Notes under the pieces: generated by a model
Database searches by the model: none
What the model was told of the DNA's origin: nothing
What the model saw: the letters and a program-made list of their open reading frames with translations, nothing else
Made by a program: the position numbers and the translations under genes
Shown: positions 1 through 64,000 of the stretch, in pieces
Layout of the letters: the number at the start of each line of letters is the position of its first letter
How positions within the stretch are numbered: position 1 is the first letter of the stretch
Assembly (NCBI RefSeq): GCF_041821045.1
Contig: NZ_JBGUAW010000002.1
Span: 310,001-374,000, forward strand
Direction of reading: 5' to 3'
Length of the DNA stretch: 64,000 nucleotides
DNA from: Thiohalorhabdus sp. Cl-TMA
GTDB lineage: Bacteria; Pseudomonadota; Gammaproteobacteria; Thiohalorhabdales; Thiohalorhabdaceae

Positions 1-2
1 GT

Positions 3-272
3 ATCCTCCAGGCCCATCTGCCGGGGATGAGCGAGCGCCTGGCCGGTCAGATGGTGGCCTTCGTGCAGCGGCTGCGGGCCCTGGACCTGCGCAAGAAGCC
101 CGGAGTGGCGGAGACCCTGGACTGGGCGGCGGCCCTGGCGGGGCTGGAAGTGGACCGGCTGGAGGTGGAGACCGTGGCCGAGACCCTGGGCTGCCTGCTC
201 AAGACCCGGGAGGACCAGGCCAGCGTGCCCCGTGAGGTGCTGCAGCGGTTGGCCGGGGAGGCGGGGGAATGA
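3..272 (+). CDS. MoxR-family AAA+ ATPase, C-terminal end (partial)
   Basis: This is the last 89 codons of a gene that begins before the window; the frame is open from base 3. The visible part (ILQAHLPGMSERLAGQMVAF, then RALDLRKKPGVAETLDWAAAL) matches the lid region at the end of MoxR/CoxD ATPases. No Walker motifs are visible because they lie upstream. MoxR ATPases work with von Willebrand A partners as chaperones for metalloenzyme assembly. The next gene is such a VWA protein, and XdhC proteins follow, so a CoxD-like role in activating a molybdenum hydroxylase is the natural inference. The ATG at base 27 is internal and not the true start. Confidence 0.8.
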   Translation: MLQAHLPGMSERLAGQMVAFVQRLRALDLRKKPGVAETLDWAAALAGLEVDRLEVETVAETLGCLLKTREDQASVPREVLQRLAGEAGE

Positions 273-285
273 AGCCGAATGGGCC

Positions 286-360
286 CCGTAGGAGCGGCGT
301 CCCCGCCGTGATTTCCCGGCCAGGATTGGGCAGGTCGCGGCGGGGACGCCGCTCCTACGG
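286..360. repeat. REP-like palindrome, GTAGGAGC type
   Basis: Bases 286-308 and 338-360 form a perfect 23-bp inverted repeat around a 29-base loop. It starts with CCGTAGGAGCGGCGTC. The outer sequence GTAGGAGC recurs at the ends of other intergenic palindromes here (4129, 38305, 39987), so this belongs to a dispersed REP family. It lies between the MoxR and CoxE-like genes and could also attenuate transcription, but there is no T-run after the stem. Confidence 0.8.
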
Positions 361-438
361 AGGAATTGCCGTTTTCCCGCCTCATTTCTTGAATCCTTTC
401 CCTTGGTGTTTTCCGTTTCGCCATCCAGAGCGCTTCCC

Positions 439-1569
439 ATGACCACCCCCGAACGCCAACTGGTCGGCTTCGCCCGCTTCCTGCGCGCCCACGGGCTCCG
501 GGTGGGGATGGCGGAGCAGGCCGATGCCCTGCGGGCGGCGGCAGGCGGCTCATTGCTGGACCGTCGCCGGCTCTACTGGGAGCTGCGCGGGCTGTTCTGC
601 GCCAGCCGGCGGGACTGGGAGGACTTCGAGCGGCTGTTCGAGGCCTACTGGGGCCGGGACCAACCCCGGGGCACCGTGCGTCACAGCGGGAAGGGAGGGC
701 GCCGCGCTTCCGGGGGTCAAGGGCCGAATCGGGCCCGCCTCGCCCGGGAGGCTGCCGCCGGGGAAGGGGCGGAAGGGGAGTCCGCCACCGCTCCCCGCGG
801 CGGAGCGAGCCGCGGCGAACGCCTGGCGGGTACGGATTTTCGCGACTTGACCGAGGGCGAAGAGATGGAGGCGGTGGGCGCCCTGGCGGAGCGCCTGGCC
901 CGGCGCATGCAGCGGCGGCCGTCGGCGCGCTGGCGGCCCTCCCCCCGCGGCCGGCGTATCCACATGCGCCGCACCCTGCGGGCCAGCCTGCGCTACGGCG
1001 GGGTTCCCCTGCGCCCGGTGCGCGCCCGGCGCCGCCTGCGGCCGCCGCGCTTGGTGCTGCTGCTGGACGCCAGCCGCTCCATGGAGCTCTACAGCTTTTT
1101 CTTCCTCCGCTTTGCCCGGGGCCTGTTGGGCGTTTTCCCGCGGGCGGAGGCGTTCGTGTTCCATACCCGCCTGGTGCGGGCCAGCGACGCCCTGCGCCAG
1201 CGGGATTTCACCCGGGCCCGGGAGCGCCTTGCCCTGCGCTCCGCGGGCTGGGGCGGCGGAACCCGCATCGCCGAGAGCCTGGCCGCCTTCCGCCATACCT
1301 ACGGCGGCCGCATGCTGGATCGGCGCACGGTGGTGGTGATCGTCAGCGACGGCCTGGAGACCGGCGACCCCGCCGAGCTGGGCGAAGAGCTGCGCCGCAT
1401 CCGCGGCCGGGCGCGGCGGGTAGTGTGGCTGAACCCTTTGCTGGGCCGGGCGGGCTACGAGCCCACCGCCGCCGGCATGGCCGCGGCCCTGCCGTGGCTG
1501 GACCTGTTCGCTCCGGCCCACAACCTGGAAAGCCTTGCGTCCCTGGAGGATGCGCTCACCCGCCTGTAG
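439..1569 (+). CDS. CoxE-like von Willebrand factor A domain protein
   Basis: A 376-residue protein of the CoxE/VWA-containing family. The N-terminal half is a basic, low-complexity CoxE-type region. The VWA fold follows, with a MIDAS motif DASRS at about residues 210-214 and the later MIDAS aspartate in VSDGLE at about residue 304. CoxE-type proteins partner a MoxR ATPase (CoxD) in maturation of CO dehydrogenase or related molybdenum hydroxylases. The MoxR gene lies immediately upstream across a REP palindrome, and XdhC begins 13 bases downstream. ATG at 439 is preferred over a TTG at 403 because the family similarity begins at TPERQLVGFARFLR. The cytoplasmic location is inferred from the lack of a signal peptide. 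Confidence 0.85.
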   Translation: MTTPERQLVGFARFLRAHGLRVGMAEQADALRAAAGGSLLDRRRLYWELRGLFCASRRDWEDFERLFEAYWGRDQPRGTVRHSGKGGRRASGGQGPNRARLAREAAAGEGAEGESATAPRGGASRGERLAGTDFRDLTEGEEMEAVGALAERLARRMQRRPSARWRPSPRGRRIHMRRTLRASLRYGGVPLRPVRARRRLRPPRLVLLLDASRSMELYSFFFLRFARGLLGVFPRAEAFVFHTRLVRASDALRQRDFTRARERLALRSAGWGGGTRIAESLAAFRHTYGGRMLDRRTVVVIVSDGLETGDPAELGEELRRIRGRARRVVWLNPLLGRAGYEPTAAGMAAALPWLDLFAPAHNLESLASLEDALTRL

Positions 1570-1582
1570 CAGGAGGTCGAAA

Positions 1583-2578
1583 ATGTCGAACGGAGACAGC
1601 GTGCTGGAGCGGGCCCGGAGCCTGGAGGCGGCGGGGCTCCCCGGCGCCCTGGCAACGGTGGTCCGGGTGTATTCGCCCACTTCGGGCAAGCCGGGGGACA
1701 AGGCAGTGGTGGACGGTGAGGGCCGTCTGCACGGCTGGATCGGCGGCGGGTGCGCCCAGCCGGCGGTGATCCGCGCCGCCCGGCAGGCCATGGCGGACAG
1801 CGAGTCGCGCCTCATCCGCATCCGCCCCGAGGAAGCGGGAGCCGAAGAGGCCCCCGAGTCGGGGGTGGAGGATGTGGCCATGCGCTGCCACAGCGGCGGC
1901 ACCCTGGAGATCTTCATTGAGCCCCTCACCGTGGCCCCGGGCCTGCTGGTGCTGGGTGGCTCGCCGGCGGCGCACACCCTGGCGGCGCTGGCGGGCCGGG
2001 TGGGCTTCACCGTGACCGTGGCGGCCAAGGGGGCGGGCGCGTCGGTGTTCCCCGAGGCCAGCGAGGTGGTGCCGAGCTTGCGCTTGGAGCGGCGTCCCGC
2101 CGGACGGCCGCTGCTGGCGGTGGTGGCCACCCAGGGCCAGGGGGACGAGCTGGGCCTGGAGACGGCCCTTTCGCTGGGCGCCGACCACATCGCCTTTATC
2201 GCCAGCGCGCGCAAGGCGGAGCAGCTCCGGACCGACCTCAAAGAGCGGGGCTTCGATGCGGGCGCGGTTGACGCCATCGAGGCCCCCGCCGGGGTACCCC
2301 TGGATGCCCGCAATCCACGAGAGATCGCCGTCTCCGTTCTGGCTGGGCTGGTCAACGCCCGCCATCGCCTCGGCGCGGGCGCCGTCCTCGAGCCGGAGCC
2401 AGCCCCGGCCCCCGCCGCCGAGGTCGTGGACCCCATCTGCGGCATGACCGTGGATCCGGCCACAGCGGATTTCTCCACCGAATACGGCGGCCGCACCTGG
2501 TACTTCTGCTGCGGCCACTGCCAGCACCGCTTCGAGCAGGACCCCGCCGCCTATGCCGACGCGGGGGCGCCGGCATGA
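1583..2578 (+). CDS. XdhC/CoxF family protein with C-terminal YHS domain
   Basis: 331 residues. The N-terminal XdhC domain carries the conserved GWIGGGCAQPAV segment. A Rossmann-like C-terminal XdhC domain follows with the glycine turn LVLGGSPAAHTL. After a Pro/Ala linker, residues about 281-331 form a YHS metal-binding domain (DPICGM, then WYFCCGHC and an aromatic/acidic tail). XdhC proteins bind and deliver sulfurated molybdenum cofactor to xanthine dehydrogenase-type enzymes; YHS domains occur in metal-handling proteins. AGGAGGT at 1571-1577 sets the ATG start. The stop overlaps the next start by four bases (ATGA), so translation is probably coupled. Joining the YHS domain to XdhC suggests a metal or redox sensing step, which is inference. 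Confidence 0.88.
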   Translation: MSNGDSVLERARSLEAAGLPGALATVVRVYSPTSGKPGDKAVVDGEGRLHGWIGGGCAQPAVIRAARQAMADSESRLIRIRPEEAGAEEAPESGVEDVAMRCHSGGTLEIFIEPLTVAPGLLVLGGSPAAHTLAALAGRVGFTVTVAAKGAGASVFPEASEVVPSLRLERRPAGRPLLAVVATQGQGDELGLETALSLGADHIAFIASARKAEQLRTDLKERGFDAGAVDAIEAPAGVPLDARNPREIAVSVLAGLVNARHRLGAGAVLEPEPAPAPAAEVVDPICGMTVDPATADFSTEYGGRTWYFCCGHCQHRFEQDPAAYADAGAPA

Positions 2579-3213
2579 ACGATTTCTCGGCGGTTCTGCT
2601 GGCCGCCGGGGCCTCCCGGCGTATGCAGGGCCGCGACAAGCTCACCCTACCGCTGGGAGGCGAGCCGCTGGTGCGTCGCACCGCCCGGACCCTGCTTACC
2701 GCGGGGGTGGATGAGCTGGTGGCGGTGGTGGCCGCGGACCGGGAGGATGTGCGGGAGCTGTTGATGTCATGGGGCGGGAAGCCGGGGGATGGACGGCTGC
2801 GCGTGGTGTCTAATCCGGAGCCGGAGGAGGGCCAGATGCGCTCCGTGACGGTGGGGCTGGCTGCCCTGGAGCATCCCGCAGAAGGCATCCTGGTGGCCCT
2901 GGCAGACCAGCCCCTGCTCACCGCCGCCGACATCCGGGCACTGATGGCGGCCTTTCGCAACCGGGAGCGCGGGGAGGTGGTGGTGCCCACCTTTGATGGC
3001 CAGCGGGGCAACCCCATCGTCCTGGCGGCGGCCTACCGGGAGGCGGTACTGGCCGGGGGGCCCAACCTGGGGTGCCGCCATTTCATGGAGCGCCACCCGG
3101 AGCTGGTGGAGGCGGTGCCCATGGCGAGCGACCACTTCGTAGAGGACCTGGACACTCCCGAGGATCTGGAGCGGATCAGCCTGCGGCTGGAGGGGGTAAG
3201 CGAACAGCCATGA
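2575..3213 (+). CDS. MobA/MocA-like molybdenum cofactor nucleotidyltransferase
   Basis: 212 residues, NTP-transferase fold. The N-terminal nucleotide-binding signature LAAGASRRMQGRDKL and the metal-binding acidic segment LVALADQPLLTAADI are clear, as in MocA-type molybdopterin cytidylyltransferases. MocA adds CMP to the molybdenum cofactor used by xanthine dehydrogenase and CO dehydrogenase, whereas MobA adds GMP. The position between two XdhC genes favours the cytidylyltransferase role. It overlaps the preceding stop by ATGA and the following XdhC start by ATGA, so all three are probably translated as one unit. Length is normal for the family (about 200 residues). Confidence 0.88.
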   Translation: MNDFSAVLLAAGASRRMQGRDKLTLPLGGEPLVRRTARTLLTAGVDELVAVVAADREDVRELLMSWGGKPGDGRLRVVSNPEPEEGQMRSVTVGLAALEHPAEGILVALADQPLLTAADIRALMAAFRNRERGEVVVPTFDGQRGNPIVLAAAYREAVLAGGPNLGCRHFMERHPELVEAVPMASDHFVEDLDTPEDLERISLRLEGVSEQP

Positions 3214-4046
3214 AGCAAGACATCCTGGACGTGCAGCGGGCGCTGCGGGACAGCCGCCGGCCCTATGCCGTGGCGACGGTGGTGGAGACGGAGGGCTCCG
3301 TATCGGCCAAGACCGGTTCCAAGGCGGTGATCGATGAGTCCGGGCGGGTGGTGGCCGGCTGGGTGGGGGGCGGCTGTGCCGAGTCCAATACCAGCGAGCA
3401 GGCCTTGCGCTGCCTGGAGAGCGGTGAAACCGCCGTGCTCGACATCGACATGAACGACGAGGTGCTGGGCGCGGGCATGCCATGCGGCGGCAGTATGCGG
3501 GTCTACGTGGAGCCGGTGCCGCCGGCTCCCACCCTGTGGCTCGTGGGTCACGGCCGGGTGGCGGAGACCCTGAGCCGCATGGCGGCCCTCGCCGGGCTGC
3601 GGGTGGTGGTGAACGACCCCCAGGCGGACGCCGAGCGCTACCCGGACGCCGACCGGCTGATCACGGACGATATCGACTACGAGGCCCTGCAGCCCACCGC
3701 GGACGATTATGTGGTCATCGCCACCCAGCACAAGGGCGACCACGACTCCATGCGCCGGGCCCTGGCCGCCGGGGCCGGCTATATCGCCCTGATCGCCAGT
3801 CGCAAGCGATCCAACCTGGTCCTCGATTTCCTGCGGGAGCAGGGCTTCGGCGAGGCCGATCTGGGGCGGGTGTATGCCCCGGCGGGCCTGGACTTGGGGG
3901 CGCGCACTCCCGAGGAGATCGCCGTGTGCGTCCTCAGCGAGATCGTCCTCCGCCGGCGGGGCGGCACGGGGCGGCCCATGTGTGCCATCCCCGGCGAGGG
4001 AAAGGCTGAGAAAACGCCAAGACGCCAAACAGCCAAGAAAGGCTGA
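3210..4046 (+). CDS. XdhC/CoxI family molybdenum cofactor insertion protein
   Basis: 278 residues with the usual two-part XdhC layout: an N-terminal XdhC domain (GWVGGGCAESNTSEQAL, later CGGSMRVYVEP) and a C-terminal Rossmann-like domain starting LWLVGHGRVAETLSRM. It has no YHS extension, unlike the XdhC paralogue two genes upstream. Two XdhC-type proteins (CoxF and CoxI) are typical of CO dehydrogenase loci. The start overlaps the preceding gene by ATGA. The last residues (about KAEKTPRRQTAKKG) are coded by the left arm of a repeat element, so the native C-terminus was probably replaced when that element arrived. Confidence 0.88.
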   Translation: MKQDILDVQRALRDSRRPYAVATVVETEGSVSAKTGSKAVIDESGRVVAGWVGGGCAESNTSEQALRCLESGETAVLDIDMNDEVLGAGMPCGGSMRVYVEPVPPAPTLWLVGHGRVAETLSRMAALAGLRVVVNDPQADAERYPDADRLITDDIDYEALQPTADDYVVIATQHKGDHDSMRRALAAGAGYIALIASRKRSNLVLDFLREQGFGEADLGRVYAPAGLDLGARTPEEIAVCVLSEIVLRRRGGTGRPMCAIPGEGKAEKTPRRQTAKKG

Positions 4047-4285
4047 AAAACAGAAGGAATTGAACCGCCAAGAGCGCCAATAAAACCCGAAGAGAAAATA
4101 TCCAGAAGAGGAGCCTCGAAGCCTAGCTGTAGGAGCCGGCCTCCGGACCGCGGCACTTTTCATGGGGTCTAGGGCGCAAGTGGACATCGCTCCTGCGGTC
4201 ACCGGTAAAGGATTGGATCCTGCCGATAGGGCTTTGGTGGTCTTCTTGGCGTGACTTGACGTTCTGGCGATTTGGCGTTTTTGCC
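4013..4285. repeat. Composite inverted element with an internal REP palindrome
   Basis: The left part (about 4013-4079) and the right part (about 4237-4285, reverse complement) share imperfect CGCCAAGACGCCAA-type runs, giving long imperfect inverted arms. Between them, 4129-4197 begins GTAGGAGCCGGC and ends GCTCCTGC, like the other REP palindromes of the window. The element codes the last residues of the upstream XdhC and fills the gap before the SufU-like gene. No coding sequence is supported inside it. Confidence 0.6.
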
Positions 4286-4310
4286 TTCGCATCTTTACTG
4301 GGAGGCTTCC

Positions 4311-4736
4311 ATGGGCATTGCCGCCTACCACAAGGACGCCCTCATGGACCACTTCCGCAACCCGCGCAATCGCGGCGGGCTGGAGCGGGCCCAGGCAACG
4401 GGGCGGGGTGCAAACCCCCTATGTGGCGATGAGGTGGAGGTGGGGCTGCGCCTGGAGGGCGGCCGGCTTGCGGAGGTGGTGTTCCGCGCCCGCGCCTGTG
4501 CCATCTGCACCGCCTCCGCCTCCCTCCTGACCGTGGTCCTGGAAGGGCGGGAAATCCCCGAGGCCGGGGAGCTGCGGCGCACGCTGGAGTCCTGGCTGGA
4601 CGGCGGCGACGGGGCGCCTCCGGCGCCCTTGGATGTCCTGGAGCCCGTCCGCGGCGAGGGCGCCCGTCGCCGCTGCGTGCTCCTGCCGTGGGAGGCCCTG
4701 GAAGAGGGACTGCGGGAGGCTTCCCGGAAGGCGTGA
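4311..4736 (+). CDS. IscU/SufU-like Fe-S cluster scaffold protein
   Basis: 141 residues of the NifU N-terminal (IscU/SufU) family. The three ligand cysteines are in place: NPLCGDEVEV, ACAICTASASL and RRCVLLPWEAL. The last motif is the usual C-terminal signature of SufU-like scaffolds. The N-terminal HFRNPRNRG motif is also typical. The ATG at 4311 follows GGGAGG with good spacing; a TTG at 4272 lies inside the repeat and is rejected. Coming after two XdhC genes, it may supply Fe-S clusters to the small subunit of a molybdenum hydroxylase, but it could also serve generally. It is convergent with the PGPGW gene, with only 16 bases between stops. Confidence 0.85.
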   Translation: MGIAAYHKDALMDHFRNPRNRGGLERAQATGRGANPLCGDEVEVGLRLEGGRLAEVVFRARACAICTASASLLTVVLEGREIPEAGELRRTLESWLDGGDGAPPAPLDVLEPVRGEGARRRCVLLPWEALEEGLREASRKA

Positions 4737-4752
4737 CGGTCCGGGGCCTCGG

Positions 4753-5256
4753 CTACTGGTCGTCGCGCCCGGTACCGGGTTGCTCCCGGGATCCGGAGGC
4801 GGAGGCTTCCCCCTCGCCGCCTTGCTGGAGGTCGGGCGGCACCCGGAGGGGGTGGGCGCCGGTCCGGCTGCGCAGCCAGTTGAGCGTGCTGATGACCCGG
4901 GGGTACCCTATAATCCGGCGCTCCAGGTGGTATTTGCCCGGGAAATCCAGGAGCAGGGTGGCCACCAGGAGGGTCAGCAGACCCTGCCCGGGCAGCACCA
5001 GCATGGCCAGGCCGCCCAGGAGGAGGACGCCGCCGGTCAGGTTCTTGGCGGCCAGCACCAGAACGTGGAGCGCCGGGCTGTTCCGCCGCAGGGGGCTCGC
5101 CCGGCGCTCCTCGGCGTAGAAGTAGTCCGCCGGCAGAAGCCGCACCGCGAAGGGCAGCGCGCCGAGGCTCCCCACCAGCATGAGCACGGATGCGCCGGCA
5201 AGGAGGGCGGTGAGTTCCTCGTTGGCGGTGATCCAGTTCCAGACGAAATCGAGCAC
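4753..5256 (-). CDS. PGPGW-family transmembrane protein
   Basis: 167 residues. Hydrophobic segments lie near residues 15-40 and 70-105, and the second contains the family hallmark region (MLVLPGQGLLTLLVATLLL, then DFPGK). This resembles the putative transmembrane PGPGW family. The C-terminal tail after about residue 140 is polar and low in complexity. The function is unknown; an inner-membrane location is inferred. It is divergent from the HAD phosphatase gene, and the 144-base gap must hold both promoters, though I see no clear consensus there. Confidence 0.7.
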   Translation of the reverse strand: MLDFVWNWITANEELTALLAGASVLMLVGSLGALPFAVRLLPADYFYAEERRASPLRRNSPALHVLVLAAKNLTGGVLLLGGLAMLVLPGQGLLTLLVATLLLDFPGKYHLERRIIGYPRVISTLNWLRSRTGAHPLRVPPDLQQGGEGEASASGSREQPGTGRDDQ

Positions 5257-5400
5257 GAAGGGGCTCCCGAGCTTGTCGGTGGCGGCAGTCCAGATTCCCT
5301 TCCGGGAGCGCGAATCGCTTCCCGGACCCTATGGCCAAAGTAGCAGGCCCGCTCCGCGAATCGGAATTCGGGGTGCCGGAGACAGTCTCCGGGGGCTCCG

Positions 5401-6072
5401 GTGATCGGCGCCCTGCTCTTCGACGCCGAGGGCGTTGTCATCGACACGGAGCCGCTCTGGGATCGTGGTCAGGCGGAATTCCTGCGCAGGCGCGGTCTAC
5501 CGTATGACCGCGCGCGGCTCAAACCGTTGCTTGCCGGGCGCTCTCTGCAGGAAAGCACCGAGGCGCTCAAGCGCGAGCTCGGTCTCCGGGGCGATACCGG
5601 GAAACTGGCGCGCGAGCGGGCCGACCTGGTGCGGCGGGCCTTTGCGGAGGAGGCGGATTTCGTGCCGGGGTTTCGGGCCTTCTTCGACGCGACGGGCAAC
5701 GGTTTCCCCACCGCGCTGGCCACGGGGCTGGCCCCGGACCTCCTCGCCCTGGTGGATGAACGGCTGGGTCTTTCGGCGCTATTCGGGGGCCACCTGTACA
5801 CCGTGGCGGATACGGGCCGGGGGAAGCCGCACCCGGACCTCTTCCTGCACGCCGCCGCCCGGTTGGGGGCGGCGGTGCCGCACTGCCTGGTCCTGGAGGA
5901 CGCCCCGCACGGGGTCGCCGCCGCGAGGGCGGCCGGCATGTGGTGCATCGGGCTGACCACCACCCACCCCGCAGCGCACCTGCGGGAGGCGGACCGGGTG
6001 GTGGCCGGCTATGAGGGGCTCGCCGGGGTCCTCGGCGACCTCGGGGTTTGCCTGCCCCGGGAGGCGCCGTGA
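5401..6072 (+). CDS. HAD-superfamily hydrolase, phosphoglucomutase-like, with altered motif I
   Basis: 223 residues, HAD subfamily I with a helical cap, in the size range of beta-phosphoglucomutase/phosphatase-like enzymes. Motif III/IV region is GKPHPDLFLHAAARLG then CLVLEDAPHGVAAARAAGM, and motif II is in ALATGL. Motif I reads FDAEGVVIDTEPLW: the nucleophile Asp is present, but the second Asp of the usual DxDG (general acid/base) is Glu. That may tune or weaken activity. The start is a GTG at 5401. It is followed closely by a small ORF and TspO on the same strand. The substrate is unknown. Confidence 0.82.
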   Translation: MIGALLFDAEGVVIDTEPLWDRGQAEFLRRRGLPYDRARLKPLLAGRSLQESTEALKRELGLRGDTGKLARERADLVRRAFAEEADFVPGFRAFFDATGNGFPTALATGLAPDLLALVDERLGLSALFGGHLYTVADTGRGKPHPDLFLHAAARLGAAVPHCLVLEDAPHGVAAARAAGMWCIGLTTTHPAAHLREADRVVAGYEGLAGVLGDLGVCLPREAP

Positions 6073-6109
6073 TATTGGGAATTCCTGCGACACGACGGAG
6101 CGGCATCCG

Positions 6110-6310
6110 ATGAGTGAAGGGGCACGCCTGCTGGGGGATCTGGATATGGGATTCCGGTCCCTGGAGGATCTGGACGACGGCGAGCTGCAACAGGCCGCCC
6201 GCACGGCCTCGGGAGAGCTCGCCATGGACCTGATCCAGACCGACCTGCCGGAGCGGGTGATTGCCGCCTGGGAGGCCCGCCAGGGCTCCGGTTCGGACGC
6301 GGACGGATAG
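6110..6310 (+). CDS. Small acidic protein of unknown function
   Basis: 66 residues, starting at ATG 6110 after an ACGGAG-type ribosome-binding site. It is acidic and apparently helical (GFRSLEDLDDGELQQAARTA), with no signal peptide, membrane segment or cysteine pair. It lies between the HAD phosphatase (38 bases upstream) and TspO (8 bases downstream), so the three are probably co-transcribed. I do not recognise a family. Confidence 0.6.
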   Translation: MSEGARLLGDLDMGFRSLEDLDDGELQQAARTASGELAMDLIQTDLPERVIAAWEARQGSGSDADG

Positions 6311-6318
6311 GCGCGGTC

Positions 6319-6822
6319 GTGGCCGGCCGCGAGGCGTCCGCCACCCCGTCCCGGGGCCGCGACCTGGCCGCCCTGGCGGGCTTTTTCGCCCTGAGCCTGC
6401 TGGTCCTCGCCGCAGGCGGACAGGCCACCGCCACCTCGGTGGCCACCTGGTATCCCACCTTGCACAAGCCCGCCTTCAATCCGCCCGCCTGGGTGTTCCC
6501 ACCAGTCTGGACGGCCCTGTTCGTGCTGATCGCCATCGCCGGCTGGCGGGTATGGCGCCGTTTCCGGGCGGCCCGGCGGAGCCTGGCGCTTGCCCTGTTC
6601 GTGGTGCAGCTCGTGCTCAATCTCCTCTGGTCCGTGCTCTTCTTCGGCCTCCGGTCGCCCGGGGCCGCCCTGGTGGAGATCCTCTTCCTGCTCGCCGCCA
6701 TTGTCGCCTCCTTGGCGGTTTTCGCCCGGGTGGACCGGTGGGCGGCGGTCTGCTTCGTGCCCTACGCCGTGTGGGTGGCCTACGCGGGGGTGCTGAATGG
6801 CATGATCTGGGCGCTCAATTGA
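6319..6822 (+). CDS. tspO: TspO/MBR-family tryptophan-rich membrane protein
   Basis: 167 residues with five predicted membrane helices, normal for TspO. The family signature WYPTLHKPAFNPPAWVF followed by PVWTALF is present, as are the late Trp/Tyr-rich segments (FVPYAVWVAYAGVLNGMIW). TspO proteins bind porphyrins and related ligands and affect stress and tetrapyrrole metabolism. The GTG start at 6319 lies eight bases after the preceding stop. The N-terminal 12 residues are polar and could shift slightly if another start is used. Confidence 0.9.
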   Translation: MAGREASATPSRGRDLAALAGFFALSLLVLAAGGQATATSVATWYPTLHKPAFNPPAWVFPPVWTALFVLIAIAGWRVWRRFRAARRSLALALFVVQLVLNLLWSVLFFGLRSPGAALVEILFLLAAIVASLAVFARVDRWAAVCFVPYAVWVAYAGVLNGMIWALN

Positions 6823-6935
6823 GCCGCCGGTGCCCACCGGAGAGGCGCTTTTCCGTCCGGGGGGTTGTTCTCTTGGCGGGGAGCATATAGAAGAGGGGCC
6901 CGGAAAAGCGTATTCACAAGAGGAGGAGAACACCG

Positions 6936-7043
6936 GTGGGCTACATTCTCGTGGGTTTGGCACTCCTGCTGGGCCTGATCGGTCTCGGCATGGCCGTTAC
7001 CGTGCTCGTGTCGGGCATCCAGGCCGGATCCGGGTCGCATTAA
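6936..7043 (+). CDS. Tiny single-helix membrane protein (35 aa)
   Basis: GTG at 6936 follows a strong AGGAGGAG site (6921-6928) at good spacing. The 35-residue product starts MGYILVGLALLLGLIGLGM and is one hydrophobic helix with a short polar tail. A terminator hairpin lies 23 bases after the stop, so the short gene is a complete unit. No family is recognised. Two other proteins of this size and design (12054-12158, 16731-16841) occur in the window, but they do not look homologous in sequence. Confidence 0.65.
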   Translation: MGYILVGLALLLGLIGLGMAVTVLVSGIQAGSGSH

Positions 7044-7066
7044 GGTCCGGCGGGCTGTTCCATAAA

Positions 7067-7104
7067 GGCGGGGCCGGCATGGTATGCCGGCCCCGCCGTC
7101 TTTT
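7067..7104. terminator. Bidirectional rho-independent terminator
   Basis: A 14-bp stem (GGCGGGGCCGGCAT / ATGCCGGCCCCGCC) with a 3-base loop is followed by GTCTTTT on the plus strand and TTTAT on the minus strand. It sits between the 35-aa gene and the convergent hydrolase. Confidence 0.85.
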
Positions 7105-7112
7105 GTGCGGGC

Positions 7113-8123
7113 TCATTCCGTATTCTCCAGGAAGGCCTTCAGGGCGCCGATATACGCCTTCCACGCCTCGTAATGGGGCACATGGCCCACGTCTTCCAGC
7201 TCCACCAGGGTGCTGTTGGGGATCTCGCGGGCGGCCCGTTTGCCGAGGGCGGGGTAGTTGCCCAGCTTTTCGGCCACCTCCGGGGAGACCAGATTCTTGC
7301 CCAGGGCCGTGCGGTCCTCCTGGCCGATCAGGAGCAGGGTCGGGACGCGGATCTCGGAGAGCTCGTAGAGCACCGGCTGGGTGAAGACCATGTCATCGGC
7401 CAGGGCGGCGACCCAGGCGATGCGCTTGCGGTCGGGTCCGCGCACCCAGCCCGCCTGGATCTCCAGCAGCTCCTGGTAGGTCGGCTTCCAGTCGCCGTCG
7501 AAGTAGCGCTCCCGCATGTAGGCCTTGATGCGCTCCGGCGTTTTCTTTAGCTCCAGCCGATACCATTCCTCCACGGTACGGTAGGGCACCTTGCGCTTCC
7601 AGTCCTCCAGGCCGATGGGGTTCACCAGCACCAGCTTCCGCGTCCGCTCCGGGAACATGAGGGCGAACCGGGCCGCCAGCATGCCGCCCATGGAGTGCCC
7701 CAATACCGTGGCCTGCCGCACACCCAGGTCGTCGAGCAGCCGCCGCGTGTGCGTGGCCAGGGCGTGGAAGCTGAACTGGAAGGCCCGGGGCTTGCTCGAT
7801 TTGCCGAAGCCGATCTGGTCCGGCGCGATGACGCGGTAGCCTTCCGCCGTCAGGGCCTCGATGGTCCGTTCCCAGTAGGCCCCGGAGAAGTTCTTGCCAT
7901 GCAGGAGAACCACGGTACGCCCGTTGGGACGCTCCGAACGGACGTCCATGAAGGCCATTTCCAGCGCCTGGCGCTGGACGTCCAGGCCCAGGAAATGCAC
8001 CGGGAAGGGGTAATCGTAGCCGGAGAGGCGCGCGTCGTAGCCCGGTTCCGCGGCCGGCACCGCGCCGGGCAGCATCCCCAGGAACAGGGTCAGCGCCAAT
8101 GCGGGCAGGAATGTCCCGCGCAT
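7113..8123 (-). CDS. Exported alpha/beta hydrolase
   Basis: 336 residues with a Sec signal peptide at the start (hydrophobic [18 protein letters not shown]). The alpha/beta hydrolase core shows the oxyanion-loop segment [11 protein letters not shown], the nucleophile elbow GHSMGG, a late acidic residue in [11 protein letters not shown] and the catalytic His in GHVPHYE. The product is probably periplasmic and acts on an unknown ester or related substrate. It follows the signal-peptide protein on the same strand after 25 bases, so the two are likely an operon. Length is normal for the family. Confidence 0.87.
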
Positions 8124-8148
8124 GGTTCCTCCCGAGACGGCTGTTGGA

Positions 8149-9201
8149 TCAAATGGTCAGTGCGGCCTTTTCGAAGGACGGCGGATCCTCGGCCCGGGTC
8201 TCCTGGCGCCAGATCGCCCGACCCAGCGGCTCCACCTGGGAGCGGTCCGGTCCCAGAATCACCACGAGAAAGGCGGTTCCCTCGCCGCCCGGATACAGCA
8301 TGGCCCACTGCCAGTAGTCGCGGCTGTCCTCTCGCCGGCAGCGTCCCTGGAACATGGCCGCGTAAGCATCGTTTCCGGAGACGGGATGGATGGGGGAGAT
8401 CTGGGGCTCTCCGGCGCTGTGCCGAGTGCAGGTCCGGGAGAAACGGGTCTGCAGGCCCGCCACGGCGGGGCGCAGCTCCTCCCCGGCTTCCCGGGGCAGA
8501 GCGGTGAGACGCGCCCAGTAGTGCCCCGGGTTGCTCCAGCTCAGGTTCCGCCCCGCCGGCGCTTCCGCGGACCGGAAGCGCGGCTCGGGCAATCCGGCAT
8601 CCCAGGTCCAGGATTGCACCATTTCCCGGAACACCACCCGCAGGGCCCGGTTCACCCGCTTCCTGTCCTGCTCCGGATTGTTGGAATTGAATGGGTTGCT
8701 GTCCGCGTGGGCGAGAAAGCATTCATGCAGCCGGGGAAGGGCGCTGTAGGTGTCGGTCAGATTCAGGTTGAACTCCCTTCCGGAGGCCTCCGCCCGCAGC
8801 ACCAGCTTCTCCCCGTGCCGCAGGCGGCGGATGGGGGCCTCCTCCCAGGAGCCCAGGTCGATATGCACGACGTTGTCCCGGAGGGCGCTCGCCTGGAAGC
8901 GTCCGATTTCCTCCGCGTCGACGGCGAGCGTGACCGGATAGCTCTCCCCCTCGGGCAGCACCCAGTTGACGTTTTGCACCAGCAGCCCGAGGTGGCCGTT
9001 GAGAAACAGAGCGAACCCGAAGGAGGTTTCCCCTTCCAGTGGCGTGGAAATAATGCAGCCCTGGAAGGCGCCGGAACTGTCGCTGAGGAGGATCTCTCCC
9101 CGCCATCGGCCCGCCTTGAAGGCGTCCTGCGTGGCGGAGCCCGCCGGAGCGGCGAGCAGGAGCAGCAGCAGGCCCAGGCAGGACCCGTACCTGAAAAGCA
9201 T
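8149..9201 (-). CDS. Exported protein of unknown function
   Basis: 350 residues beginning with a clear signal peptide ([20 protein letters not shown]). The ATG at 9201 follows GGAGAG; longer upstream starts would add a poor N-terminus. The mature part has beta-rich stretches ([33 protein letters not shown]) and several cysteines that could form disulfides in the periplasm. I recognise no catalytic motif or family. It is probably co-transcribed with the downstream alpha/beta hydrolase. Confidence 0.75.
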
Positions 9202-9580
9202 TGACCGTCTCTCCGGTTGCAGTGGGGGGCTTTTTTCAGGCTCCCTTGCCCGGAACCCGGATGCAAGCCGCGCTTCCCGGTAGTTGATCCGCCTGGAAAT
9301 GGCGGCCTGGCAGGGTCTGGCGAAAGGTTGGGGAATTTCCGGGAACAGGGACGGGAGGGCCTTTCCGGTCTTTAAGATGCAAAAAATATACAACTTTATT
9401 CGGCCTGGGTCGGGGTATAAAGATTAGATATCTGTTTTATTTGTTATTGTCCGGTTACGGGAACTCGGCTAGGAAAATCCCGGCCTCATGGTAAAAGGGG
9501 TGGTATACGCCCCTGGGTAGACGTTTGCCGGGAAAGTGATATCTCATGGTTGTATTGCGCGGTCTACTGGCGGGGGAAGA
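9202..9580. other. Intergenic, divergent promoter region
   Basis: This 379-base gap between divergent genes has an AT-rich core at about 9376-9450 in otherwise GC-rich DNA, the likely promoter zone. I see no RNA gene, repeat or confident consensus. Confidence 0.4.
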
Positions 9581-9997
9581 ATGATGGTTAAGGTGGAGCA
9601 GCCGGAACGGCGTTCGGATATCCAGGGGGTTCGGCGCCGGGTCCGGCGCTATGCCCTGTTTCAGCTTCTGGTGCTCGCCGGCGCCGTGGCCACCGGGCTC
9701 GGCGGCTACGTGCTGGTGGCGGCCTCCGGCGCCGTTCTGGGGGCGGTATTCGCCCTTTGGGCGGGGCTCGCCTGCCTGGGGCCCCTGCTCAAGGTGGCCA
9801 TGGAGTTCGACGGCATTCCGGCCGCCTTCGCGCCCATCCGCAAACTGGAGTACGAGCGTCTCTGGGAGCGTGCCGTGCGCAGTCCGGAGCTGCGGGAGAA
9901 GGTGGAGGGGATCCTGAGCGAAAGGGACGCCATCACCCGCTATGAGTACCGGCGGCTGATGGGGGACGAGGATCCGGACACGCTGCTGTTTCCTTGA
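9581..9997 (+). CDS. Small membrane protein of unknown function
   Basis: 138 residues. The ATG at 9581 follows GGGGGAAG; the next ATG is the second codon. A basic N-terminus is followed by two hydrophobic helices (about residues 25-65), then a charged cytoplasmic tail (LEYERLWERAVRSPELREKV). The tail is helical and acidic/basic. No family is recognised. A terminator follows, facing a convergent small membrane gene. Confidence 0.7.
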   Translation: MMVKVEQPERRSDIQGVRRRVRRYALFQLLVLAGAVATGLGGYVLVAASGAVLGAVFALWAGLACLGPLLKVAMEFDGIPAAFAPIRKLEYERLWERAVRSPELREKVEGILSERDAITRYEYRRLMGDEDPDTLLFP

Positions 9998-10016
9998 ACG
10001 GAGCCGACCATAGGAG

Positions 10017-10043
10017 GGCCCGGGGAGCTTCCCGGGCCTTGTT
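10017..10043. terminator. Terminator-like hairpin
   Basis: An 8-bp stem (GGCCCGGG / CCCGGGCC) with loop GAGCTT is followed by TTGTT. It lies between convergent genes. The T-run is short, so it may be only moderately efficient. Confidence 0.5.
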
Positions 10044-10058
10044 GGGCGGTGGGTACGC

Positions 10059-10271
10059 TCAGCCGCCCATGGCGCGGCGCTTACGTTCCAGGTTATAAGT
10101 GCACAAAATATGGACACCGATACCGCCCAGGAGGAGCGCGGTAACCAGGGTGCCTCCCACGTTCTGGCCGAGCAGCTGGGTGCCGATCCATTGCACGAGG
10201 GCCGCGAGTACCACGAAGGCCACGATCGGACCGACGATTCCACAGTGGATATTCTGATTGGGGCTCGCCAT
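10059..10271 (-). CDS. Small two-helix membrane protein (70 aa)
   Basis: The ATG at 10271 follows GGGAGG at proper spacing on the minus strand. The product has two hydrophobic helices (IVGPIVAFVVLAALVQWI and LVTALLLGGIGVHILCTYNL) and a basic C-terminus (RKRRAMGG), suggesting an inner-membrane protein. The family is not recognised. Confidence 0.65.
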   Translation of the reverse strand: MASPNQNIHCGIVGPIVAFVVLAALVQWIGTQLLGQNVGGTLVTALLLGGIGVHILCTYNLERKRRAMGG

Positions 10272-10446
10272 GTGCAACCTCCCGTAGTCCATGGCCTCAG
10301 TGTCCAATAGGCGTAGAGTCCAGGAAAAAGTCAAGCAAATTCAACCAATAACCTGATCTGGAGGTGCTCTTGAGGTCTTTCAAGGTCCCGTTCCGGTGCC
10401 GGGTCCATGCCCGGTTGAAGGCCCGCTCCCGCAAGGAAACCGGCTA

Positions 10447-11250
10447 ATGGCCGCGCTGCCGGTTTCCTTCCTAGGACGGCTCCTGCTGTTTGGTCTGCTT
10501 TCCTCCCTCCTCCTCACTTCGAAAACCTCCGCGTCCCCGGGCCCCGAAAGCTGGGAAATCCAGTTCGAGGAGCTGCGCTATGAAGTAAGCTGGGCGGGCA
10601 TGAAGGCCGGCAAGGGCATGTTCCGCGCCCGGCCCACGGAAGAGGGCCTGATCCTGCGGGCGCAGATCTGCTCCACCGGTTGGGTGGACGCCCTGCATTC
10701 GGTACGGGATCAGATCTATACGCGTGCCCGGGTGGAAGACGGGAAGCTGGTCCCGGAATACCACCGGGTCACCCAGATTGAGGGGGGCAGCACCAAAGAG
10801 ACGGTGCTGGAATTCCTGACCGAGCACCGGGTGATGTTCGAGCGGAAGGGGCGGGAAAAGCTCATTTCCGTACCGCCGGGCGTATTGGAAGTGCTTACCG
10901 CCATCTATTCCATCCGCCGGATGCCGCTGGAGGTGGGGGTGACCCATCGGGTTCCGCTGATCGATGGCAAGGACGTGAAGATGCTGGTTGTTCCCGTCGA
11001 GGGGCGCACCAAGGAAGGGGGCGAGGTGGTCCTGGAGGTGCGGCCCTACACGGTGGGGGAGGACGGCGAGCGCGACGGGGGAAAGAATTGGGAGCTGTAC
11101 CTCAGCCAGGAGGGCCGGATCCCCGTGCGCATGAAGCTGGAGCTTTCCTTCGGTACGCTCCACCTCCGTCTCACCGGGGTCCGGGATACATCCAACGGCA
11201 GGGACGGCCAACAGCTGTTTTGCGACAAGAGCGTGCGCATGCCCCGTTGA
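10447..11250 (+). CDS. DUF3108-family exported protein
   Basis: 267 residues. A signal peptide covers about residues 1-30 (SFLGRLLLFGLLSSLLL). The mature protein matches DUF3108: it opens with EELRYEVSWAGMKAGKGMF, has the DQIYTRARVEDGKLVPEYHR segment and ends in beta strands (MKLELSFGTLHLRLTGV). DUF3108 proteins are periplasmic and of unknown role, with a likely lipocalin/LolA-like beta fold. The ATG at 10447 follows AAGGAAA; the upstream frame start lacks support. Confidence 0.8.
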   Translation: MAALPVSFLGRLLLFGLLSSLLLTSKTSASPGPESWEIQFEELRYEVSWAGMKAGKGMFRARPTEEGLILRAQICSTGWVDALHSVRDQIYTRARVEDGKLVPEYHRVTQIEGGSTKETVLEFLTEHRVMFERKGREKLISVPPGVLEVLTAIYSIRRMPLEVGVTHRVPLIDGKDVKMLVVPVEGRTKEGGEVVLEVRPYTVGEDGERDGGKNWELYLSQEGRIPVRMKLELSFGTLHLRLTGVRDTSNGRDGQQLFCDKSVRMPR

Positions 11251-11344
11251 AGAGGCGGGGGTATGGAGCGCTGCGGGAACATGGACGTTCGGCTCCGGAG
11301 GTTGCTTTAATCAAACGAGGGGCCGATAGCCAACGGGAGCGAGT

Positions 11345-11725
11345 ATGAGGCGGCTGATTCCTGGCCAGGAGCGGCATGATGGCATGGTGCGCCGCATCGC
11401 GCATGGCCTGCGCGACGGCGGCTTCAACGAGGTGCGAGCCGACGGGGTGGATGGATTCGAGCTGCCCGACACCATCGACGGCCGCGTTCCGGATGTCACC
11501 GCCCGTGGACATCGGTTCCATATCTATGAAGTAGAGACCGAAGAGACGCTGAGCTCCGAGGAGACCCGCCTTCAGTGGCAGGCGTTCAGCCGGTTCGCCC
11601 GCCACGACGACCAGGCCCATTTCGTCATCATCGTGCCCCAGGGCGTGGGATTGAAGGCCGAGGCGCAAAAGAATTACTACCAGCTTTCGGCAGAGGTGCG
11701 GGAAGAGGACTTCGCGGCGGAGTGA
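11345..11725 (+). CDS. Hypothetical protein, possible PD-(D/E)XK-type fold
   Basis: 126 residues, soluble. A segment with LPDTIDGRVPDVTARG followed by FHIYEVETEETL and RLQWQAFSRFARH resembles the D...ExE core plus helix of PD-(D/E)XK-type nuclease folds, but this is pattern reading only. It is followed after 28 bases by another small unknown gene on the same strand. No toxin or restriction partner is visible nearby. Confidence 0.6.
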   Translation: MRRLIPGQERHDGMVRRIAHGLRDGGFNEVRADGVDGFELPDTIDGRVPDVTARGHRFHIYEVETEETLSSEETRLQWQAFSRFARHDDQAHFVIIVPQGVGLKAEAQKNYYQLSAEVREEDFAAE

Positions 11726-11753
11726 GCCCGTACCGGCCGGAAGGAGGGGTGCC

Positions 11754-12041
11754 ATGACCTACACGTTCCAGCATCTCCGGCTGCCTCCGGAGGAGGACCT
11801 GGTACTTGCCCGAGCGGGCCGGTCCGCATGGCTGGATGTGGAGCTGGTCTTCCGCCAGGAGGAAACGGATCTAGAGCCGGTGGTGCGCCTGCGGGTCCCC
11901 GTGGCGTATTCCGGGGAGCGGAGCCTTGACCAGCTTCACGGCGAAGCGGTGCGCGAGGCGGAGGATCTGGCACAGCTGGCCGCCACCCATCTCGAGGAAA
12001 ACGACGTGGGCGCCCTGGTGCGCATGGCGATGGGTAGCTGA
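11754..12041 (+). CDS. Hypothetical protein (95 aa)
   Basis: The ATG at 11754 follows GGAAGGAGGGG. The product is acidic, soluble, and predicted beta-then-helix (RSAWLDVELVFRQEE, then LHGEAVREAEDLAQLAATHL). No signal peptide or known motif. It is probably co-transcribed with the gene upstream. Confidence 0.65.
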   Translation: MTYTFQHLRLPPEEDLVLARAGRSAWLDVELVFRQEETDLEPVVRLRVPVAYSGERSLDQLHGEAVREAEDLAQLAATHLEENDVGALVRMAMGS

Positions 12042-12053
12042 TTCCGGGCCGCG

Positions 12054-12158
12054 CTATTTCCGGGGCTTTCCCGACAAGGCAAGGGTGGCGACGCCGGCAA
12101 TGGCCAGGACTACCCCGACACCGATCAGGGCGATAATCAGGAGTGTGGTGTCATCCAT
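12054..12158 (-). CDS. Tiny single-helix membrane protein (34 aa)
   Basis: On the minus strand, ATG at 12158 follows GAGGTCGATA. The product starts MDDTTLLIIALIGVGVVLAI and is one hydrophobic helix ending in a basic tail (SGKPRK), the topology of an inner-membrane miniprotein. It is convergent with the 95-aa gene, 12 bases between stops. No family is recognised. Confidence 0.55.
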   Translation of the reverse strand: MDDTTLLIIALIGVGVVLAIAGVATLALSGKPRK

Positions 12159-12330
12159 TATCGACCTCGTCGCGCATGGTATATCGACGAAAGGCAGTAC
12201 GCCGGAAAGCCCGCTCGGCAATGCGGGCTATATCAGGACGACTTTCCGGTTACCGCTTTGTTTATCAGTCCCGGAGACCATGGAAAAGGCCTCCGTTTCC
12301 GGGAGATGACCCCGGCACAGGTCTCCGGCG

Positions 12331-14937
12331 TCAGCCCTGCCGTAGGAAAATGGTAAAGGTGGCGCCCGGGCCCGGATCATTGTTCCGGGCGTGGAGATTG
12401 CCGTTATGGGTTTCGGCGATGGACCGGACGATCCACAGGCCCAGCCCGAGCCCTCCACTCTTGGTGGTGAAGAAGGGTGCGAAGTCCTCGTTCTTCAACG
12501 GCTCGGGCAGGCCCGGACCCTCGTCTTCCACTGCCACGGTGGCCCCGTGCGGGCAGCGGCGCGTGCGCACGGTCACCCGGGAAGGCTCCTCGCCGTGCGC
12601 CTCGCGGTTGGCATCCAGGGCATTGCGAACCAGGTTGAGCAGGCCCTCCTGGATAAGGATCGGGTCGACGGGGAGGACGGGGCTGGGGTCCGCCAGATCG
12701 GTGGTCAGCTCCACATGTGCGGCACGCCGCTCGCTGTCCAGGTGCGACAACAGATCCCGGACCAGGGCATTCAGATCCGTGGGCTGGAAATGGGCCTCCT
12801 CGCCCTTCAGGAAGCCCCGGACGTTGGAGACGATCTCTCCCGCCTTCTGGATGTTCCCCATGGCCCGTTCCAGGGAAGCGCGCAGCGAGGTGCTCGGCGG
12901 ATCCGATTCCCTGGGCAGGTGGTTGAGTCCAGCCTGGATGTAGTTCACGGCGGCGGCGAGGGGCTGGTTGAGCTGGTGGGCGAGGATGGTGGCGATCTCT
13001 CCCATGGAGATGAGCCGCCGGGCCTGGTTGAACTGCTCGCGATGGGTTTTCTCCCGTGCCTCGGCCGCCTTCTGCTCCGAGAGGTCGCGGGCGATGCTCG
13101 AGAAGCGCTCCACCTCGCCCTGGTCGTTGAAGTGGGCGACGATGGTCTGGGAAAAAGGCACCTCCTGCCCCTCGCGGTCGTAGAAGGCGGTTTCCCCGCG
13201 CCACAGGCCGCTCCGGGCGGCCACCGGCAGGCCCTCTTCCCGGATCTGGCGAGCGGCCCATGGGGGCTGGTCGCCGCCCACCTGATGGCTGTCCGGGGAG
13301 CGCTCCCCGAGGAACCGGCGCGCGGCCGGGTTGAGATAGAGGATATTGCCTTCCCGGTCCGACATGGCAATGAGATCCGGCGAGGCCTCCAGGATGCTCA
13401 GGAGGCGCTCCTGGGCGCGCTCCGCCTCCTTGCGCGCGGTGATATCACGCAGGATCACCTGGGTGGTGGGCATCCCCTGGTAGCGGATCAGCCGGCCGTG
13501 CACTTCCACTTCCACGCGGCTTCCGTCCCGGCGCAGGGCCTGCCCTTCCGCGAACAGACTCCCCTGTCCCTGGTCCGCGTGGAGTCGACGGCTCCGCTGT
13601 CCGACGTGTTCCGCTTCCTCGGTGGGCACCAGGTCGAAGATGGAGGTGCCGATCAGCTCCTCGGCGGATTCCGCCTGTACCAGTCGAGCCATGCTTTCGT
13701 TGGCGTAGAGGAGGCGGCGGCCGTCGTGGAGCAGGATGGGGTCCGGGGATTGCTCCACGATGGCCCGATAGCGGTTCTCGCTCTCGCGCAGCGCCCGTTC
13801 GGCGGCCTTCTGCCAGGTCAGGTCCGTGACGAAGGCGAAAATGAAATCGGGATTCCCCGCGCTGTCCCGCGCCGTGGTGGCTTGGACCATCACCGGAACG
13901 GCGGAGCCGTCCTTGTGCAGGAAGCTTATCTCGTAGCGCCGGTGCTGATCCCGGTCCCGCTGCGCGGATTCCTGCTGCAGGATCTCCCGGTTCGGGGCAT
14001 CCAGCCATTCGGTGGGGGGCCGGCCGATCATCTCCGTCCGGGTCCGCCCCAGCAACGTGCATAGCGCGTCGTTGACGTCCAGCGTGACCAGATCCTCGTA
14101 CCGGCCCATCCAGAAGCCTTCCTGGGCGGTGGCCAGAATCTGGCGGTACCTGCGCTCCTGCTCCCGGAGCTTCTCCTGCGCGCGGTGCCGGTCGGTGGCG
14201 TCGCGGCTAACCGCCACCAGCCCCCGGATCTCGCCATGGGGGCCGATGAAGGGCGTCTTGACCGTGTCCAGCAGGACCCACTCGCCGTCCGGGTACCGCA
14301 CCCATTCCTCGTCGTGCCGGGGCTGGTTCCAGGCCAGGACCTTGCGGTCGCCCGCGGCGCACGCTTCGGCCACCTCCCGCGGGAAGAGCTGTTCATCGGT
14401 CCGGCCGATGGCTTCTTCAAGCGAACGCCCGAGGAGCTTTTCGAAGGCGGCGTTCCCGCCCCGGTAGGCGCCGTAGATATCCTTGTAGAACACGATGTCG
14501 GGAAAGGGCCCGAGCAGGGTGGCGAACAGGCCGGCCTGCTCCCGTTCCCGGGCCCGGTCGCGCAGGTCCTGGACGCTTACGTGCAGGAGGGGCTGTTCCT
14601 CCAGGGAGAGGCGCGTCACCTGTACTTCCACGGGGCAGGCGGAGCCCCCCGGCAGGGCCATATCGATCTCGAAACAGGCCGCCGACTCCTGCGAGGTGCG
14701 CTGCAGCTCCACCCGGGCGCGGGTGGTCTCGGCGGGGAACAGCCGGTGCAGGGCGCAGCCGGAGATGCCTCCGGCATGGTAGCCGAATTGGGACAGAAAG
14801 GACGCGTTGGCCTCCAGGACGCGCGGCGGGTCCGGCTGGAGGAGCAACTGCGGCTGGGGGCTGCGCCGGAAGAACTGCCCCAGCAGGGTGTCCGAAGCGG
14901 GGCGCCCGAGCGGCTGTTCCAGTGCGTAATCGGTCAT
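12331..14937 (-). CDS. Five-PAS sensor histidine kinase, FixL-like
   Basis: 868 residues without membrane segments or signal peptide, so a cytoplasmic sensor. About five PAS domains follow each other (roughly 25-125, 135-250, 262-380, 385-500, 508-630). Then comes a FixL/NtrB-type HisKA with the phospho-acceptor His at about residue 654 (ILAHQLNQPLAAAVNYI), and an HATPase with N-box (NLVRNALDA), G1 (DEGPGLPE), F (FFTTK) and G2 (GGLGLGL). The H-box HQLNQPL is typical of redox or oxygen sensing kinases. No response regulator is adjacent, so it is an orphan kinase. A decayed relative with the same H-box lies at the end of the window. Confidence 0.93.
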   Translation of the reverse strand: MTDYALEQPLGRPASDTLLGQFFRRSPQPQLLLQPDPPRVLEANASFLSQFGYHAGGISGCALHRLFPAETTRARVELQRTSQESAACFEIDMALPGGSACPVEVQVTRLSLEEQPLLHVSVQDLRDRAREREQAGLFATLLGPFPDIVFYKDIYGAYRGGNAAFEKLLGRSLEEAIGRTDEQLFPREVAEACAAGDRKVLAWNQPRHDEEWVRYPDGEWVLLDTVKTPFIGPHGEIRGLVAVSRDATDRHRAQEKLREQERRYRQILATAQEGFWMGRYEDLVTLDVNDALCTLLGRTRTEMIGRPPTEWLDAPNREILQQESAQRDRDQHRRYEISFLHKDGSAVPVMVQATTARDSAGNPDFIFAFVTDLTWQKAAERALRESENRYRAIVEQSPDPILLHDGRRLLYANESMARLVQAESAEELIGTSIFDLVPTEEAEHVGQRSRRLHADQGQGSLFAEGQALRRDGSRVEVEVHGRLIRYQGMPTTQVILRDITARKEAERAQERLLSILEASPDLIAMSDREGNILYLNPAARRFLGERSPDSHQVGGDQPPWAARQIREEGLPVAARSGLWRGETAFYDREGQEVPFSQTIVAHFNDQGEVERFSSIARDLSEQKAAEAREKTHREQFNQARRLISMGEIATILAHQLNQPLAAAVNYIQAGLNHLPRESDPPSTSLRASLERAMGNIQKAGEIVSNVRGFLKGEEAHFQPTDLNALVRDLLSHLDSERRAAHVELTTDLADPSPVLPVDPILIQEGLLNLVRNALDANREAHGEEPSRVTVRTRRCPHGATVAVEDEGPGLPEPLKNEDFAPFFTTKSGGLGLGLWIVRSIAETHNGNLHARNNDPGPGATFTIFLRQG

Positions 14938-14985
14938 CGCCCAATCCCGAAAGGGGGGGTGGGGGGAGCGGGTCCGGGGCGCCAG

Positions 14986-15336
14986 CTACTGAACCGGGGA
15001 CCCCTCGGTTACCGCCTCCCATTCGGAGCGGGGGATCTCCTCCAGGCCGTACCCGGTCAGGTATTCCACGGCCGCGGCCCGAAGCCAATAGGCCAGGGTG
15101 AGTAGGTCCGCCTCGCGGAGCTGAGCCCGGGTAGCGTCCTCGTTGGGGGAGAGGTCGATAACGAGGTGATCCTCCTCGCTGCCGGTGTTATCGGCCAGGA
15201 CGATGGAAGCGTTGCCCTCGCCGTCCAGGGAGAACCACCAATCCTGCCCCCGGAGAGGTGCGCCGGATACGCGGTATTTCTCCTCCCCCGCCAGGGAGTC
15301 CGGATTGATGGAGAGCGGCACACGTTGCTGATTCAT
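14986..15336 (-). CDS. Hypothetical protein (116 aa)
   Basis: A soluble acidic protein. It has a beta-rich centre (WWFSLDGEGNASIVLADNTG) and a helical C-terminus (EADLLTLAYWLRAAAVEYL). No signal peptide or known motif. It lies upstream of the PAS kinase on the same strand with 48 bases between, so it may be co-transcribed with it. The start at 15336 is the first ATG. Confidence 0.6.
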   Translation of the reverse strand: MNQQRVPLSINPDSLAGEEKYRVSGAPLRGQDWWFSLDGEGNASIVLADNTGSEEDHLVIDLSPNEDATRAQLREADLLTLAYWLRAAAVEYLTGYGLEEIPRSEWEAVTEGSPVQ

Positions 15337-15465
15337 GGTGATCTTCTCTTTTCCTGTCCGAAAATCAAATTATGGACCACCCGGACGATACGCGGGGATG
15401 TGGGCAGATCCCAAATCGGGTCCGGAAAATGGGCAGGGTTCGGCCAGGTCGTCGTCGAGCTGGAC

Positions 15466-15495
15466 AAAAAAAGGCCCGGGCGCTATGCCCGGGCC
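15466..15495 (-). terminator. Minus-strand rho-independent terminator
   Basis: The stem GGCCCGGGC / GCCCGGGCC (15473-15495) with a 5-base loop is followed on the minus strand by seven T (15466-15472). It ends something transcribed leftward from above 15495, yet no gene is visible there. Confidence 0.85.
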
Positions 15496-15850
15496 GCCTC
15501 CCGCCGGGGCTGGGGACCGAAGAAACCCCGGCGCGGAGGGCACGGAGGGAGAAAAGGGGATGGGCGGTGCATCGCATTGCCCAATAGACGCAACAAGCGC
15601 TCCGTTCGGAGGGCTTTCCGCCCATCCGCTTTCGCCAGCAGGAAGACCCGTTTCCTAACCTTTTCTCGCCTCTTCAGAAATTGGACCGCTCTGGCCCGGA
15701 AACGTTTTCCCCGCTCGTCAAGTTTCGGCGAGGGGGCACGGTCCTTCCATCGGCAGTAGGACGATGCGCCGCCGTAACGGGCCTAAGGGGGCCGATCCGG
15801 GAGCCGCCGGTTCGAGGCGCACTCCGCCTCCCCGCGCCGCTGGGAGCACG
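15466..15850 (-). ncRNA. Possible structured non-coding RNA
   Basis: This stretch lies between two minus-strand terminators (15466-15495 and 15851-15880) and has no convincing reading frame. It therefore seems to be its own transcript. It contains a 10-bp long-range stem (15558-15567 pairs with 15618-15627) that encloses a CTCC-GAAC-GGAG hairpin (15600-15611, minus sense). It does not match any RNA class I know (checked by eye against SRP, 6S, tmRNA, c-di-GMP riboswitches). Confidence 0.28.
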
Positions 15851-15880
15851 AAAAAAAGACCGGTGGCGCGGCCACCGGTC
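15851..15880 (-). terminator. Terminator of the mucR-like gene
   Basis: A 10-bp stem GACCGGTGGC / GCCACCGGTC with loop GCG is followed on the minus strand by seven T. It lies 30 bases after the regulator's stop. Confidence 0.9.
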
Positions 15881-15909
15881 CGGCGAAAGCCGCAAGCTGG
15901 TGTTGCGAA

Positions 15910-16362
15910 TCAGGATTGGCCTTCACGCTGCTTGCGCCGGGCTTCGGCGAGCCGCTCGCCAAGGCCGCGCTCCTTGGCCACCTTGGCACGCTGTTCGGAA
16001 AGGTTCGGGGCCACCAGGGGATAGTCCCTGTCCAGGTCAAAGGCTTCCCTATATTGCTGCGGGGTCATGCCATGGGCGTTGTTGAGGTGCCGCTTGAGGG
16101 TCTTGAAAGATTTTCCGCAGACCAGGCAGGTCAGCGCGTCTTTGCCGATGGCCTTTTGCGGGGACATGATCGGTTCGCGCTTTTCCGAACCGCCTTCTTC
16201 GACCCCTTCGGCCTCTCCTTCAGGGGCGGGGATGGCGCCCTCGCCTTCCATCTTGACCAGGGTGCTATAAGATTCCTGCAGGAGCTGGATTACTTCCTGA
16301 GCGGATTCGGCATTGGCCGCGTAGTTGGCAGCGATCTGGGCAGCGAGCTCACGGGTTCCCAA
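15910..16362 (-). CDS. Ros/MucR-family zinc-finger transcription regulator
   Basis: The C-terminal half carries the Ros/MucR zinc finger: CLVCGKSFKTLKRHLNNAH, then MTPQQYREAFDL and DYPLVAPNLSEQRAKVAKE. MucR proteins bind AT-rich DNA and act as global regulators or gene silencers, and they form oligomers through the N-terminal helix. Start choice: AAGGAG (16370-16375) sits seven bases before TTG 16362, giving (M)GTRELAAQIAANYAAN, which fits family N-termini. An ATG at 16428 would add 22 residues with no good site. Length is then 150 residues, normal for MucR. An acidic linker (GEAEGVEEGGSE) separates the N-terminal helix from the finger. It is divergent from the tiny membrane protein gene. Confidence 0.88.
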   Translation of the reverse strand: MGTRELAAQIAANYAANAESAQEVIQLLQESYSTLVKMEGEGAIPAPEGEAEGVEEGGSEKREPIMSPQKAIGKDALTCLVCGKSFKTLKRHLNNAHGMTPQQYREAFDLDRDYPLVAPNLSEQRAKVAKERGLGERLAEARRKQREGQS

Positions 16363-16730
16363 AGAATATCTCCTTCCTGGTTGGTTCGGAGGGATCGGAG
16401 TATACATACGTAGAGTATTTTTTTCCAAAATAGTTTCTCCTTCATCAATGCCAAAGTACTCAAAGCATCATTTCAGAGTGTAGCTCTTCAAGTAAAGCGC
16501 GATCCCTTGGGGGATTCCCTGAACCTTCCAGGGCAGAGCATCACACAGGCCAAAGAGAATGTTTGCACCCCGGTTATGCCTCTCTCCAGAGAGCGGGCGG
16601 CTTGGCGCGGGCTTGAACCCGCAATAAATTTGTGGGTATATTCCCACACATGGAATATGGTTAAAGGGCGGCAGGCGCCGACGGTACCTGCGCCCGGAAA
16701 CCCAGCAATACGCAGCCGCAGGAGGTGCAA
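16363..16730. other. Divergent intergenic region with palindromes
   Basis: This gap between the mucR-like gene and the 36-aa gene holds an AT-rich part at about 16390-16500, a GCGGG-CTTGAA-CCCGC palindrome at about 16610-16625, and the TGTGGG operator-like palindrome. No RNA gene is supported. Confidence 0.4.
16631..16648. promoter_or_regulatory. Operator-like palindrome TGTGGG-N6-CCCACA
   Basis: Arms TGTGGG (16631-16636) and CCCACA (16643-16648) flank TATATT. It lies 82 bases before the 36-aa gene start, in the divergent promoter region. It is a good candidate binding site for a dimeric regulator; which one is unknown. Confidence 0.45.
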
Positions 16731-16841
16731 ATGGATTCCACCACCAAGCGCGAGATTCTGGACAACCTCCCCATGGTGCTGGTCGCCGCCATGGCGGCCC
16801 TGGGGCTGGTGAGCGTTTTCTCCGTGGTGCTCTTCGGCTAG
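16731..16841 (+). CDS. Tiny single-helix membrane protein (36 aa)
   Basis: ATG at 16731 follows a strong AGGAGGTGCAA site. The product begins MDSTTKREILDNLPMVLVAA and has one hydrophobic helix (MVLVAAMAALGLVSVFSVVLF) after a polar amphipathic start. It is the only gene between the divergent mucR-like regulator and the GH100 pseudogene. No family is recognised. The ribosome-binding site and helix design support a real protein. Confidence 0.6.
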   Translation: MDSTTKREILDNLPMVLVAAMAALGLVSVFSVVLFG

Positions 16842-16935
16842 CCTGAAGGCGCTGTCCACGCCTAGCGGTCCAACGCCCGGAACGCCTTCGGGAGGGGGCA
16901 GGTGCGGGGAAGAGGCCTCGGGAGGGCGGAGCGCA

Positions 16936-17741
16936 TCAAGGGGCGTCGCCCTCCCGGCTGGGCGGGGGCTGGCCGGGGAGCATGGCCAGTAGGTCGGGAT
17001 CTTCCAGAAGCCGCAGGGCTAGGAGGAAGCCCGCCGCCGACCAGGTCTGGTTCAGGTTGGCATGCCGGCCCACGTAACGTCCGTACCGGCCGTCGTAGAA
17101 TTCGGCCCAGCCTTCCCAGGGCAGCCGGCTCCGGGCGGCCACGAAGGCCCACAGGAGTATCGGCCAATGCCCGCCATTCTGGTATCGCCAGGGCAGGTTC
17201 ACGGGATCGGCCCCGGTGAGCACGTACCAGTCCTTTCCCTCCACGGCGGGGAAGCAAAGCTTCATGGGCATGTCGCCCACCAAGTCCCTCCAGTGCACTT
17301 CGAAGGTCTCCATGATCCGGGCGCTCTGCCTCGGGGTGGTAAGCCCGAGCACGATGGCGAGCAGGTTGCCGACGCCACGCGCCCCACCGCCCAATCCCCG
17401 AAATCCGCCTCAAGCGTTTCCCGGCCATTCGCGTCCGTACGCACCCAGAAGCTTGCCGGCATGACCCCGGGAGCCTGATCGAAGCCTTTATCCGGCTGGT
17501 CCAGCTTCCGGATCTCGTCCACCGTTTCCAGGAAGTTGCCGACGATCCCGGTATGGCCGTCGGCCAGATGCACCAGGGCGGCCACGGTGAAATCCCGCAC
17601 GAAGCATTCCTGATAGTGGCCGGATTTCGTCTGGTGCGGCGCATAGGAGGCCGCTGCTCCAACCGGCCGGGCTCCATAGTACATCCGGGTGTCGGAGAGG
17701 AGCTGGTAGGCGGAAGCGATATCATCCGGTACCGATGGCAT
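16936..17741 (-). pseudogene. GH100 alkaline/neutral invertase, internally deleted
   Basis: Two frames each show invertase signatures. The N-terminal part (from 17741) has ECFVRDFTVAALVHLADG, GIVGNFLETVDEI and EADFGDWAVGRVA. The C-terminal part (ending 16936) has GNLLAIVLGLTTPRQSARI, DMPMKLCFPAVEGKDW and LPWRYQNGGHWPILLW. In intact GH100 enzymes these parts are separated by roughly 200 residues (the catalytic-domain middle). Here they are joined near 17380 with a change of frame. So a large internal deletion, not a multiple of three, has destroyed the enzyme. GH100 invertases split sucrose in the cytoplasm and are found in cyanobacteria, plants and some proteobacteria. Confidence 0.8.
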
Positions 17742-18228
17742 GACGCCCTCCGAAGACCGGGTGAATGGCGGGATGGGTCCCCGTTACCTGGGAGGGGCCC
17801 CTGGCTCCTGTATAGCATGCGTGTCCGGCGCTTATGCAGGAAATGGAAGGGGACCGGGGAATGAAGCTCCGACGACGCAGGCTCTGCAGCCCCGGGTTGA
17901 ACCGGAGGGCGATTTTTGCACAATGGGATGGTTAGCATGCCCATCATGCGGTTTTCTCCCGCATGTCATCAGATAGCCTTCTCTTGGTCGTGACGCCCGG
18001 GCCGTTGCCGATCAGCGGCGGCTGGCGCCGGCACGCAGACGGCCTCCGACACCGGAGCGGATACCCGCTTCGATAAAGCGCCAACCGTACTACCGCGGCG
18101 TTTTTCGTCCGGTTCCGGAGATGGAAGGATGCAGGCCGTTGCCGGCGTCCGCATGTCTGCCGGGGCTGTTCCGGGCCGTTCACGCCTGACCGAGATCCAA
18201 TTGCCCAATGCGAAAGAAGGAGGGTCCC
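17742..18228. other. Intergenic region upstream of alcohol dehydrogenase
   Basis: A 487-base gap with no supported gene. It contains one small hairpin (CATGCGG / CCGCATG, 17945-17965) without a T-run. Promoters for the flanking divergent genes are presumably here. Confidence 0.35.
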
Positions 18229-19239
18229 ATGTCCATGAAAGTGGCCCAGGTCCGAGAGCCCGGCGCCGCCTTCGAGGTGGTGGAGCGGGAGATCCCCGAG
18301 CCGGGAGCGGGCCAGGTGCGCCTGAAAGTGGAGGCCTGCGGAATCTGCCACAGCGACGCTTTCACCAAGGATGGCGCCTTTCCCGGCATCGATTATCCCC
18401 GGGTTCCGGGGCACGAGGTGACCGGCCGGGTGGATCAGGTCGGATCCGGCGTGCAGAGCTGGAGCAACGGCCAGCGCGCGGCCGTGGGCTGGCACGGCGG
18501 CCATTGCGGCCAGTGCGACCGTTGCCGGGCCGGTGATTTCATTACTTGCCGCAACGCCCAGATTTCCGGAATCAGCTACGACGGTGGCTATGCCGAGTAC
18601 ATGATCGCCCCCGAGGAGGCCCTCGTCTCCATGCCGCAGGAGCTCGACTCGGTGGCCGCCGCGCCTCTGCTTTGCGCCGGCATTACCACCTACAACGCCC
18701 TGCGGCATAGCGGTGCCGATGCCGGCGATGTGGTCGCCGTGCAGGGCGTGGGCGGTCTCGGCCACCTGGGTATCCAGTACGCTCGGCGGATGGGCTACCA
18801 CACCGTGGCCCTGTCCAACGGCACGGAAAAGCGCGATCTGGCCCTGGAGCTCGGCGCCCACCGCTACGTGGATGCCAAGAGTGAGGATGTCAACGCGGTG
18901 CTGCAGGAGCTCGGCGGCGCCAAGGTGATTCTGGCCACCGCCCCCAGCGCCGACGCCATGACCAGCGTGGTGGACGGTCTGGGCGTGGATGGCGAGCTCA
19001 TCGCGGTGGGGGCCACCCCCGAGCCGATCCAGGTGAGCCCGTTCCAGCTGATCATGGCCCGGCGCACTGTATCCGGATGGGCCAGCGGCACGCCCAAGCA
19101 GGCGGAGGACACCCTGGCCTTCAGCCGCCTCGCCGACATCCAGGCGCGGATCGAGACCTATCCGCTCGACCGGGTGAATGAGGCCTATGACCGGATGATC
19201 AACAACGAGGCGCGCTTCCGGGTGGTCCTGACCATGTAG
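18229..19239 (+). CDS. Zinc-dependent alcohol dehydrogenase
   Basis: 336 residues, medium-chain dehydrogenase/reductase. Catalytic zinc ligands are the Cys of ACGICHSD (about residue 37) and the His/Glu of GHEV. The structural zinc lobe is CGQCDRCRAGDFITC. The NAD(P) site is the Rossmann turn VQGVGGLGHLGIQYA. It resembles AdhA/propanol-preferring-type enzymes. ATG 18229 follows AAGGAGGG; the upstream ATG at 18208 is not needed. The actual alcohol or aldehyde substrate cannot be read. A terminator follows 68 bases after the stop. Confidence 0.92.
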   Translation: MSMKVAQVREPGAAFEVVEREIPEPGAGQVRLKVEACGICHSDAFTKDGAFPGIDYPRVPGHEVTGRVDQVGSGVQSWSNGQRAAVGWHGGHCGQCDRCRAGDFITCRNAQISGISYDGGYAEYMIAPEEALVSMPQELDSVAAAPLLCAGITTYNALRHSGADAGDVVAVQGVGGLGHLGIQYARRMGYHTVALSNGTEKRDLALELGAHRYVDAKSEDVNAVLQELGGAKVILATAPSADAMTSVVDGLGVDGELIAVGATPEPIQVSPFQLIMARRTVSGWASGTPKQAEDTLAFSRLADIQARIETYPLDRVNEAYDRMINNEARFRVVLTM

Positions 19240-19306
19240 GAAGCCGGGATTCCGTGCAGGCGGGAAGGTTGGCTCCGGGTGGATACGAGGCCCGGATCGA
19301 CCGGAA

Positions 19307-19340
19307 AGCATATGGGGGCCGTGCGGCCCCCATGCTTTTT
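19307..19340 (+). terminator. Terminator of the alcohol dehydrogenase gene
   Basis: A stem of AGCAT-A-TGGGGGCC with GGCCCCCATGCT (one bulged base) and loop GTGC is followed by TTTTT. Confidence 0.88.
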
Positions 19341-19345
19341 CTATC

Positions 19346-19561
19346 CTATGCTTTCCCTTTTCCGGGATGGAGGTCTGTTTCGGCGATAACCCGGGCGTCC
19401 GGACGCTGGAGCTGGATTTCCTTCAATGCCACCAGGGCGGAGCCGAAATCCGCATACGCCGGACTCAAGGCCTCCGCGAGCACGCGACGGCCATCCTCCG
19501 CATGCCGATCCACTCCTACCCAGTAGCGCACGGGCAGCCCGTCGGCGGGTGCGTCCTCCAT
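19346..19561 (-). CDS. Hypothetical protein (71 aa)
   Basis: ATG at 19561 follows GGAGGTAACGAGCC. The product (RYWVGVDRHAEDGRRVLAEA, then LVALKEIQLQRPDARV) looks like a small soluble alpha/beta protein. No family is assigned. It is convergent with the alcohol dehydrogenase and shares the intervening terminator region. Confidence 0.6.
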   Translation of the reverse strand: MEDAPADGLPVRYWVGVDRHAEDGRRVLAEALSPAYADFGSALVALKEIQLQRPDARVIAETDLHPGKGKA

Positions 19562-19649
19562 GGCTCGTTACCTCCGGTGTCCTAGCGGGCGCAGGAGTGT
19601 CATACTCCCGCAATTGCTTTGAAGAATCCTGTAGCGGCCTGGACCGGGC

Positions 19650-19835
19650 TCAATAGGGGTCTACTTCGACCACCCGGTGGTTCCATTCCTGCCGGGCTCC
19701 ATCGTGACCCATGCCCATGGGACCGAAGGCGTCACAGGTCTCGCAGGCCACGGCGCAGAACCCCTCGTCGATGTCCAGGATCTCCAGGTCCGTGCCGCCG
19801 CAGAATGGGCAAGGCTTCAGGTCTTCGTCCATCAT
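19650..19835 (-). CDS. Lar-like zinc-ribbon protein (61 aa)
   Basis: The sequence begins MMDEDLKPCPFCGGTDLEIL, continues with ACETCDAFGPMGMG and ends EWNHR. This is the pattern of the Lar restriction-alleviation family: two CxxC knuckles and a terminal WN-R. Lar-type proteins are mostly known from prophages, where they modulate type I restriction, but many chromosomal relatives have unknown roles. A GGAGG site precedes the double ATG (19835/19832). No prophage or restriction genes are nearby, so the functional call is only by family. Confidence 0.7.
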   Translation of the reverse strand: MMDEDLKPCPFCGGTDLEILDIDEGFCAVACETCDAFGPMGMGHDGARQEWNHRVVEVDPY

Positions 19836-20127
19836 TCGGTCCTCCGAAGGGCAAAGGCCGCAAGTAGGGCGGCTGTATCGCGGAAGGCGGGCCGGATCTC
19901 CGCAGGGGAGCACGGCATGCTCCCGGAGCCCGGGGCCGCCGGGCATGCTTCCGGCTCGTGGGGCCGATGGCACATCCAAGGATGGGCGTTCGACTCGCCC
20001 CTATGATAGGAAAGACGGGGACTGGGCGCACTACAGTCCCGTACCGGCATAGATGGAATCGGGCGGCCGGTACCCGCCGCCCCGTTCCGCAAGCGCTCCT
20101 TCGTCCGATAGGAACCCCCGGATCCCC

Positions 20128-22206
20128 ATGGATACCCCCGATCTCAAGCAGCCCCAATTCTACATCAATCGCCTGCTGTCGCTCCTGGCCTTCAACCGCC
20201 GGGTGCTGGAGCAGGCCAAGGACCCGGCCACGCCGCTGCTGGAGCGGCTAAAGTTCCTCTGCATCTCCTCCACCAACCTGGACGAATTCTTCGAGATCCG
20301 GGTTGCCGGGCTCAAGCAGCGCATCGAGCTGGGCGTGACCCAGGTGGGCCCCGACAACCGGACCCCGGCGGAGGTGATGGACGCCATCAGCAGCGAGGCC
20401 CACGAGCTGGTGGAGGAGCAGTACCGCGTCCTCAACGAGGTCCTGGTCCCCGCCCTGGAGGGCGAGGGGATCCGCTTCATCCGGCGCGGCTCCTGGACCG
20501 GGGAGCAGCGGTCCTGGCTCCACCGCTATTTCCGGGAGAAGCTGCTGCCGATCCTGTCGCCCCTGGGCCTGGATCCGGCTCACCCCTTCCCGCGCATCCT
20601 CAACAAGTCGCTGAACTTCATCGTCAGCCTGCAGGGCCGGGATGCCTTCGGCCGCAGCGGCGGCGTCGCCGTGGTGCAGGCGCCGCGGGCGCTGCCGCGG
20701 CTGATCCAGCTGCCCTCCGACGAGACGGGCAGCGGGGCCTACGACTTCGTCTTCCTGTCCTCCATCATCCACGCCTTCGTGGATGAGCTGTTCCCGGGCA
20801 TGACCGTGACAGGCTGTTATCAGTTCCGGGTAACCCGGAATTCCGACCTGTTCGTGGACGAGGAGGAGATCGACGACCTGCGCCGGGCCCTGGAGGGCGA
20901 GCTGCCGCAGCGGCGCTACGGTGCCGGGGTGCGCCTGGAGGTGGCGGACAACTGTCCCGACGACATGGGCGATTACCTCCTGGAGGAGTTCCACCTGGGC
21001 CGCGAGGACTTCTATCGGGTCAACGGTCCGGTGAACCTCAATCGCCTGCTGGCCATTCCCGACCTGGTTAACCGTCCCGACCTCAAGTACACCGGGTTCA
21101 CCCCGGGGCTGCCGCAGCCCATCGCCTACCAGCCGGATCTGTTCGCGGTCCTCCGCGAGCAGGACATCCTCCTGCACCACCCCTTCGAGTCCTTCACCCC
21201 GGTGGTGGACTTCCTCCGGCAGGCCGCCAAGGATCCCCACGTGCTGGCCATCAAGCAGACCCTCTACCGCACCGGGCCGGAATCCGCGGTGGTGGACGCC
21301 CTGGTGCAGGCCGCCCGGGCGGGCAAGGAGGTGACGGTGGTGGTGGAGCTGCGCGCCCGCTTCGACGAGGAGGCCAACATCGCCCTGGCCAACCGGCTCC
21401 AGGAGGCGGGCGCGCACGTTGTGTACGGCGTGGTGGGCTACAAGACCCACGCCAAGATGATCCTGGTGGTCCGCCGGGAAGGCGGGCGACTGCGCCAGTA
21501 CGTGCACCTGGGTACGGGCAATTACCATCCACGCACCGCCCGGCTCTATACCGACTACGGCCTGTTCACCACCGATCCCGGCATCGGCGAGGACGTACAC
21601 AAGGTTTTCCTGCAGCTCACCAGCCTGGGCCGGGCCTCCGACCTGCAGTCGCTGCTCCAGTCGCCGTTCACGCTGCACGATGCCATGCGCGAAAAAGTGC
21701 AGCGGGAACGGGACAACGCCGAGGCCGGGCAGCCGGGCCGCATTATCATCAAGGTCAACTCCCTGGTGGAGCCCAAGCTCATCCGCGACCTGTACGCCGC
21801 CTCCATGGCGGGGGTGCAGATCGACCTTGTGGTGCGCGGCATGTGCTGCTTGCGGCCCGGCGTGGAGGGGATCTCCGAGAACATCCGGGTGCGCTCGGTG
21901 GTAGGCCGGTTCCTGGAGCACACGCGCATCTACTACTTCGAGAACGGTGGCAGCCCGGAGCTGTACGGCTCCAGTGCCGACTGGATGGAACGGAACTTCT
22001 TTCGGCGGGTGGAGGTGGCTTTCCCCATCCGGGACCCGCGGCTCCGCATACGCCTCCTGCGCGAGCTCGACGCCTATCTGCGGGACAATACCCAGGCATG
22101 GCTGCTGGACAGCGACGGCCAGTACCGGCGGGCTGAGCCGGCGGCGGGCGAGGCGCCCTTTTCCGCCCAGCAGGCCCTGCTCGAGGAGCTCGCCGAAGAG
22201 ATGTAG
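20128..22206 (+). CDS. ppk1: Polyphosphate kinase 1
   Basis: 692 residues, full length for PPK1. It makes polyphosphate from ATP through a phosphohistidine. Visible features: N-terminal FYINRLLSLLAFNRRVLEQA, the catalytic-domain segments LAIKQTLYRTG and YKTHAKMILVVRREGG (active-site His), HLGTGNYHPRTARLYTDYGL, and the second His region (IYYFENGGSPELYGSSADWM). ATG at 20128 is chosen by family N-terminus; the ribosome-binding site is weak. It faces ppx and sixA, giving a polyphosphate synthesis/degradation locus. Confidence 0.96.
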   Translation: MDTPDLKQPQFYINRLLSLLAFNRRVLEQAKDPATPLLERLKFLCISSTNLDEFFEIRVAGLKQRIELGVTQVGPDNRTPAEVMDAISSEAHELVEEQYRVLNEVLVPALEGEGIRFIRRGSWTGEQRSWLHRYFREKLLPILSPLGLDPAHPFPRILNKSLNFIVSLQGRDAFGRSGGVAVVQAPRALPRLIQLPSDETGSGAYDFVFLSSIIHAFVDELFPGMTVTGCYQFRVTRNSDLFVDEEEIDDLRRALEGELPQRRYGAGVRLEVADNCPDDMGDYLLEEFHLGREDFYRVNGPVNLNRLLAIPDLVNRPDLKYTGFTPGLPQPIAYQPDLFAVLREQDILLHHPFESFTPVVDFLRQAAKDPHVLAIKQTLYRTGPESAVVDALVQAARAGKEVTVVVELRARFDEEANIALANRLQEAGAHVVYGVVGYKTHAKMILVVRREGGRLRQYVHLGTGNYHPRTARLYTDYGLFTTDPGIGEDVHKVFLQLTSLGRASDLQSLLQSPFTLHDAMREKVQRERDNAEAGQPGRIIIKVNSLVEPKLIRDLYAASMAGVQIDLVVRGMCCLRPGVEGISENIRVRSVVGRFLEHTRIYYFENGGSPELYGSSADWMERNFFRRVEVAFPIRDPRLRIRLLRELDAYLRDNTQAWLLDSDGQYRRAEPAAGEAPFSAQQALLEELAEEM

Positions 22207-22256
22207 GCGGTAGCACACGGCGCCGGTCGGGGGGGGTGCCCGCCGGGCGAGCGGTG

Positions 22257-23759
22257 TCATTCGAGCTTGAGCGTGAAACCGGCGGCCTTCAGGAAATTCG
22301 CTTCCTCCTCCAGGTCCGCCCGGGTCAGGGGGTGCTCCTCCAGCCAGCCATCCGGAAAGGCGAGCCGCAGCTTGTCCTCGCGGGCGCGCAGCGTCATCTC
22401 CGGCAGAGGAACCGGGCGCCGGTTGCGGTGGAGCACCACCGAAAGCCGCAGGAGCACCGCAAGCCGCCGCGCGCTTGCGGACCACCGCTTGGGGAGCTCC
22501 TTGAAGGGGGCGGACGGGAACTTGCGGCGGTGGGAGCGGATTAGGGCGGACAAGAGGTCCTGCTCCTCGCGGGTGAAGCCCAGGATGTCGGCATTGTCCG
22601 CGATATAGGCGCCGTGCTTGTGGTAGCCGCTGTGGGCGATGTCCAGGCCGATCTCGTGGAGCCGGGCCGCCCAGCGGAGGTAGGGCCCGGACCATTCCGG
22701 GTCCATGTCCCAGTCCGGTCCGGCCTGCTCCAGGAGGTAGCGGGCGGTTTCCGCCACCCGATCCGCCTGGGCGGCATCCGCGTGATAGCGCTCGGCCAGG
22801 GCGGCCACGCTGGTCTCGCGAACGTCCTCGTGCCGGATCCGGCCCACCAGATCGTGCAGCAGGCCCTCGCGCAGGGCGCCCTCCGCGGCATCCATGCGCT
22901 CCATGCCCAGCTCCTCTAAGGCGGCCAGCAGGATCGCCACCCCGCCCACGAACACCGGGGCGCGGTCCGCACCCAGGCCCTTGAGGTCCACCTTGTCCAC
23001 GTGCCCCGCCTTGATCAGCGCCTCCCGCAGCGTTTCCAGGCCGGACCGGGTGATGGCGCCCTCGGTCCAGCCGGCGGCGGCCAGCACCTTGGCCGCCGAG
23101 CGGATGGTGCCGGAGGCGCCCACAGCCTCCGCCCAGCCCAGCTCGCGGAAGGTTTCCCCGCAGGGCTCCAGCTCCTGGCGGGCGGCCGTCAGCGCGCTCT
23201 GGAAGCGCTTGGCGGTGATCCGTCCGTCGGGGAAGTGCTCCCGGGTCAGGGAAACGCAGCCCATGTACAGGCTTTCCATGCGTCGGGGCGTGAAGCCGTC
23301 GCCGACGATCAGCTCCGTGGAGCCCCCGCCGATGTCCATGACCAGCCGCCGGTCCTCGGGCGACACCGCGAGGCTGTGGGCCACCCCCAGATAGATCAGG
23401 CGCGCCTCCTCCATCCCGGAAACGATCTCCACCGGATGGCCGAGCGCTGATTCGGCCTGCTCCAGAAAGTCGTCGGCCCTGCGGACCCGGCGCAGGGTGT
23501 TGGTGCCGACGATCCGCACGCGGTCGTCGGGGAGGCCGCTCAGGCGCTGACCGAAGCGGGTGAGGCAGGCCAGGGCGTGCTCCCGCACCTCCGGATCCAG
23601 GGTGCGGTCGGGCCGGAGGCCGCCCGCCAGCCGCACCATCTCCTTGAGCCGGTCCATGACCTTGAGCTCTCCGGGGCTGAGCTGGGCGACGATCAGGTGG
23701 AAGCTGTTGGAGCCGAGGTCGACGGCGGCGACGGTCTGGGGAGCGTTCTCGGAGGACAA
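22257..23759 (-). CDS. ppx: Exopolyphosphatase (Ppx/GppA family)
   Basis: 500 residues. The N-terminal ASKHA phosphate-binding motif AAVDLGSNSFHLIVAQ and the second loop VMDIGGGSTELIVGDGF are clear. A C-terminal HD-type region follows (ARLHEIGLDIAHSGYHKHGA), as in long Ppx proteins. It removes terminal phosphate from polyphosphate or pppGpp. The start is taken as TTG 23759, with GAGGGAACC just before it, because the family sequence begins within ten residues. A longer frame would run through sixA. It lies 14 bases downstream of sixA. Confidence 0.93.
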   Translation of the reverse strand: MSSENAPQTVAAVDLGSNSFHLIVAQLSPGELKVMDRLKEMVRLAGGLRPDRTLDPEVREHALACLTRFGQRLSGLPDDRVRIVGTNTLRRVRRADDFLEQAESALGHPVEIVSGMEEARLIYLGVAHSLAVSPEDRRLVMDIGGGSTELIVGDGFTPRRMESLYMGCVSLTREHFPDGRITAKRFQSALTAARQELEPCGETFRELGWAEAVGASGTIRSAAKVLAAAGWTEGAITRSGLETLREALIKAGHVDKVDLKGLGADRAPVFVGGVAILLAALEELGMERMDAAEGALREGLLHDLVGRIRHEDVRETSVAALAERYHADAAQADRVAETARYLLEQAGPDWDMDPEWSGPYLRWAARLHEIGLDIAHSGYHKHGAYIADNADILGFTREEQDLLSALIRSHRRKFPSAPFKELPKRWSASARRLAVLLRLSVVLHRNRRPVPLPEMTLRAREDKLRLAFPDGWLEEHPLTRADLEEEANFLKAAGFTLKLE

Positions 23760-23773
23760 GGTTCCCTCGGGCG

Positions 23774-24277
23774 TTAGGGCTTTCCCGCCAGGGCCCGGGC
23801 CTGGGCGGTGGTGAGGGCCCAGTTGAGCCTGCCGGTGCCGGGCTCTGCGTTGTCGGGTACCGACAGCATACAGCATCCGCCCTTTTCGAAATGGAAAAAG
23901 GTCCAGTCCACGCCGGCCACGGACAGGCTCAGCAGGTGCCCGAGGTCGGGCTCGTGGCCCACCAGCACGATGATCTCGTTGGGCGGGGTCTGCCACAGCC
24001 ATCCCAGCTGGTCCTGGGGGCGCCGTCCCGGGGCCAGGACGTCGGTGCGGATGAAGGCGGGGTCGTTGAAGACGCGGGCGATGGTCTGCGCGCTCTGAAC
24101 CGCACGCTTCGCCGGGCTGGAAGCGATCAGGTGGACCCGGGAAACCTGGGTATGCAGGCCCCGGGCGACGGTCTCCACCTCGCGAACGCCCTCGGGAGTC
24201 AGCTCCCGGTTGGCGTCCGAGCCGTCGGCGGCCACGTCTTCGGCGGTTCCATGGCGGATGAGGATGACGGATTTCAT
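23774..24277 (-). CDS. sixA: Phosphohistidine phosphatase SixA
   Basis: 167 residues, histidine phosphatase superfamily. The catalytic RHG motif is in VILIRHGTAED, with the second Arg in SSPAKRAVQSA and the second His in VLVGHEPDLG. SixA removes phosphate from phosphohistidine in phosphorelay or PTS proteins. It precedes ppx by 14 bases on the same strand, so the two are probably one operon. Length is typical. Confidence 0.93.
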   Translation of the reverse strand: MKSVILIRHGTAEDVAADGSDANRELTPEGVREVETVARGLHTQVSRVHLIASSPAKRAVQSAQTIARVFNDPAFIRTDVLAPGRRPQDQLGWLWQTPPNEIIVLVGHEPDLGHLLSLSVAGVDWTFFHFEKGGCCMLSVPDNAEPGTGRLNWALTTAQARALAGKP

Positions 24278-24462
24278 GGCAGCTCCCCGGCGTTTGCAGG
24301 AAGGTCTATTCCGGCATTATGGGCGACCCCGGAGGCCTTAGAAATGCTGAATGCCTAGGGGTCCGCCCTCAGGACGCGGGGCGGCGCCCAAGGGAAGCCG
24401 GTCGGTGACCCTTTGCGTTCATGACCCGAGGCGCGGAAAAAGCGCGGTCGGTCTTCCGGCGG

Positions 24463-25464
24463 TCAGAGGGACAGGGTCAGGAGCAAAAAACCGCCGGTAA
24501 TCGCGGCGAAGAAGCCCATCAACAGGGCCAGCCTGTAGTAGTGCCAGGCCACCTGCCGCATTCCTCCCCTGAAGACCATGAGCTCCGGGCAGTCGCGCCG
24601 GGCGGAGAAAAACTTCGCCGGCCACCCGGCGACCTCGCCGGTGAGCACTTTCAACGCGGCCAAGCGGTCATCGGAGGTGTGCGCGTTCCTCCCGCCCCGG
24701 CCCACGCCCAGGCGAATGCCATGAAGGGCGGCGGGGTCGGGATTCCGCCACCTGCTCAGGATCTGCTGGACTCCGGCATTCGACGCCCGTTCCTCGTCGT
24801 CGGCCACCGTCAAGGGGCCCATGACGATCGCGGTGCCCGGCTCCAGGCATTCCTCCACGACCCACACGAGGCCCTTGAGCTCGTGGCGCTCTACGAGCTC
24901 CCGCAGGTAGGCGGGTACCCGTCTGCCCCCCGTGAGCTTCCAGAGACCCGGCCAGAGTAGCCAAGCCTTCTTCCTGGATACGGGGATGGAGGCGGTGCCC
25001 AGGTCCACCAGGGCGCGGCCCGTTTCGTCCCCCAGCCAGGCGGGAATCTCGCTTTGGCCTACCCAGGAGGGAGCCGGGCCCCGACTGCTCGTGGATTCGT
25101 CGAATCGGACCCGCTCAATCTTCGCGTGGTACCAAAGGCAGGACCGCCCGCTGAAAGGGGCGGTAAGGGGGGCCTCCTGCAGCGGTTGCAGGACCCCTTG
25201 AATGCGCAGAATGCCTTCCTCCGCGTCATTGGCGGAGACGAGCCGCGCACCGCGGATGCCGCGCAGCTCCCGGAGCCAGTGGTAGATGAGATACAGGAAG
25301 ACCAGGGTGGAGAGGCCGAATAGCGGCACCCCCAGATAGAAGACCCAGTCCCCATAGCCCTTCTCCGGGCTTTGCGCCCATGGGCATTTCCTCTCCAGAG
25401 GGTCCCTTGCTTGGGCCGCAAAGGATACCTGCTCGGCTTGCCGGATGCCATGACAGGCGGACAA
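24463..25464 (-). CDS. GIDE-domain-like membrane protein
   Basis: 333 residues. A membrane helix near residues 42-65 (VFYLGVPLFGLSTLVFLYLI) is followed by a GIDE-type domain (GILRIQGVLQPL, APFSGRSCLWYHAKIERVRF) and ends with a C-terminal helix (LALLMGFFAAITGGFLLLT). GIDE domains are shared with a eukaryotic membrane E3 ligase, but prokaryotic members lack the RING finger, as here; their role is unknown. The ATG at 25464 is the first in frame, but the first 35 residues look poorly conserved, so the true start may be later. Confidence 0.65.
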   Translation of the reverse strand: MSACHGIRQAEQVSFAAQARDPLERKCPWAQSPEKGYGDWVFYLGVPLFGLSTLVFLYLIYHWLRELRGIRGARLVSANDAEEGILRIQGVLQPLQEAPLTAPFSGRSCLWYHAKIERVRFDESTSSRGPAPSWVGQSEIPAWLGDETGRALVDLGTASIPVSRKKAWLLWPGLWKLTGGRRVPAYLRELVERHELKGLVWVVEECLEPGTAIVMGPLTVADDEERASNAGVQQILSRWRNPDPAALHGIRLGVGRGGRNAHTSDDRLAALKVLTGEVAGWPAKFFSARRDCPELMVFRGGMRQVAWHYYRLALLMGFFAAITGGFLLLTLSL

Positions 25465-25509
25465 GCTTCCCCGCCTACGAAGCGGGTCCGCGAGTGCTTT
25501 CCGGGAGGC

Positions 25510-26400
25510 TCAGTCCCGCACCTCCCGGCCCGTGAGCCGCTCCAGCACCCGGATGAGGGCCGCCATGTCCTCGTCGCCGTGCCCGAGGGCCCGGGCGGCG
25601 TTGACGCTCTCCCGGGTGGCCGCGGTCTGGGGCAGCGGCAGGCGCACCTTGCCGGCCGTGTCCGACACCAGGTCCAGGTCCTTGGAGAGCAGGTCCATGG
25701 GAAACTGCTTGGCGAAGTCGCCCGACAGGATATTATTCCCCTTCATCTGGAACAGGGGCGCCCCCAGTGGGCCGCCCCCGATGGCCGCCAGCACCTGCTG
25801 CGGATCGAGCTCCAGGGCCCGGCCCAGGCTCATTCCCTCGGCGAGGCTCTGCATGAGGTTGCCCAGCATGAGGTTGATCACCAGCTTCATGTGCGTGCCC
25901 TGGGGGATGTCCCCGCAATGCACCACCGTCTTGCCCATGGTCTCCAGGAGTGGGCGGACCCGCTCCAGGTCCTCCGCCAGGCCGCCCGCCAGCACCACCA
26001 GGCTGCCGTCCTCCGCAGGCTTCACCGTCCCGGAAACGGGCGCGTCGATGAAGCGCCCGCCCTCGGCGTGCACCGCCTCGGCGGCGTCCCGGGTGGCCTC
26101 CGGGGAGACGGTGCTCATGTTGATCACCGTCTTGCCGCGCCCGAGGCCCGCCAGGACGCCCACGTCGCCGTAGAGCACTCCGGCCAGTGCTTCCGGGTCG
26201 GTGACCATGAGGATCACCACCTCCGAGTCGGCGGTCAGCAGGGCAGGGGTGCTGTAGGCCGTGGCGCCGCCTTCGGCGAAGGGCCGGGTCTTCGCCGGGG
26301 AGCGATTGAAAACCCCCAGCTCGTAGCCGCCCCGGAAAACGTTCCAGGCCATGGGCGTCCCCATGGCGCCCAGCCCGATAAAGCCTACGCGCTCAATCAC
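25510..26400 (-). CDS. NAD(P)-dependent beta-hydroxyacid dehydrogenase family
   Basis: 296 residues of the 3-hydroxyisobutyrate dehydrogenase / tartronate semialdehyde reductase / GLYR1 family. The Rossmann motif is VGFIGLGAMGTPMAWN. The substrate-binding signature FIDAPVSGTVKPAEDG and the catalytic lysine region GTHMKLVINLMLGNLMQ are present. It reduces a short semialdehyde or oxidises a beta-hydroxyacid; the exact substrate cannot be assigned. The GTG at 26400 is chosen because AGGAGG lies just upstream (26405-26411 in plus coordinates), and the family N-terminus begins there, not at ATG 26427. Confidence 0.9.
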   Translation of the reverse strand: MIERVGFIGLGAMGTPMAWNVFRGGYELGVFNRSPAKTRPFAEGGATAYSTPALLTADSEVVILMVTDPEALAGVLYGDVGVLAGLGRGKTVINMSTVSPEATRDAAEAVHAEGGRFIDAPVSGTVKPAEDGSLVVLAGGLAEDLERVRPLLETMGKTVVHCGDIPQGTHMKLVINLMLGNLMQSLAEGMSLGRALELDPQQVLAAIGGGPLGAPLFQMKGNNILSGDFAKQFPMDLLSKDLDLVSDTAGKVRLPLPQTAATRESVNAARALGHGDEDMAALIRVLERLTGREVRD

Positions 26401-26541
26401 TTTTCCCTCCTGCGTGAGGTGTTGCACTTACGATGATAGTAACGTTCCGGAGGGGGCGGAGCGCAGGGTCCGCACGCCCGGGAAACCCCTGTTACGTTGC
26501 CAGGAGAGCCCCATGCGTGCACGCAGAGAGGAGTGACGCCG

Positions 26542-27204
26542 ATGCCGCGGATCCGCAAGCTTACCGCTCTGGGCCTGGTTGCCGCCCTGTTCCTGACCTC
26601 GTGTACCACCACCAATCCCTATACCGGGGAGGAAGAGACCAGCAAGGCCACCAAGGGGGCCGCCATCGGGGCCGCCACCGGTGCCGTGGCCGGGCTCATC
26701 ACCGGCGGCCACGGCGCCAAGCGGGCCCTGATCGGCGCCGGGATCGGCGCCCTGGCAGGCGGCGCCGTGGGGGGCTACATGGACCAGCAGGAGGCCGAGC
26801 TCCGCAAGGAGCTGCAGGGCACCGGGGTCGGCGTAACCCGCCAGGGCGACCGGCTCGTCCTCGACATGCCGAGCAACGTGACCTTCCAGCACGACAGCGC
26901 GGACCTGAATGCTCGCTTTTTCGACGTCCTGAACAACGTGGCCAAGGTCCTGCAGGAGTACGAGAAGACGGTCATCCATGTGGCGGGGTACACGGACAGC
27001 ACGGGCTCCGAGGGCTACAACCAGCGCCTATCCGAGCGCCGCGCGGAGGCGGTGGCCTCCTACCTGCGCGCACAGGGGATCCTGGAGGAGCGCATCGTCA
27101 CCCGAGGGTACGGGGAGACCCATTTCGTCGCCGACAACTCCACCCCCCAGGGCCGGGCGCAGAACCGCCGGGTAGAGCTGACGCTGGAGCCCGTGACGCG
27201 CTAA
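26542..27204 (+). CDS. OmpA-family outer-membrane lipoprotein with glycine zipper
   Basis: 220 residues. The lipoprotein signal ends at the lipobox LTSC (Cys 21). A glycine-zipper segment (GAAIGAATGAVAGLITGG and a second block to about residue 90) follows, then an OmpA-like peptidoglycan-binding domain (GYTDSTGSEGYNQRLSERRA, TRGYGETHFVADN, GRAQNRRVELTL). It probably anchors the outer membrane to the cell wall. ATG 26542 follows GAGGAG; an earlier ATG at 26497 would spoil the signal peptide. Confidence 0.9.
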   Translation: MPRIRKLTALGLVAALFLTSCTTTNPYTGEEETSKATKGAAIGAATGAVAGLITGGHGAKRALIGAGIGALAGGAVGGYMDQQEAELRKELQGTGVGVTRQGDRLVLDMPSNVTFQHDSADLNARFFDVLNNVAKVLQEYEKTVIHVAGYTDSTGSEGYNQRLSERRAEAVASYLRAQGILEERIVTRGYGETHFVADNSTPQGRAQNRRVELTLEPVTR

Positions 27205-27280
27205 GACCCCGGCGCGCCAGCCTTTTCCCCCCGGGCCGTCGCGCCCGGGTCACGAAAATGTCATACGCGGTGCCTATAAA

Positions 27281-27327
27281 TACCTCGGCGCACGGAGCCC
27301 CCTGGGGGCCACTCCCACGCCGAGGTA
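27281..27327 (+). promoter_or_regulatory. Leader hairpin covering the chemoreceptor Shine-Dalgarno
   Basis: TACCTCGGCG (27281-27290) pairs perfectly with CGCCGAGGTA (27318-27327). The right arm contains the GAGGT ribosome-binding site, three bases before the ATG at 27331. A smaller G/C stem lies in the loop. Such a fold could block translation until melted or bound. Confidence 0.55.
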
Positions 27328-27330
27328 GCA

Positions 27331-28929
27331 ATGAAAATCCTGCAGTCCCTCCGCGACCTGAGCATCGGCCGCAAGATCGGCGGCCTGGTGCTGTTCCTAA
27401 CGCTCATCACCGCCATTATCGGCGGCGTGGGCCTCGACCGCATGCAGGCGGTCGGCGGCCGGCTGAACGATCTGGTGGAGGGGGGACTGCCCCTGACCAC
27501 GGCCCTGCGCCGCGCCGAGGTGGGCCACCTGGAGCAGGGCGTTCTGCTGGAGCGGGCCCTGCGCCTGCCCTATATGCTCATCTCTGGAAAGAAGGAGCGC
27601 CTGGCGGCCATCCGGGAAGATTTCGAGGTGGCCGGTGACCGCGCCCGCGCGGCGCTGCGGGACGGCCGGGCCTATCTGGATGCCCTGGATGCCCCCAAGG
27701 CCGCCAAGCTCCGGAAGTCCCTGACGAACATCGAGGATCTGCTGGACGCCTATGCGGAGAAGGCGCGGCGGGTTTTCGACGTGATCCGGGAAACCAGCAG
27801 CCCTCAGCTCGCCCGCAAGGAGGTGCCGGCGGTCCGCGAGGCGGACGCCGCGCTCGGCAAGGCGCTGGATGGCCTGGTGGAAGAGATCGGCGCCTTCACC
27901 CGGGGTACGGCGGAGGAGACGGCCGCCCTCAAGCGCAGCGGCCTTGCCGTTATCGCCGGGGTGGCGGTGGTGGGTCTGGGCGCGGCGCTGGTGTTCGGCC
28001 TGTGGCTGGCCCTGGGCGTTTCGCGGCCGCTGCGGCAGGCCCACGAGACCATCACCGAGGTGGCCCGCAGCGGTGATCTGAGCCTGCGCCTGCCGGTGCG
28101 TGGCCGGGACGAGATAGGGCGGCTGGCCGCCGACTTCAACCGCCTGGTCGAGGAGTTTCAGGCCTTCGTGGCCAAGGTGGGCGGCAAGACCGGCCAGCTC
28201 GCCGGGGCCAGCGAGCAGCTCGAGGAAACGGCGGAGGAGATCGCCGGCAACGCCCAGAGCTCCAGCGCCAATGCGGACCATGTGAGCGGCAACGCCCGCG
28301 AGGTGAACGGCGTGGTCCAGGAAGTGGCCCGTGAGATCAGCTCGGTATCGGAATCCGCCGAGGAGACCGCCGCCACCACCCGCGAGGGCCGTGAAACCCT
28401 GCAGGAGGCCGGCCGGCAGCTGGAGCGCCTGCGCGGCTCCACCAGCCGCGTGGAGGAGATCAACGCCTCCATCGCCGCCATCGCCAAGCAGACCGACTTG
28501 CTGGCCCTCAACGCGGCCATCGAGGCGGCCAATGCGGGCGAGGCCGGCAAGGGCTTCGCGGTGGTGGCCGACGAGGTGCGCAAGCTGGCCGAGCACACCG
28601 CGCAGGCCACTGGCCAAGTGCGGGAGATCGTGCACGAGCTGGAGGCGCAGTCGGAAACCTCCACCCGGACCATGGAGCAGGTGCAGGGGGTCATGGACCG
28701 CGTTCAGGGCGCCGTGGAGCATACCCGGGAGTCGGCCAACCGCATCGCCGCCAGCGCCGAGGAGCTGGCGGCCACCATGGGGGAGACCACCGAGAACATG
28801 GCGGAGATCAATGCCGGGGTGGAATCGGTGGCGGGCAGCGTGGACCGCATCCAGGAGGCCACCGGGGAGCTGGGCGGCCTGTCCCAGGAGCTGCGCGCAT
28901 CCATACGCCGCTTCCAGGCCGCCGCCTGA
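27331..28929 (+). CDS. Methyl-accepting chemotaxis protein
   Basis: 532 residues. TM1 lies at about 15-37 ([18 protein letters not shown]) and TM2 at about 207-232 ([20 protein letters not shown]), with a helical periplasmic ligand domain between. A HAMP domain follows ([20 protein letters not shown]) and then the coiled signalling domain with the conserved hairpin tip ([40 protein letters not shown]). It senses an unknown ligand and signals to CheA. No chemotaxis genes are adjacent. The leader hairpin covers its ribosome-binding site. Confidence 0.95.
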
Positions 28930-28939
28930 GCACCGCGGC

Positions 28940-30088
28940 TCAGGCGGGCGCCCCGGCGCCCCCCTGCATCCCGTCGCGGTAGGCCCGGAAGGCGAGCCAC
29001 TGCAGGCCGCCCAGACCCAGCAACAGGAGCAGAATGGCCGTTGCCGGACCGAGGTAGGGAATCCATTGCAGGACCGCCACCAGGACCACGGCTCCGGCGA
29101 GGGCCAGCGACCGGCGGAGCCGCGTGGACCGGGCGCCGAACAGGCGTAGCCCGCCTTCCCCAGCCAGGAACAGCCCCGCCAGCGCGCCCAGAAGCAATCC
29201 CACCATATACAGGGCCAGCAGGGTGAGTGCTAGCAAGTAGCCCACGCCGGTGGCCAGGAGCATGGCGGCCACCACCGGCGTGGTGGCCAGGCCCGCCAGC
29301 CCCAGTGCCAGGGAGGCCCAGGGCCGGCGCAGGGCGGCGTCCGCCGCAGCCACTGCGGCGCCGGGGAACAGCAGGAAGCCCACGATTCCGGTGACCGCCA
29401 GGCTGACGAGGAAGAACAGCGTGGCGCCCCAGCCGCCGTCCCCCCGCTTCGGAGGGACCGTCCCGGGGTCTTCCGCGGGCCGCTGTATGACCCGCCCGCC
29501 GATCCCACTCTCGGGAGCTACCCGTGGCTGCCCGGGACCGGTCCAGATCAGGTCCCCCGAGATCCGGGCCCGGGGGCCGATACGGACCTCCTCGGCCCGG
29601 ACGTAGGCGTCGCCGCCCACCCGGCCGTTTATGGCCACTTCCTCCGCATAGGCGCGGAAGGTCCCGCGCACCTCCCCATCGAGGCGGACCCGGCCTGCCG
29701 CCGTCCAGAGCCAGTCCTCCACGCGGCCCGCGGGCTCCAGGGTGATCTCCTCCGCCGCCGCCACCACGTGGCCGCCCACCGGTGCATCCAGGTGGATCCG
29801 ACGGGCCGCGGCGCGCACGTCGTCACCCACTTCCGTGGTGATCCGGAGGGTCTCCCCGGCCGCGATCAGATCGGCGGCGATCGGCCCGTGGACGGTGATG
29901 TGCTGTCCCGCTGCCGCCACGTCGCCCCGCACCGGGGCGAGGACCTCCAGCACCCGTCCCGCCAGGTAGAGGTCCCGGTCGGCGGGCTCCTGGATGGTGA
30001 CGGTCTCCCCCGCCCACTGCGCCGCCAGCGGGCCCATGCCGACCAGGAGCAGGAGGCCGAGCAGCGCGGGAATGCCGCGGCTTACCAT
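28940..30088 (-). CDS. Bactofilin-like beta-repeat protein with membrane domain
   Basis: 382 residues. A signal peptide (IPALLGLLLLVGMGPLAAQW) is followed by a repetitive hydrophobic/acidic beta-solenoid (residues about 35-205, repeats such as IAADLIAAGETLRI, VGGHVVAAAEEITL, VRGTFRAYAEEVAI) like the polymer-forming bactofilin fold. The C-terminal half has several membrane helices. The signal peptide puts the solenoid outside the cytoplasm, unlike classical bactofilins. Function unknown. It lies 73 bases downstream of the aminotransferase on the same strand. Confidence 0.78.
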   Translation of the reverse strand: MVSRGIPALLGLLLLVGMGPLAAQWAGETVTIQEPADRDLYLAGRVLEVLAPVRGDVAAAGQHITVHGPIAADLIAAGETLRITTEVGDDVRAAARRIHLDAPVGGHVVAAAEEITLEPAGRVEDWLWTAAGRVRLDGEVRGTFRAYAEEVAINGRVGGDAYVRAEEVRIGPRARISGDLIWTGPGQPRVAPESGIGGRVIQRPAEDPGTVPPKRGDGGWGATLFFLVSLAVTGIVGFLLFPGAAVAAADAALRRPWASLALGLAGLATTPVVAAMLLATGVGYLLALTLLALYMVGLLLGALAGLFLAGEGGLRLFGARSTRLRRSLALAGAVVLVAVLQWIPYLGPATAILLLLLGLGGLQWLAFRAYRDGMQGGAGAPA

Positions 30089-30161
30089 GGTGGGCTCCGT
30101 TGGGTGCGAGCGGGGACCTCCCAACCTAGCGGGCCGGTATGGGACGCCACAAGCGGGCCCG

Positions 30162-31331
30162 TCAGGTCCGGAGGAAGCGGTCCAGGCGCTCCACGCCCTC
30201 GGCGAGGCGGTCCAGCCGGGTGGTGTAGGCGAACCGCACATGGGCGTCGGGTCGGTGGGCGCCGAAATCGATTCCCGGGGTGATGGCCACGCCCGCCCGA
30301 TCCAAAAGGTCGCCCGCGAAGGCGAAGCTGTCGTCGGTGAAGGCGCTGCAGTCGGCGTACAGGTAGAAGGCACCGCGCGGCGCACCAGGGAGCCGGAAGC
30401 CCAGCTCGCGCAGCGCGGGCAGCAGGAAATCGCGGCGCTCCCGGAAGGCGTCCCGGCGCTCCTCCAGGATCTCCCCGGTCTCGGGAGAGAAGGCCGCCAG
30501 CGCGGCGTGCTGGGCGGGGGTGGAAGCGGACAGGAAGATGTTGCCCGCCAGCTTGTCGAGCGCGCGGACGTATTCCTCCGGCGCCACGATCCAGCCGAGG
30601 CGCCAGCCGGTCATGCCGAAATACTTGGAGAAGCTGTTGATGACGAAGGCCTCGTCGGTCACCGACAGGGCCGTGGGCGCGTGCCCGTCGTACACCAGTC
30701 CCTGGTAGATCTCGTCAGCCACCAGGACGCCGCCCCGCTCCCGCGCCGCAGCGCTCAGCGCCTCCAGGGACGCAGCCTCCACCACGGTGCCGGTGGGGTT
30801 GGACGGGGAGGCCGCCATGGCCGCCACCGTGCGCGCGTCCCAGGCCTCCTCCAGGTGGCGGGCTACCAGCTGGTAGTCGGTCTCCGGGCCCACCGGTACC
30901 CCCAGTCCCTCCCCCTCGAATTGGCGGACGAAATGGCGGTTGCAGGGGTAGCCGGGATCGGGCAGGAGCACCCGGTCGCCCGGATTGAGGAGCACGCCCA
31001 TGATGAGCTGCAGCGCTCCCGAGGCTCCCGGCGTGATCACGATGCGGGCCGGATCCACGCTGACGCCGTGGTGCCGTTCGTAGAAGCCGGCGATGGCCTC
31101 GCGCAGGGCCGGCAGCCCGGTGGCGGGCGTGTACCGGGTATGGCCCGCCCGCAGGGCTTCCATGCCTGCCTGGAGGACCGGTTCCGGGGTGGGGAAGTCG
31201 GGCTCGCCTACCTCCATGTGCACGATGTCGTGGCCGGCCTCCTCCAGGGCCCGCGCGCGGGCCAGGAGATCCATGACATGGAAGGGGGCGATATCCCCCA
31301 TGCGTCGCGCCGTGGGGAAGGACTTGTTCAT
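30162..31331 (-). CDS. PLP-dependent class I/II aminotransferase
   Basis: 389 residues, fold-type I. The PLP lysine is in INSFSKYFGMTGWRLGW. Also present: GEPDFPTPEPV (N-terminal substrate loop), SPSNPTGTVV (PLP-binding Asn), ADEIYQGLVYDG (PLP-ring Asp and Tyr) and the C-terminal Arg in HVRFAYTTRLDRL. It transfers amino groups between amino acids and 2-oxoacids; aspartate/alanine-type specificity is likely but cannot be fixed. ATG 31331 is preferred over a GTG at 31349 on family fit. Confidence 0.92.
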   Translation of the reverse strand: MNKSFPTARRMGDIAPFHVMDLLARARALEEAGHDIVHMEVGEPDFPTPEPVLQAGMEALRAGHTRYTPATGLPALREAIAGFYERHHGVSVDPARIVITPGASGALQLIMGVLLNPGDRVLLPDPGYPCNRHFVRQFEGEGLGVPVGPETDYQLVARHLEEAWDARTVAAMAASPSNPTGTVVEAASLEALSAAARERGGVLVADEIYQGLVYDGHAPTALSVTDEAFVINSFSKYFGMTGWRLGWIVAPEEYVRALDKLAGNIFLSASTPAQHAALAAFSPETGEILEERRDAFRERRDFLLPALRELGFRLPGAPRGAFYLYADCSAFTDDSFAFAGDLLDRAGVAITPGIDFGAHRPDAHVRFAYTTRLDRLAEGVERLDRFLRT

Positions 31332-31516
31332 GGCCGCCAAGGGTAGCACGAGGCCTCGCCCGGTGGGGGAGCGGCCGTCGTTCCGGCGGGACCGGCCCCG
31401 CGAGCCGCGCTACTAGGGTCCGCCCCCATAGGCAGCCGTGCGGGAAGGGCCCAGAAATGGACAGGATGCGAACCGACTATTCACGAGTCACCGAGCCCGG
31501 TGTAGGAGAATCCGAC

Positions 31517-31654
31517 ATGACGAAGGCGATATCCGTTCGGTTCCTTGCCCTGTTGTTCGCCGCCCTGCTGGCGCTGACCGCCTGCGAAGGGGAGGGTCCG
31601 GCCGAAGAGGCCGGCGAGAAGGCTGACGAGGCCGCCGAGGAAGCAACCGATTGA
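31517..31654 (+). CDS. Tiny lipoprotein, acidic (45 aa)
   Basis: ATG 31517 follows TAGGAGAA. A lipoprotein signal (SVRFLALLFAALLALTAC) ends at Cys 23, leaving a 22-residue acidic tail rich in Glu and Ala (EEAGEKADEAAEE). It is probably anchored in the outer membrane. No family is assigned; it resembles entericidin-like miniproteins only in design. Confidence 0.7.
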   Translation: MTKAISVRFLALLFAALLALTACEGEGPAEEAGEKADEAAEEATD

Positions 31655-31994
31655 GGGTGGAGCGGCCGCTTCCCCGGCCAGCCCCTGTCCGCCGGTGGGA
31701 CTTTTTTGCGGAGAATGCGGTCCTTTCCCGTGCTGCGGCATCCGGTGTGAATTGACGCAGCGAACGTGGTGAAACGGGCGTCTTCCCGGGAGCCTTCACG
31801 GGAAAAAGGACAAATGCCCGGGTTTCCGGTTCTCCCCGGTATTCAGGAGATTGAATGGGTTCTGGGCGGGCTGCGGGGGGTAGAGCGCTGCGTCGGGGGT
31901 GGCCCCCATTGGCAGGGCGCGGCGAATTGCTCAGAAATGGAAATGGAGGCCGTTGGCCCGATTTCTTTCGGAGCTCTCAGCGAAGGAGCATTTC
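31655..31994. other. Intergenic gap between two tiny lipoproteins
   Basis: 340 bases with no supported gene, RNA or repeat. Confidence 0.3.
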
Positions 31995-32180
31995 ATGGAC
32001 ATAAGGCGCTCTTCCCTCTGGTTTCCGCTGCTGTTCGTGGGCTTTCTCGGCATGACCGCCTGCGATGGCGGCGGTGGCGGTCAGCAAGGCGGCGGACAGG
32101 AGCAGCAGGGCGGCCAGCAGCAAGATGGCGGCCAGAATCAACAGGACGGTCAGCAAGACCAGGGGGGTGGCGGCATGTAG
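31995..32180 (+). CDS. Tiny Gly/Gln-rich lipoprotein (61 aa)
   Basis: ATG 31995 follows GAAGGAGC. The lipoprotein signal (WFPLLFVGFLGMTAC) ends at Cys 23. The mature 39 residues are almost only Gly, Gln and Asp, with one Met end, so disordered and highly flexible. It may be a surface or periplasmic spacer. The composition is unlike the acidic lipoprotein upstream. No family recognised. Confidence 0.7.
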   Translation: MDIRRSSLWFPLLFVGFLGMTACDGGGGGQQGGGQEQQGGQQQDGGQNQQDGQQDQGGGGM

Positions 32181-32232
32181 CCGGGCCCGGGGCGCGGTGG
32201 GCGAGGACGCTTCGCATTATGACGGGTAAGGA

Positions 32233-32394
32233 ATGCTTTCCTGGGCCTTGATCTTCCTGGTGGTCGCCCTGGTGGCGGCGGCCCTGGGGTTCGGTGGGGT
32301 CGCGGGCACCGCGGCCTGGATCGCCCAGGTTCTATTCGTCGTATTCCTGGTGCTCTTCGTGCTCTCGCTGCTCTTCGGGAGGCGTGGCTCCTGA
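32233..32394 (+). CDS. DUF1328 small membrane protein
   Basis: 53 residues matching DUF1328 (YtjA-like): it begins [20 protein letters not shown], continues [15 protein letters not shown] and ends in a second helix and RRGS. Two membrane helices; inner membrane. Function unknown; relatives are often stress-linked. The ATG at 32233 follows GGTAAGGA. Confidence 0.85.
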
Positions 32395-32491
32395 GCGGGG
32401 CCGGGGGCCTGTCCGGCCATCCGGCCTCCAAACGGGACGCCCAAAGCCCACCCCGCGAAGCACGGGGTCGCCGGTCGGAGGACCGGTTGCC

Positions 32492-32947
32492 GTGCCTGAG
32501 CTTTGGCCACAGATCGACTGGCTCCGCATCCTTTCCAACCTGATTCAGCTCGCCATCGCCTACCTCCTGGCCATCCCGGTCGGCTGGGACCGGGAGCGCG
32601 AGGCCCGTGGGGCGGGGCTGCGCACTTTTCCGCTGGTGGCCGTGGGAAGCTGCGGGTTTCTGCTCCTGGGGCTGGAAACCCTGGGCACGGCCCCGGAGCC
32701 CCAGGCGCGGGTTCTGTACGGCCTCATAACCGGTATCGGATTCATCGGCGGCGGCGCCATCCTAAAGCAGGAGGGCGGGGTGCGCGGCATGTCCACCGCG
32801 GCGAGCATCTGGATCACTGGCGCCGTTGGCGCGGCCGTGGCCTGGGGGCAATACGAGATCGCCATCACCCTGAGCCTTGTCACTTTTCTCACCCTGTATT
32901 TCGTGGCTTCCCTCAAGCGGATGGTGCACAAGGGCCCCGGCGACTAA
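32492..32947 (+). CDS. MgtC/SapB-family membrane protein
   Basis: 151 residues. The family signature ILSNLIQLAIAYLLAIPVGW followed by DREREARGAGLRTFPLVAVG is clear, as is LITGIGFIGGGAILKQEGGV. Four to five membrane helices. MgtC-type proteins affect magnesium adaptation and ATP synthase activity, but short SapB-like members are less defined. The GTG at 32492 is preceded by GGAGG (32477-32481); the longer frame would begin with a non-membrane stretch. Confidence 0.85.
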   Translation: MPELWPQIDWLRILSNLIQLAIAYLLAIPVGWDREREARGAGLRTFPLVAVGSCGFLLLGLETLGTAPEPQARVLYGLITGIGFIGGGAILKQEGGVRGMSTAASIWITGAVGAAVAWGQYEIAITLSLVTFLTLYFVASLKRMVHKGPGD

Positions 32948-33042
32948 TCGCCGCCGGCCGCCCCGCCCATCCGGGCCCGCTTGTTCCCCGCGGGCGCTCC
33001 CCGCAGTATGTAGGCATCATGAGCGTGGAGGGAGGCCGGCGG

Positions 33043-34377
33043 ATGCCGGGATTTGCCGAACAATTCGCCGAGGCGGTGCATGGCGCCGGGGGCCGGGCCC
33101 TGGAGGCGGGCGGCGCGGTGCGGGACCGGCTCCTGAGCAGGCCGCATCGCGACGTGGACCTGGAGGTATACGGCCTGGAGGCCCCGGAGCTGGAGGCGGT
33201 GATCGCCCGGTTCGGCCGGGTCCGACGGGTCGGGGCGCGTCTCGGGGTATATGTCCTCAAGGGGGTGGAGGTCGCCCTTCCCCAGGGGCCCGACGGGGTG
33301 GAGGATCCGCGGCTGACTCCCGAGCGGGCCGCCCGCCGGCGGGACCTAACTATCAACGCTCTGCTCCGCGACCCCCGCACCGGGGAGATCCTGGACTTCC
33401 ACCACGGCCGGGAGGACCTCGCCCGGCGCCGCCTGCGGCACGTGGATCCCGACACCTTCGCCGAGGATCCCCTGCGGGTGCTGCGCGTGGCGCGTCTGCA
33501 CGCGGAGCTGGGGTTCCGCATCGATCCCGCCACGGCGGCCCTGTGCCGGCGCCTCTCCCTTCATGGCGTGGCCTGGGAGCGCATCGGTCAGGAGCTGGAG
33601 CGCTGGCTGCTGGGGGCGTCCCGCCCCGGGCGGGGTATGGACGGGCTCCTGTACACGGGCGCGGAGCGGCATTTCCCCTTCCTGGCCGCCCTGCTGGGCT
33701 GTCCGGTTGCCGGTACGGGTGCCGGGGCCGATGCCTGGGCCCGCACACGGGCGGTTCTGGATGCCGCCGCGCGCCGGCGGGTGGAGGAGCGCGAGCGCGA
33801 CTGGCCGCTCATGCTCGCCGCGCTTCTCCAAAGCCTGGGGCGTCCGGATGCCACCTTCCGGCATCCCGGCCGGGCGCCGACCGCGCCGGGGCACGCCGCG
33901 GTGGCGGCCGGCAAGGCGGCGCTATGGCTGCGGGGTGTGGACCGCGGCCAGCGGCGGGCCCGGACGGTGCGCGCCCTGCTCCGCGAGCAGGGCGCGGTGA
34001 ATGCCCTGGCCGCCGCCCGGGCGGGCCGCCCGGACTACCGGCGGCTGGCCTGCCGGGTGGATACGGACCTGCTGCTGCGGCTGGCGGAGGCGCTGCACGA
34101 GGCGGAAGCGCCGGGGAGCAGTGGTTACCCGGCGGGCGAGCAGGCCCGCGCCATTTGGTCCGCTGAGGGGCTTCTGGGACGGGCCCCGGAGCCGCTGCTC
34201 GCGGGCCGCGACCTGCAGGCACTGGGTGTACCCGCGGGGCCGGGCCTGGGGAGGTGGCTGGAGACGGCCTTCGAGGCCCAGCTCGATGGGCAATTCGCCA
34301 GCCGGGAGGCGGGGCTGGCGTGGCTCCGGGATCGGCTGGAGGAGGGCGGACCGCCGGAGCGGCCGTCGGAAGCGTAA
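33043..34377 (+). CDS. CCA-adding enzyme / poly(A) polymerase family nucleotidyltransferase
   Basis: 444 residues of the class II nucleotidyltransferase family. The active-site head is GGAVRDRLLSRPHRDVDLEV, with the two metal-binding Asp in DVD. The RRDLTINALLRD motif and the AEDPLRVLRVARLHAELGF helix follow. The long variable C-terminus is HD-like in position but lacks a clear HD pair. The enzyme adds CCA to tRNA or poly(A) to RNA; sequence alone does not decide. ATG 33043 is chosen for the GGAGGGAGG site seven bases upstream; an ATG at 33019 is the alternative. Confidence 0.85.
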   Translation: MPGFAEQFAEAVHGAGGRALEAGGAVRDRLLSRPHRDVDLEVYGLEAPELEAVIARFGRVRRVGARLGVYVLKGVEVALPQGPDGVEDPRLTPERAARRRDLTINALLRDPRTGEILDFHHGREDLARRRLRHVDPDTFAEDPLRVLRVARLHAELGFRIDPATAALCRRLSLHGVAWERIGQELERWLLGASRPGRGMDGLLYTGAERHFPFLAALLGCPVAGTGAGADAWARTRAVLDAAARRRVEERERDWPLMLAALLQSLGRPDATFRHPGRAPTAPGHAAVAAGKAALWLRGVDRGQRRARTVRALLREQGAVNALAAARAGRPDYRRLACRVDTDLLLRLAEALHEAEAPGSSGYPAGEQARAIWSAEGLLGRAPEPLLAGRDLQALGVPAGPGLGRWLETAFEAQLDGQFASREAGLAWLRDRLEEGGPPERPSEA

Positions 34378-34444
34378 TGCGCGGCTCCGGAGGGAGAGGC
34401 CGGTCCCGGCTCCTCCACCGCCGATCGGAGCGCCCTGAGGCCTC

Positions 34445-35053
34445 CTACCCGCTGCCGAACAGCTCCTGGTCTACCAGCATGCAGAGCCCGTGCAGGATCA
34501 GGATGTGCACCTCCTGGATGCGTGCCGTGGTGCGCGAATCCACGCGTAGTACCAGGTCCTCGCCGGGGCGCGCCAAGTCGGCGAGCTCGCCGCCGTCCGC
34601 GCCGGTGAGGACAAGCAGCCGCAGGCCACGCTGGAAGGCCGCTTCCGCGGCCTGGAGGACGTTGGCGGACTGGCCGCTGGTGGAGATCACCAGGAGCAGG
34701 TCGCCGGACTGGCCCAGGGCCTGGACCTCCTTGGCGTAGATCTCCTCGAAGGAATAGTCGTTGGCCGCGGCGGTGACCGTAACCGGGTTGGTGCCCAGGG
34801 CGATGGCGGGCAGGGGCGGCCGCTCGATCTCGAAGCGGTTCACAAGCTCGCCCACGAAATGCTGGGCGTCCCCGGCGGAGCCGCCGTTGCCGCAGGCGAG
34901 GACCTTGTTGCCGCCGAGCAGGGTCTCCCGGATCAGCTTCGCCGCCTCCACGATGGAGGGGGCGAGCTCCTCCCCCATGCGCTGCTTGAGCTCCGCGCTC
35001 TCGTTGAACAGGCCTTGGATGCGCGTGGCCGGGTCTTGTCCGTACTGCTCCAT
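34445..35053 (-). CDS. diaA: DiaA/GmhA-like SIS-domain protein
   Basis: 202 residues, SIS domain. The sugar-phosphate-like site CGNGGSAGDAQHFVGELVNR and LLVISTSGQSANVLQA are present. DiaA binds DnaA and promotes ordered replication starts; GmhA isomerises sedoheptulose-7-phosphate. The context next to yraN and lpoA is that of diaA in gammaproteobacteria. One base separates its ATG from the yraN stop, so translation is coupled. Confidence 0.9.
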   Translation of the reverse strand: MEQYGQDPATRIQGLFNESAELKQRMGEELAPSIVEAAKLIRETLLGGNKVLACGNGGSAGDAQHFVGELVNRFEIERPPLPAIALGTNPVTVTAAANDYSFEEIYAKEVQALGQSGDLLLVISTSGQSANVLQAAEAAFQRGLRLLVLTGADGGELADLARPGEDLVLRVDSRTTARIQEVHILILHGLCMLVDQELFGSG

Positions 35054-35054
35054 T

Positions 35055-35429
35055 TCAGCTCCAGGTTGCGTCCGGGCGGAAGGCGTCGCGGATCCAGCGC
35101 AGCTCCCGGCCATGCAGGGCTACCACGTCGAAGCGGCAGAAGCGCGCGGCATGCTCGGGATGGATGGCCAGGAAGGCGCGAGCCGCCTGGATGATGCGTT
35201 TTTGCTTGCGGGGGCCCACCGTTTCCTCGGCGGTGCCGTAGGCGCTGTCGGCGCGGGCACGCACCTCGGTGAATACCAGCACCTCGCCGTCCAGGGTCAC
35301 CAGGTCCACCTCGCCGCCCTTGGCGTGGAAATTCCGCGCCACGAAGTGGTGCTTGCCCCTGCGCTGCAGGTGCTTGAGAGCCTGCCGCTCGGCGGCGTCG
35401 CCGGTACGCTGGGCGGAGGTGCGGGCCAT
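35055..35429 (-). CDS. yraN: YraN-family (UPF0102) nuclease-like protein
   Basis: 124 residues. The UPF0102 signature RTGDAAERQALKHLQRRG, FVARNFHAKGGEVDLV and LVFTEVRARA (Asp and ExR of a Holliday junction resolvase-like fold) is complete. Its role is not settled; the fold suggests a DNA endonuclease. It sits in the lpoA-yraN-diaA order. The start at ATG 35429 fits the family length. Confidence 0.9.
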   Translation of the reverse strand: MARTSAQRTGDAAERQALKHLQRRGKHHFVARNFHAKGGEVDLVTLDGEVLVFTEVRARADSAYGTAEETVGPRKQKRIIQAARAFLAIHPEHAARFCRFDVVALHGRELRWIRDAFRPDATWS

Positions 35430-35467
35430 GGGGCACAAGCTCCGGGCGGCGGCCGCCTGAACCGCGC

Positions 35468-37393
35468 CTAGTTGCCGGGCGTGAGCATGCCGGGAAGCGG
35501 CATGATGCGGCCATGCCGGTACTCGGCCCACTGCAGGCGCCGTTTGATGCGGCCGTCGGCGTCCGCCGCCAGCCGACCGGTGCCGCCCTCCAGGCGGATA
35601 TTCCTTAGCGCCACGTCCATGGGATCGTCCAGAAGCAGGGATCGGCGCCAAGCGCCCACCACCAGCGAATAGGCATCATAGCCCAGGGCGTTCAGGCGCT
35701 CCAGGCTGGCCTGCTGACGCGGATAGCTCTCCGCGAGCTTCCGGGCCGCCTTTCGGTGCTGCGGATGGGGCTCCAGGAACCACGGAAGCTGCTGGAAGTG
35801 GATGCCGTCCATGTCGCGCCGGTCCGAGCGCGAGTCCCCGGGGCTGTGGACATGGCTGGTGGCCAGGACCGGTAGGCCCCCGGCGGCGTAAAACTCCAGC
35901 TGGGGCTTGATCAGCCGGGCGTTCAGGGTCTCCGAGGCCAGGAACAGGAAGTCCAGATCCTCGCGGCGCGGCGGTGTGGAGTACTCGGGAAGGTCCACCT
36001 TCAGGGTGTCCTCGAGCCGGCGCCGGCGCTGCGTGACCTTGTCCAGGGCGAGCAGGGCCTTCAGGGTGGTCGAGTGGTCCGACTGGTCGGGGTTGAACAT
36101 CTCGATGGCCCGGGTCTCGCCGCCCAGCTCCTGCCAGCGCTCCTGGAAGGCGCCCACCATGCGCCGCCCCCACTGGGTCTGCGGGAACAGGATGCCGGCC
36201 TGGCGATACCCGGCCTGGTAGGCGTGCTCGGCGGCCTGCCGGGCCTCCGTCTCCGGGTCCAGCCCGAGCTGGAACACCCGGGAGCCCGCCTTGGCCCAGT
36301 TCTCGGTGGTATTCAGCACCAGCGCGGGCGGCAGCTCCGAACCGCGGCGGGTTTGTTGCACGTAGGCGCGCACCGCCGGCTGCGTGAGGGGTCCGATGAG
36401 CGCCGCATAATTCCCCGCGTAGACCTTCTCCAGGGCCCGTTCGAGGCCCTCGGGACTGGCACCCGTATTGAGCAGCTCGACGCGGATGTCGGCGCCGCGG
36501 TCGGTCTGATAGTAGGCGGCGAGCATGCCGTGCAGGATGGCCTCCGCCAGCCGCCCATAGCGGGATTCCAGGGGAAGCAGCACGGCGATCCGGAGCGGGG
36601 CTTCCTGGACCCGCTCCAGGCGGTCGCGCACAATACCCGCCAGCGGGTGCTCCGGGTACTGCTCCAGCCAGCGCCGCAGATCCCCACCGGTCTTCTCCAG
36701 GGGCTGACGGGTGGCGCGGCGCATGAGCCGCTCGAAGCGGAGGTACCCGCTCGGGAATTCCTCGCCCACCCGCTCGATCCGCTTGCTCAGTACCTGCTCC
36801 GGCATGGATTCGAGGAGGTAGCGCACGCGGGCGATGTTCGAATGCCGAGCTTTCTCCCCGCTCAGGATGCGGTGCCGCTGCACCAGGGCGTCGAAGGCCG
36901 TCCCTGGCCGCCCCTGGGCCAGCTCCAGCTGGGCGAGGTAGTCGAGCACCTCCTCCTGCAGGCGGGCGGAGAGGGTGTCCACATCCCCCCGCTGTCCGTT
37001 CAGGCGCTCCAGGATGCGCCGGGCGGTGTCGAAGCGCTGGTGGCGCATGTGGATGCGCGCGCGCAGCAGGGCCGCCCGGTTGGCCTGTGCGGTCCCCGCG
37101 AGTCGCTCCAGCACCTCTAGGGCATCCACGTCCCTTCCGGCAAGGGCCAGGGCCCGGGCCTGGCGGAACCGGAACCGCGAGGCCTCCTCGCCCCGGGCCT
37201 CTTCCGCGCGCTGGGCATACGCCTCGGCGGCCTGCCCGTAGGCGCCGGCCTGCTCCATGCCTTCGGGCGTGGTGGCCGGCGCCTCGGCGGAGGGCCGCTC
37301 CGGCGAGGGCCCGGGTCCGGGGGCACAGCCGCCGGCCGCCAGCGCGGCGGCGGTGAGCAGAAAGGCGGGGCGCAGCGGGCGTGGAAGTGGCAA
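35468..37393 (-). CDS. lpoA: LpoA-like outer-membrane activator of penicillin-binding protein
   Basis: About 641 residues. An N-terminal lipoprotein signal (PLPRPLRPAFLLTAAALAAG) leads to Cys 23. A TPR-like helical domain covers about residues 40-260, and the C-terminal half is a periplasmic-binding-protein fold (PLRIAVLLPLESRYGRLAEA, YAALIGPLTQPAVRAYV, GILFPQTQWGRRMVGAF). LpoA reaches through the wall to activate PBP1A. TTG 37393 is preferred because the signal peptide begins there; a longer frame (TTG 37438) would overlap the divergent rsmI start. Confidence 0.88.
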   Translation of the reverse strand: MPLPRPLRPAFLLTAAALAAGGCAPGPGPSPERPSAEAPATTPEGMEQAGAYGQAAEAYAQRAEEARGEEASRFRFRQARALALAGRDVDALEVLERLAGTAQANRAALLRARIHMRHQRFDTARRILERLNGQRGDVDTLSARLQEEVLDYLAQLELAQGRPGTAFDALVQRHRILSGEKARHSNIARVRYLLESMPEQVLSKRIERVGEEFPSGYLRFERLMRRATRQPLEKTGGDLRRWLEQYPEHPLAGIVRDRLERVQEAPLRIAVLLPLESRYGRLAEAILHGMLAAYYQTDRGADIRVELLNTGASPEGLERALEKVYAGNYAALIGPLTQPAVRAYVQQTRRGSELPPALVLNTTENWAKAGSRVFQLGLDPETEARQAAEHAYQAGYRQAGILFPQTQWGRRMVGAFQERWQELGGETRAIEMFNPDQSDHSTTLKALLALDKVTQRRRRLEDTLKVDLPEYSTPPRREDLDFLFLASETLNARLIKPQLEFYAAGGLPVLATSHVHSPGDSRSDRRDMDGIHFQQLPWFLEPHPQHRKAARKLAESYPRQQASLERLNALGYDAYSLVVGAWRRSLLLDDPMDVALRNIRLEGGTGRLAADADGRIKRRLQWAEYRHGRIMPLPGMLTPGN

Positions 37394-37429
37394 GCGGATG
37401 ATCCCTTTTTTCCGAATCAGGCGAGCGCG

Positions 37430-38290
37430 ATGCAGCAATTCGAGACGGGTATTTTATACGTGGTCGGGACCCCCATCGGCAACCGCGGTGATTGCACGCC
37501 GCGCGCCCTGGAGACCCTGGGGTCGGTAGCGGCGATTGTAGCGGAGGATACCCGGCATGTGCAGCGCCTGCTCGCGGATACCCCGGTGCGCGGCGACCGG
37601 GTGTCCCTGAACGCGCACAACGAGGAGGATCGCATCCCGCGGCTTCTGGAGCGTCTTTCCGGCGGGGAGGATCTGGCCCTGGTGAGCGACGCCGGGGTGC
37701 CGGCCATCTCCGATCCCGGGGGGCGGCTCGTGGCCGCGGCCCACGGAGCCGGGATACCCGTCCGCGCCGTGCCCGGACCGAGTGCCGTCACCGCCGCCCT
37801 GTCCGTGGCCGGATTCGCCGCCAACCGGTTCGCCTTCGAGGGCTTTCTGCCCACCAAGGGCGAGGCGCGCAGATCCCGCCTGCGGGAGATCGCCCGCGAT
37901 CCCCGCACGGTGGTGCTGTTCGAGTCGCCGCGCCGCATCGCCGGGCTGCTCGACGATCTGGAGGCGGCGTGCGGGTCCGAACGGGAGGCGGTGGTGACCC
38001 GGGAGCTGACCAAGCGTTTCGAGACCAATCGGCGCGGCCCCCTCCGGGAGCTGGCCGGCCACTTCACCGGTCACGACGAGGAGCAGCGCGGGGAATTCAC
38101 TGTGTGCGTGGCCGGGGCGCCGGAGGAGCAGCCCGGGGACGGCTCCGCCACGGTGGAGGCGGACAAGGTGCTGGAGGCGCTGCTGGCGGAGCTGTCGCCG
38201 AGCCGCGCCGCCAAGGTGGCCGCCCGCATCACCGGCCGGCCCAAGAACGCCCTGTACCAGCGGGCCATGGAGCTGGACGGGAAGGAATGA
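37430..38290 (+). CDS. rsmI: 16S rRNA (cytidine1402-2'-O)-methyltransferase
   Basis: 286 residues. The RsmI (YraL) signature LYVVGTPIGNRGDCTPRALE, AEDTRHVQRLL, SDAGVPAISDPGG and AVPGPSAVTAALSVAG is complete, with FEGFLPTKGEARRSRL and the family ending (RAAKVAARITGRPKNALYQ). It methylates the 2'-O of C1402 in 16S rRNA. It is divergent from lpoA, as usual in gammaproteobacteria, with only 36 bases between starts. Confidence 0.96.
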   Translation: MQQFETGILYVVGTPIGNRGDCTPRALETLGSVAAIVAEDTRHVQRLLADTPVRGDRVSLNAHNEEDRIPRLLERLSGGEDLALVSDAGVPAISDPGGRLVAAAHGAGIPVRAVPGPSAVTAALSVAGFAANRFAFEGFLPTKGEARRSRLREIARDPRTVVLFESPRRIAGLLDDLEAACGSEREAVVTRELTKRFETNRRGPLRELAGHFTGHDEEQRGEFTVCVAGAPEEQPGDGSATVEADKVLEALLAELSPSRAAKVAARITGRPKNALYQRAMELDGKE

Positions 38291-38304
38291 GGGGTCGAGT
38301 ACCT

Positions 38305-38430
38305 GTAGGAGCCGTTTCCAGACCGCGACTTTCTATTTGGCAGGTCGCGAGCTGGAGCTCACTCCTACCCCTCTGATTCGGCCTTCCGTAGGCGCGACGG
38401 CCCCCGTCGCGACGACTTTGGTGGTCCCTA
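38305..38430. repeat. Two REP-type palindromes
   Basis: GTAGGAGC at 38305 pairs with a terminal ACTCCTAC (to 38368). Just after, 38384-38430 has GTAGGCGCGACGG with GTCGCGAC and ends CCCTAC. Both carry the GTCGCGA core that also occurs near 40017. Confidence 0.65.
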
Positions 38431-38435
38431 CACGC

Positions 38436-38465
38436 AAAAAGGCGGCCCGGCGGGGCCGCCTTTTC
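38436..38465. terminator. Bidirectional terminator between rsmI and gltD
   Basis: The stem GGCGGCC / GGCCGCC (38441-38460) is flanked by AAAAA on the left and TTTT on the right, so it can serve both convergent genes. Confidence 0.88.
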
Positions 38466-38485
38466 TGTTCGGGCTTCTGCGTGAG

Positions 38486-39961
38486 TCAGTCCGCCATCTC
38501 CTTGATGCCGCGGGCCACCTTCTGCTTCATCAGGTACTGGTGGGCGCCTTCGGCGGCGCGGCGGCCGTCGTGGATGGCCCAGACGATCAGACTGGCGCCG
38601 CGGTACATATCCCCGGCGGAGAAGACGCCCTCCACGTTGGTCATGCGGGTGGCGGGGTCGGCGGCGGCGTTGCCCCGCTTGTCCACCGCCACGCCCAGGG
38701 CGTCGAGCAGCGGGCTGCGCTCCGGGCCTTCGAAGCCGATGGCGAGCAGCACCAGCTCCGCATCCAGGTCGAAATCACCGCCCGGCTCTTCGATGAGCTC
38801 GCGGGTGCCGTCGGGACGGCGCTGGGCGGATTTCACCTGGACGCAGTTGGCCTTTTGGACCCGGCCGCTGCCGTCGTCCTCGAAGGACTTCACGTAGTCC
38901 TTCCAGAGGCGCTCGCAGCCCTCCTGGTGGGAGGTGGAGTCCATGCGCTTGTGGGGCCACTCGGGCCAGGGGGTGCGCTCGGAGCGCTCCTCCGGCGGCT
39001 CGGGATGGATATTGAGCTGCCGGACGCTCTTGGCGCCCTGGCGGATGGAGGTGCCCACGCAGTCGGCGCCGGTGTCGCCGCCGCCGATGATCACCACGTT
39101 CTTGCCCGCTGCGGTGATGCGCTCTGCGTCGGGGATGGTGTCTCCGGCGTTGATCCGGTTCTGCTGGATCAAAAACGGCATGGCGTAGTGGATGCCTTCC
39201 AGATGGCGGCCGGGCACGTCGTGGTCGCGGGGCTTCTCCGCGCCGCCCGCGAGGATCACGGCGTCGAACTCCCGCCGCAGCTCCTCGGCGGTGACGTCCT
39301 CGCCCACGCTCACCCCGGTGCGGAAGGTCACGCCCTCGGCCTCCATCTGCTCAATACGGCGGTCGATGCGGAACTTCTGCATCTTGAAGTCGGGGATACC
39401 GTAGCGGAGCAGGCCGCCGATGCGGTCGTGCTTCTCCAGCACGGTCACCGTGTGGCCCCAGCGCGCCAGCTGCTGGGCGGCCGCCAGGCCCGCCGGTCCG
39501 GAGCCCACCACCGCCACCTTGAAGCCGGTCTCGGGGGCGGGTGCCACGGGCGCCACCCAGCCCTCGTCGAAGCCGCGCTCGATGATGTTGCGCTCGATGT
39601 TCTTGATGGTGACCGGGGCGTTTTCCACCAGGTCCAGCGTGCAGGCGCTCTCGCAGGGCGCCGGGCACAGCCAGCCGGTGAACTCCGGGAAGTTGTTGGT
39701 ATCGTGGAGCCGGCCCAGCGCTTCGTGCCACTGGCCCCGGTAGACCAGGTCGTTCCATTCCGGGATCAGGTTGTCCACCGGACAGCCGGTGTCCGTCTGG
39801 CAATAGGGGATGCCGCAGTCCATGCAGCGGGCGCCCTGCTCGGCCAGCTCGGCGTCGGACTGCTCCCGGTAGAGCTCCCGGTAGTCTTCCCGGCGCTCCG
39901 CCACCGGCCGCAGCGGCGCGCCGTGCCGGGGGAATTTCATAAAGCCGTCGATCTGACCCAC
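38486..39961 (-). CDS. gltD: Glutamate synthase small subunit
   Basis: 491 residues. N-terminal Fe-S domain: CMDCGIPYCQTDTGCPVDN and LCPAPCESACTLD. An FAD site (VAVVGSGPAGLAAAQQLARW) and NAD(P)H site (NVVIIGGGDTGADCVG) follow. It passes electrons from NADPH to GltB. The GTG at 39961 follows GGGAGG at seven bases, and the family sequence starts at VGQIDGFMKFPR; the longer frame to 40090 runs through a REP element. It is separated from gltB by 97 bases that contain the REP palindrome. Confidence 0.95.
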   Translation of the reverse strand: MGQIDGFMKFPRHGAPLRPVAERREDYRELYREQSDAELAEQGARCMDCGIPYCQTDTGCPVDNLIPEWNDLVYRGQWHEALGRLHDTNNFPEFTGWLCPAPCESACTLDLVENAPVTIKNIERNIIERGFDEGWVAPVAPAPETGFKVAVVGSGPAGLAAAQQLARWGHTVTVLEKHDRIGGLLRYGIPDFKMQKFRIDRRIEQMEAEGVTFRTGVSVGEDVTAEELRREFDAVILAGGAEKPRDHDVPGRHLEGIHYAMPFLIQQNRINAGDTIPDAERITAAGKNVVIIGGGDTGADCVGTSIRQGAKSVRQLNIHPEPPEERSERTPWPEWPHKRMDSTSHQEGCERLWKDYVKSFEDDGSGRVQKANCVQVKSAQRRPDGTRELIEEPGGDFDLDAELVLLAIGFEGPERSPLLDALGVAVDKRGNAAADPATRMTNVEGVFSAGDMYRGASLIVWAIHDGRRAAEGAHQYLMKQKVARGIKEMAD

Positions 39962-39986
39962 GGTCAAACCTCCCTGACAATCGGAT

Positions 39987-40033
39987 GTAGGAGCGGCGCA
40001 CGCCGGGGGCGCCGCAAGCCGTCGCGACCGGAG
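39987..40033. repeat. REP palindrome inside the gltB-gltD gap
   Basis: Begins GTAGGAGC at 39987. It contains stem GCGGCGC / GCGCCGC and a second hairpin GCGACC-GGA-GGTCGC. REP elements between operon genes often set the mRNA ratio of the flanking genes; that is inference here. Confidence 0.65.
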
Positions 40034-40058
40034 GTCGCTGCCACGAAACAGGATGCCT

Positions 40059-44675
<4,617 letters not shown>

Positions 44676-45281
44676 GGATATCTATCTCCGCTTTTGGCCC
44701 CCGCCCGGGGTCCGGTGCCGCAATTCAAGCCGCGCGGTGCGGTCCCAAGCGAACGTCCGGTAAGAAGCGGGGCGGGCTTCAGACACGGCAAAGCCGAGTG
44801 GGCCACCCCGAATCAGGTCAGGATTCGCGGCGGGCGGCCCACCCGGCCCGGTGTTAAGGGGTCACGGGCCCAATCTCCACCCGTTGTCTACAGTCGAGCC
44901 TTAAGAGGCTAGCGTTTTCCTCCGCTGGCGACAACCCAGTTAACATGATTCATGGTGCCATGCACGGCCCCTTTTGGCTTGGATTTCCCGCCCCCGGGCG
45001 TGGTTCAGGGTGAATCCCGGTGCCCAGAGCACTGAAAGATGGGTTTTCCCCCGGCCATGGCCGGGAAGCTCGCCGAACCGTGCCGTACGCCCCCGGAGGT
45101 ATCGGGTAAGTACCCACAAATTTGCCGGTAGCGGTTGAAAACGGGACGCCCATCCCCATCTACAGCGTAGGGTTTTCGGCGGCGTGCTTCTGGCCGCCGG
45201 ATAAGCAACGGGGAGTGGGCCGGAATGGACGCCCCATTCCCGCCCCTTCCCCGGGTGAACGGCATGCAAGCGGAGGGTTCC
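44676..45281. other. Divergent gltB-clpB intergenic region
   Basis: 606 bases holding both promoters. The clpB-proximal part has a strong sigma32-type promoter (separate entry). The gltB-proximal part has no clear consensus that I can defend. No gene is supported. Confidence 0.5.
45134..45161 (+). promoter_or_regulatory. Sigma32 (heat-shock) promoter for clpB
   Basis: GTTGAAA (45134-45140) and CCCCATCT (45154-45161) with 13 bases between match the sigma32 consensus CTTGAAA and CCCCATNT with one mismatch. It lies about 120 bases before the clpB ATG. Confidence 0.75.
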
Positions 45282-47879
<2,598 letters not shown>

Positions 47880-47908
47880 GCGCGGGGAGCTCCTCCCCGA
47901 CGCGACAG

Positions 47909-47938
47909 CGCCGCCCCGGTTCCGGGGCGGCGTTTTTC
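47909..47938 (+). terminator. Terminator of clpB
   Basis: Stem CGCCGCCCCGG / CCGGGGCGGCG with a 2-base loop, then TTTTT. Confidence 0.92.
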
Positions 47939-47966
47939 GTGGCTGTCGCCAACACGGTCGACCGGT

Positions 47967-48539
47967 CTACCGCTTGGTGTAGTAGAGCGTGAACTGCGCC
48001 GGGACGGCGGGGCTGATGGAGGGCAGGCCGGCGATCTCGCGGAGCTTTTCCACGCCGCGTGCCAGACCGAAATCCCCGGCATTGATGATTACCGGACGCA
48101 GGTTGGCCACCTGGATGGTGTCATCGGCCAGACGGGTAACCGACAGGACCGTGTCCACCGGCTTTTCCGAGCCGTGCAGGGACAGCGTGGCGGTGGTGTC
48201 GAGGATGAGGTTGTCCCCGGGGGCGAGATCCGCCACCCGCTGCTCGGGAACCTCCACGGTCACCAGGGCGGTGGCGAAGTCGCCCACCTCGAACAGATGC
48301 TCCTGCATCCGCTCATTGCGGATGTCGATATTGGTCTCGACACTGGCCAGATCGATGGCCAGCCGAGCCTGCCCCTGTTCGTATTTCCCGGAAATATCGT
48401 CGAAATGGTGGGTCTCCGCCACCGTATTCTTCTTGGTGGAAACGAAGAACAGGGAAGAGCGCTGCGCATCGAGCTGCCAGGCCGCCATGGCCGGGAAGCT
48501 CAGGGTGAGCAGCGTGAAAGTCAGGATAAGCCGTTTCAT
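47967..48539 (-). CDS. YceI-family periplasmic protein
   Basis: 190 residues. A signal peptide (RLILTFTLLTLSFPAMAAWQ) precedes a lipocalin-like YceI domain (SSLFFVSTKKNTVAETHHFD, the RNERMQEHLFEVGDFATALV helix, and TATLSLHGSEKPVDTVLSV). YceI proteins bind isoprenoid-like lipids or act in stress; the role here is unknown. ATG 48539 follows GGAGACACT; upstream starts would spoil the signal peptide. Confidence 0.88.
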   Translation of the reverse strand: MKRLILTFTLLTLSFPAMAAWQLDAQRSSLFFVSTKKNTVAETHHFDDISGKYEQGQARLAIDLASVETNIDIRNERMQEHLFEVGDFATALVTVEVPEQRVADLAPGDNLILDTTATLSLHGSEKPVDTVLSVTRLADDTIQVANLRPVIINAGDFGLARGVEKLREIAGLPSISPAVPAQFTLYYTKR

Positions 48540-48617
48540 GGCCGAGTGTCTCCTTTGTCCAATTCCGGAAGGCATCCAGTCTTGGACAAAGGAGCCGCGG
48601 AGGCAAGTCGCCGCCGT

Positions 48618-49478
48618 TCAGATGGAGGGGTCGTGCCGCTCGCAGGCTTGGAGGGTGTTCTGCAGGAGGGTGGCCACGGTCATGGGGCCCACCCCGCCGG
48701 GTACCGGCGTGATCCAGGAGGCGCGCTCGCAGGCGGCCTCGAAATCCACATCGCCCACCAGGCGGTTATCCGGAAGCCGGTTCATGCCCACGTCGATCAC
48801 GATGGCATCGTCCTTGATCCAGTCGCCGGGCACCAGACCCGGCTTGCCGACAGCCACCACCAGGAGGTCGGCGCGGCGTACGTAGGTGCCGAGGTCCTGG
48901 GTGAAGCGGTGGCAGACCGTCACCGTGGCTCCTTCCAGAAGCAGCTCCAGCGCCATGGGCCGGCCCACGTGGTTGGAGGCCCCTACCACCACGGCATGCA
49001 GGCCCTTCGGGTCGAGCTCGTGCTCCTCCAGAAGGGTGATGATGCCGCGCGGGGTACAGGAGCGGAACAGGGGGTTCCGCTGGGCCAGCCGGCCGATGTT
49101 GTAGGGATGGAAGCCGTCCACGTCCTTGGCCGGATCGATGGTCTCGATAACGACGCTGGAGTCGATATGCGCCGGCAGCGGGAGCTGCACCAGGATGCCG
49201 TCCACCTGGTCATCGGAATTGAGGCTTTCCACCAGGGAAAGCAGCTCCTCCTGGCTGACGCTGTCCGGGAGGTCGTAGGAGAACGACTTGATTCCGGTCT
49301 TCTCGCAGGCGGTGCGCTTGTTGCGGACATACACCTGGGAGGCGTGGTCCTGGCCCACCAGCACCACCGCCAGCCCGGGCGGCCGGTAGCCCCTGCGTAC
49401 CCGATCGGCCACCAAGGCCGTCAGCTTGTCCCGGACCCTGGTGCTGGTTGCCTTGCCATCGATCATCTGCGCGGCCAT
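48618..49478 (-). CDS. folD: Bifunctional methylene-THF dehydrogenase / cyclohydrolase FolD
   Basis: 286 residues. Signature segments: [14 protein letters not shown] (catalytic Lys), [62 protein letters not shown] (NADP) and [17 protein letters not shown]. It interconverts 5,10-methylene-, methenyl- and formyl-tetrahydrofolate in one-carbon metabolism. ATG 49478 fits the usual length; a long upstream extension in frame overlaps tRNA genes and is rejected. Confidence 0.96.
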
Positions 49479-49806
49479 GGGGCTCCTCATCTGCTCCGCA
49501 AAACGGGAACTCCGCCGTCCCGCGGGGATCCTCCCACCAAAATTCCACGAAAAAATTCGATTGGCGATAGGATGGCGAAACGGCGCGAAGACCGGACGGG
49601 TAAAGCGGGCGATATTGCCATGAACCGCCTCTTCGCGCAAAGCTGAACCGATTGACGAGATCTGGTGCGTCCCGGTAGGATTGTCCGTCTTGGTGGCCCG
49701 GGCGGGCAGCCGCCGAAGATTCCGCCCCGAGCCGGTCAGATGTGAACGATCGCCGAGGTTGGCGCCGTGGCGCGGCCCCGGCCTGTTCGGATCGAGGGAA
49801 TTCTGC
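49479..49806. other. Intergenic folD-tRNA region with candidate promoter
   Basis: 328 bases without a gene. TTGACG (49652-49657) and TAGGAT (49676-49681) with an 18-base spacer could be the promoter for the tRNA cluster. Confidence 0.35.
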
Positions 49807-49883
<77 letters not shown>

Positions 49884-49936
49884 AATCCGAATACGGGCCT
49901 GCAACCCCATAGAATGCCGTATCCGGTACTTCTTTG

Positions 49937-50013
49937 GCGCCTGTAGCTCAACTGGATAGAGCAGCGGCCTTCTAAGCCGCAGGTTGTGGGTTCGATTCCC
50001 GCCGGGCGCGCCA
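49937..50013 (+). tRNA. tRNA-Arg (anticodon UCU)
   Basis: Acceptor GCGCCTG / CGGGCGC (one G-T pair), anticodon loop CTTCTAA (TCT), T-loop GTTCGATTC, encoded CCA. It lies 53 bases after tRNA-Pro. Confidence 0.96.
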
Positions 50014-50113
50014 TTCGGAAAGGCGCAATCCGTTTCGGGTATCGCGCCGTATGCTAGAATGCGGGTTCGGGGACGCAACGTAATCCCCGGCCGGCTTCCA
50101 AGCCGGATGCAGT

Positions 50114-50190
50114 GGTGAGCGTAGCTCAGTTGGTAGAGCCCCGGATTGTGGCTCCGGTGGTCGGGAGTTCGAATCTCCTCGCTCACCCCA
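50114..50190 (+). tRNA. tRNA-His (anticodon GUG)
   Basis: Includes the extra G-1 typical of tRNA-His (GGTGAGCG start pairing to CGCTCACC). Anticodon loop ATTGTGG (GTG), T-loop GTTCGAATC, encoded CCA. Confidence 0.96.
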
Positions 50191-50207
50191 TTTTTTAAGC
50201 AGTAGAT

Positions 50208-50283
<76 letters not shown>

Positions 50284-50291
50284 TCTAAATC

Positions 50292-50326
50292 AAGGGCCTA
50301 GGCGCAATCGCCTAGGCCCTTTTTTT
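50292..50326 (+). terminator. Terminator of the tRNA cluster
   Basis: A 13-bp stem (AAGGGCCTAGGCG / CGCCTAGGCCCTT) with loop CAAT and a run of seven T. Confidence 0.95.
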
Positions 50327-50399
50327 GTTTGGGTAACGGTATGGGTAACGACGTAACCCAAGGAGACGCCGGGGAAGGGCCTCGCTGGGAGGGACGCCC

Positions 50400-51440
50400 T
50401 CAACCCAATTGCCAGCGTGCCCAGCGGCCACGCCGGGGCAGCCTAAATCTCCCCAGAGGGGCATCCGGTCGGCCTGCTACGCCGTATTTACCTTCCGCCG
50501 CCACCCTGCCACCCCGCCACCCCGCCAGCCCGACGAGGCCCAGCCCAAGCAGGGCCGCCGTATGGGGCGCCGGGATCGGCTCGCCGTCCTCGAACGCCCC
50601 TTCCGGCCAGTTGGGGGTCAGGAGCTGGGTCCCATTGGCCCCGGGAAACGTACCAAACTCAACCAGGTCAGAAGGTCCATGTAACAGGATTTGGCCGGAG
50701 GCATTGACGTCCGTGACGGTTCCCACGATGCGCGGGTTTTCCCCCTCTTCGGTGTAATGGGGATCACTGGGATCGATAAAGTCCTGAATGTCGGCAGAGT
50801 CAGGGGAGTGCCCCTGAAGCCCATACTCCTCCACGATCTCCCAGGTCCTTTCCTCCTTGGGGGTCATCTCCTCGGCGGTTGCCTCCTCGTAGGCCGCCCG
50901 GGTTACCTCCTGGAGGCCCGGGCCGGGCTCGTAGCGCAAATACTGTGTAGTCCCGTCCTCGGACCCCTGGAAGTAGACCTGACCGGCCTCGGTGAGGTGA
51001 AGATCACGGTAAAGGTTATGCCCGTAAACCTCTATGGAGCCCCGGGTCTCGCCATCGGGGTTCCAGACCACTAACCGTGAAGTATTCTCTTCCTCGGGGG
51101 AATAGCCGCCAGCGTAATTCATCCCCGCGGCCGCCCCGTTGTTGTTGACCGCCGTGGCCGCCGCGTAATTTCGACTGGGGTATTCGGAGAAGGGGAAGGC
51201 CCGTTCCAGGTCTCCAACCTGCCGGTCCCCATAATCGGTGTTGGGTTCCCACTTGAAAAGGTAGGTTCTTCCTCCCGCATCGGGGCTATTGCCAACGATT
51301 TTGGCATTGTCGTTCATCGCCCGGCCCCACCAGTAGTTGCTGATCGGGGTGACCTCATAGGTCGGCAGGGCCGCAACGGTGCTGGTAAGCGTCATCATGC
51401 CGGCACCAGCCAAACCGGCTAAAAGGGTCTTGCTTGGCAT
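50400..51440 (-). CDS. Exported PEP-CTERM-like protein with HAF-type repeats
   Basis: 346 residues. A signal peptide (TLLAGLAGAGMMTLTSTVAA) leads to a beta-rich region with N-x-G pairs (NDNAKIVGNSPDAGG, AVNNNGAAAGMNYAGG, VNASGQILL), like HAF extracellular repeats. Near the end, PIPAPHTAALLGLGLVGLAG is a PEP-CTERM-type sorting helix; Arg should follow and then a stop. Here a further 37-residue Arg/Gly-rich tail follows (GWRGGRVAAEGKYGVAG...). A frameshift in the G-rich tract near 50510-50535 would give a normal short end, so the tail may be an artefact or a mutation. Start ATG 51440 follows GAGG. No exosortase is in the window. Confidence 0.72.
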   Translation of the reverse strand: MPSKTLLAGLAGAGMMTLTSTVAALPTYEVTPISNYWWGRAMNDNAKIVGNSPDAGGRTYLFKWEPNTDYGDRQVGDLERAFPFSEYPSRNYAAATAVNNNGAAAGMNYAGGYSPEEENTSRLVVWNPDGETRGSIEVYGHNLYRDLHLTEAGQVYFQGSEDGTTQYLRYEPGPGLQEVTRAAYEEATAEEMTPKEERTWEIVEEYGLQGHSPDSADIQDFIDPSDPHYTEEGENPRIVGTVTDVNASGQILLHGPSDLVEFGTFPGANGTQLLTPNWPEGAFEDGEPIPAPHTAALLGLGLVGLAGWRGGRVAAEGKYGVAGRPDAPLGRFRLPRRGRWARWQLG

Positions 51441-51618
51441 GGCTTGCCTCGTACGTCCCGCTAGGTGTACCAACGTAGGTGTCATGAACTCTGGGGCTTA
51501 CGGGGCAACCGCCGTGCCAAGGTCCTAGAATGCTGTTTATAGGATATTCCTTTTTCCGGTCTCCGGACCTTCCCAAGCTTTTCCCCGGCCAGTGTTAAAA
51601 AATCTATGGACCGCTCCC

Positions 51619-51885
51619 TGTTTGCAAGCGGCACCTCCGGTTGGGGAAGGGACGGGTTGCGTTAATCTATCCGGCTTCGTGATGGGGCGCTATCGGCCCC
51701 GAGCCGTGATGGAGAGATTCGCGCCTGCGGATCCTGCATAAAGTCCCGGCTTCAAAGAGCCATTTTTTGAATCAGGGTTGCCGCAGGCCGATTCCCGTTT
51801 CCGCCATCCTCTGGGTCGCTTGCAATTGCTCGGGGTGATCGTTCCTATTTGCCGGTTTCAGCGCGTCTTGGCGGAAGGGTGCTGA
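51619..51885 (-). ncRNA. Candidate bridge/seek RNA region of the IS1111 element
   Basis: The non-coding stretch downstream of the transposase, inside the element. In IS1111-group IS110 elements the guide RNA (bridge RNA/seekRNA) is encoded on this side. I can place the region but not define RNA ends or guide loops by eye. Confidence 0.4.
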
Positions 51886-52911
51886 TCAGGCAGCCGCCGC
51901 TTCCGAGCGGAATTCCTCACCGCGGGTGAGTACCGCCCAGGCCACGCGGGTGAGCTTGTTGGCCAGCGCCACCGCCGCCTTGTTCGCATGGGTCCGCCCA
52001 TCGAGCTGCCGGATCCACCGGCGCAACGCATCATTGTGTCTGTGCGCATGCCGGAGCAGGGCCCGGGCACCGTGAACCAGCAGGGTCCGCAGGTAGCGGT
52101 TGCCCCGCTTGCTGATGCCTAATAGCCGCGGCTTGCCGCCTGTCGTGAACTGCTGGGGGACCAAGCCCACCCAGGCCGAACAATCGCGGCCTTTTGCGAA
52201 TTGGCTGCCGTCGCCCACTGCGGCCACGAAGGCAGTCGCGAGCATGGGACCGATGCCTGGTACCGTTAAAAGCCGGGCGGTTCGGGCATCCTGGCGGGCC
52301 AGCTGGTTCAACTGCTGGGTGGCCCGGGTTACCCGATCATCCAGTTCCTGCAGCTGGTGCCAGTGCTGGGCGATCAGGTCACGGGCCCCGTCTGGCAGGC
52401 CGTTTTCCGCGTCCTCCAGGATGGTCGGCAACGCTTTGCGCAGATTGGCCATCTTCTTGGGTACCGTGATGCCGAATTCCAGGAGCATGGCCCGCACGCG
52501 ATTCGCCGTTTCGGTGCGCTGCTTGATCCAGCCCTGGCGCGACCGATGCAGGAATTGGATTTCCTGCTGGGTGGCATCCTTGACGGTCACCTCGGGCATG
52601 GTCGGCCGGGTCGCCGCCTCGGCAATCGCAGCGGCGTCCGCCTCGTCGTTTTTCTGGCCCTTGGTATAGGCCTGCACGAATTGGCCGGGGAGGATAACCG
52701 GCCGGTGGCCCATCGCCTCGGCCTTGCGGGCCACATGGTGTGAGCCCGCGCAGGCCTCCATGGCAACCTGGCACGGGGCCAACTTGGCCAGAAACCGAAT
52801 CAAGCTCGTGCGGGTCAGTTTTTTCCGCTCCGCCAAGTGGCCGCTTTCATCCAGACCCACGACATGGATCGTGTTCTTGCCCAGGTCAATGCCAAGCGTT
52901 GCAATGCGCAT
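51886..52911 (-). CDS. IS110-family transposase (IS1111 group)
   Basis: 341 residues, normal for IS1111. The RuvC-like DEDD domain opens with IATLGIDLGKNTIHVVGLD, has the catalytic Glu in VAMEACAGSHHVARKA, and DEADAAAIAEAATRP. The C-terminal Transposase_20 domain has LLTVPGIGPMLATAFVAAV and CSAWVGLVPQQFTTGGK with the Ser-containing GISKRGNRYLRTLL. No frameshift or stop is seen, so it may be active. It is a guide-RNA-directed recombinase by family. Confidence 0.95.
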   Translation of the reverse strand: MRIATLGIDLGKNTIHVVGLDESGHLAERKKLTRTSLIRFLAKLAPCQVAMEACAGSHHVARKAEAMGHRPVILPGQFVQAYTKGQKNDEADAAAIAEAATRPTMPEVTVKDATQQEIQFLHRSRQGWIKQRTETANRVRAMLLEFGITVPKKMANLRKALPTILEDAENGLPDGARDLIAQHWHQLQELDDRVTRATQQLNQLARQDARTARLLTVPGIGPMLATAFVAAVGDGSQFAKGRDCSAWVGLVPQQFTTGGKPRLLGISKRGNRYLRTLLVHGARALLRHAHRHNDALRRWIRQLDGRTHANKAAVALANKLTRVAWAVLTRGEEFRSEAAAA

Positions 52912-53061
52912 GGAGCCGCTCCTCCGTGAATGAGTCCATCGCTTCGAGGGACGGACTCAGCCTAATAAAGGGGGAGCGGTCCATTCCATTAAAGCTCCAC
53001 CCCCGGGACAGGACACGGTCAAGGGCCACACGAGCTCGGATGGGACATTGGCGAAGCTAGG

Positions 53062-53086
53062 AAAAGGCGGCCTCCGGGCCGCCTTT
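53062..53086 (-). terminator. Terminator-like hairpin
   Basis: The stem AAAGGCGGCC / GGCCGCCTTT with a short loop is followed by TTTTCC on the minus strand. It probably ends the small gene at 53187. Confidence 0.65.
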
Positions 53087-53186
53087 GTTGGCATTACGGG
53101 GTCATTACGGGTGCAAAAACCCACCGATCGCCACCCGGGTGGCGTCTCGCCCTACCCGCCGCTCATTCCAGCGGCTCCCCGGGGGC

Positions 53187-53414
53187 TTACCGGTGGTTCC
53201 GGTGGGCGATCTCCTTGTAGTTCTCCCCGGTCTCCAGGCTCCTTTCCAGGGTGGCCTCGTGCTTCACCCTCCCGTACCGGGCGGCGTCTCCCCCGGTGGC
53301 CGGGCGGGCCGGGCCGCTGGGCCGCTCGGCGGCGTTGAAGGCGTCGGGATCTTCCCTCTTGCGCCGCGGCTCCTTCTTTCGTTTTCTATCCGTCCGGCTG
53401 GGGGTTAGGGCCAT
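53187..53414 (-). CDS. Small basic protein (75 aa)
   Basis: ATG at 53414 follows AGGGAGGCGGCA. The product is strongly charged: it begins MALTPSRTDRKRKKEPRRKR, then DPDAFNAAERPSGP and a helical end (KHEATLERSLETGENYKEIA). It looks like a small nucleic-acid or ribosome-associated protein, but no family is recognised. A longer start (ATG 53537) is possible. Confidence 0.5.
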   Translation of the reverse strand: MALTPSRTDRKRKKEPRRKREDPDAFNAAERPSGPARPATGGDAARYGRVKHEATLERSLETGENYKEIAHRNHR

Positions 53415-53568
53415 TGCCGCCTCCCTCCCTTTGGCGTCGCTCGCTCGGCGGGTGATGGCGTGTCTCACCAGCTGCGAACTTGCCGGAAGCCATCCGGTGT
53501 GAGGCCTTTTCTGTTTCCGCTTCCCCGTACGCGCCATGCGCCCCCCTGCCGAACCTTCCGCCATCGAT

Positions 53569-55293
53569 TCAGCGCATGACCAAAAGGGCCGCAATGATGC
53601 CCGCCAGGATCGCGGACACACCCTGCCAGAAGCGCTCCGGGCTGCGCTCGATCAGCGGCCGGCGGGTCTCGTTGAGGAATTCCTTGCGCGGGTGCCGCAG
53701 GTCGTAAGCGAGCTCGTCGACGTCGGCGTAGCGGCGCTCCGGGTTGGGATGGACCGCCTTGCGCAGGGTCGCGTCCATCCAGCCGGGGACGGCCCGGTTG
53801 TGGTTCCAGGCGGGGTCGTACTTGAGCTTGTTCTGGGCCGCCCGGGTGCGGGCGCTCGGTACACGGGTGCCGTAGGGCAGGGCGCCGGTGAGCATCTGGT
53901 ACGCGGTCACGCCCAGGGAGAAGATGTCCGCGCGCGGGGTGCCGGCCGCGCCAAGGAAGTACTCCGGGGCCGAGTACTGCTCGGTGCCCAGCAGCCGCTC
54001 CCCGCCGGACCCCGCTCGGCCATCCACCAGCCCGGCTACCCGGGTTGCCCCGAGATCGATTATGTGTACGGTTCCGGCTTCGTCGATGAGGATGTTGTCG
54101 GGCCGGATGTCCTGATGGACCATCTCGTGGCGATGGAAGGCCCGCAGCCCGCGCGCCACCTGCTCCACGATGCCGCGCACCCGTTCCAGGCCGGGCTCGG
54201 GGTTGTCGCGCATCCACTGGGTGAGGGTCCGACCCTCGATGAGCTCTAGGACGATGTAGGTGAAGTTGCGGGCCCTATCGGGCAGGCACGGCCGGATCAC
54301 GTGGGGGCTGTTCACGCGCCGCGCGATCCACTCCTCGGTCAGGAATTTCTCCAGCAGCACCGGGTCGTTCTTCAGCTCGGCGGCGGGGGTCTTGAGCGCA
54401 ACGGTGATCCCGGACTCCAGGTCCCGCGCCCGGTAGACGTGGCTGCGGTGGCTGGCATGGATCTCGCGCAGAACCTGGAAGCCGTCGAGCTCGGTCCCGG
54501 GCTCCAGAGCGGGGGGGAAGGGGAGGTCGGCCCAGCGATGCCGGTTCTCCTCGAGCCCGGCCTCGGGCAGGTCGGTCACCCGGACGAGCTGCGCGGTCAG
54601 ATTGTCGGTGCTGCCCTGCTCGTAGGCTGCGTTCACCAGCGCCTTGGCGGCGTCGTCGAGGTGGTCGCCGTGGCGGTTGATGGTGGCCGCCATGGCCGCC
54701 GGGGGCAGGTGCTCGTAGACGCCGTCGGTGGCCAGCAGAAAGACGTCGTCCCGTTCCAGCGGCAGCGATCGGTAGTCGACCTCCACCTGACGGTCCACCC
54801 CCAGGGCCCGGCCCAGGTAGCTCTGATTCGGGGACAGCCAGACGCGGTGGTCCTCGGTGACCTGCTCCAGGGTCCCGCCGCGGAGCCGATAGATGCGGGC
54901 GTCGCCCACGTGGAAGACGTGGGCGCTGGCGGATTTGAGCACCAGGGCGCTGAAGGTACAGACGTAACCCCGCTCGCGGTCGAAGGGATTGGCACCGTGA
55001 CGGGTCAGCGAGTGCAGCCAGGCATTTGTGGCCATGATCACCCGCTGGGCGGACTGCTTCACGGACCAGGCCTCCGAGGTGCAGAAGTAGTCCTCCAGGA
55101 AAGCGCTGACCGCGGTCTCGCTGGCGATCCGGCCCACCTCGCTGGTGCTGATGCCGTCGGCGAGGGCGACGGCCACGCCTTTGCTGCCCCGCTGCGCCCC
55201 CTGGGGAAGGAAGGCCCCGTAGAAGTCCTGGTTCTCCGCCTTGCGCCCCGGGTGGGAGCTCTGCCCCACGGAGATCTCCAATCGCCCGCCCAT
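53569..55293 (-). CDS. PP2C phosphatase - Ser/Thr kinase fusion protein
   Basis: 574 residues. Residues about 1-240 are a PP2C phosphatase (ALADGIST with Asp 46, HVGDARIYRL with Asp 131, LLATDGVYEHL with Asp 190, TDN near 230). Residues about 268-530 are a Hanks kinase: catalytic Lys 301 (TVALK), HQDIRPDN (Asp 395), DLG (Asp 413). The loop reads HQD instead of HRD, and DLG replaces DFG. A C-terminal membrane anchor follows (about residues 552-572). It is divergent from a formate/nitrite-transporter gene; similar fusions occur beside nitrate/nitrite assimilation genes in Pseudomonas and relatives, so nitrogen-linked control is a reasonable inference. Confidence 0.92.
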   Translation of the reverse strand: MGGRLEISVGQSSHPGRKAENQDFYGAFLPQGAQRGSKGVAVALADGISTSEVGRIASETAVSAFLEDYFCTSEAWSVKQSAQRVIMATNAWLHSLTRHGANPFDRERGYVCTFSALVLKSASAHVFHVGDARIYRLRGGTLEQVTEDHRVWLSPNQSYLGRALGVDRQVEVDYRSLPLERDDVFLLATDGVYEHLPPAAMAATINRHGDHLDDAAKALVNAAYEQGSTDNLTAQLVRVTDLPEAGLEENRHRWADLPFPPALEPGTELDGFQVLREIHASHRSHVYRARDLESGITVALKTPAAELKNDPVLLEKFLTEEWIARRVNSPHVIRPCLPDRARNFTYIVLELIEGRTLTQWMRDNPEPGLERVRGIVEQVARGLRAFHRHEMVHQDIRPDNILIDEAGTVHIIDLGATRVAGLVDGRAGSGGERLLGTEQYSAPEYFLGAAGTPRADIFSLGVTAYQMLTGALPYGTRVPSARTRAAQNKLKYDPAWNHNRAVPGWMDATLRKAVHPNPERRYADVDELAYDLRHPRKEFLNETRRPLIERSPERFWQGVSAILAGIIAALLVMR

Positions 55294-55722
55294 GGGTCCC
55301 CCTGACTAGGTAGCCCGCCTTTGAGAGTCCGGGCCCGGCGCTTACTGGCCGGCCCGTTGCCGCCCCCCGGCTGCAACCGCCGTGCCCCTTTCAGGGCGCT
55401 CGTCGCCGGACGCCTGCCCGGCGCAGTGCCCCAATGTAGTGCCGGCAAGGCTCCTATGCACCGTTTTGGTGGGTGGACGGGGGGCGGCAGAGTCGCGGCC
55501 ATGATCCCCGGCGGGGGTCCGGCCGAGGAGACGAGGCCCCATCACGGACCCATCGCGCCGCCATCGCGGGGCCCGCCCGGGGCCGTCCGGCGCAGGTTGG
55601 CACAGCCCGTGCTCTATCCCGGGCGAACCGGCCGGATGCAGTGGCTGGGCGTTGCCGGTGCACCCGGCGACCCCCCGCCTCTGGATGCCGGCGCGAAGCG
55701 GGCCACTTTTGGAGGCAAAATC
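55294..55722. other. Divergent intergenic region
   Basis: 429 GC-rich bases between the kinase/phosphatase and transporter genes. No gene, repeat or clear promoter consensus is seen. Confidence 0.35.
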
Positions 55723-56553
55723 ATGTCTTATCTTAGTCCATCGGAGTTCGTGACGAAGCTCGTGGACCAGGGCGAGTCCAAGGTCTACATGAGCGAGCGC
55801 GATACCATCCTGCGTGGTTTCATGGCCGGTGCCACCCTGGCCCTGGCGGTGGTGTTCGCCGTCTCAATCGCGGTTAACACGGGCTCGTTCCTTGTGGGGG
55901 CCCTTCTCTTCCCGGTCGGCTTCTCCATGCTGTATCTCATGGGCTATGACCTGTTGACCGGCGTCTTCACGATCATCCCGATAGCATGGCTCGATGGCCG
56001 CCCGGGCGTGACATTGCCAAGAATGTTGAAGTCCTGGCTGCTCGTCGGTGTCGGGAACCTCGCCGGCTCCCTTTTTATCGCCTTTTTCGCCTTCCTGTAT
56101 TTCACCGACGGCTTCAACGCCGAAGTCAACGCCATCGGTCAGCAGATAATGGCCGTCGGCGAGAAGCGCACCAGCATGTACGCCGATGCCGGGTTCTGGG
56201 GCCTGCTCCACCTGTTCATGCGCGGTATGTTCTGTAACTGGATGGTCTCGATGGGTGTGGTTGGGGCGGCCATCTCGACGACCGTGCCGGGCAAGGTCAT
56301 CGGCATGTGGATGCCCATCATGGTCTTCTTCTACCTCGGCTTCGAGCACTCCGTGGTGAACATGTTCCTGTTCCCCATCGGGCTCATGATGGGCGCGGAT
56401 TTCACCTTCTCCGAATATCTGTTCTGGAACGAGATCCCGACGGTGCTCGGCAACATCGCCGGCGGACTGGTCCTGGTTGGCCTGGTGCTCTACACGACCC
56501 ATGTGCGTACCGGGCCCAAGAAGGAGTTCCCCGAGGTGGCGACGGCCAAGTAG
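55723..56553 (+). CDS. Formate/nitrite transporter family channel
   Basis: 276 residues with six membrane helices of the FocA/NirC family. Typical segments: PSEFVTKLVDQGESKVYMS, the RGFMAGATLALAVVFAVSI helix, MYDLL-like region (YLMGYDLLTGVFTIIP), FMRGMFCNWMVSMGVVGAAI and FLFPIGLMMGADFTF. The substrate (nitrite, formate or bicarbonate) cannot be fixed. ATG 55723 follows a perfect GGAGG (55711-55715). Given the divergent PP2C-kinase, nitrite is the more likely substrate. A good terminator follows. Confidence 0.92.
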   Translation: MSYLSPSEFVTKLVDQGESKVYMSERDTILRGFMAGATLALAVVFAVSIAVNTGSFLVGALLFPVGFSMLYLMGYDLLTGVFTIIPIAWLDGRPGVTLPRMLKSWLLVGVGNLAGSLFIAFFAFLYFTDGFNAEVNAIGQQIMAVGEKRTSMYADAGFWGLLHLFMRGMFCNWMVSMGVVGAAISTTVPGKVIGMWMPIMVFFYLGFEHSVVNMFLFPIGLMMGADFTFSEYLFWNEIPTVLGNIAGGLVLVGLVLYTTHVRTGPKKEFPEVATAK

Positions 56554-56601
56554 GCCATCGCCGGGGCTGACCGCCAGACTCCTCCTTCAAGACCCCGTTC
56601 C

Positions 56602-56633
56602 ATTGGCCCGGCCGAAAGGCCGGGCCAATTTTG
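56602..56633 (+). terminator. Terminator of the transporter gene
   Basis: A 12-bp stem ATTGGCCCGGCC / GGCCGGGCCAAT with a GAAA tetraloop, then TTT. Confidence 0.9.
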
Positions 56634-56948
56634 ATTGGAATGACACGGCCTTCCCGCGAGAGCTTCTTACGAAGCCTCTTCTCCAAATGCCCCCGGCTCC
56701 GAGCCCGTCCGAGCAAGGTCCCCCATTTTGTGAAAGGGCCATGTCCGTAGGGGTACCGGTGGTCGGTACGTATGTGCATGGGGTATCTGAGCTTGATACT
56801 AGGGGAAAGATGGACCGCTATCCCCAATCTACGGGGACCAACCGCAGGGGGAACGCAAGAGGTCTACCAGGTGGTTTTCAAAGACTTCGGACGCCAAAGG
56901 CTGACAAGCAGCGGTGGGCTCGATCGCCCCTACTGGATACGGACCCGC
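56634..56948. other. Intergenic region upstream of sulfotransferase
   Basis: 315 bases. The coding frame of the sulfotransferase is open upstream to 56772, but that part has no family character. No repeat or RNA is seen. Confidence 0.3.
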
Positions 56949-57866
56949 ATGAAGGTCCTCCCGGCCATGCTTCAGCGCCCCAGCCTGGAAGCCAGGCCAT
57001 TCAGGAAACCGAGTCCCGTTTTCATAATCGGTTCGGTACGGTCGGGAACTACATTACTACGTTCGGTGCTGAATTCCGGCGGGGAGCTGGCAATCCCTCC
57101 TGAATCCTTCGTCCTGCCGGAAGTCATTACCAAATTCAAGAATTATTGCTATCTCCCCTGGAGCGATTTGGTGAAGCTGATTATTGGTGAGTTTGTCTCC
57201 GATCCATTCTGGCATTCCGACTGGAATATGGATGTCTCCCCATGTTACGAGCGAATGATTGCTTTGCCGGAAAGTGAGAGGAGCCTGGCTTCCATAATAG
57301 AATCCATATATAAGGAATATTCATTACAGAATTACGGTGAAGAAAGAAGGTGGGGTGACAAAACGCCCTATAATTGCGTTGCATTGCCTTCCCTACTAAA
57401 CACTTTTCCTGATGCGCAGTTTGTGCATATTGTTCGGGATGGTCGTGATGCCGTCTCTTCCGCCATAAGGGCGGGTATCTATGATGATATAGAAGAGGCT
57501 GCCCGGCGATGGGAGAAAGATGTAAGGGCATGTAGAGATCTGGGGTTGCAATTACCTGATGAGGCCTTCTTGGAAATAAAATACGAGCATTTTGTGACCT
57601 ATCCGGATTCAAAGATAAAGGAATTGTGCAATTTTCTCGGGGTAACCTATAGTTATAAAATGCAAGAATATTATAAAAGTCCTGGCGATATTCGAGTATC
57701 TTATAGGGAAGCCCACAAGAATCTAAATAAGCCAATTTCGGGGAATTCTATAGGGAGCTGGAAAAGACGCTTGTCAAAGGGGCAGGTGCGTGCCCTGGAA
57801 AAGCTGGTAGGAAGTACCCTGCGGGAATTGGGATACTTTGAAAGTGAGCAGGCCGCTGAAAAATAG
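56949..57866 (+). CDS. PAPS-dependent sulfotransferase family protein
   Basis: 305 residues. The PAPS 5'-phosphosulfate loop is VFIIGSVRSGTTLLRSVL, and the 3'-phosphate motif is HIVRDGRDAVSSAIRAGI. A RRWEKDVRACRDLG helix and a C-terminal NSIGSWKRRLS follow. Members transfer sulfate from PAPS to a sugar, peptide or small metabolite; the substrate is unknown. The gene is clearly AT-richer than its neighbours (long A/T runs at 57280-57740), pointing to horizontal transfer. ATG 56949 is a working start without a strong ribosome-binding site. Confidence 0.83.
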   Translation: MKVLPAMLQRPSLEARPFRKPSPVFIIGSVRSGTTLLRSVLNSGGELAIPPESFVLPEVITKFKNYCYLPWSDLVKLIIGEFVSDPFWHSDWNMDVSPCYERMIALPESERSLASIIESIYKEYSLQNYGEERRWGDKTPYNCVALPSLLNTFPDAQFVHIVRDGRDAVSSAIRAGIYDDIEEAARRWEKDVRACRDLGLQLPDEAFLEIKYEHFVTYPDSKIKELCNFLGVTYSYKMQEYYKSPGDIRVSYREAHKNLNKPISGNSIGSWKRRLSKGQVRALEKLVGSTLRELGYFESEQAAEK

Positions 57867-58164
57867 CCCCTAGTGGCCCTGTTTCTTCCTTGAAAGCCGA
57901 ATAGCCTTAACAGAAAGCTAGAATCCGGAGCCCTTCATCGATCTATCAGGGCCCGCCCTGGGGTAAGGTCCGCCGATCCGGCCGTCAATCCGGCGTAGAC
58001 CCGTTGGCGCTGACGTCGTCGATGGTGCTCCTGGCGAGGAATTGGCGGCCGACCACGCCCAAGTCGAAATCCAGACCATCCGTCGCGCCGTGGCAGCCCA
58101 GACCACTCGTGGATGGACCGGCAGCCGCCGGGCTCCCGGTCCCCTCCGGAAACTGGAGCCAGGC

Positions 58165-58632
58165 TCAGTTCCAGGTGTGCAGGGCCGGCTTCCAGTCGCC
58201 GTCCTCCTGACGGTGAAAGATACTTACCAGACGCCCGCCGTAGGTCTTCATGCCGCCACTGCCGTCCGGTCCCCGGGCCTGCCAGCGGGCGACCTGGTAG
58301 AGCGTGTCCCCACGGTCGCGCACTTCCACGATCTCGATGGAATGGTCCTCAAAGCCCTTGCCCAGGAGGTTTTCGAAGAAGCCTTCGATCTCCTGGCGGC
58401 CGCGTAGCGGCTCGGTGCCCGGCGGGATCACCAGGGCGTCGGCGGTATACAGATCGGCGAGCCCGGCGGCGTCACCCCGGTTGAAGGTGGCGTTCCAACG
58501 CTCGTTCGCCGAGCGGACAGTCTCTTCCGGGCCCGCACCCCACGCTGCGGATGCGGTGGTCAGCAGGGCGAAGCTGATGACTAGAAGGCGGGCGAAGCCG
58601 AGTTCCGGCGCGCGAAATGGCAGATTCATCAT
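58165..58632 (-). CDS. Exported SnoaL/DUF4440-like protein
   Basis: 155 residues. A signal peptide (LGFARLLVISFALLTTASAA) is followed by an NTF2-like fold: WNATFNRGDAAGLADLYTAD, ALVIPPGTEPLRGRQEIEGF, and a beta-rich C-terminus ending WKPALHTWN. This resembles SgcJ/EcaC- or DUF4440-type proteins. Probably periplasmic, with an unknown ligand. It lies 75 bases after the marR-like gene and has its own TAAGGATCCTAA site, so the regulator may control it. Confidence 0.82.
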   Translation of the reverse strand: MMNLPFRAPELGFARLLVISFALLTTASAAWGAGPEETVRSANERWNATFNRGDAAGLADLYTADALVIPPGTEPLRGRQEIEGFFENLLGKGFEDHSIEIVEVRDRGDTLYQVARWQARGPDGSGGMKTYGGRLVSIFHRQEDGDWKPALHTWN

Positions 58633-58668
58633 GGGTCTAATCCCTATCGATTGGAAGGTGCGGTATAG

Positions 58669-58680
58669 TAAGGATCCTAA
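58669..58680. promoter_or_regulatory. Putative MarR operator upstream of the SnoaL-like gene
   Basis: TAAGGATCCTAA is a near-perfect palindrome, 36 bases before the gene start. The GGATCCTAA part recurs in front of the marR-like gene. Confidence 0.5.
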
Positions 58681-58707
58681 CTTTCCGGCAGGAAAGCGGG
58701 AACCCCT

Positions 58708-59226
58708 TCAGGGGGCAGTTTCCGCCCCCAGCATGGCGACGCGGGACTGGATGGCCTCCAGGTCCGCGACTAGGCGCTGGCGCTCCTCCGTTTCCAGGTC
58801 TGTGAACAGGGCGGCTACCCGCCGGTAGTAATCCGGCATTACGACGTCCATCAGCTCTTTTCCGGCAGAGGTCATGCGGACCTGGGTGGAGCGTCGGTCC
58901 CGGGGATCCGGAATGCGCTCCACCAGCTCTGCTCGCTCCAGGCTGTCCACAAGGCCCGTCATGGTGGCCCGGGTCACGCCCGCCTGCTCCGCGAGCTCCG
59001 AGGGCGCCGCGGTCAAATTACCCCGCCGCATCAGTAGTACCAGCACCCACCATCGGCCCTGCTGCAGATCGTGGCGGGCCAGGCAGGCATCCAGGCCGTC
59101 GAAAAGATCGCTGGCTACCCGCAGCAGGGTAAGGAAGCTCTCCACTGCCGAAATGTCCATGCCCGGATAGCGGCTGGCGAACTTTTGCAGCGTCTCGTAT
59201 TTGGGAAGATCACGGAGCCATAGCAT
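58708..59226 (-). CDS. MarR-family transcription regulator
   Basis: 172 residues. Winged-helix MarR architecture: LARHDLQQGRWWVLVLLMRR, LTAAPSELAEQAGVTRATMT (recognition helix), and the wing LVERIPDPRDRRSTQVRMTS. Such regulators are usually ligand-responsive autorepressors. GGATCCTAA motifs flank it. It is followed by the SnoaL-like gene on the same strand and divergent from the exported 208-aa protein, so both are candidate targets. Confidence 0.92.
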   Translation of the reverse strand: MLWLRDLPKYETLQKFASRYPGMDISAVESFLTLLRVASDLFDGLDACLARHDLQQGRWWVLVLLMRRGNLTAAPSELAEQAGVTRATMTGLVDSLERAELVERIPDPRDRRSTQVRMTSAGKELMDVVMPDYYRRVAALFTDLETEERQRLVADLEAIQSRVAMLGAETAP

Positions 59227-59227
59227 G

Positions 59228-59250
59228 GGTCCTAATTATACGGATCCTAA
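59228..59250. promoter_or_regulatory. Putative MarR operator upstream of its own gene
   Basis: GGTCCTAA (59228-59235) and GGATCCTAA (59242-59250) form two similar half-copies just before the marR-like start, overlapping an AT-rich promoter-like stretch. Confidence 0.5.
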
Positions 59251-59428
59251 CCAATTGGTCAAGCCCCATTCGATCATGATTTTCCGGGGCGCTCGGGTCT
59301 CGGGGCGGGATCGCCAGGCGGGGAAATTCCGGCTAGCCTACCCAAAAGGTGTATATAAAATATTTCTTTTTGCGGCGTGGATTGATAGGTTCCCGGGAAA
59401 TACCCCCACTGCAGAAGAGGAGGCTGTC

Positions 59429-60055
59429 ATGGCTTTGCCGATCAAATGCTTCGGGACCCTACTGGCCGCCGCCGTTCTGTCCGCCGGTACGGCACAGGCC
59501 GGCGATCCGTATGTGGCTGAGCTACAGCCGCTGAATGCCGACAAGCTGGGCCGCTCGGCCGAAGGTACCGCCACGCTCGAGGTGCGGGACGGCCGCCTGA
59601 CCATCAGCGTTCAGGCAAGCGGCACGGCGCCCGGAACTATGCACCTGCAGCACTATCATGGCTTCACCACCGGCAAAGACGCCGGGTGCCCCGGCACCGA
59701 TGCGGATACCAACGGCGACGGCTACGTCGATCTGCTGGAGACGGAGCCCATGGCGGGCACTACCCTCGTGCCCTTCCACGGCAGCCCGGCCAGCCTCAAG
59801 ATCGCGACCCATTCCTATCCGACCGCGGACTCCGACGGCCGCATCAGGTACGAGCAAACGGTGGCCATGGACGAGCTGGAAAGCGCTCTGGAGCGGGAGC
59901 ACGACGTATCGGATGTCGACTTCGACAAGCGGGTAGTCTTCCTGCATGGAACCGCGAAGTCGGCCTCGCTGCCGGATTCGGTCCGCTCCCTGCCCGGTGT
60001 GCCCGCCCAAGTCACCCTTCCCATCGCTTGCGGAGAGATCCGCCAGACCCGGTAG
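59429..60055 (+). CDS. Exported protein with calcium-binding-like loop
   Basis: 208 residues. A signal peptide (FGTLLAAAVLSAGTAQAGDP) precedes a beta-rich domain (GTATLEVRDGRLTISVQASG, MHLQHYHGFTTGKDAGCPGT). A DxDxNGDGxVD loop (TDADTNGDGYVDLLE) resembles an EF-hand or dockerin calcium loop. His-rich HLQHYHGF could bind a metal. No family is firmly assigned. ATG 59429 follows AGAGGAGGCTGTC. A terminator follows. Confidence 0.72.
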   Translation: MALPIKCFGTLLAAAVLSAGTAQAGDPYVAELQPLNADKLGRSAEGTATLEVRDGRLTISVQASGTAPGTMHLQHYHGFTTGKDAGCPGTDADTNGDGYVDLLETEPMAGTTLVPFHGSPASLKIATHSYPTADSDGRIRYEQTVAMDELESALEREHDVSDVDFDKRVVFLHGTAKSASLPDSVRSLPGVPAQVTLPIACGEIRQTR

Positions 60056-60090
60056 GGGATAAGACCCTTCAACCGGCGGATACGCGCCCT

Positions 60091-60122
60091 GGCCTTATGC
60101 CCTGTGGCATAAGGCCTTTTTA
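60091..60122 (+). terminator. Terminator of the exported-protein gene
   Basis: A 10-bp stem GGCCTTATGC / GCATAAGGCC with loop CCTGTG, then TTTTTAG. Confidence 0.92.
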
Positions 60123-60601
60123 GTGCGCGTCGCATGCCTGCCCTCCCCCGCCTTGCTCTCCGTGGACCCGCCGATTACCCCCCGGCTACCGTAGCCCCTC
60201 ACGCTCGCCATGATTCAGTTCCGGATTGCTAGACTAGTGAATTCCCTCGATTGTTGGGGGCAGTGCCCGGCAACGGGTACGGAAGGTCCGCCAGCGGACC
60301 GAGGAAGTCCGGGGCGCTGCGAGGAGGGTGTGCTTTATCCAGAAAAATGAATAGCTTGCTTGGTTGGGCCGGAGGTATTCTGTTTTCCCCGGGAGGGTCT
60401 TTGTGAGGGTAAATTTACATCCGCGAGGGCCCACCCGGTTTTTCCGGGGCATTGAACCGGGATTATCCCAAGCTGTCTCTAGTTTAGGCCTGTTCTGCCA
60501 GGGGCTGCGAAACGTGCTCCCGCATTGGGTCCTGTCGGGGTGCCCAGGCGCAGGAGGTGGTCCCGGACTACGAACCACTTTTTCCAGGGGAAAACCTTGA
60601 A
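60123..60601. other. Intergenic region upstream of GAF-PAS kinase
   Basis: 479 bases with one hairpin (GGTCCGC-CA-GCGGACC at about 60285-60300) and no supported gene. A GAGGAAGTCCGG run at 60301 resembles an RNase P signature but the rest does not fit. Confidence 0.35.
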
Positions 60602-62278
60602 ATGAGTGAAGGAGCGTCTCAGGTAGCCCGAGCCCTTTCCCAGTATTCCTTCGAAGTGGGAGAAGCCGTTTCTCCGGAGGCCCTGCAAATCCGTCTGCGA
60701 CAGCAAGCGGTGGTGGCGGAGCTCGGTGAAATGGCGCTGCGCGGGGCCTCCCTGCAAACCCTGTTCGAGGAGGCGGTTCAGGGGCTCAGGGAGGTCCTGG
60801 ACGTGGATTATGCCAAGGTGCTGAAAAACCAGCCTGTTTCCGGGACGGCCCGGCTGGTGGCGGGAGTGGGGTGGGATTGGACGGCGGAAGGGATGGCGGT
60901 CTCCACGGGGCTGGACTCGCAGGCCGGGTACACCCTGGAATGCGACGGTCCGGTTATCGTAACGGATCTGGCCGAGGAAGCACGGTTCTCGGGCCCGTCT
61001 CTGCTCCTTGAGCACGGGGTGGTCAGCGGCATGAGCGTGGTCATCCGCGGTCCCGAGGAGGAGCCGTACGGGGTGCTGGGCGTGCATTCCCGTAGCCACC
61101 GTCTTTTCACGCAGTACGACGTGCATTTCCTGCAAGCGGTGGCCAATGTGCTCGCGACCAACATCCAGAAAGCGGCGTCCGAGGCCGCCCTTCGCCGAAG
61201 CGAAGAGACTTTCCGGGAAGCCTTCGAACAGGCGGGGGTGGGGATCGTCATTACGGACGTGGATGGACGCTTTCAGGAGGTGAATCCCGCTTTTGAGCAG
61301 CTTGTCGGTTACAGCCGCGCGGAGCTGGTGGACGGCGGCATGACCGTTTTCCAGGTCACCCACCCGGAGGATCGGATCCAGATCCAGGAGGAGGCCGCGC
61401 GGCTCAGCGCGGAAAAGATGGATTCGTACTCCCTGGAGAAACGGTACCGGCACAGGAACGGCAGCACGGTGTGGGCCCTGGTGACCGTGGCGCGGCTCCC
61501 GGAGAATCATAATTTCCCCATGCAGTTCGTGGGTATCGCCCAGGACATTACCCAGCGCCACGAGGCGGAGCAGGCCCTGGAGGACGCGGATCGGCACAAG
61601 GATGAATTCCTTTCCATGCTCGGCCACGAGCTGCGCAATCCCCTGACCCCGATTACCACCATGAGCCAGCATCTGGTGAACAATTGGGAGCGAACGGACC
61701 ACCACCGCGTCCAGGAGGCGGTGTCGATCATCTATCAGCAGAGCACCCACTTGGCGCGCATGGTGGAGGATCTCCTGGATCTGAGTCGCATCAAGCGCGG
61801 CCGGCTCGCCCTGCAGATGGAACCGGCGCTGGATGCCCGAAAGGCTGTTCGGCAGGCGATGGATTCCATTGCGCCGCAGGTCGAGGAGAACCGCCATACC
61901 ATGCGGGTGGAGCTTCCCGACCACCCCCTGCCGACCGCCGGCGATCCCACCCGGCTGACCCAGATCGTGGCCAATCTCCTCGGCAATGCCACCAAATTCA
62001 CCCCGGCTGACGGAACCATCCAGGTACGCTGCGCCCGGGAAGGGAAGCAGGTGGTCATCGCGGTGAGCGATGACGGCAAGGGGATCCCGAAGGCCCGGCT
62101 CCGCACCCTGTTCCGGGACTTCGACCAGAAGGGCTTCCAGGACTCCGAACTGGGCGGCCTCGGGCTCGGACTTTCCCTCGTGCGCCGCCTGGTGGAGATG
62201 CACGGCGGGGAAATCGAGGCGGAAAGCCCGGGCGAGAACCAGGGCAGCATCTTCCGGGTGTACCTGCCGGCCTGCTAG
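60602..62278 (+). CDS. GAF-PAS sensor histidine kinase
   Basis: 558 residues, soluble. A GAF domain (about 40-190; ends with DVHFLQAVANVLATNIQKAA), one PAS domain (about 200-330), HisKA with phospho-acceptor His at about 342 (SMLGHELRNPLTPITTM) and HATPase (NLLGNATKFTPADGTIQV, DDGKGIP, GGLGLGLSL). It is an ordinary HPK1-type kinase, unlike the FixL-type kinases in this window. No response regulator is adjacent. ATG 60602 is chosen; GTG 60557 has its AGGAGG too close. Confidence 0.92.
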   Translation: MSEGASQVARALSQYSFEVGEAVSPEALQIRLRQQAVVAELGEMALRGASLQTLFEEAVQGLREVLDVDYAKVLKNQPVSGTARLVAGVGWDWTAEGMAVSTGLDSQAGYTLECDGPVIVTDLAEEARFSGPSLLLEHGVVSGMSVVIRGPEEEPYGVLGVHSRSHRLFTQYDVHFLQAVANVLATNIQKAASEAALRRSEETFREAFEQAGVGIVITDVDGRFQEVNPAFEQLVGYSRAELVDGGMTVFQVTHPEDRIQIQEEAARLSAEKMDSYSLEKRYRHRNGSTVWALVTVARLPENHNFPMQFVGIAQDITQRHEAEQALEDADRHKDEFLSMLGHELRNPLTPITTMSQHLVNNWERTDHHRVQEAVSIIYQQSTHLARMVEDLLDLSRIKRGRLALQMEPALDARKAVRQAMDSIAPQVEENRHTMRVELPDHPLPTAGDPTRLTQIVANLLGNATKFTPADGTIQVRCAREGKQVVIAVSDDGKGIPKARLRTLFRDFDQKGFQDSELGGLGLGLSLVRRLVEMHGGEIEAESPGENQGSIFRVYLPAC

Positions 62279-62293
62279 GGCCGTCGTGCCTTT

Positions 62294-63936
62294 TTATTCG
62301 CGGGGGAGCCGTATCTGGAAGGTGGCTCCCGGCTCGTGAGTGTTGTTGCGGGCGTCCAGACGGCCCCCGTGCCCTTCGACGATGGAATAGGCGATCCACA
62401 GCCCCAGGCCCACGCCGTCTTCCTTGGTCGTGAAAAACGGCCGCACGATCACGTCCATGTCCATGGTCTCCGGCAGGCCGGGGCCCGCATCCACCACCGA
62501 GATCAGCACCTTGTCCTCCGTCGACCGGGTTTGGACGATGACCGGCGGCGGCGTGTCTGCAAGCCGCGCCCGGTTGGCTTCCTGGTCATTATGGATCGGG
62601 TTGTGGAGCACCTCCTGGATTTGCAGGCGGTCGGCAACGACGTTGGGTAAGGCTTCCTCCAGGTCGAGCCGGATGGCCACCTTGGCGTCGGAGGTGCCGC
62701 CCCGGAGGAAAGGCTGCAGGCGGCGCAGCAGACCGTTCACATCCAGGCGCCTGAAATCGGGGCCGTCGCCCTTCAGGAATTTCCGCACCTACACGAGCAC
62801 CTCGCTGGCCTTCTGCGCCTCCTCGGTGATCCGGTCGAGTAGGTCCGCGAAGCGGGTGGAATCCAGGGAGCGCTGGGAGAGAAGCTGGTTCCCCGCCGCG
62901 GCGTAATTGTTCAGCGCCGCGAGCGGCTGGTTGAGCTGGTGGGTGAGCAGCGAGGTCAGTCCTTCCATGGAGATCAGCCGGCTCACGCTCTGGAGCTGTT
63001 GGGCGTACTGGCGTAGCCGTTCCTCGGTGGTCTTCTGGGTGGAAAGGTCGATCCCAACCAGGGAAAAGCGCTCCACGTTTCCGGGTGCGTCGTAGTGGGC
63101 AACCACGGTAACCAGGAACGGTACCTCCTGCCCCCTTTTATCCAGCAGGGCCGTCTCGCCCACCCAATACCCTTCCCGGGCCGCCGCGGGAAACGCCTCG
63201 TCCTGCATGAGCTGCCCGGCCCAATCGGGATGTATGCCCCGCACCGTGACATGCGGGGAAAGATCGCTTCCCAGAAGCTCCTTGGCGTACCGGTTGTGAT
63301 AGAGGAAGTGGAGATTGCCGTCACAACGGCCCACCAAGCCGGGAAACGCCTCCAGGATTTCCGTTAGCTGGTCGACGGAGTGCTCGCTTTGCTTCAGTCG
63401 GGACAGATCGGTGATGAATACGACGGACAGGGAGGGCGCTCCCTGCTCGTCAAGGCACGTCGTTCCATTGGCAAGCACGGGTACCGGTTGGCCGTCGCCG
63501 CGGACGAAGCGCAGCTCATGGTAGCGGTTCGCTCCATTCCAGCGCTTTTGCACTTCGTGCCGGAAGGTCTCCCGATCCCTGGGGTCCAGCCAGCGGTTTG
63601 GATGGGAGCCCACCAGGGCCTCCCGCGAGCTGTCCAGCATCCGGCAGAGGGCCTCGTTGGCTTCCAGGATCTCCAGCGTGTGTATATCCGCCACCAGGAA
63701 GCCTTCGGAGGCATGCCGCAGGATATGCTCGACCAAGCGTCCCGTGCCGATGCCGAGAAAAGTGTCGGCGGTTGATTGCGGCGCTTCCTTCCGGGGCACC
63801 TCCCGCAGGCAGCAATGGATGCCCCGGGCCCCCTCCAGGCGGACGACCAGCCCCTGGGCGCGCAGGCATCGCCGAAAAGTCGTTCCAATAGCTCGGCGCC
63901 CTGCTCGAAGGAGCCGGGCATGGGCTTCCCTGGCAT
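62294..63936 (-). pseudogene. FixL-like PAS histidine kinase, broken by stop and frameshift
   Basis: The downstream part (62294-62788) is an HATPase with FFTTKEDGVGLGLWIAYSI; the upstream part (62789-63799) has two PAS-like domains and HisKA (SLLTHQLNQPLAALNNY). Both are in the same frame, separated by a TAG at 62789-62791. Compared with the intact kinase (EIVSNVRGFLKG), the broken site reads EVLV-stop-VRKFLKG, so a single base change probably made the stop. Farther upstream, ATG 63936 with a good AGGGG site opens another frame (SFEQGAELLERLF) that would join the kinase frame (RRCLRAQGLVVRLEGARGIH) by a one-base shift near 63870. No sensible start exists inside the kinase frame. So at least two lesions: a pseudogene. 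Confidence 0.82.
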
Positions 63937-64000
63937 CTTCGCCCCTTTTCGGTATCCAGTAAGCGCTGCTTGCTCGAAGCTTCCTCAGTTTTCCCGGAGA

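Follow-up and report, generated by a model that had tools for sequence, protein, structure and literature searches.

A putative structured small-RNA gene between a mucR-like gene and a 116-aa ORF in Thiohalorhabdus

The mucR/116-aa ORF locus

The window analysed here, a 64,000-nucleotide stretch of the Thiohalorhabdus sp. Cl-TMA genome, carries on its minus strand a gene for a ROS/MUCR regulator and, downstream of it, an ORF of 116 aa that belongs to no known protein family; the proposed RNA gene lies between the two (Table 1). The locus was compared with that of a same-genus sister species and of a third member of the genus, the Cl-TMA and sister genomes being 99% complete and the third 82%. 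The start of the regulator gene is approximate and was placed at a TTG that is conserved across the three genomes. The 116-aa ORF was found in three of 369 genomes of the class, all of them members of the genus Thiohalorhabdus, and in each it follows mucR. In Cl-TMA and the sister species the strand and the order of the three elements (mucR, RNA, 116-aa ORF) are the same. In the third genome the interval between mucR and the ORF holds other sequence instead of the RNA, and a covariance-model search of this 82% complete assembly gave no copy elsewhere. The place of the RNA is taken there by a 149-aa frame (L011, 2475-2924, minus strand) containing HCHAGISRS, a sequence that resembles the CX5R motif found in protein tyrosine phosphatases.

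Table 1. Features of the locus, in window coordinates
Feature	Position	Strand	Basis and remarks
ROS/MUCR regulator gene (PF05443), upstream neighbour	15910..16368	(-)	Pfam match; conserved in the sister species and the third genome
Terminator of mucR-like gene	15857..15881	(-)	terminator scan; conserved in the sister species
Candidate sigma-E/ECF promoter, GAAAAC-N16-GGTC (AAAC-N17-GTC)	15684..15709	(-)	exact match, once in the window
Proposed structured RNA gene, ~209 nt	15466..15674	(-)	conservation in the sister species (contig C7); 5′ end predicted, 3′ end at the end of the T-run
Covariance-model match	15540-15673		model built from the Cl-TMA and sister sequences
P1 outer, 4 bp	5′ arm GAGG 15669..15672, 3′ arm 15545-15548	(-)	fold, both genomes
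P1, 9 bp	5′ arm GAGAAAAGG 15659..15667, 3′ arm 15549-15557	(-)	fold, both genomes
P2 hairpin AGGAA/UUCCU, 7-nt loop ACGGGUC	15640..15656	(-)	within an invariant 24-nt run
P3, weak 3-bp hairpin GCU/AGC	15628..15639	(-)	both minimum-energy folds; absent from the centroid of the sister species
P4, 10-bp long-range stem	5′ arm GGAUGGGCGG 15618..15627, 3′ arm 15558-15567	(-)	one change, G-C to G-U in the sister species
P5 hairpin, GAAC loop	15595..15616	(-)	C-G replaced by U-G in one pair; variation in the loop and the internal mismatch
P6 hairpin UGCGUC/GAUGCA	15568..15592	(-)	one change, U-A to U-G
P7 hairpin CGCCGGGG/CCCCGGCG, preceding the terminator	15502..15533	(-)	two compensatory pairs in the sister species
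Intrinsic terminator of the RNA	15466..15495	(-)	terminator scan; stem conserved, loop varies in the sister species
116-aa ORF, downstream neighbour	14986..15336	(-)	no Pfam or NCBIfam match

A preliminary description of this DNA had pointed to a T7 terminator on the minus strand at 15466-15495, apparently belonging to no gene, and to a separate terminator (15851-15880) serving the mucR-like gene. The terminator scan recovered both, the first at 15495-15473 with 9 GC pairs, a 5-nt loop and a run of seven T, and the second at 15881-15857 with 11 pairs and a T-run; these are the longest among five terminator-like sites. Because five such sites per 3.5 kb do not exceed the number seen in shuffled sequence (3.4 +/- 1.8), the terminators alone are no proof of a gene. 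The RNA has an intrinsic terminator of its own, distinct from that of the upstream gene, as is expected of an autonomous structured small RNA.

Conservation and fold of the proposed RNA

In a DNA search the sister species matched the region as three blocks, comprising mucR with its terminator, the equivalent of 15466-15687, and the 116-aa ORF, while the DNA between the mucR terminator and about 15690 aligned poorly. Of the extent first suggested for the element, 15466-15850, the part from 15466 to about 15674 is therefore retained, and the poorly conserved mucR-proximal part (~15690-15850) is not. Cl-TMA and the sister species agree at 117 of the 130 alignment columns of the folded domain and differ at 13. 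Identity at third codon positions is 67% in mucR (150 codons) and 59% in the 116-aa ORF (116 codons), so that the RNA stretch is more constrained than the silent sites flanking it.

Minimum-energy folding of the two sequences, each on its own, gave the same shape: a domain of about 130 nt in which the closing stem P1 leads to a multiway junction of P2, P3 and P4, and P4 in turn encloses the hairpins P5 and P6 at a three-way junction, followed by P7 and the terminator. Two of these elements, the 10-bp stem 15558-15567/15618-15627 and the hairpin with the GAAC loop (15600-15611), had already been read from the sequence, and both are present in the minimum-energy fold. The 129-nt domain of Cl-TMA has a fold z-score of -4.5, none of 200 shuffles being as stable; the corresponding values for the sister species are -2.9 and 2 of 200, and the z-score for a 195-nt stretch is -3.2. 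The plus strand folds about equally well (z-scores of -5.0 and -4.1), as it will for any inverted repeat.

The differences between the two genomes follow the predicted structure. Changed columns make up 10 of 40 that are unpaired and 3 of 90 that are paired (Fisher p 0.0004), the reference structure being derived from the Cl-TMA fold, with four inner P6 pairs left out that occur in this fold only and of which one is broken in the sister species; when these pairs are counted too, the figures are 8 of 32 unpaired and 5 of 98 paired (p 0.003). All three changes at paired positions keep a G-U pair on the minus strand and break a pair on the plus strand, which, together with the terminator, fixes the strand of the RNA as minus. 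In a hand alignment, P7 of the sister species carries two compensatory pairs, C-G to U-A and G-C to C-G. A conserved secondary structure with pair-keeping changes is thus found, in two species only; with no more than two sequences the covariation is thin and lacks the power of an R-scape-type analysis.

The RNA is present once in the Cl-TMA genome. A covariance-model scan of 369 genomes of the class gave two clear matches, Cl-TMA and the sister species, and a scan of 398 genomes of the phylum, partly overlapping the former set, gave one, Cl-TMA itself; both scans used stricter filters, at which weak matches are lost. The weak matches that were recorded, G206 at 22.5 bits with many broken pairs and G507 at 22.4 bits, are expected by chance at an E-value of 0.1 per genome over so many genomes, and a second match in the sister species (15.3 bits, E 3.5) was taken as chance. 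A DNA search of 56 genomes including Cl-TMA matched the intergenic stretch only in Cl-TMA and the sister species; two short matches on contig C10 of the latter, 35 and 48 bases long, proved on inspection not to be the RNA. Searches of phage and plasmid DNA gave no match to the RNA stretch, and an exact 22-mer had none in genome_contigs. An 18-mer from the invariant P2 region occurs exactly in 18 stretches of genome_contigs and 2 of viral_contigs; these 20 are not homologues, since the best covariance-model score among them was 8.8 bits (E 9.8) and their flanks are unlike by eye. The RNA looks restricted to the genus, a judgment that speaks for the genomes searched, of which just three are close. 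The literature searches listed no paper on an RNA at this locus.

Because conservation in the sister species covers the RNA segment and stops upstream of it, and because the changes in its paired columns keep pairs, the locus most probably holds an autonomous gene for a structured small RNA, about 209 nt long and with a terminator of its own, a reading to which we assign a probability of about 0.8. Of the two suggestions made at the outset, a small RNA or a riboswitch-like leader relic, the alignment with the one sister genome supports the former, in that it supplies both a conserved segment and pair-keeping changes.

Candidate promoter, proposed mode of action and alternative explanations

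Upstream of the predicted 5′ end, AAAC-N17-GTC lies at the same distance from the first stem of the RNA in Cl-TMA and the sister species, an offset with a chance of 0.0008 and 0.002 per sequence under a Markov null, calculated post hoc and for two related sequences. Both genomes encode RpoE, above the curated cut-off, and upstream of rpoE both contain a conserved GGAAAC-N17-GTCTGA (L043 on C5 in the sister species, L044 on C8 in Cl-TMA) that is likely the autogenous rpoE promoter and could seed a regulon search. The candidate promoter of the RNA resembles this sequence imperfectly: its -10 element reads GTCCAA/GTCGAA against GTCTGA and its -35 also differs from GGAAAC, and it is better viewed as a lead than as a demonstration. 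Promoter matches allowing 2 mismatches were not enriched in the window (39 against 39.5 expected). A related ECF pattern gave one unrelated match in Cl-TMA (control counts, 4) and none in the sister species, missing the candidate site, and no sigma-70 promoter for the RNA was found by scanning. Control of the RNA by sigma-E is accordingly a tentative proposal, to which we give somewhat less than even odds.

Hfq (PF17209) was found in neither of the two 99% complete genomes, although RpoE and 6S RNA are present in both; the same search was positive in 5 of 14 controls, E. coli and four others. An Hfq-type mechanism is therefore unlikely, and so is the identification of this RNA as an Hfq-dependent trans-acting sRNA. 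A FinO/ProQ domain was detected in one of the three genus genomes, that of Cl-TMA (C1:390897-391181 and C9:110579-110728), and not in the sister species or the third genome; unless it was missed there, ProQ cannot be required in the sister species.

The best reading of these data is a stress-inducible, chaperone-independent regulatory RNA, whose regulator and mode of action we infer as follows. Transcription would begin near 15674 at the sigma-E-type promoter, so that the RNA would be made under envelope stress. Once folded into a stable particle, it would act in trans and independently of Hfq, with its invariant loop and junction sequences (the P2 loop ACGGGUC with UUCCU/GCUGGC, and the P6 loop) exposed to mRNAs, or else through the binding of a protein. 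Of the two, we slightly favor base pairing to mRNAs, with the invariant P2 loop and junction as the contact site. For the start regions of mucR and the 116-aa ORF, pairing was no better than with shuffled sequences, 253-473 of 500 being as good.

The other mode, an RNA that binds protein as a scaffold or sponge in the manner of 6S RNA or CsrB, falls within the autonomous-gene reading, so that the two probabilities overlap, and we consider it rather unlikely. A strong conserved fold with two junctions, conserved unpaired runs and the failure to find Hfq in the genome would all suit such a function. However, both genomes carry 6S RNA elsewhere, and the GGA motifs of the present RNA lie mostly in stems, unlike those of Csr sponges, which are located in loops.

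Turning from modes of action to explanations that dispense with an autonomous gene, an elaborate domain with several junctions and a terminator behind it could also represent a cis-acting 5′ leader of the 116-aa ORF, a riboswitch or attenuator with conditional termination at 15466-15495, and the shared strand and gene order in the two genomes agree with this. When the terminator was forbidden, however, the folds lost 22.9 and 23.8 kcal/mol and were otherwise unchanged, with no alternative pairing, indicating that there is no competing antiterminator. Furthermore, the spacer from the RNA to the start codon of the ORF is about 130 nt in Cl-TMA and about 265 nt in the sister species, a conserved CATAAT-like box past the terminator, noted by eye, could be the ORF's own promoter, and the RNA adjoins the ORF in two of the three genus genomes, no copy lying next to it in the third. 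A leader is thus improbable; the description of the locus as a leader relic is further at odds with a structure that is under selection.

Still less probable is a structured DNA element or mobile-element relic that is never transcribed: nested inverted repeats that fold on both strands would be explained, but not the strand-specific, G-U-keeping changes together with a minus-strand terminator, nor the single genome copy and the failure to match phage or plasmid DNA. A gene for a small protein, on one strand or the other, is the least credible explanation, since the long open frames that run through this GC-rich DNA on both strands are shifted between the species by single-base indels, which fall in unpaired columns, show 1-4 synonymous against 6-7 nonsynonymous codons and no synonymous excess in any frame of the longest gap-free block, and, among those scanned, have no Pfam match, in agreement with the initial view that no believable protein frame lies here.

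Comparison with known RNA families

The Rfam search that had been recommended as a check (Rfam 15) returned no family above its gathering cut-off at the RNA locus. In the window as a whole, four tRNAs alone passed the gathering threshold, and the relaxed threshold added sub-threshold matches only. Four tRNA genes, for Pro, Arg, His and Lys, are clustered at window positions 49807-50283. The sub-threshold matches on the strand of the RNA, to SorX (RF02784; 23.2 bits, gathering score 46.6) and anti-hemB (RF02837; 22.5 bits, gathering score 49.5), cover essentially the terminator region, and what these families have in common with the RNA is a GC-rich terminator stem. The RNA therefore represents a family that no Rfam model covers, traced from a single orphan terminator.

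Like 6S RNA (RF00013), the present RNA is structured, stands alone and has a length of about 200 nt. The sole 6S match in each of the two genomes lies at another place (on C7 in Cl-TMA), and the fold predicted here is branched, in contrast to the rod with a central bubble formed by 6S RNA. Its heavy structure and terminator hairpin also recall ProQ-associated structured sRNAs, of which RaiZ is an example, but the sister species carries the RNA with no detected protein of the FinO/ProQ domain.

Also among the closest known systems are the sigma-E-dependent sRNAs RybB and MicA of Enterobacteria, which resemble the present RNA in lying between genes, in ending with a terminator and in following a promoter of the sigma-E type, here a candidate one. 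The rybB and micA promoters are given with a -35 of GGAACTTTT and a -10 of GTCAAA, and the RNAs are described as Hfq-dependent and about 70-80 nt in length (PMC1804206). The present RNA differs in its length of about 209 nt, in its two-junction fold, in coming from genomes in which Hfq was not found, and in matching neither family in Rfam. That it stands for a new class, a large, branched, sigma-E-controlled RNA acting without Hfq or ProQ and filling the place of RybB and MicA in an Hfq-less lineage, seems to us doubtful. Overall, we regard it as a new family within an ordinary kind of small RNA; the gene itself is well supported, and the link to stress is interesting but unproven. If both the sigma-E link and the absence of Hfq hold true, the RNA would offer a testable case of how the RNA arm of the envelope stress response may be built in a bacterium that possesses RpoE and lacks Hfq.
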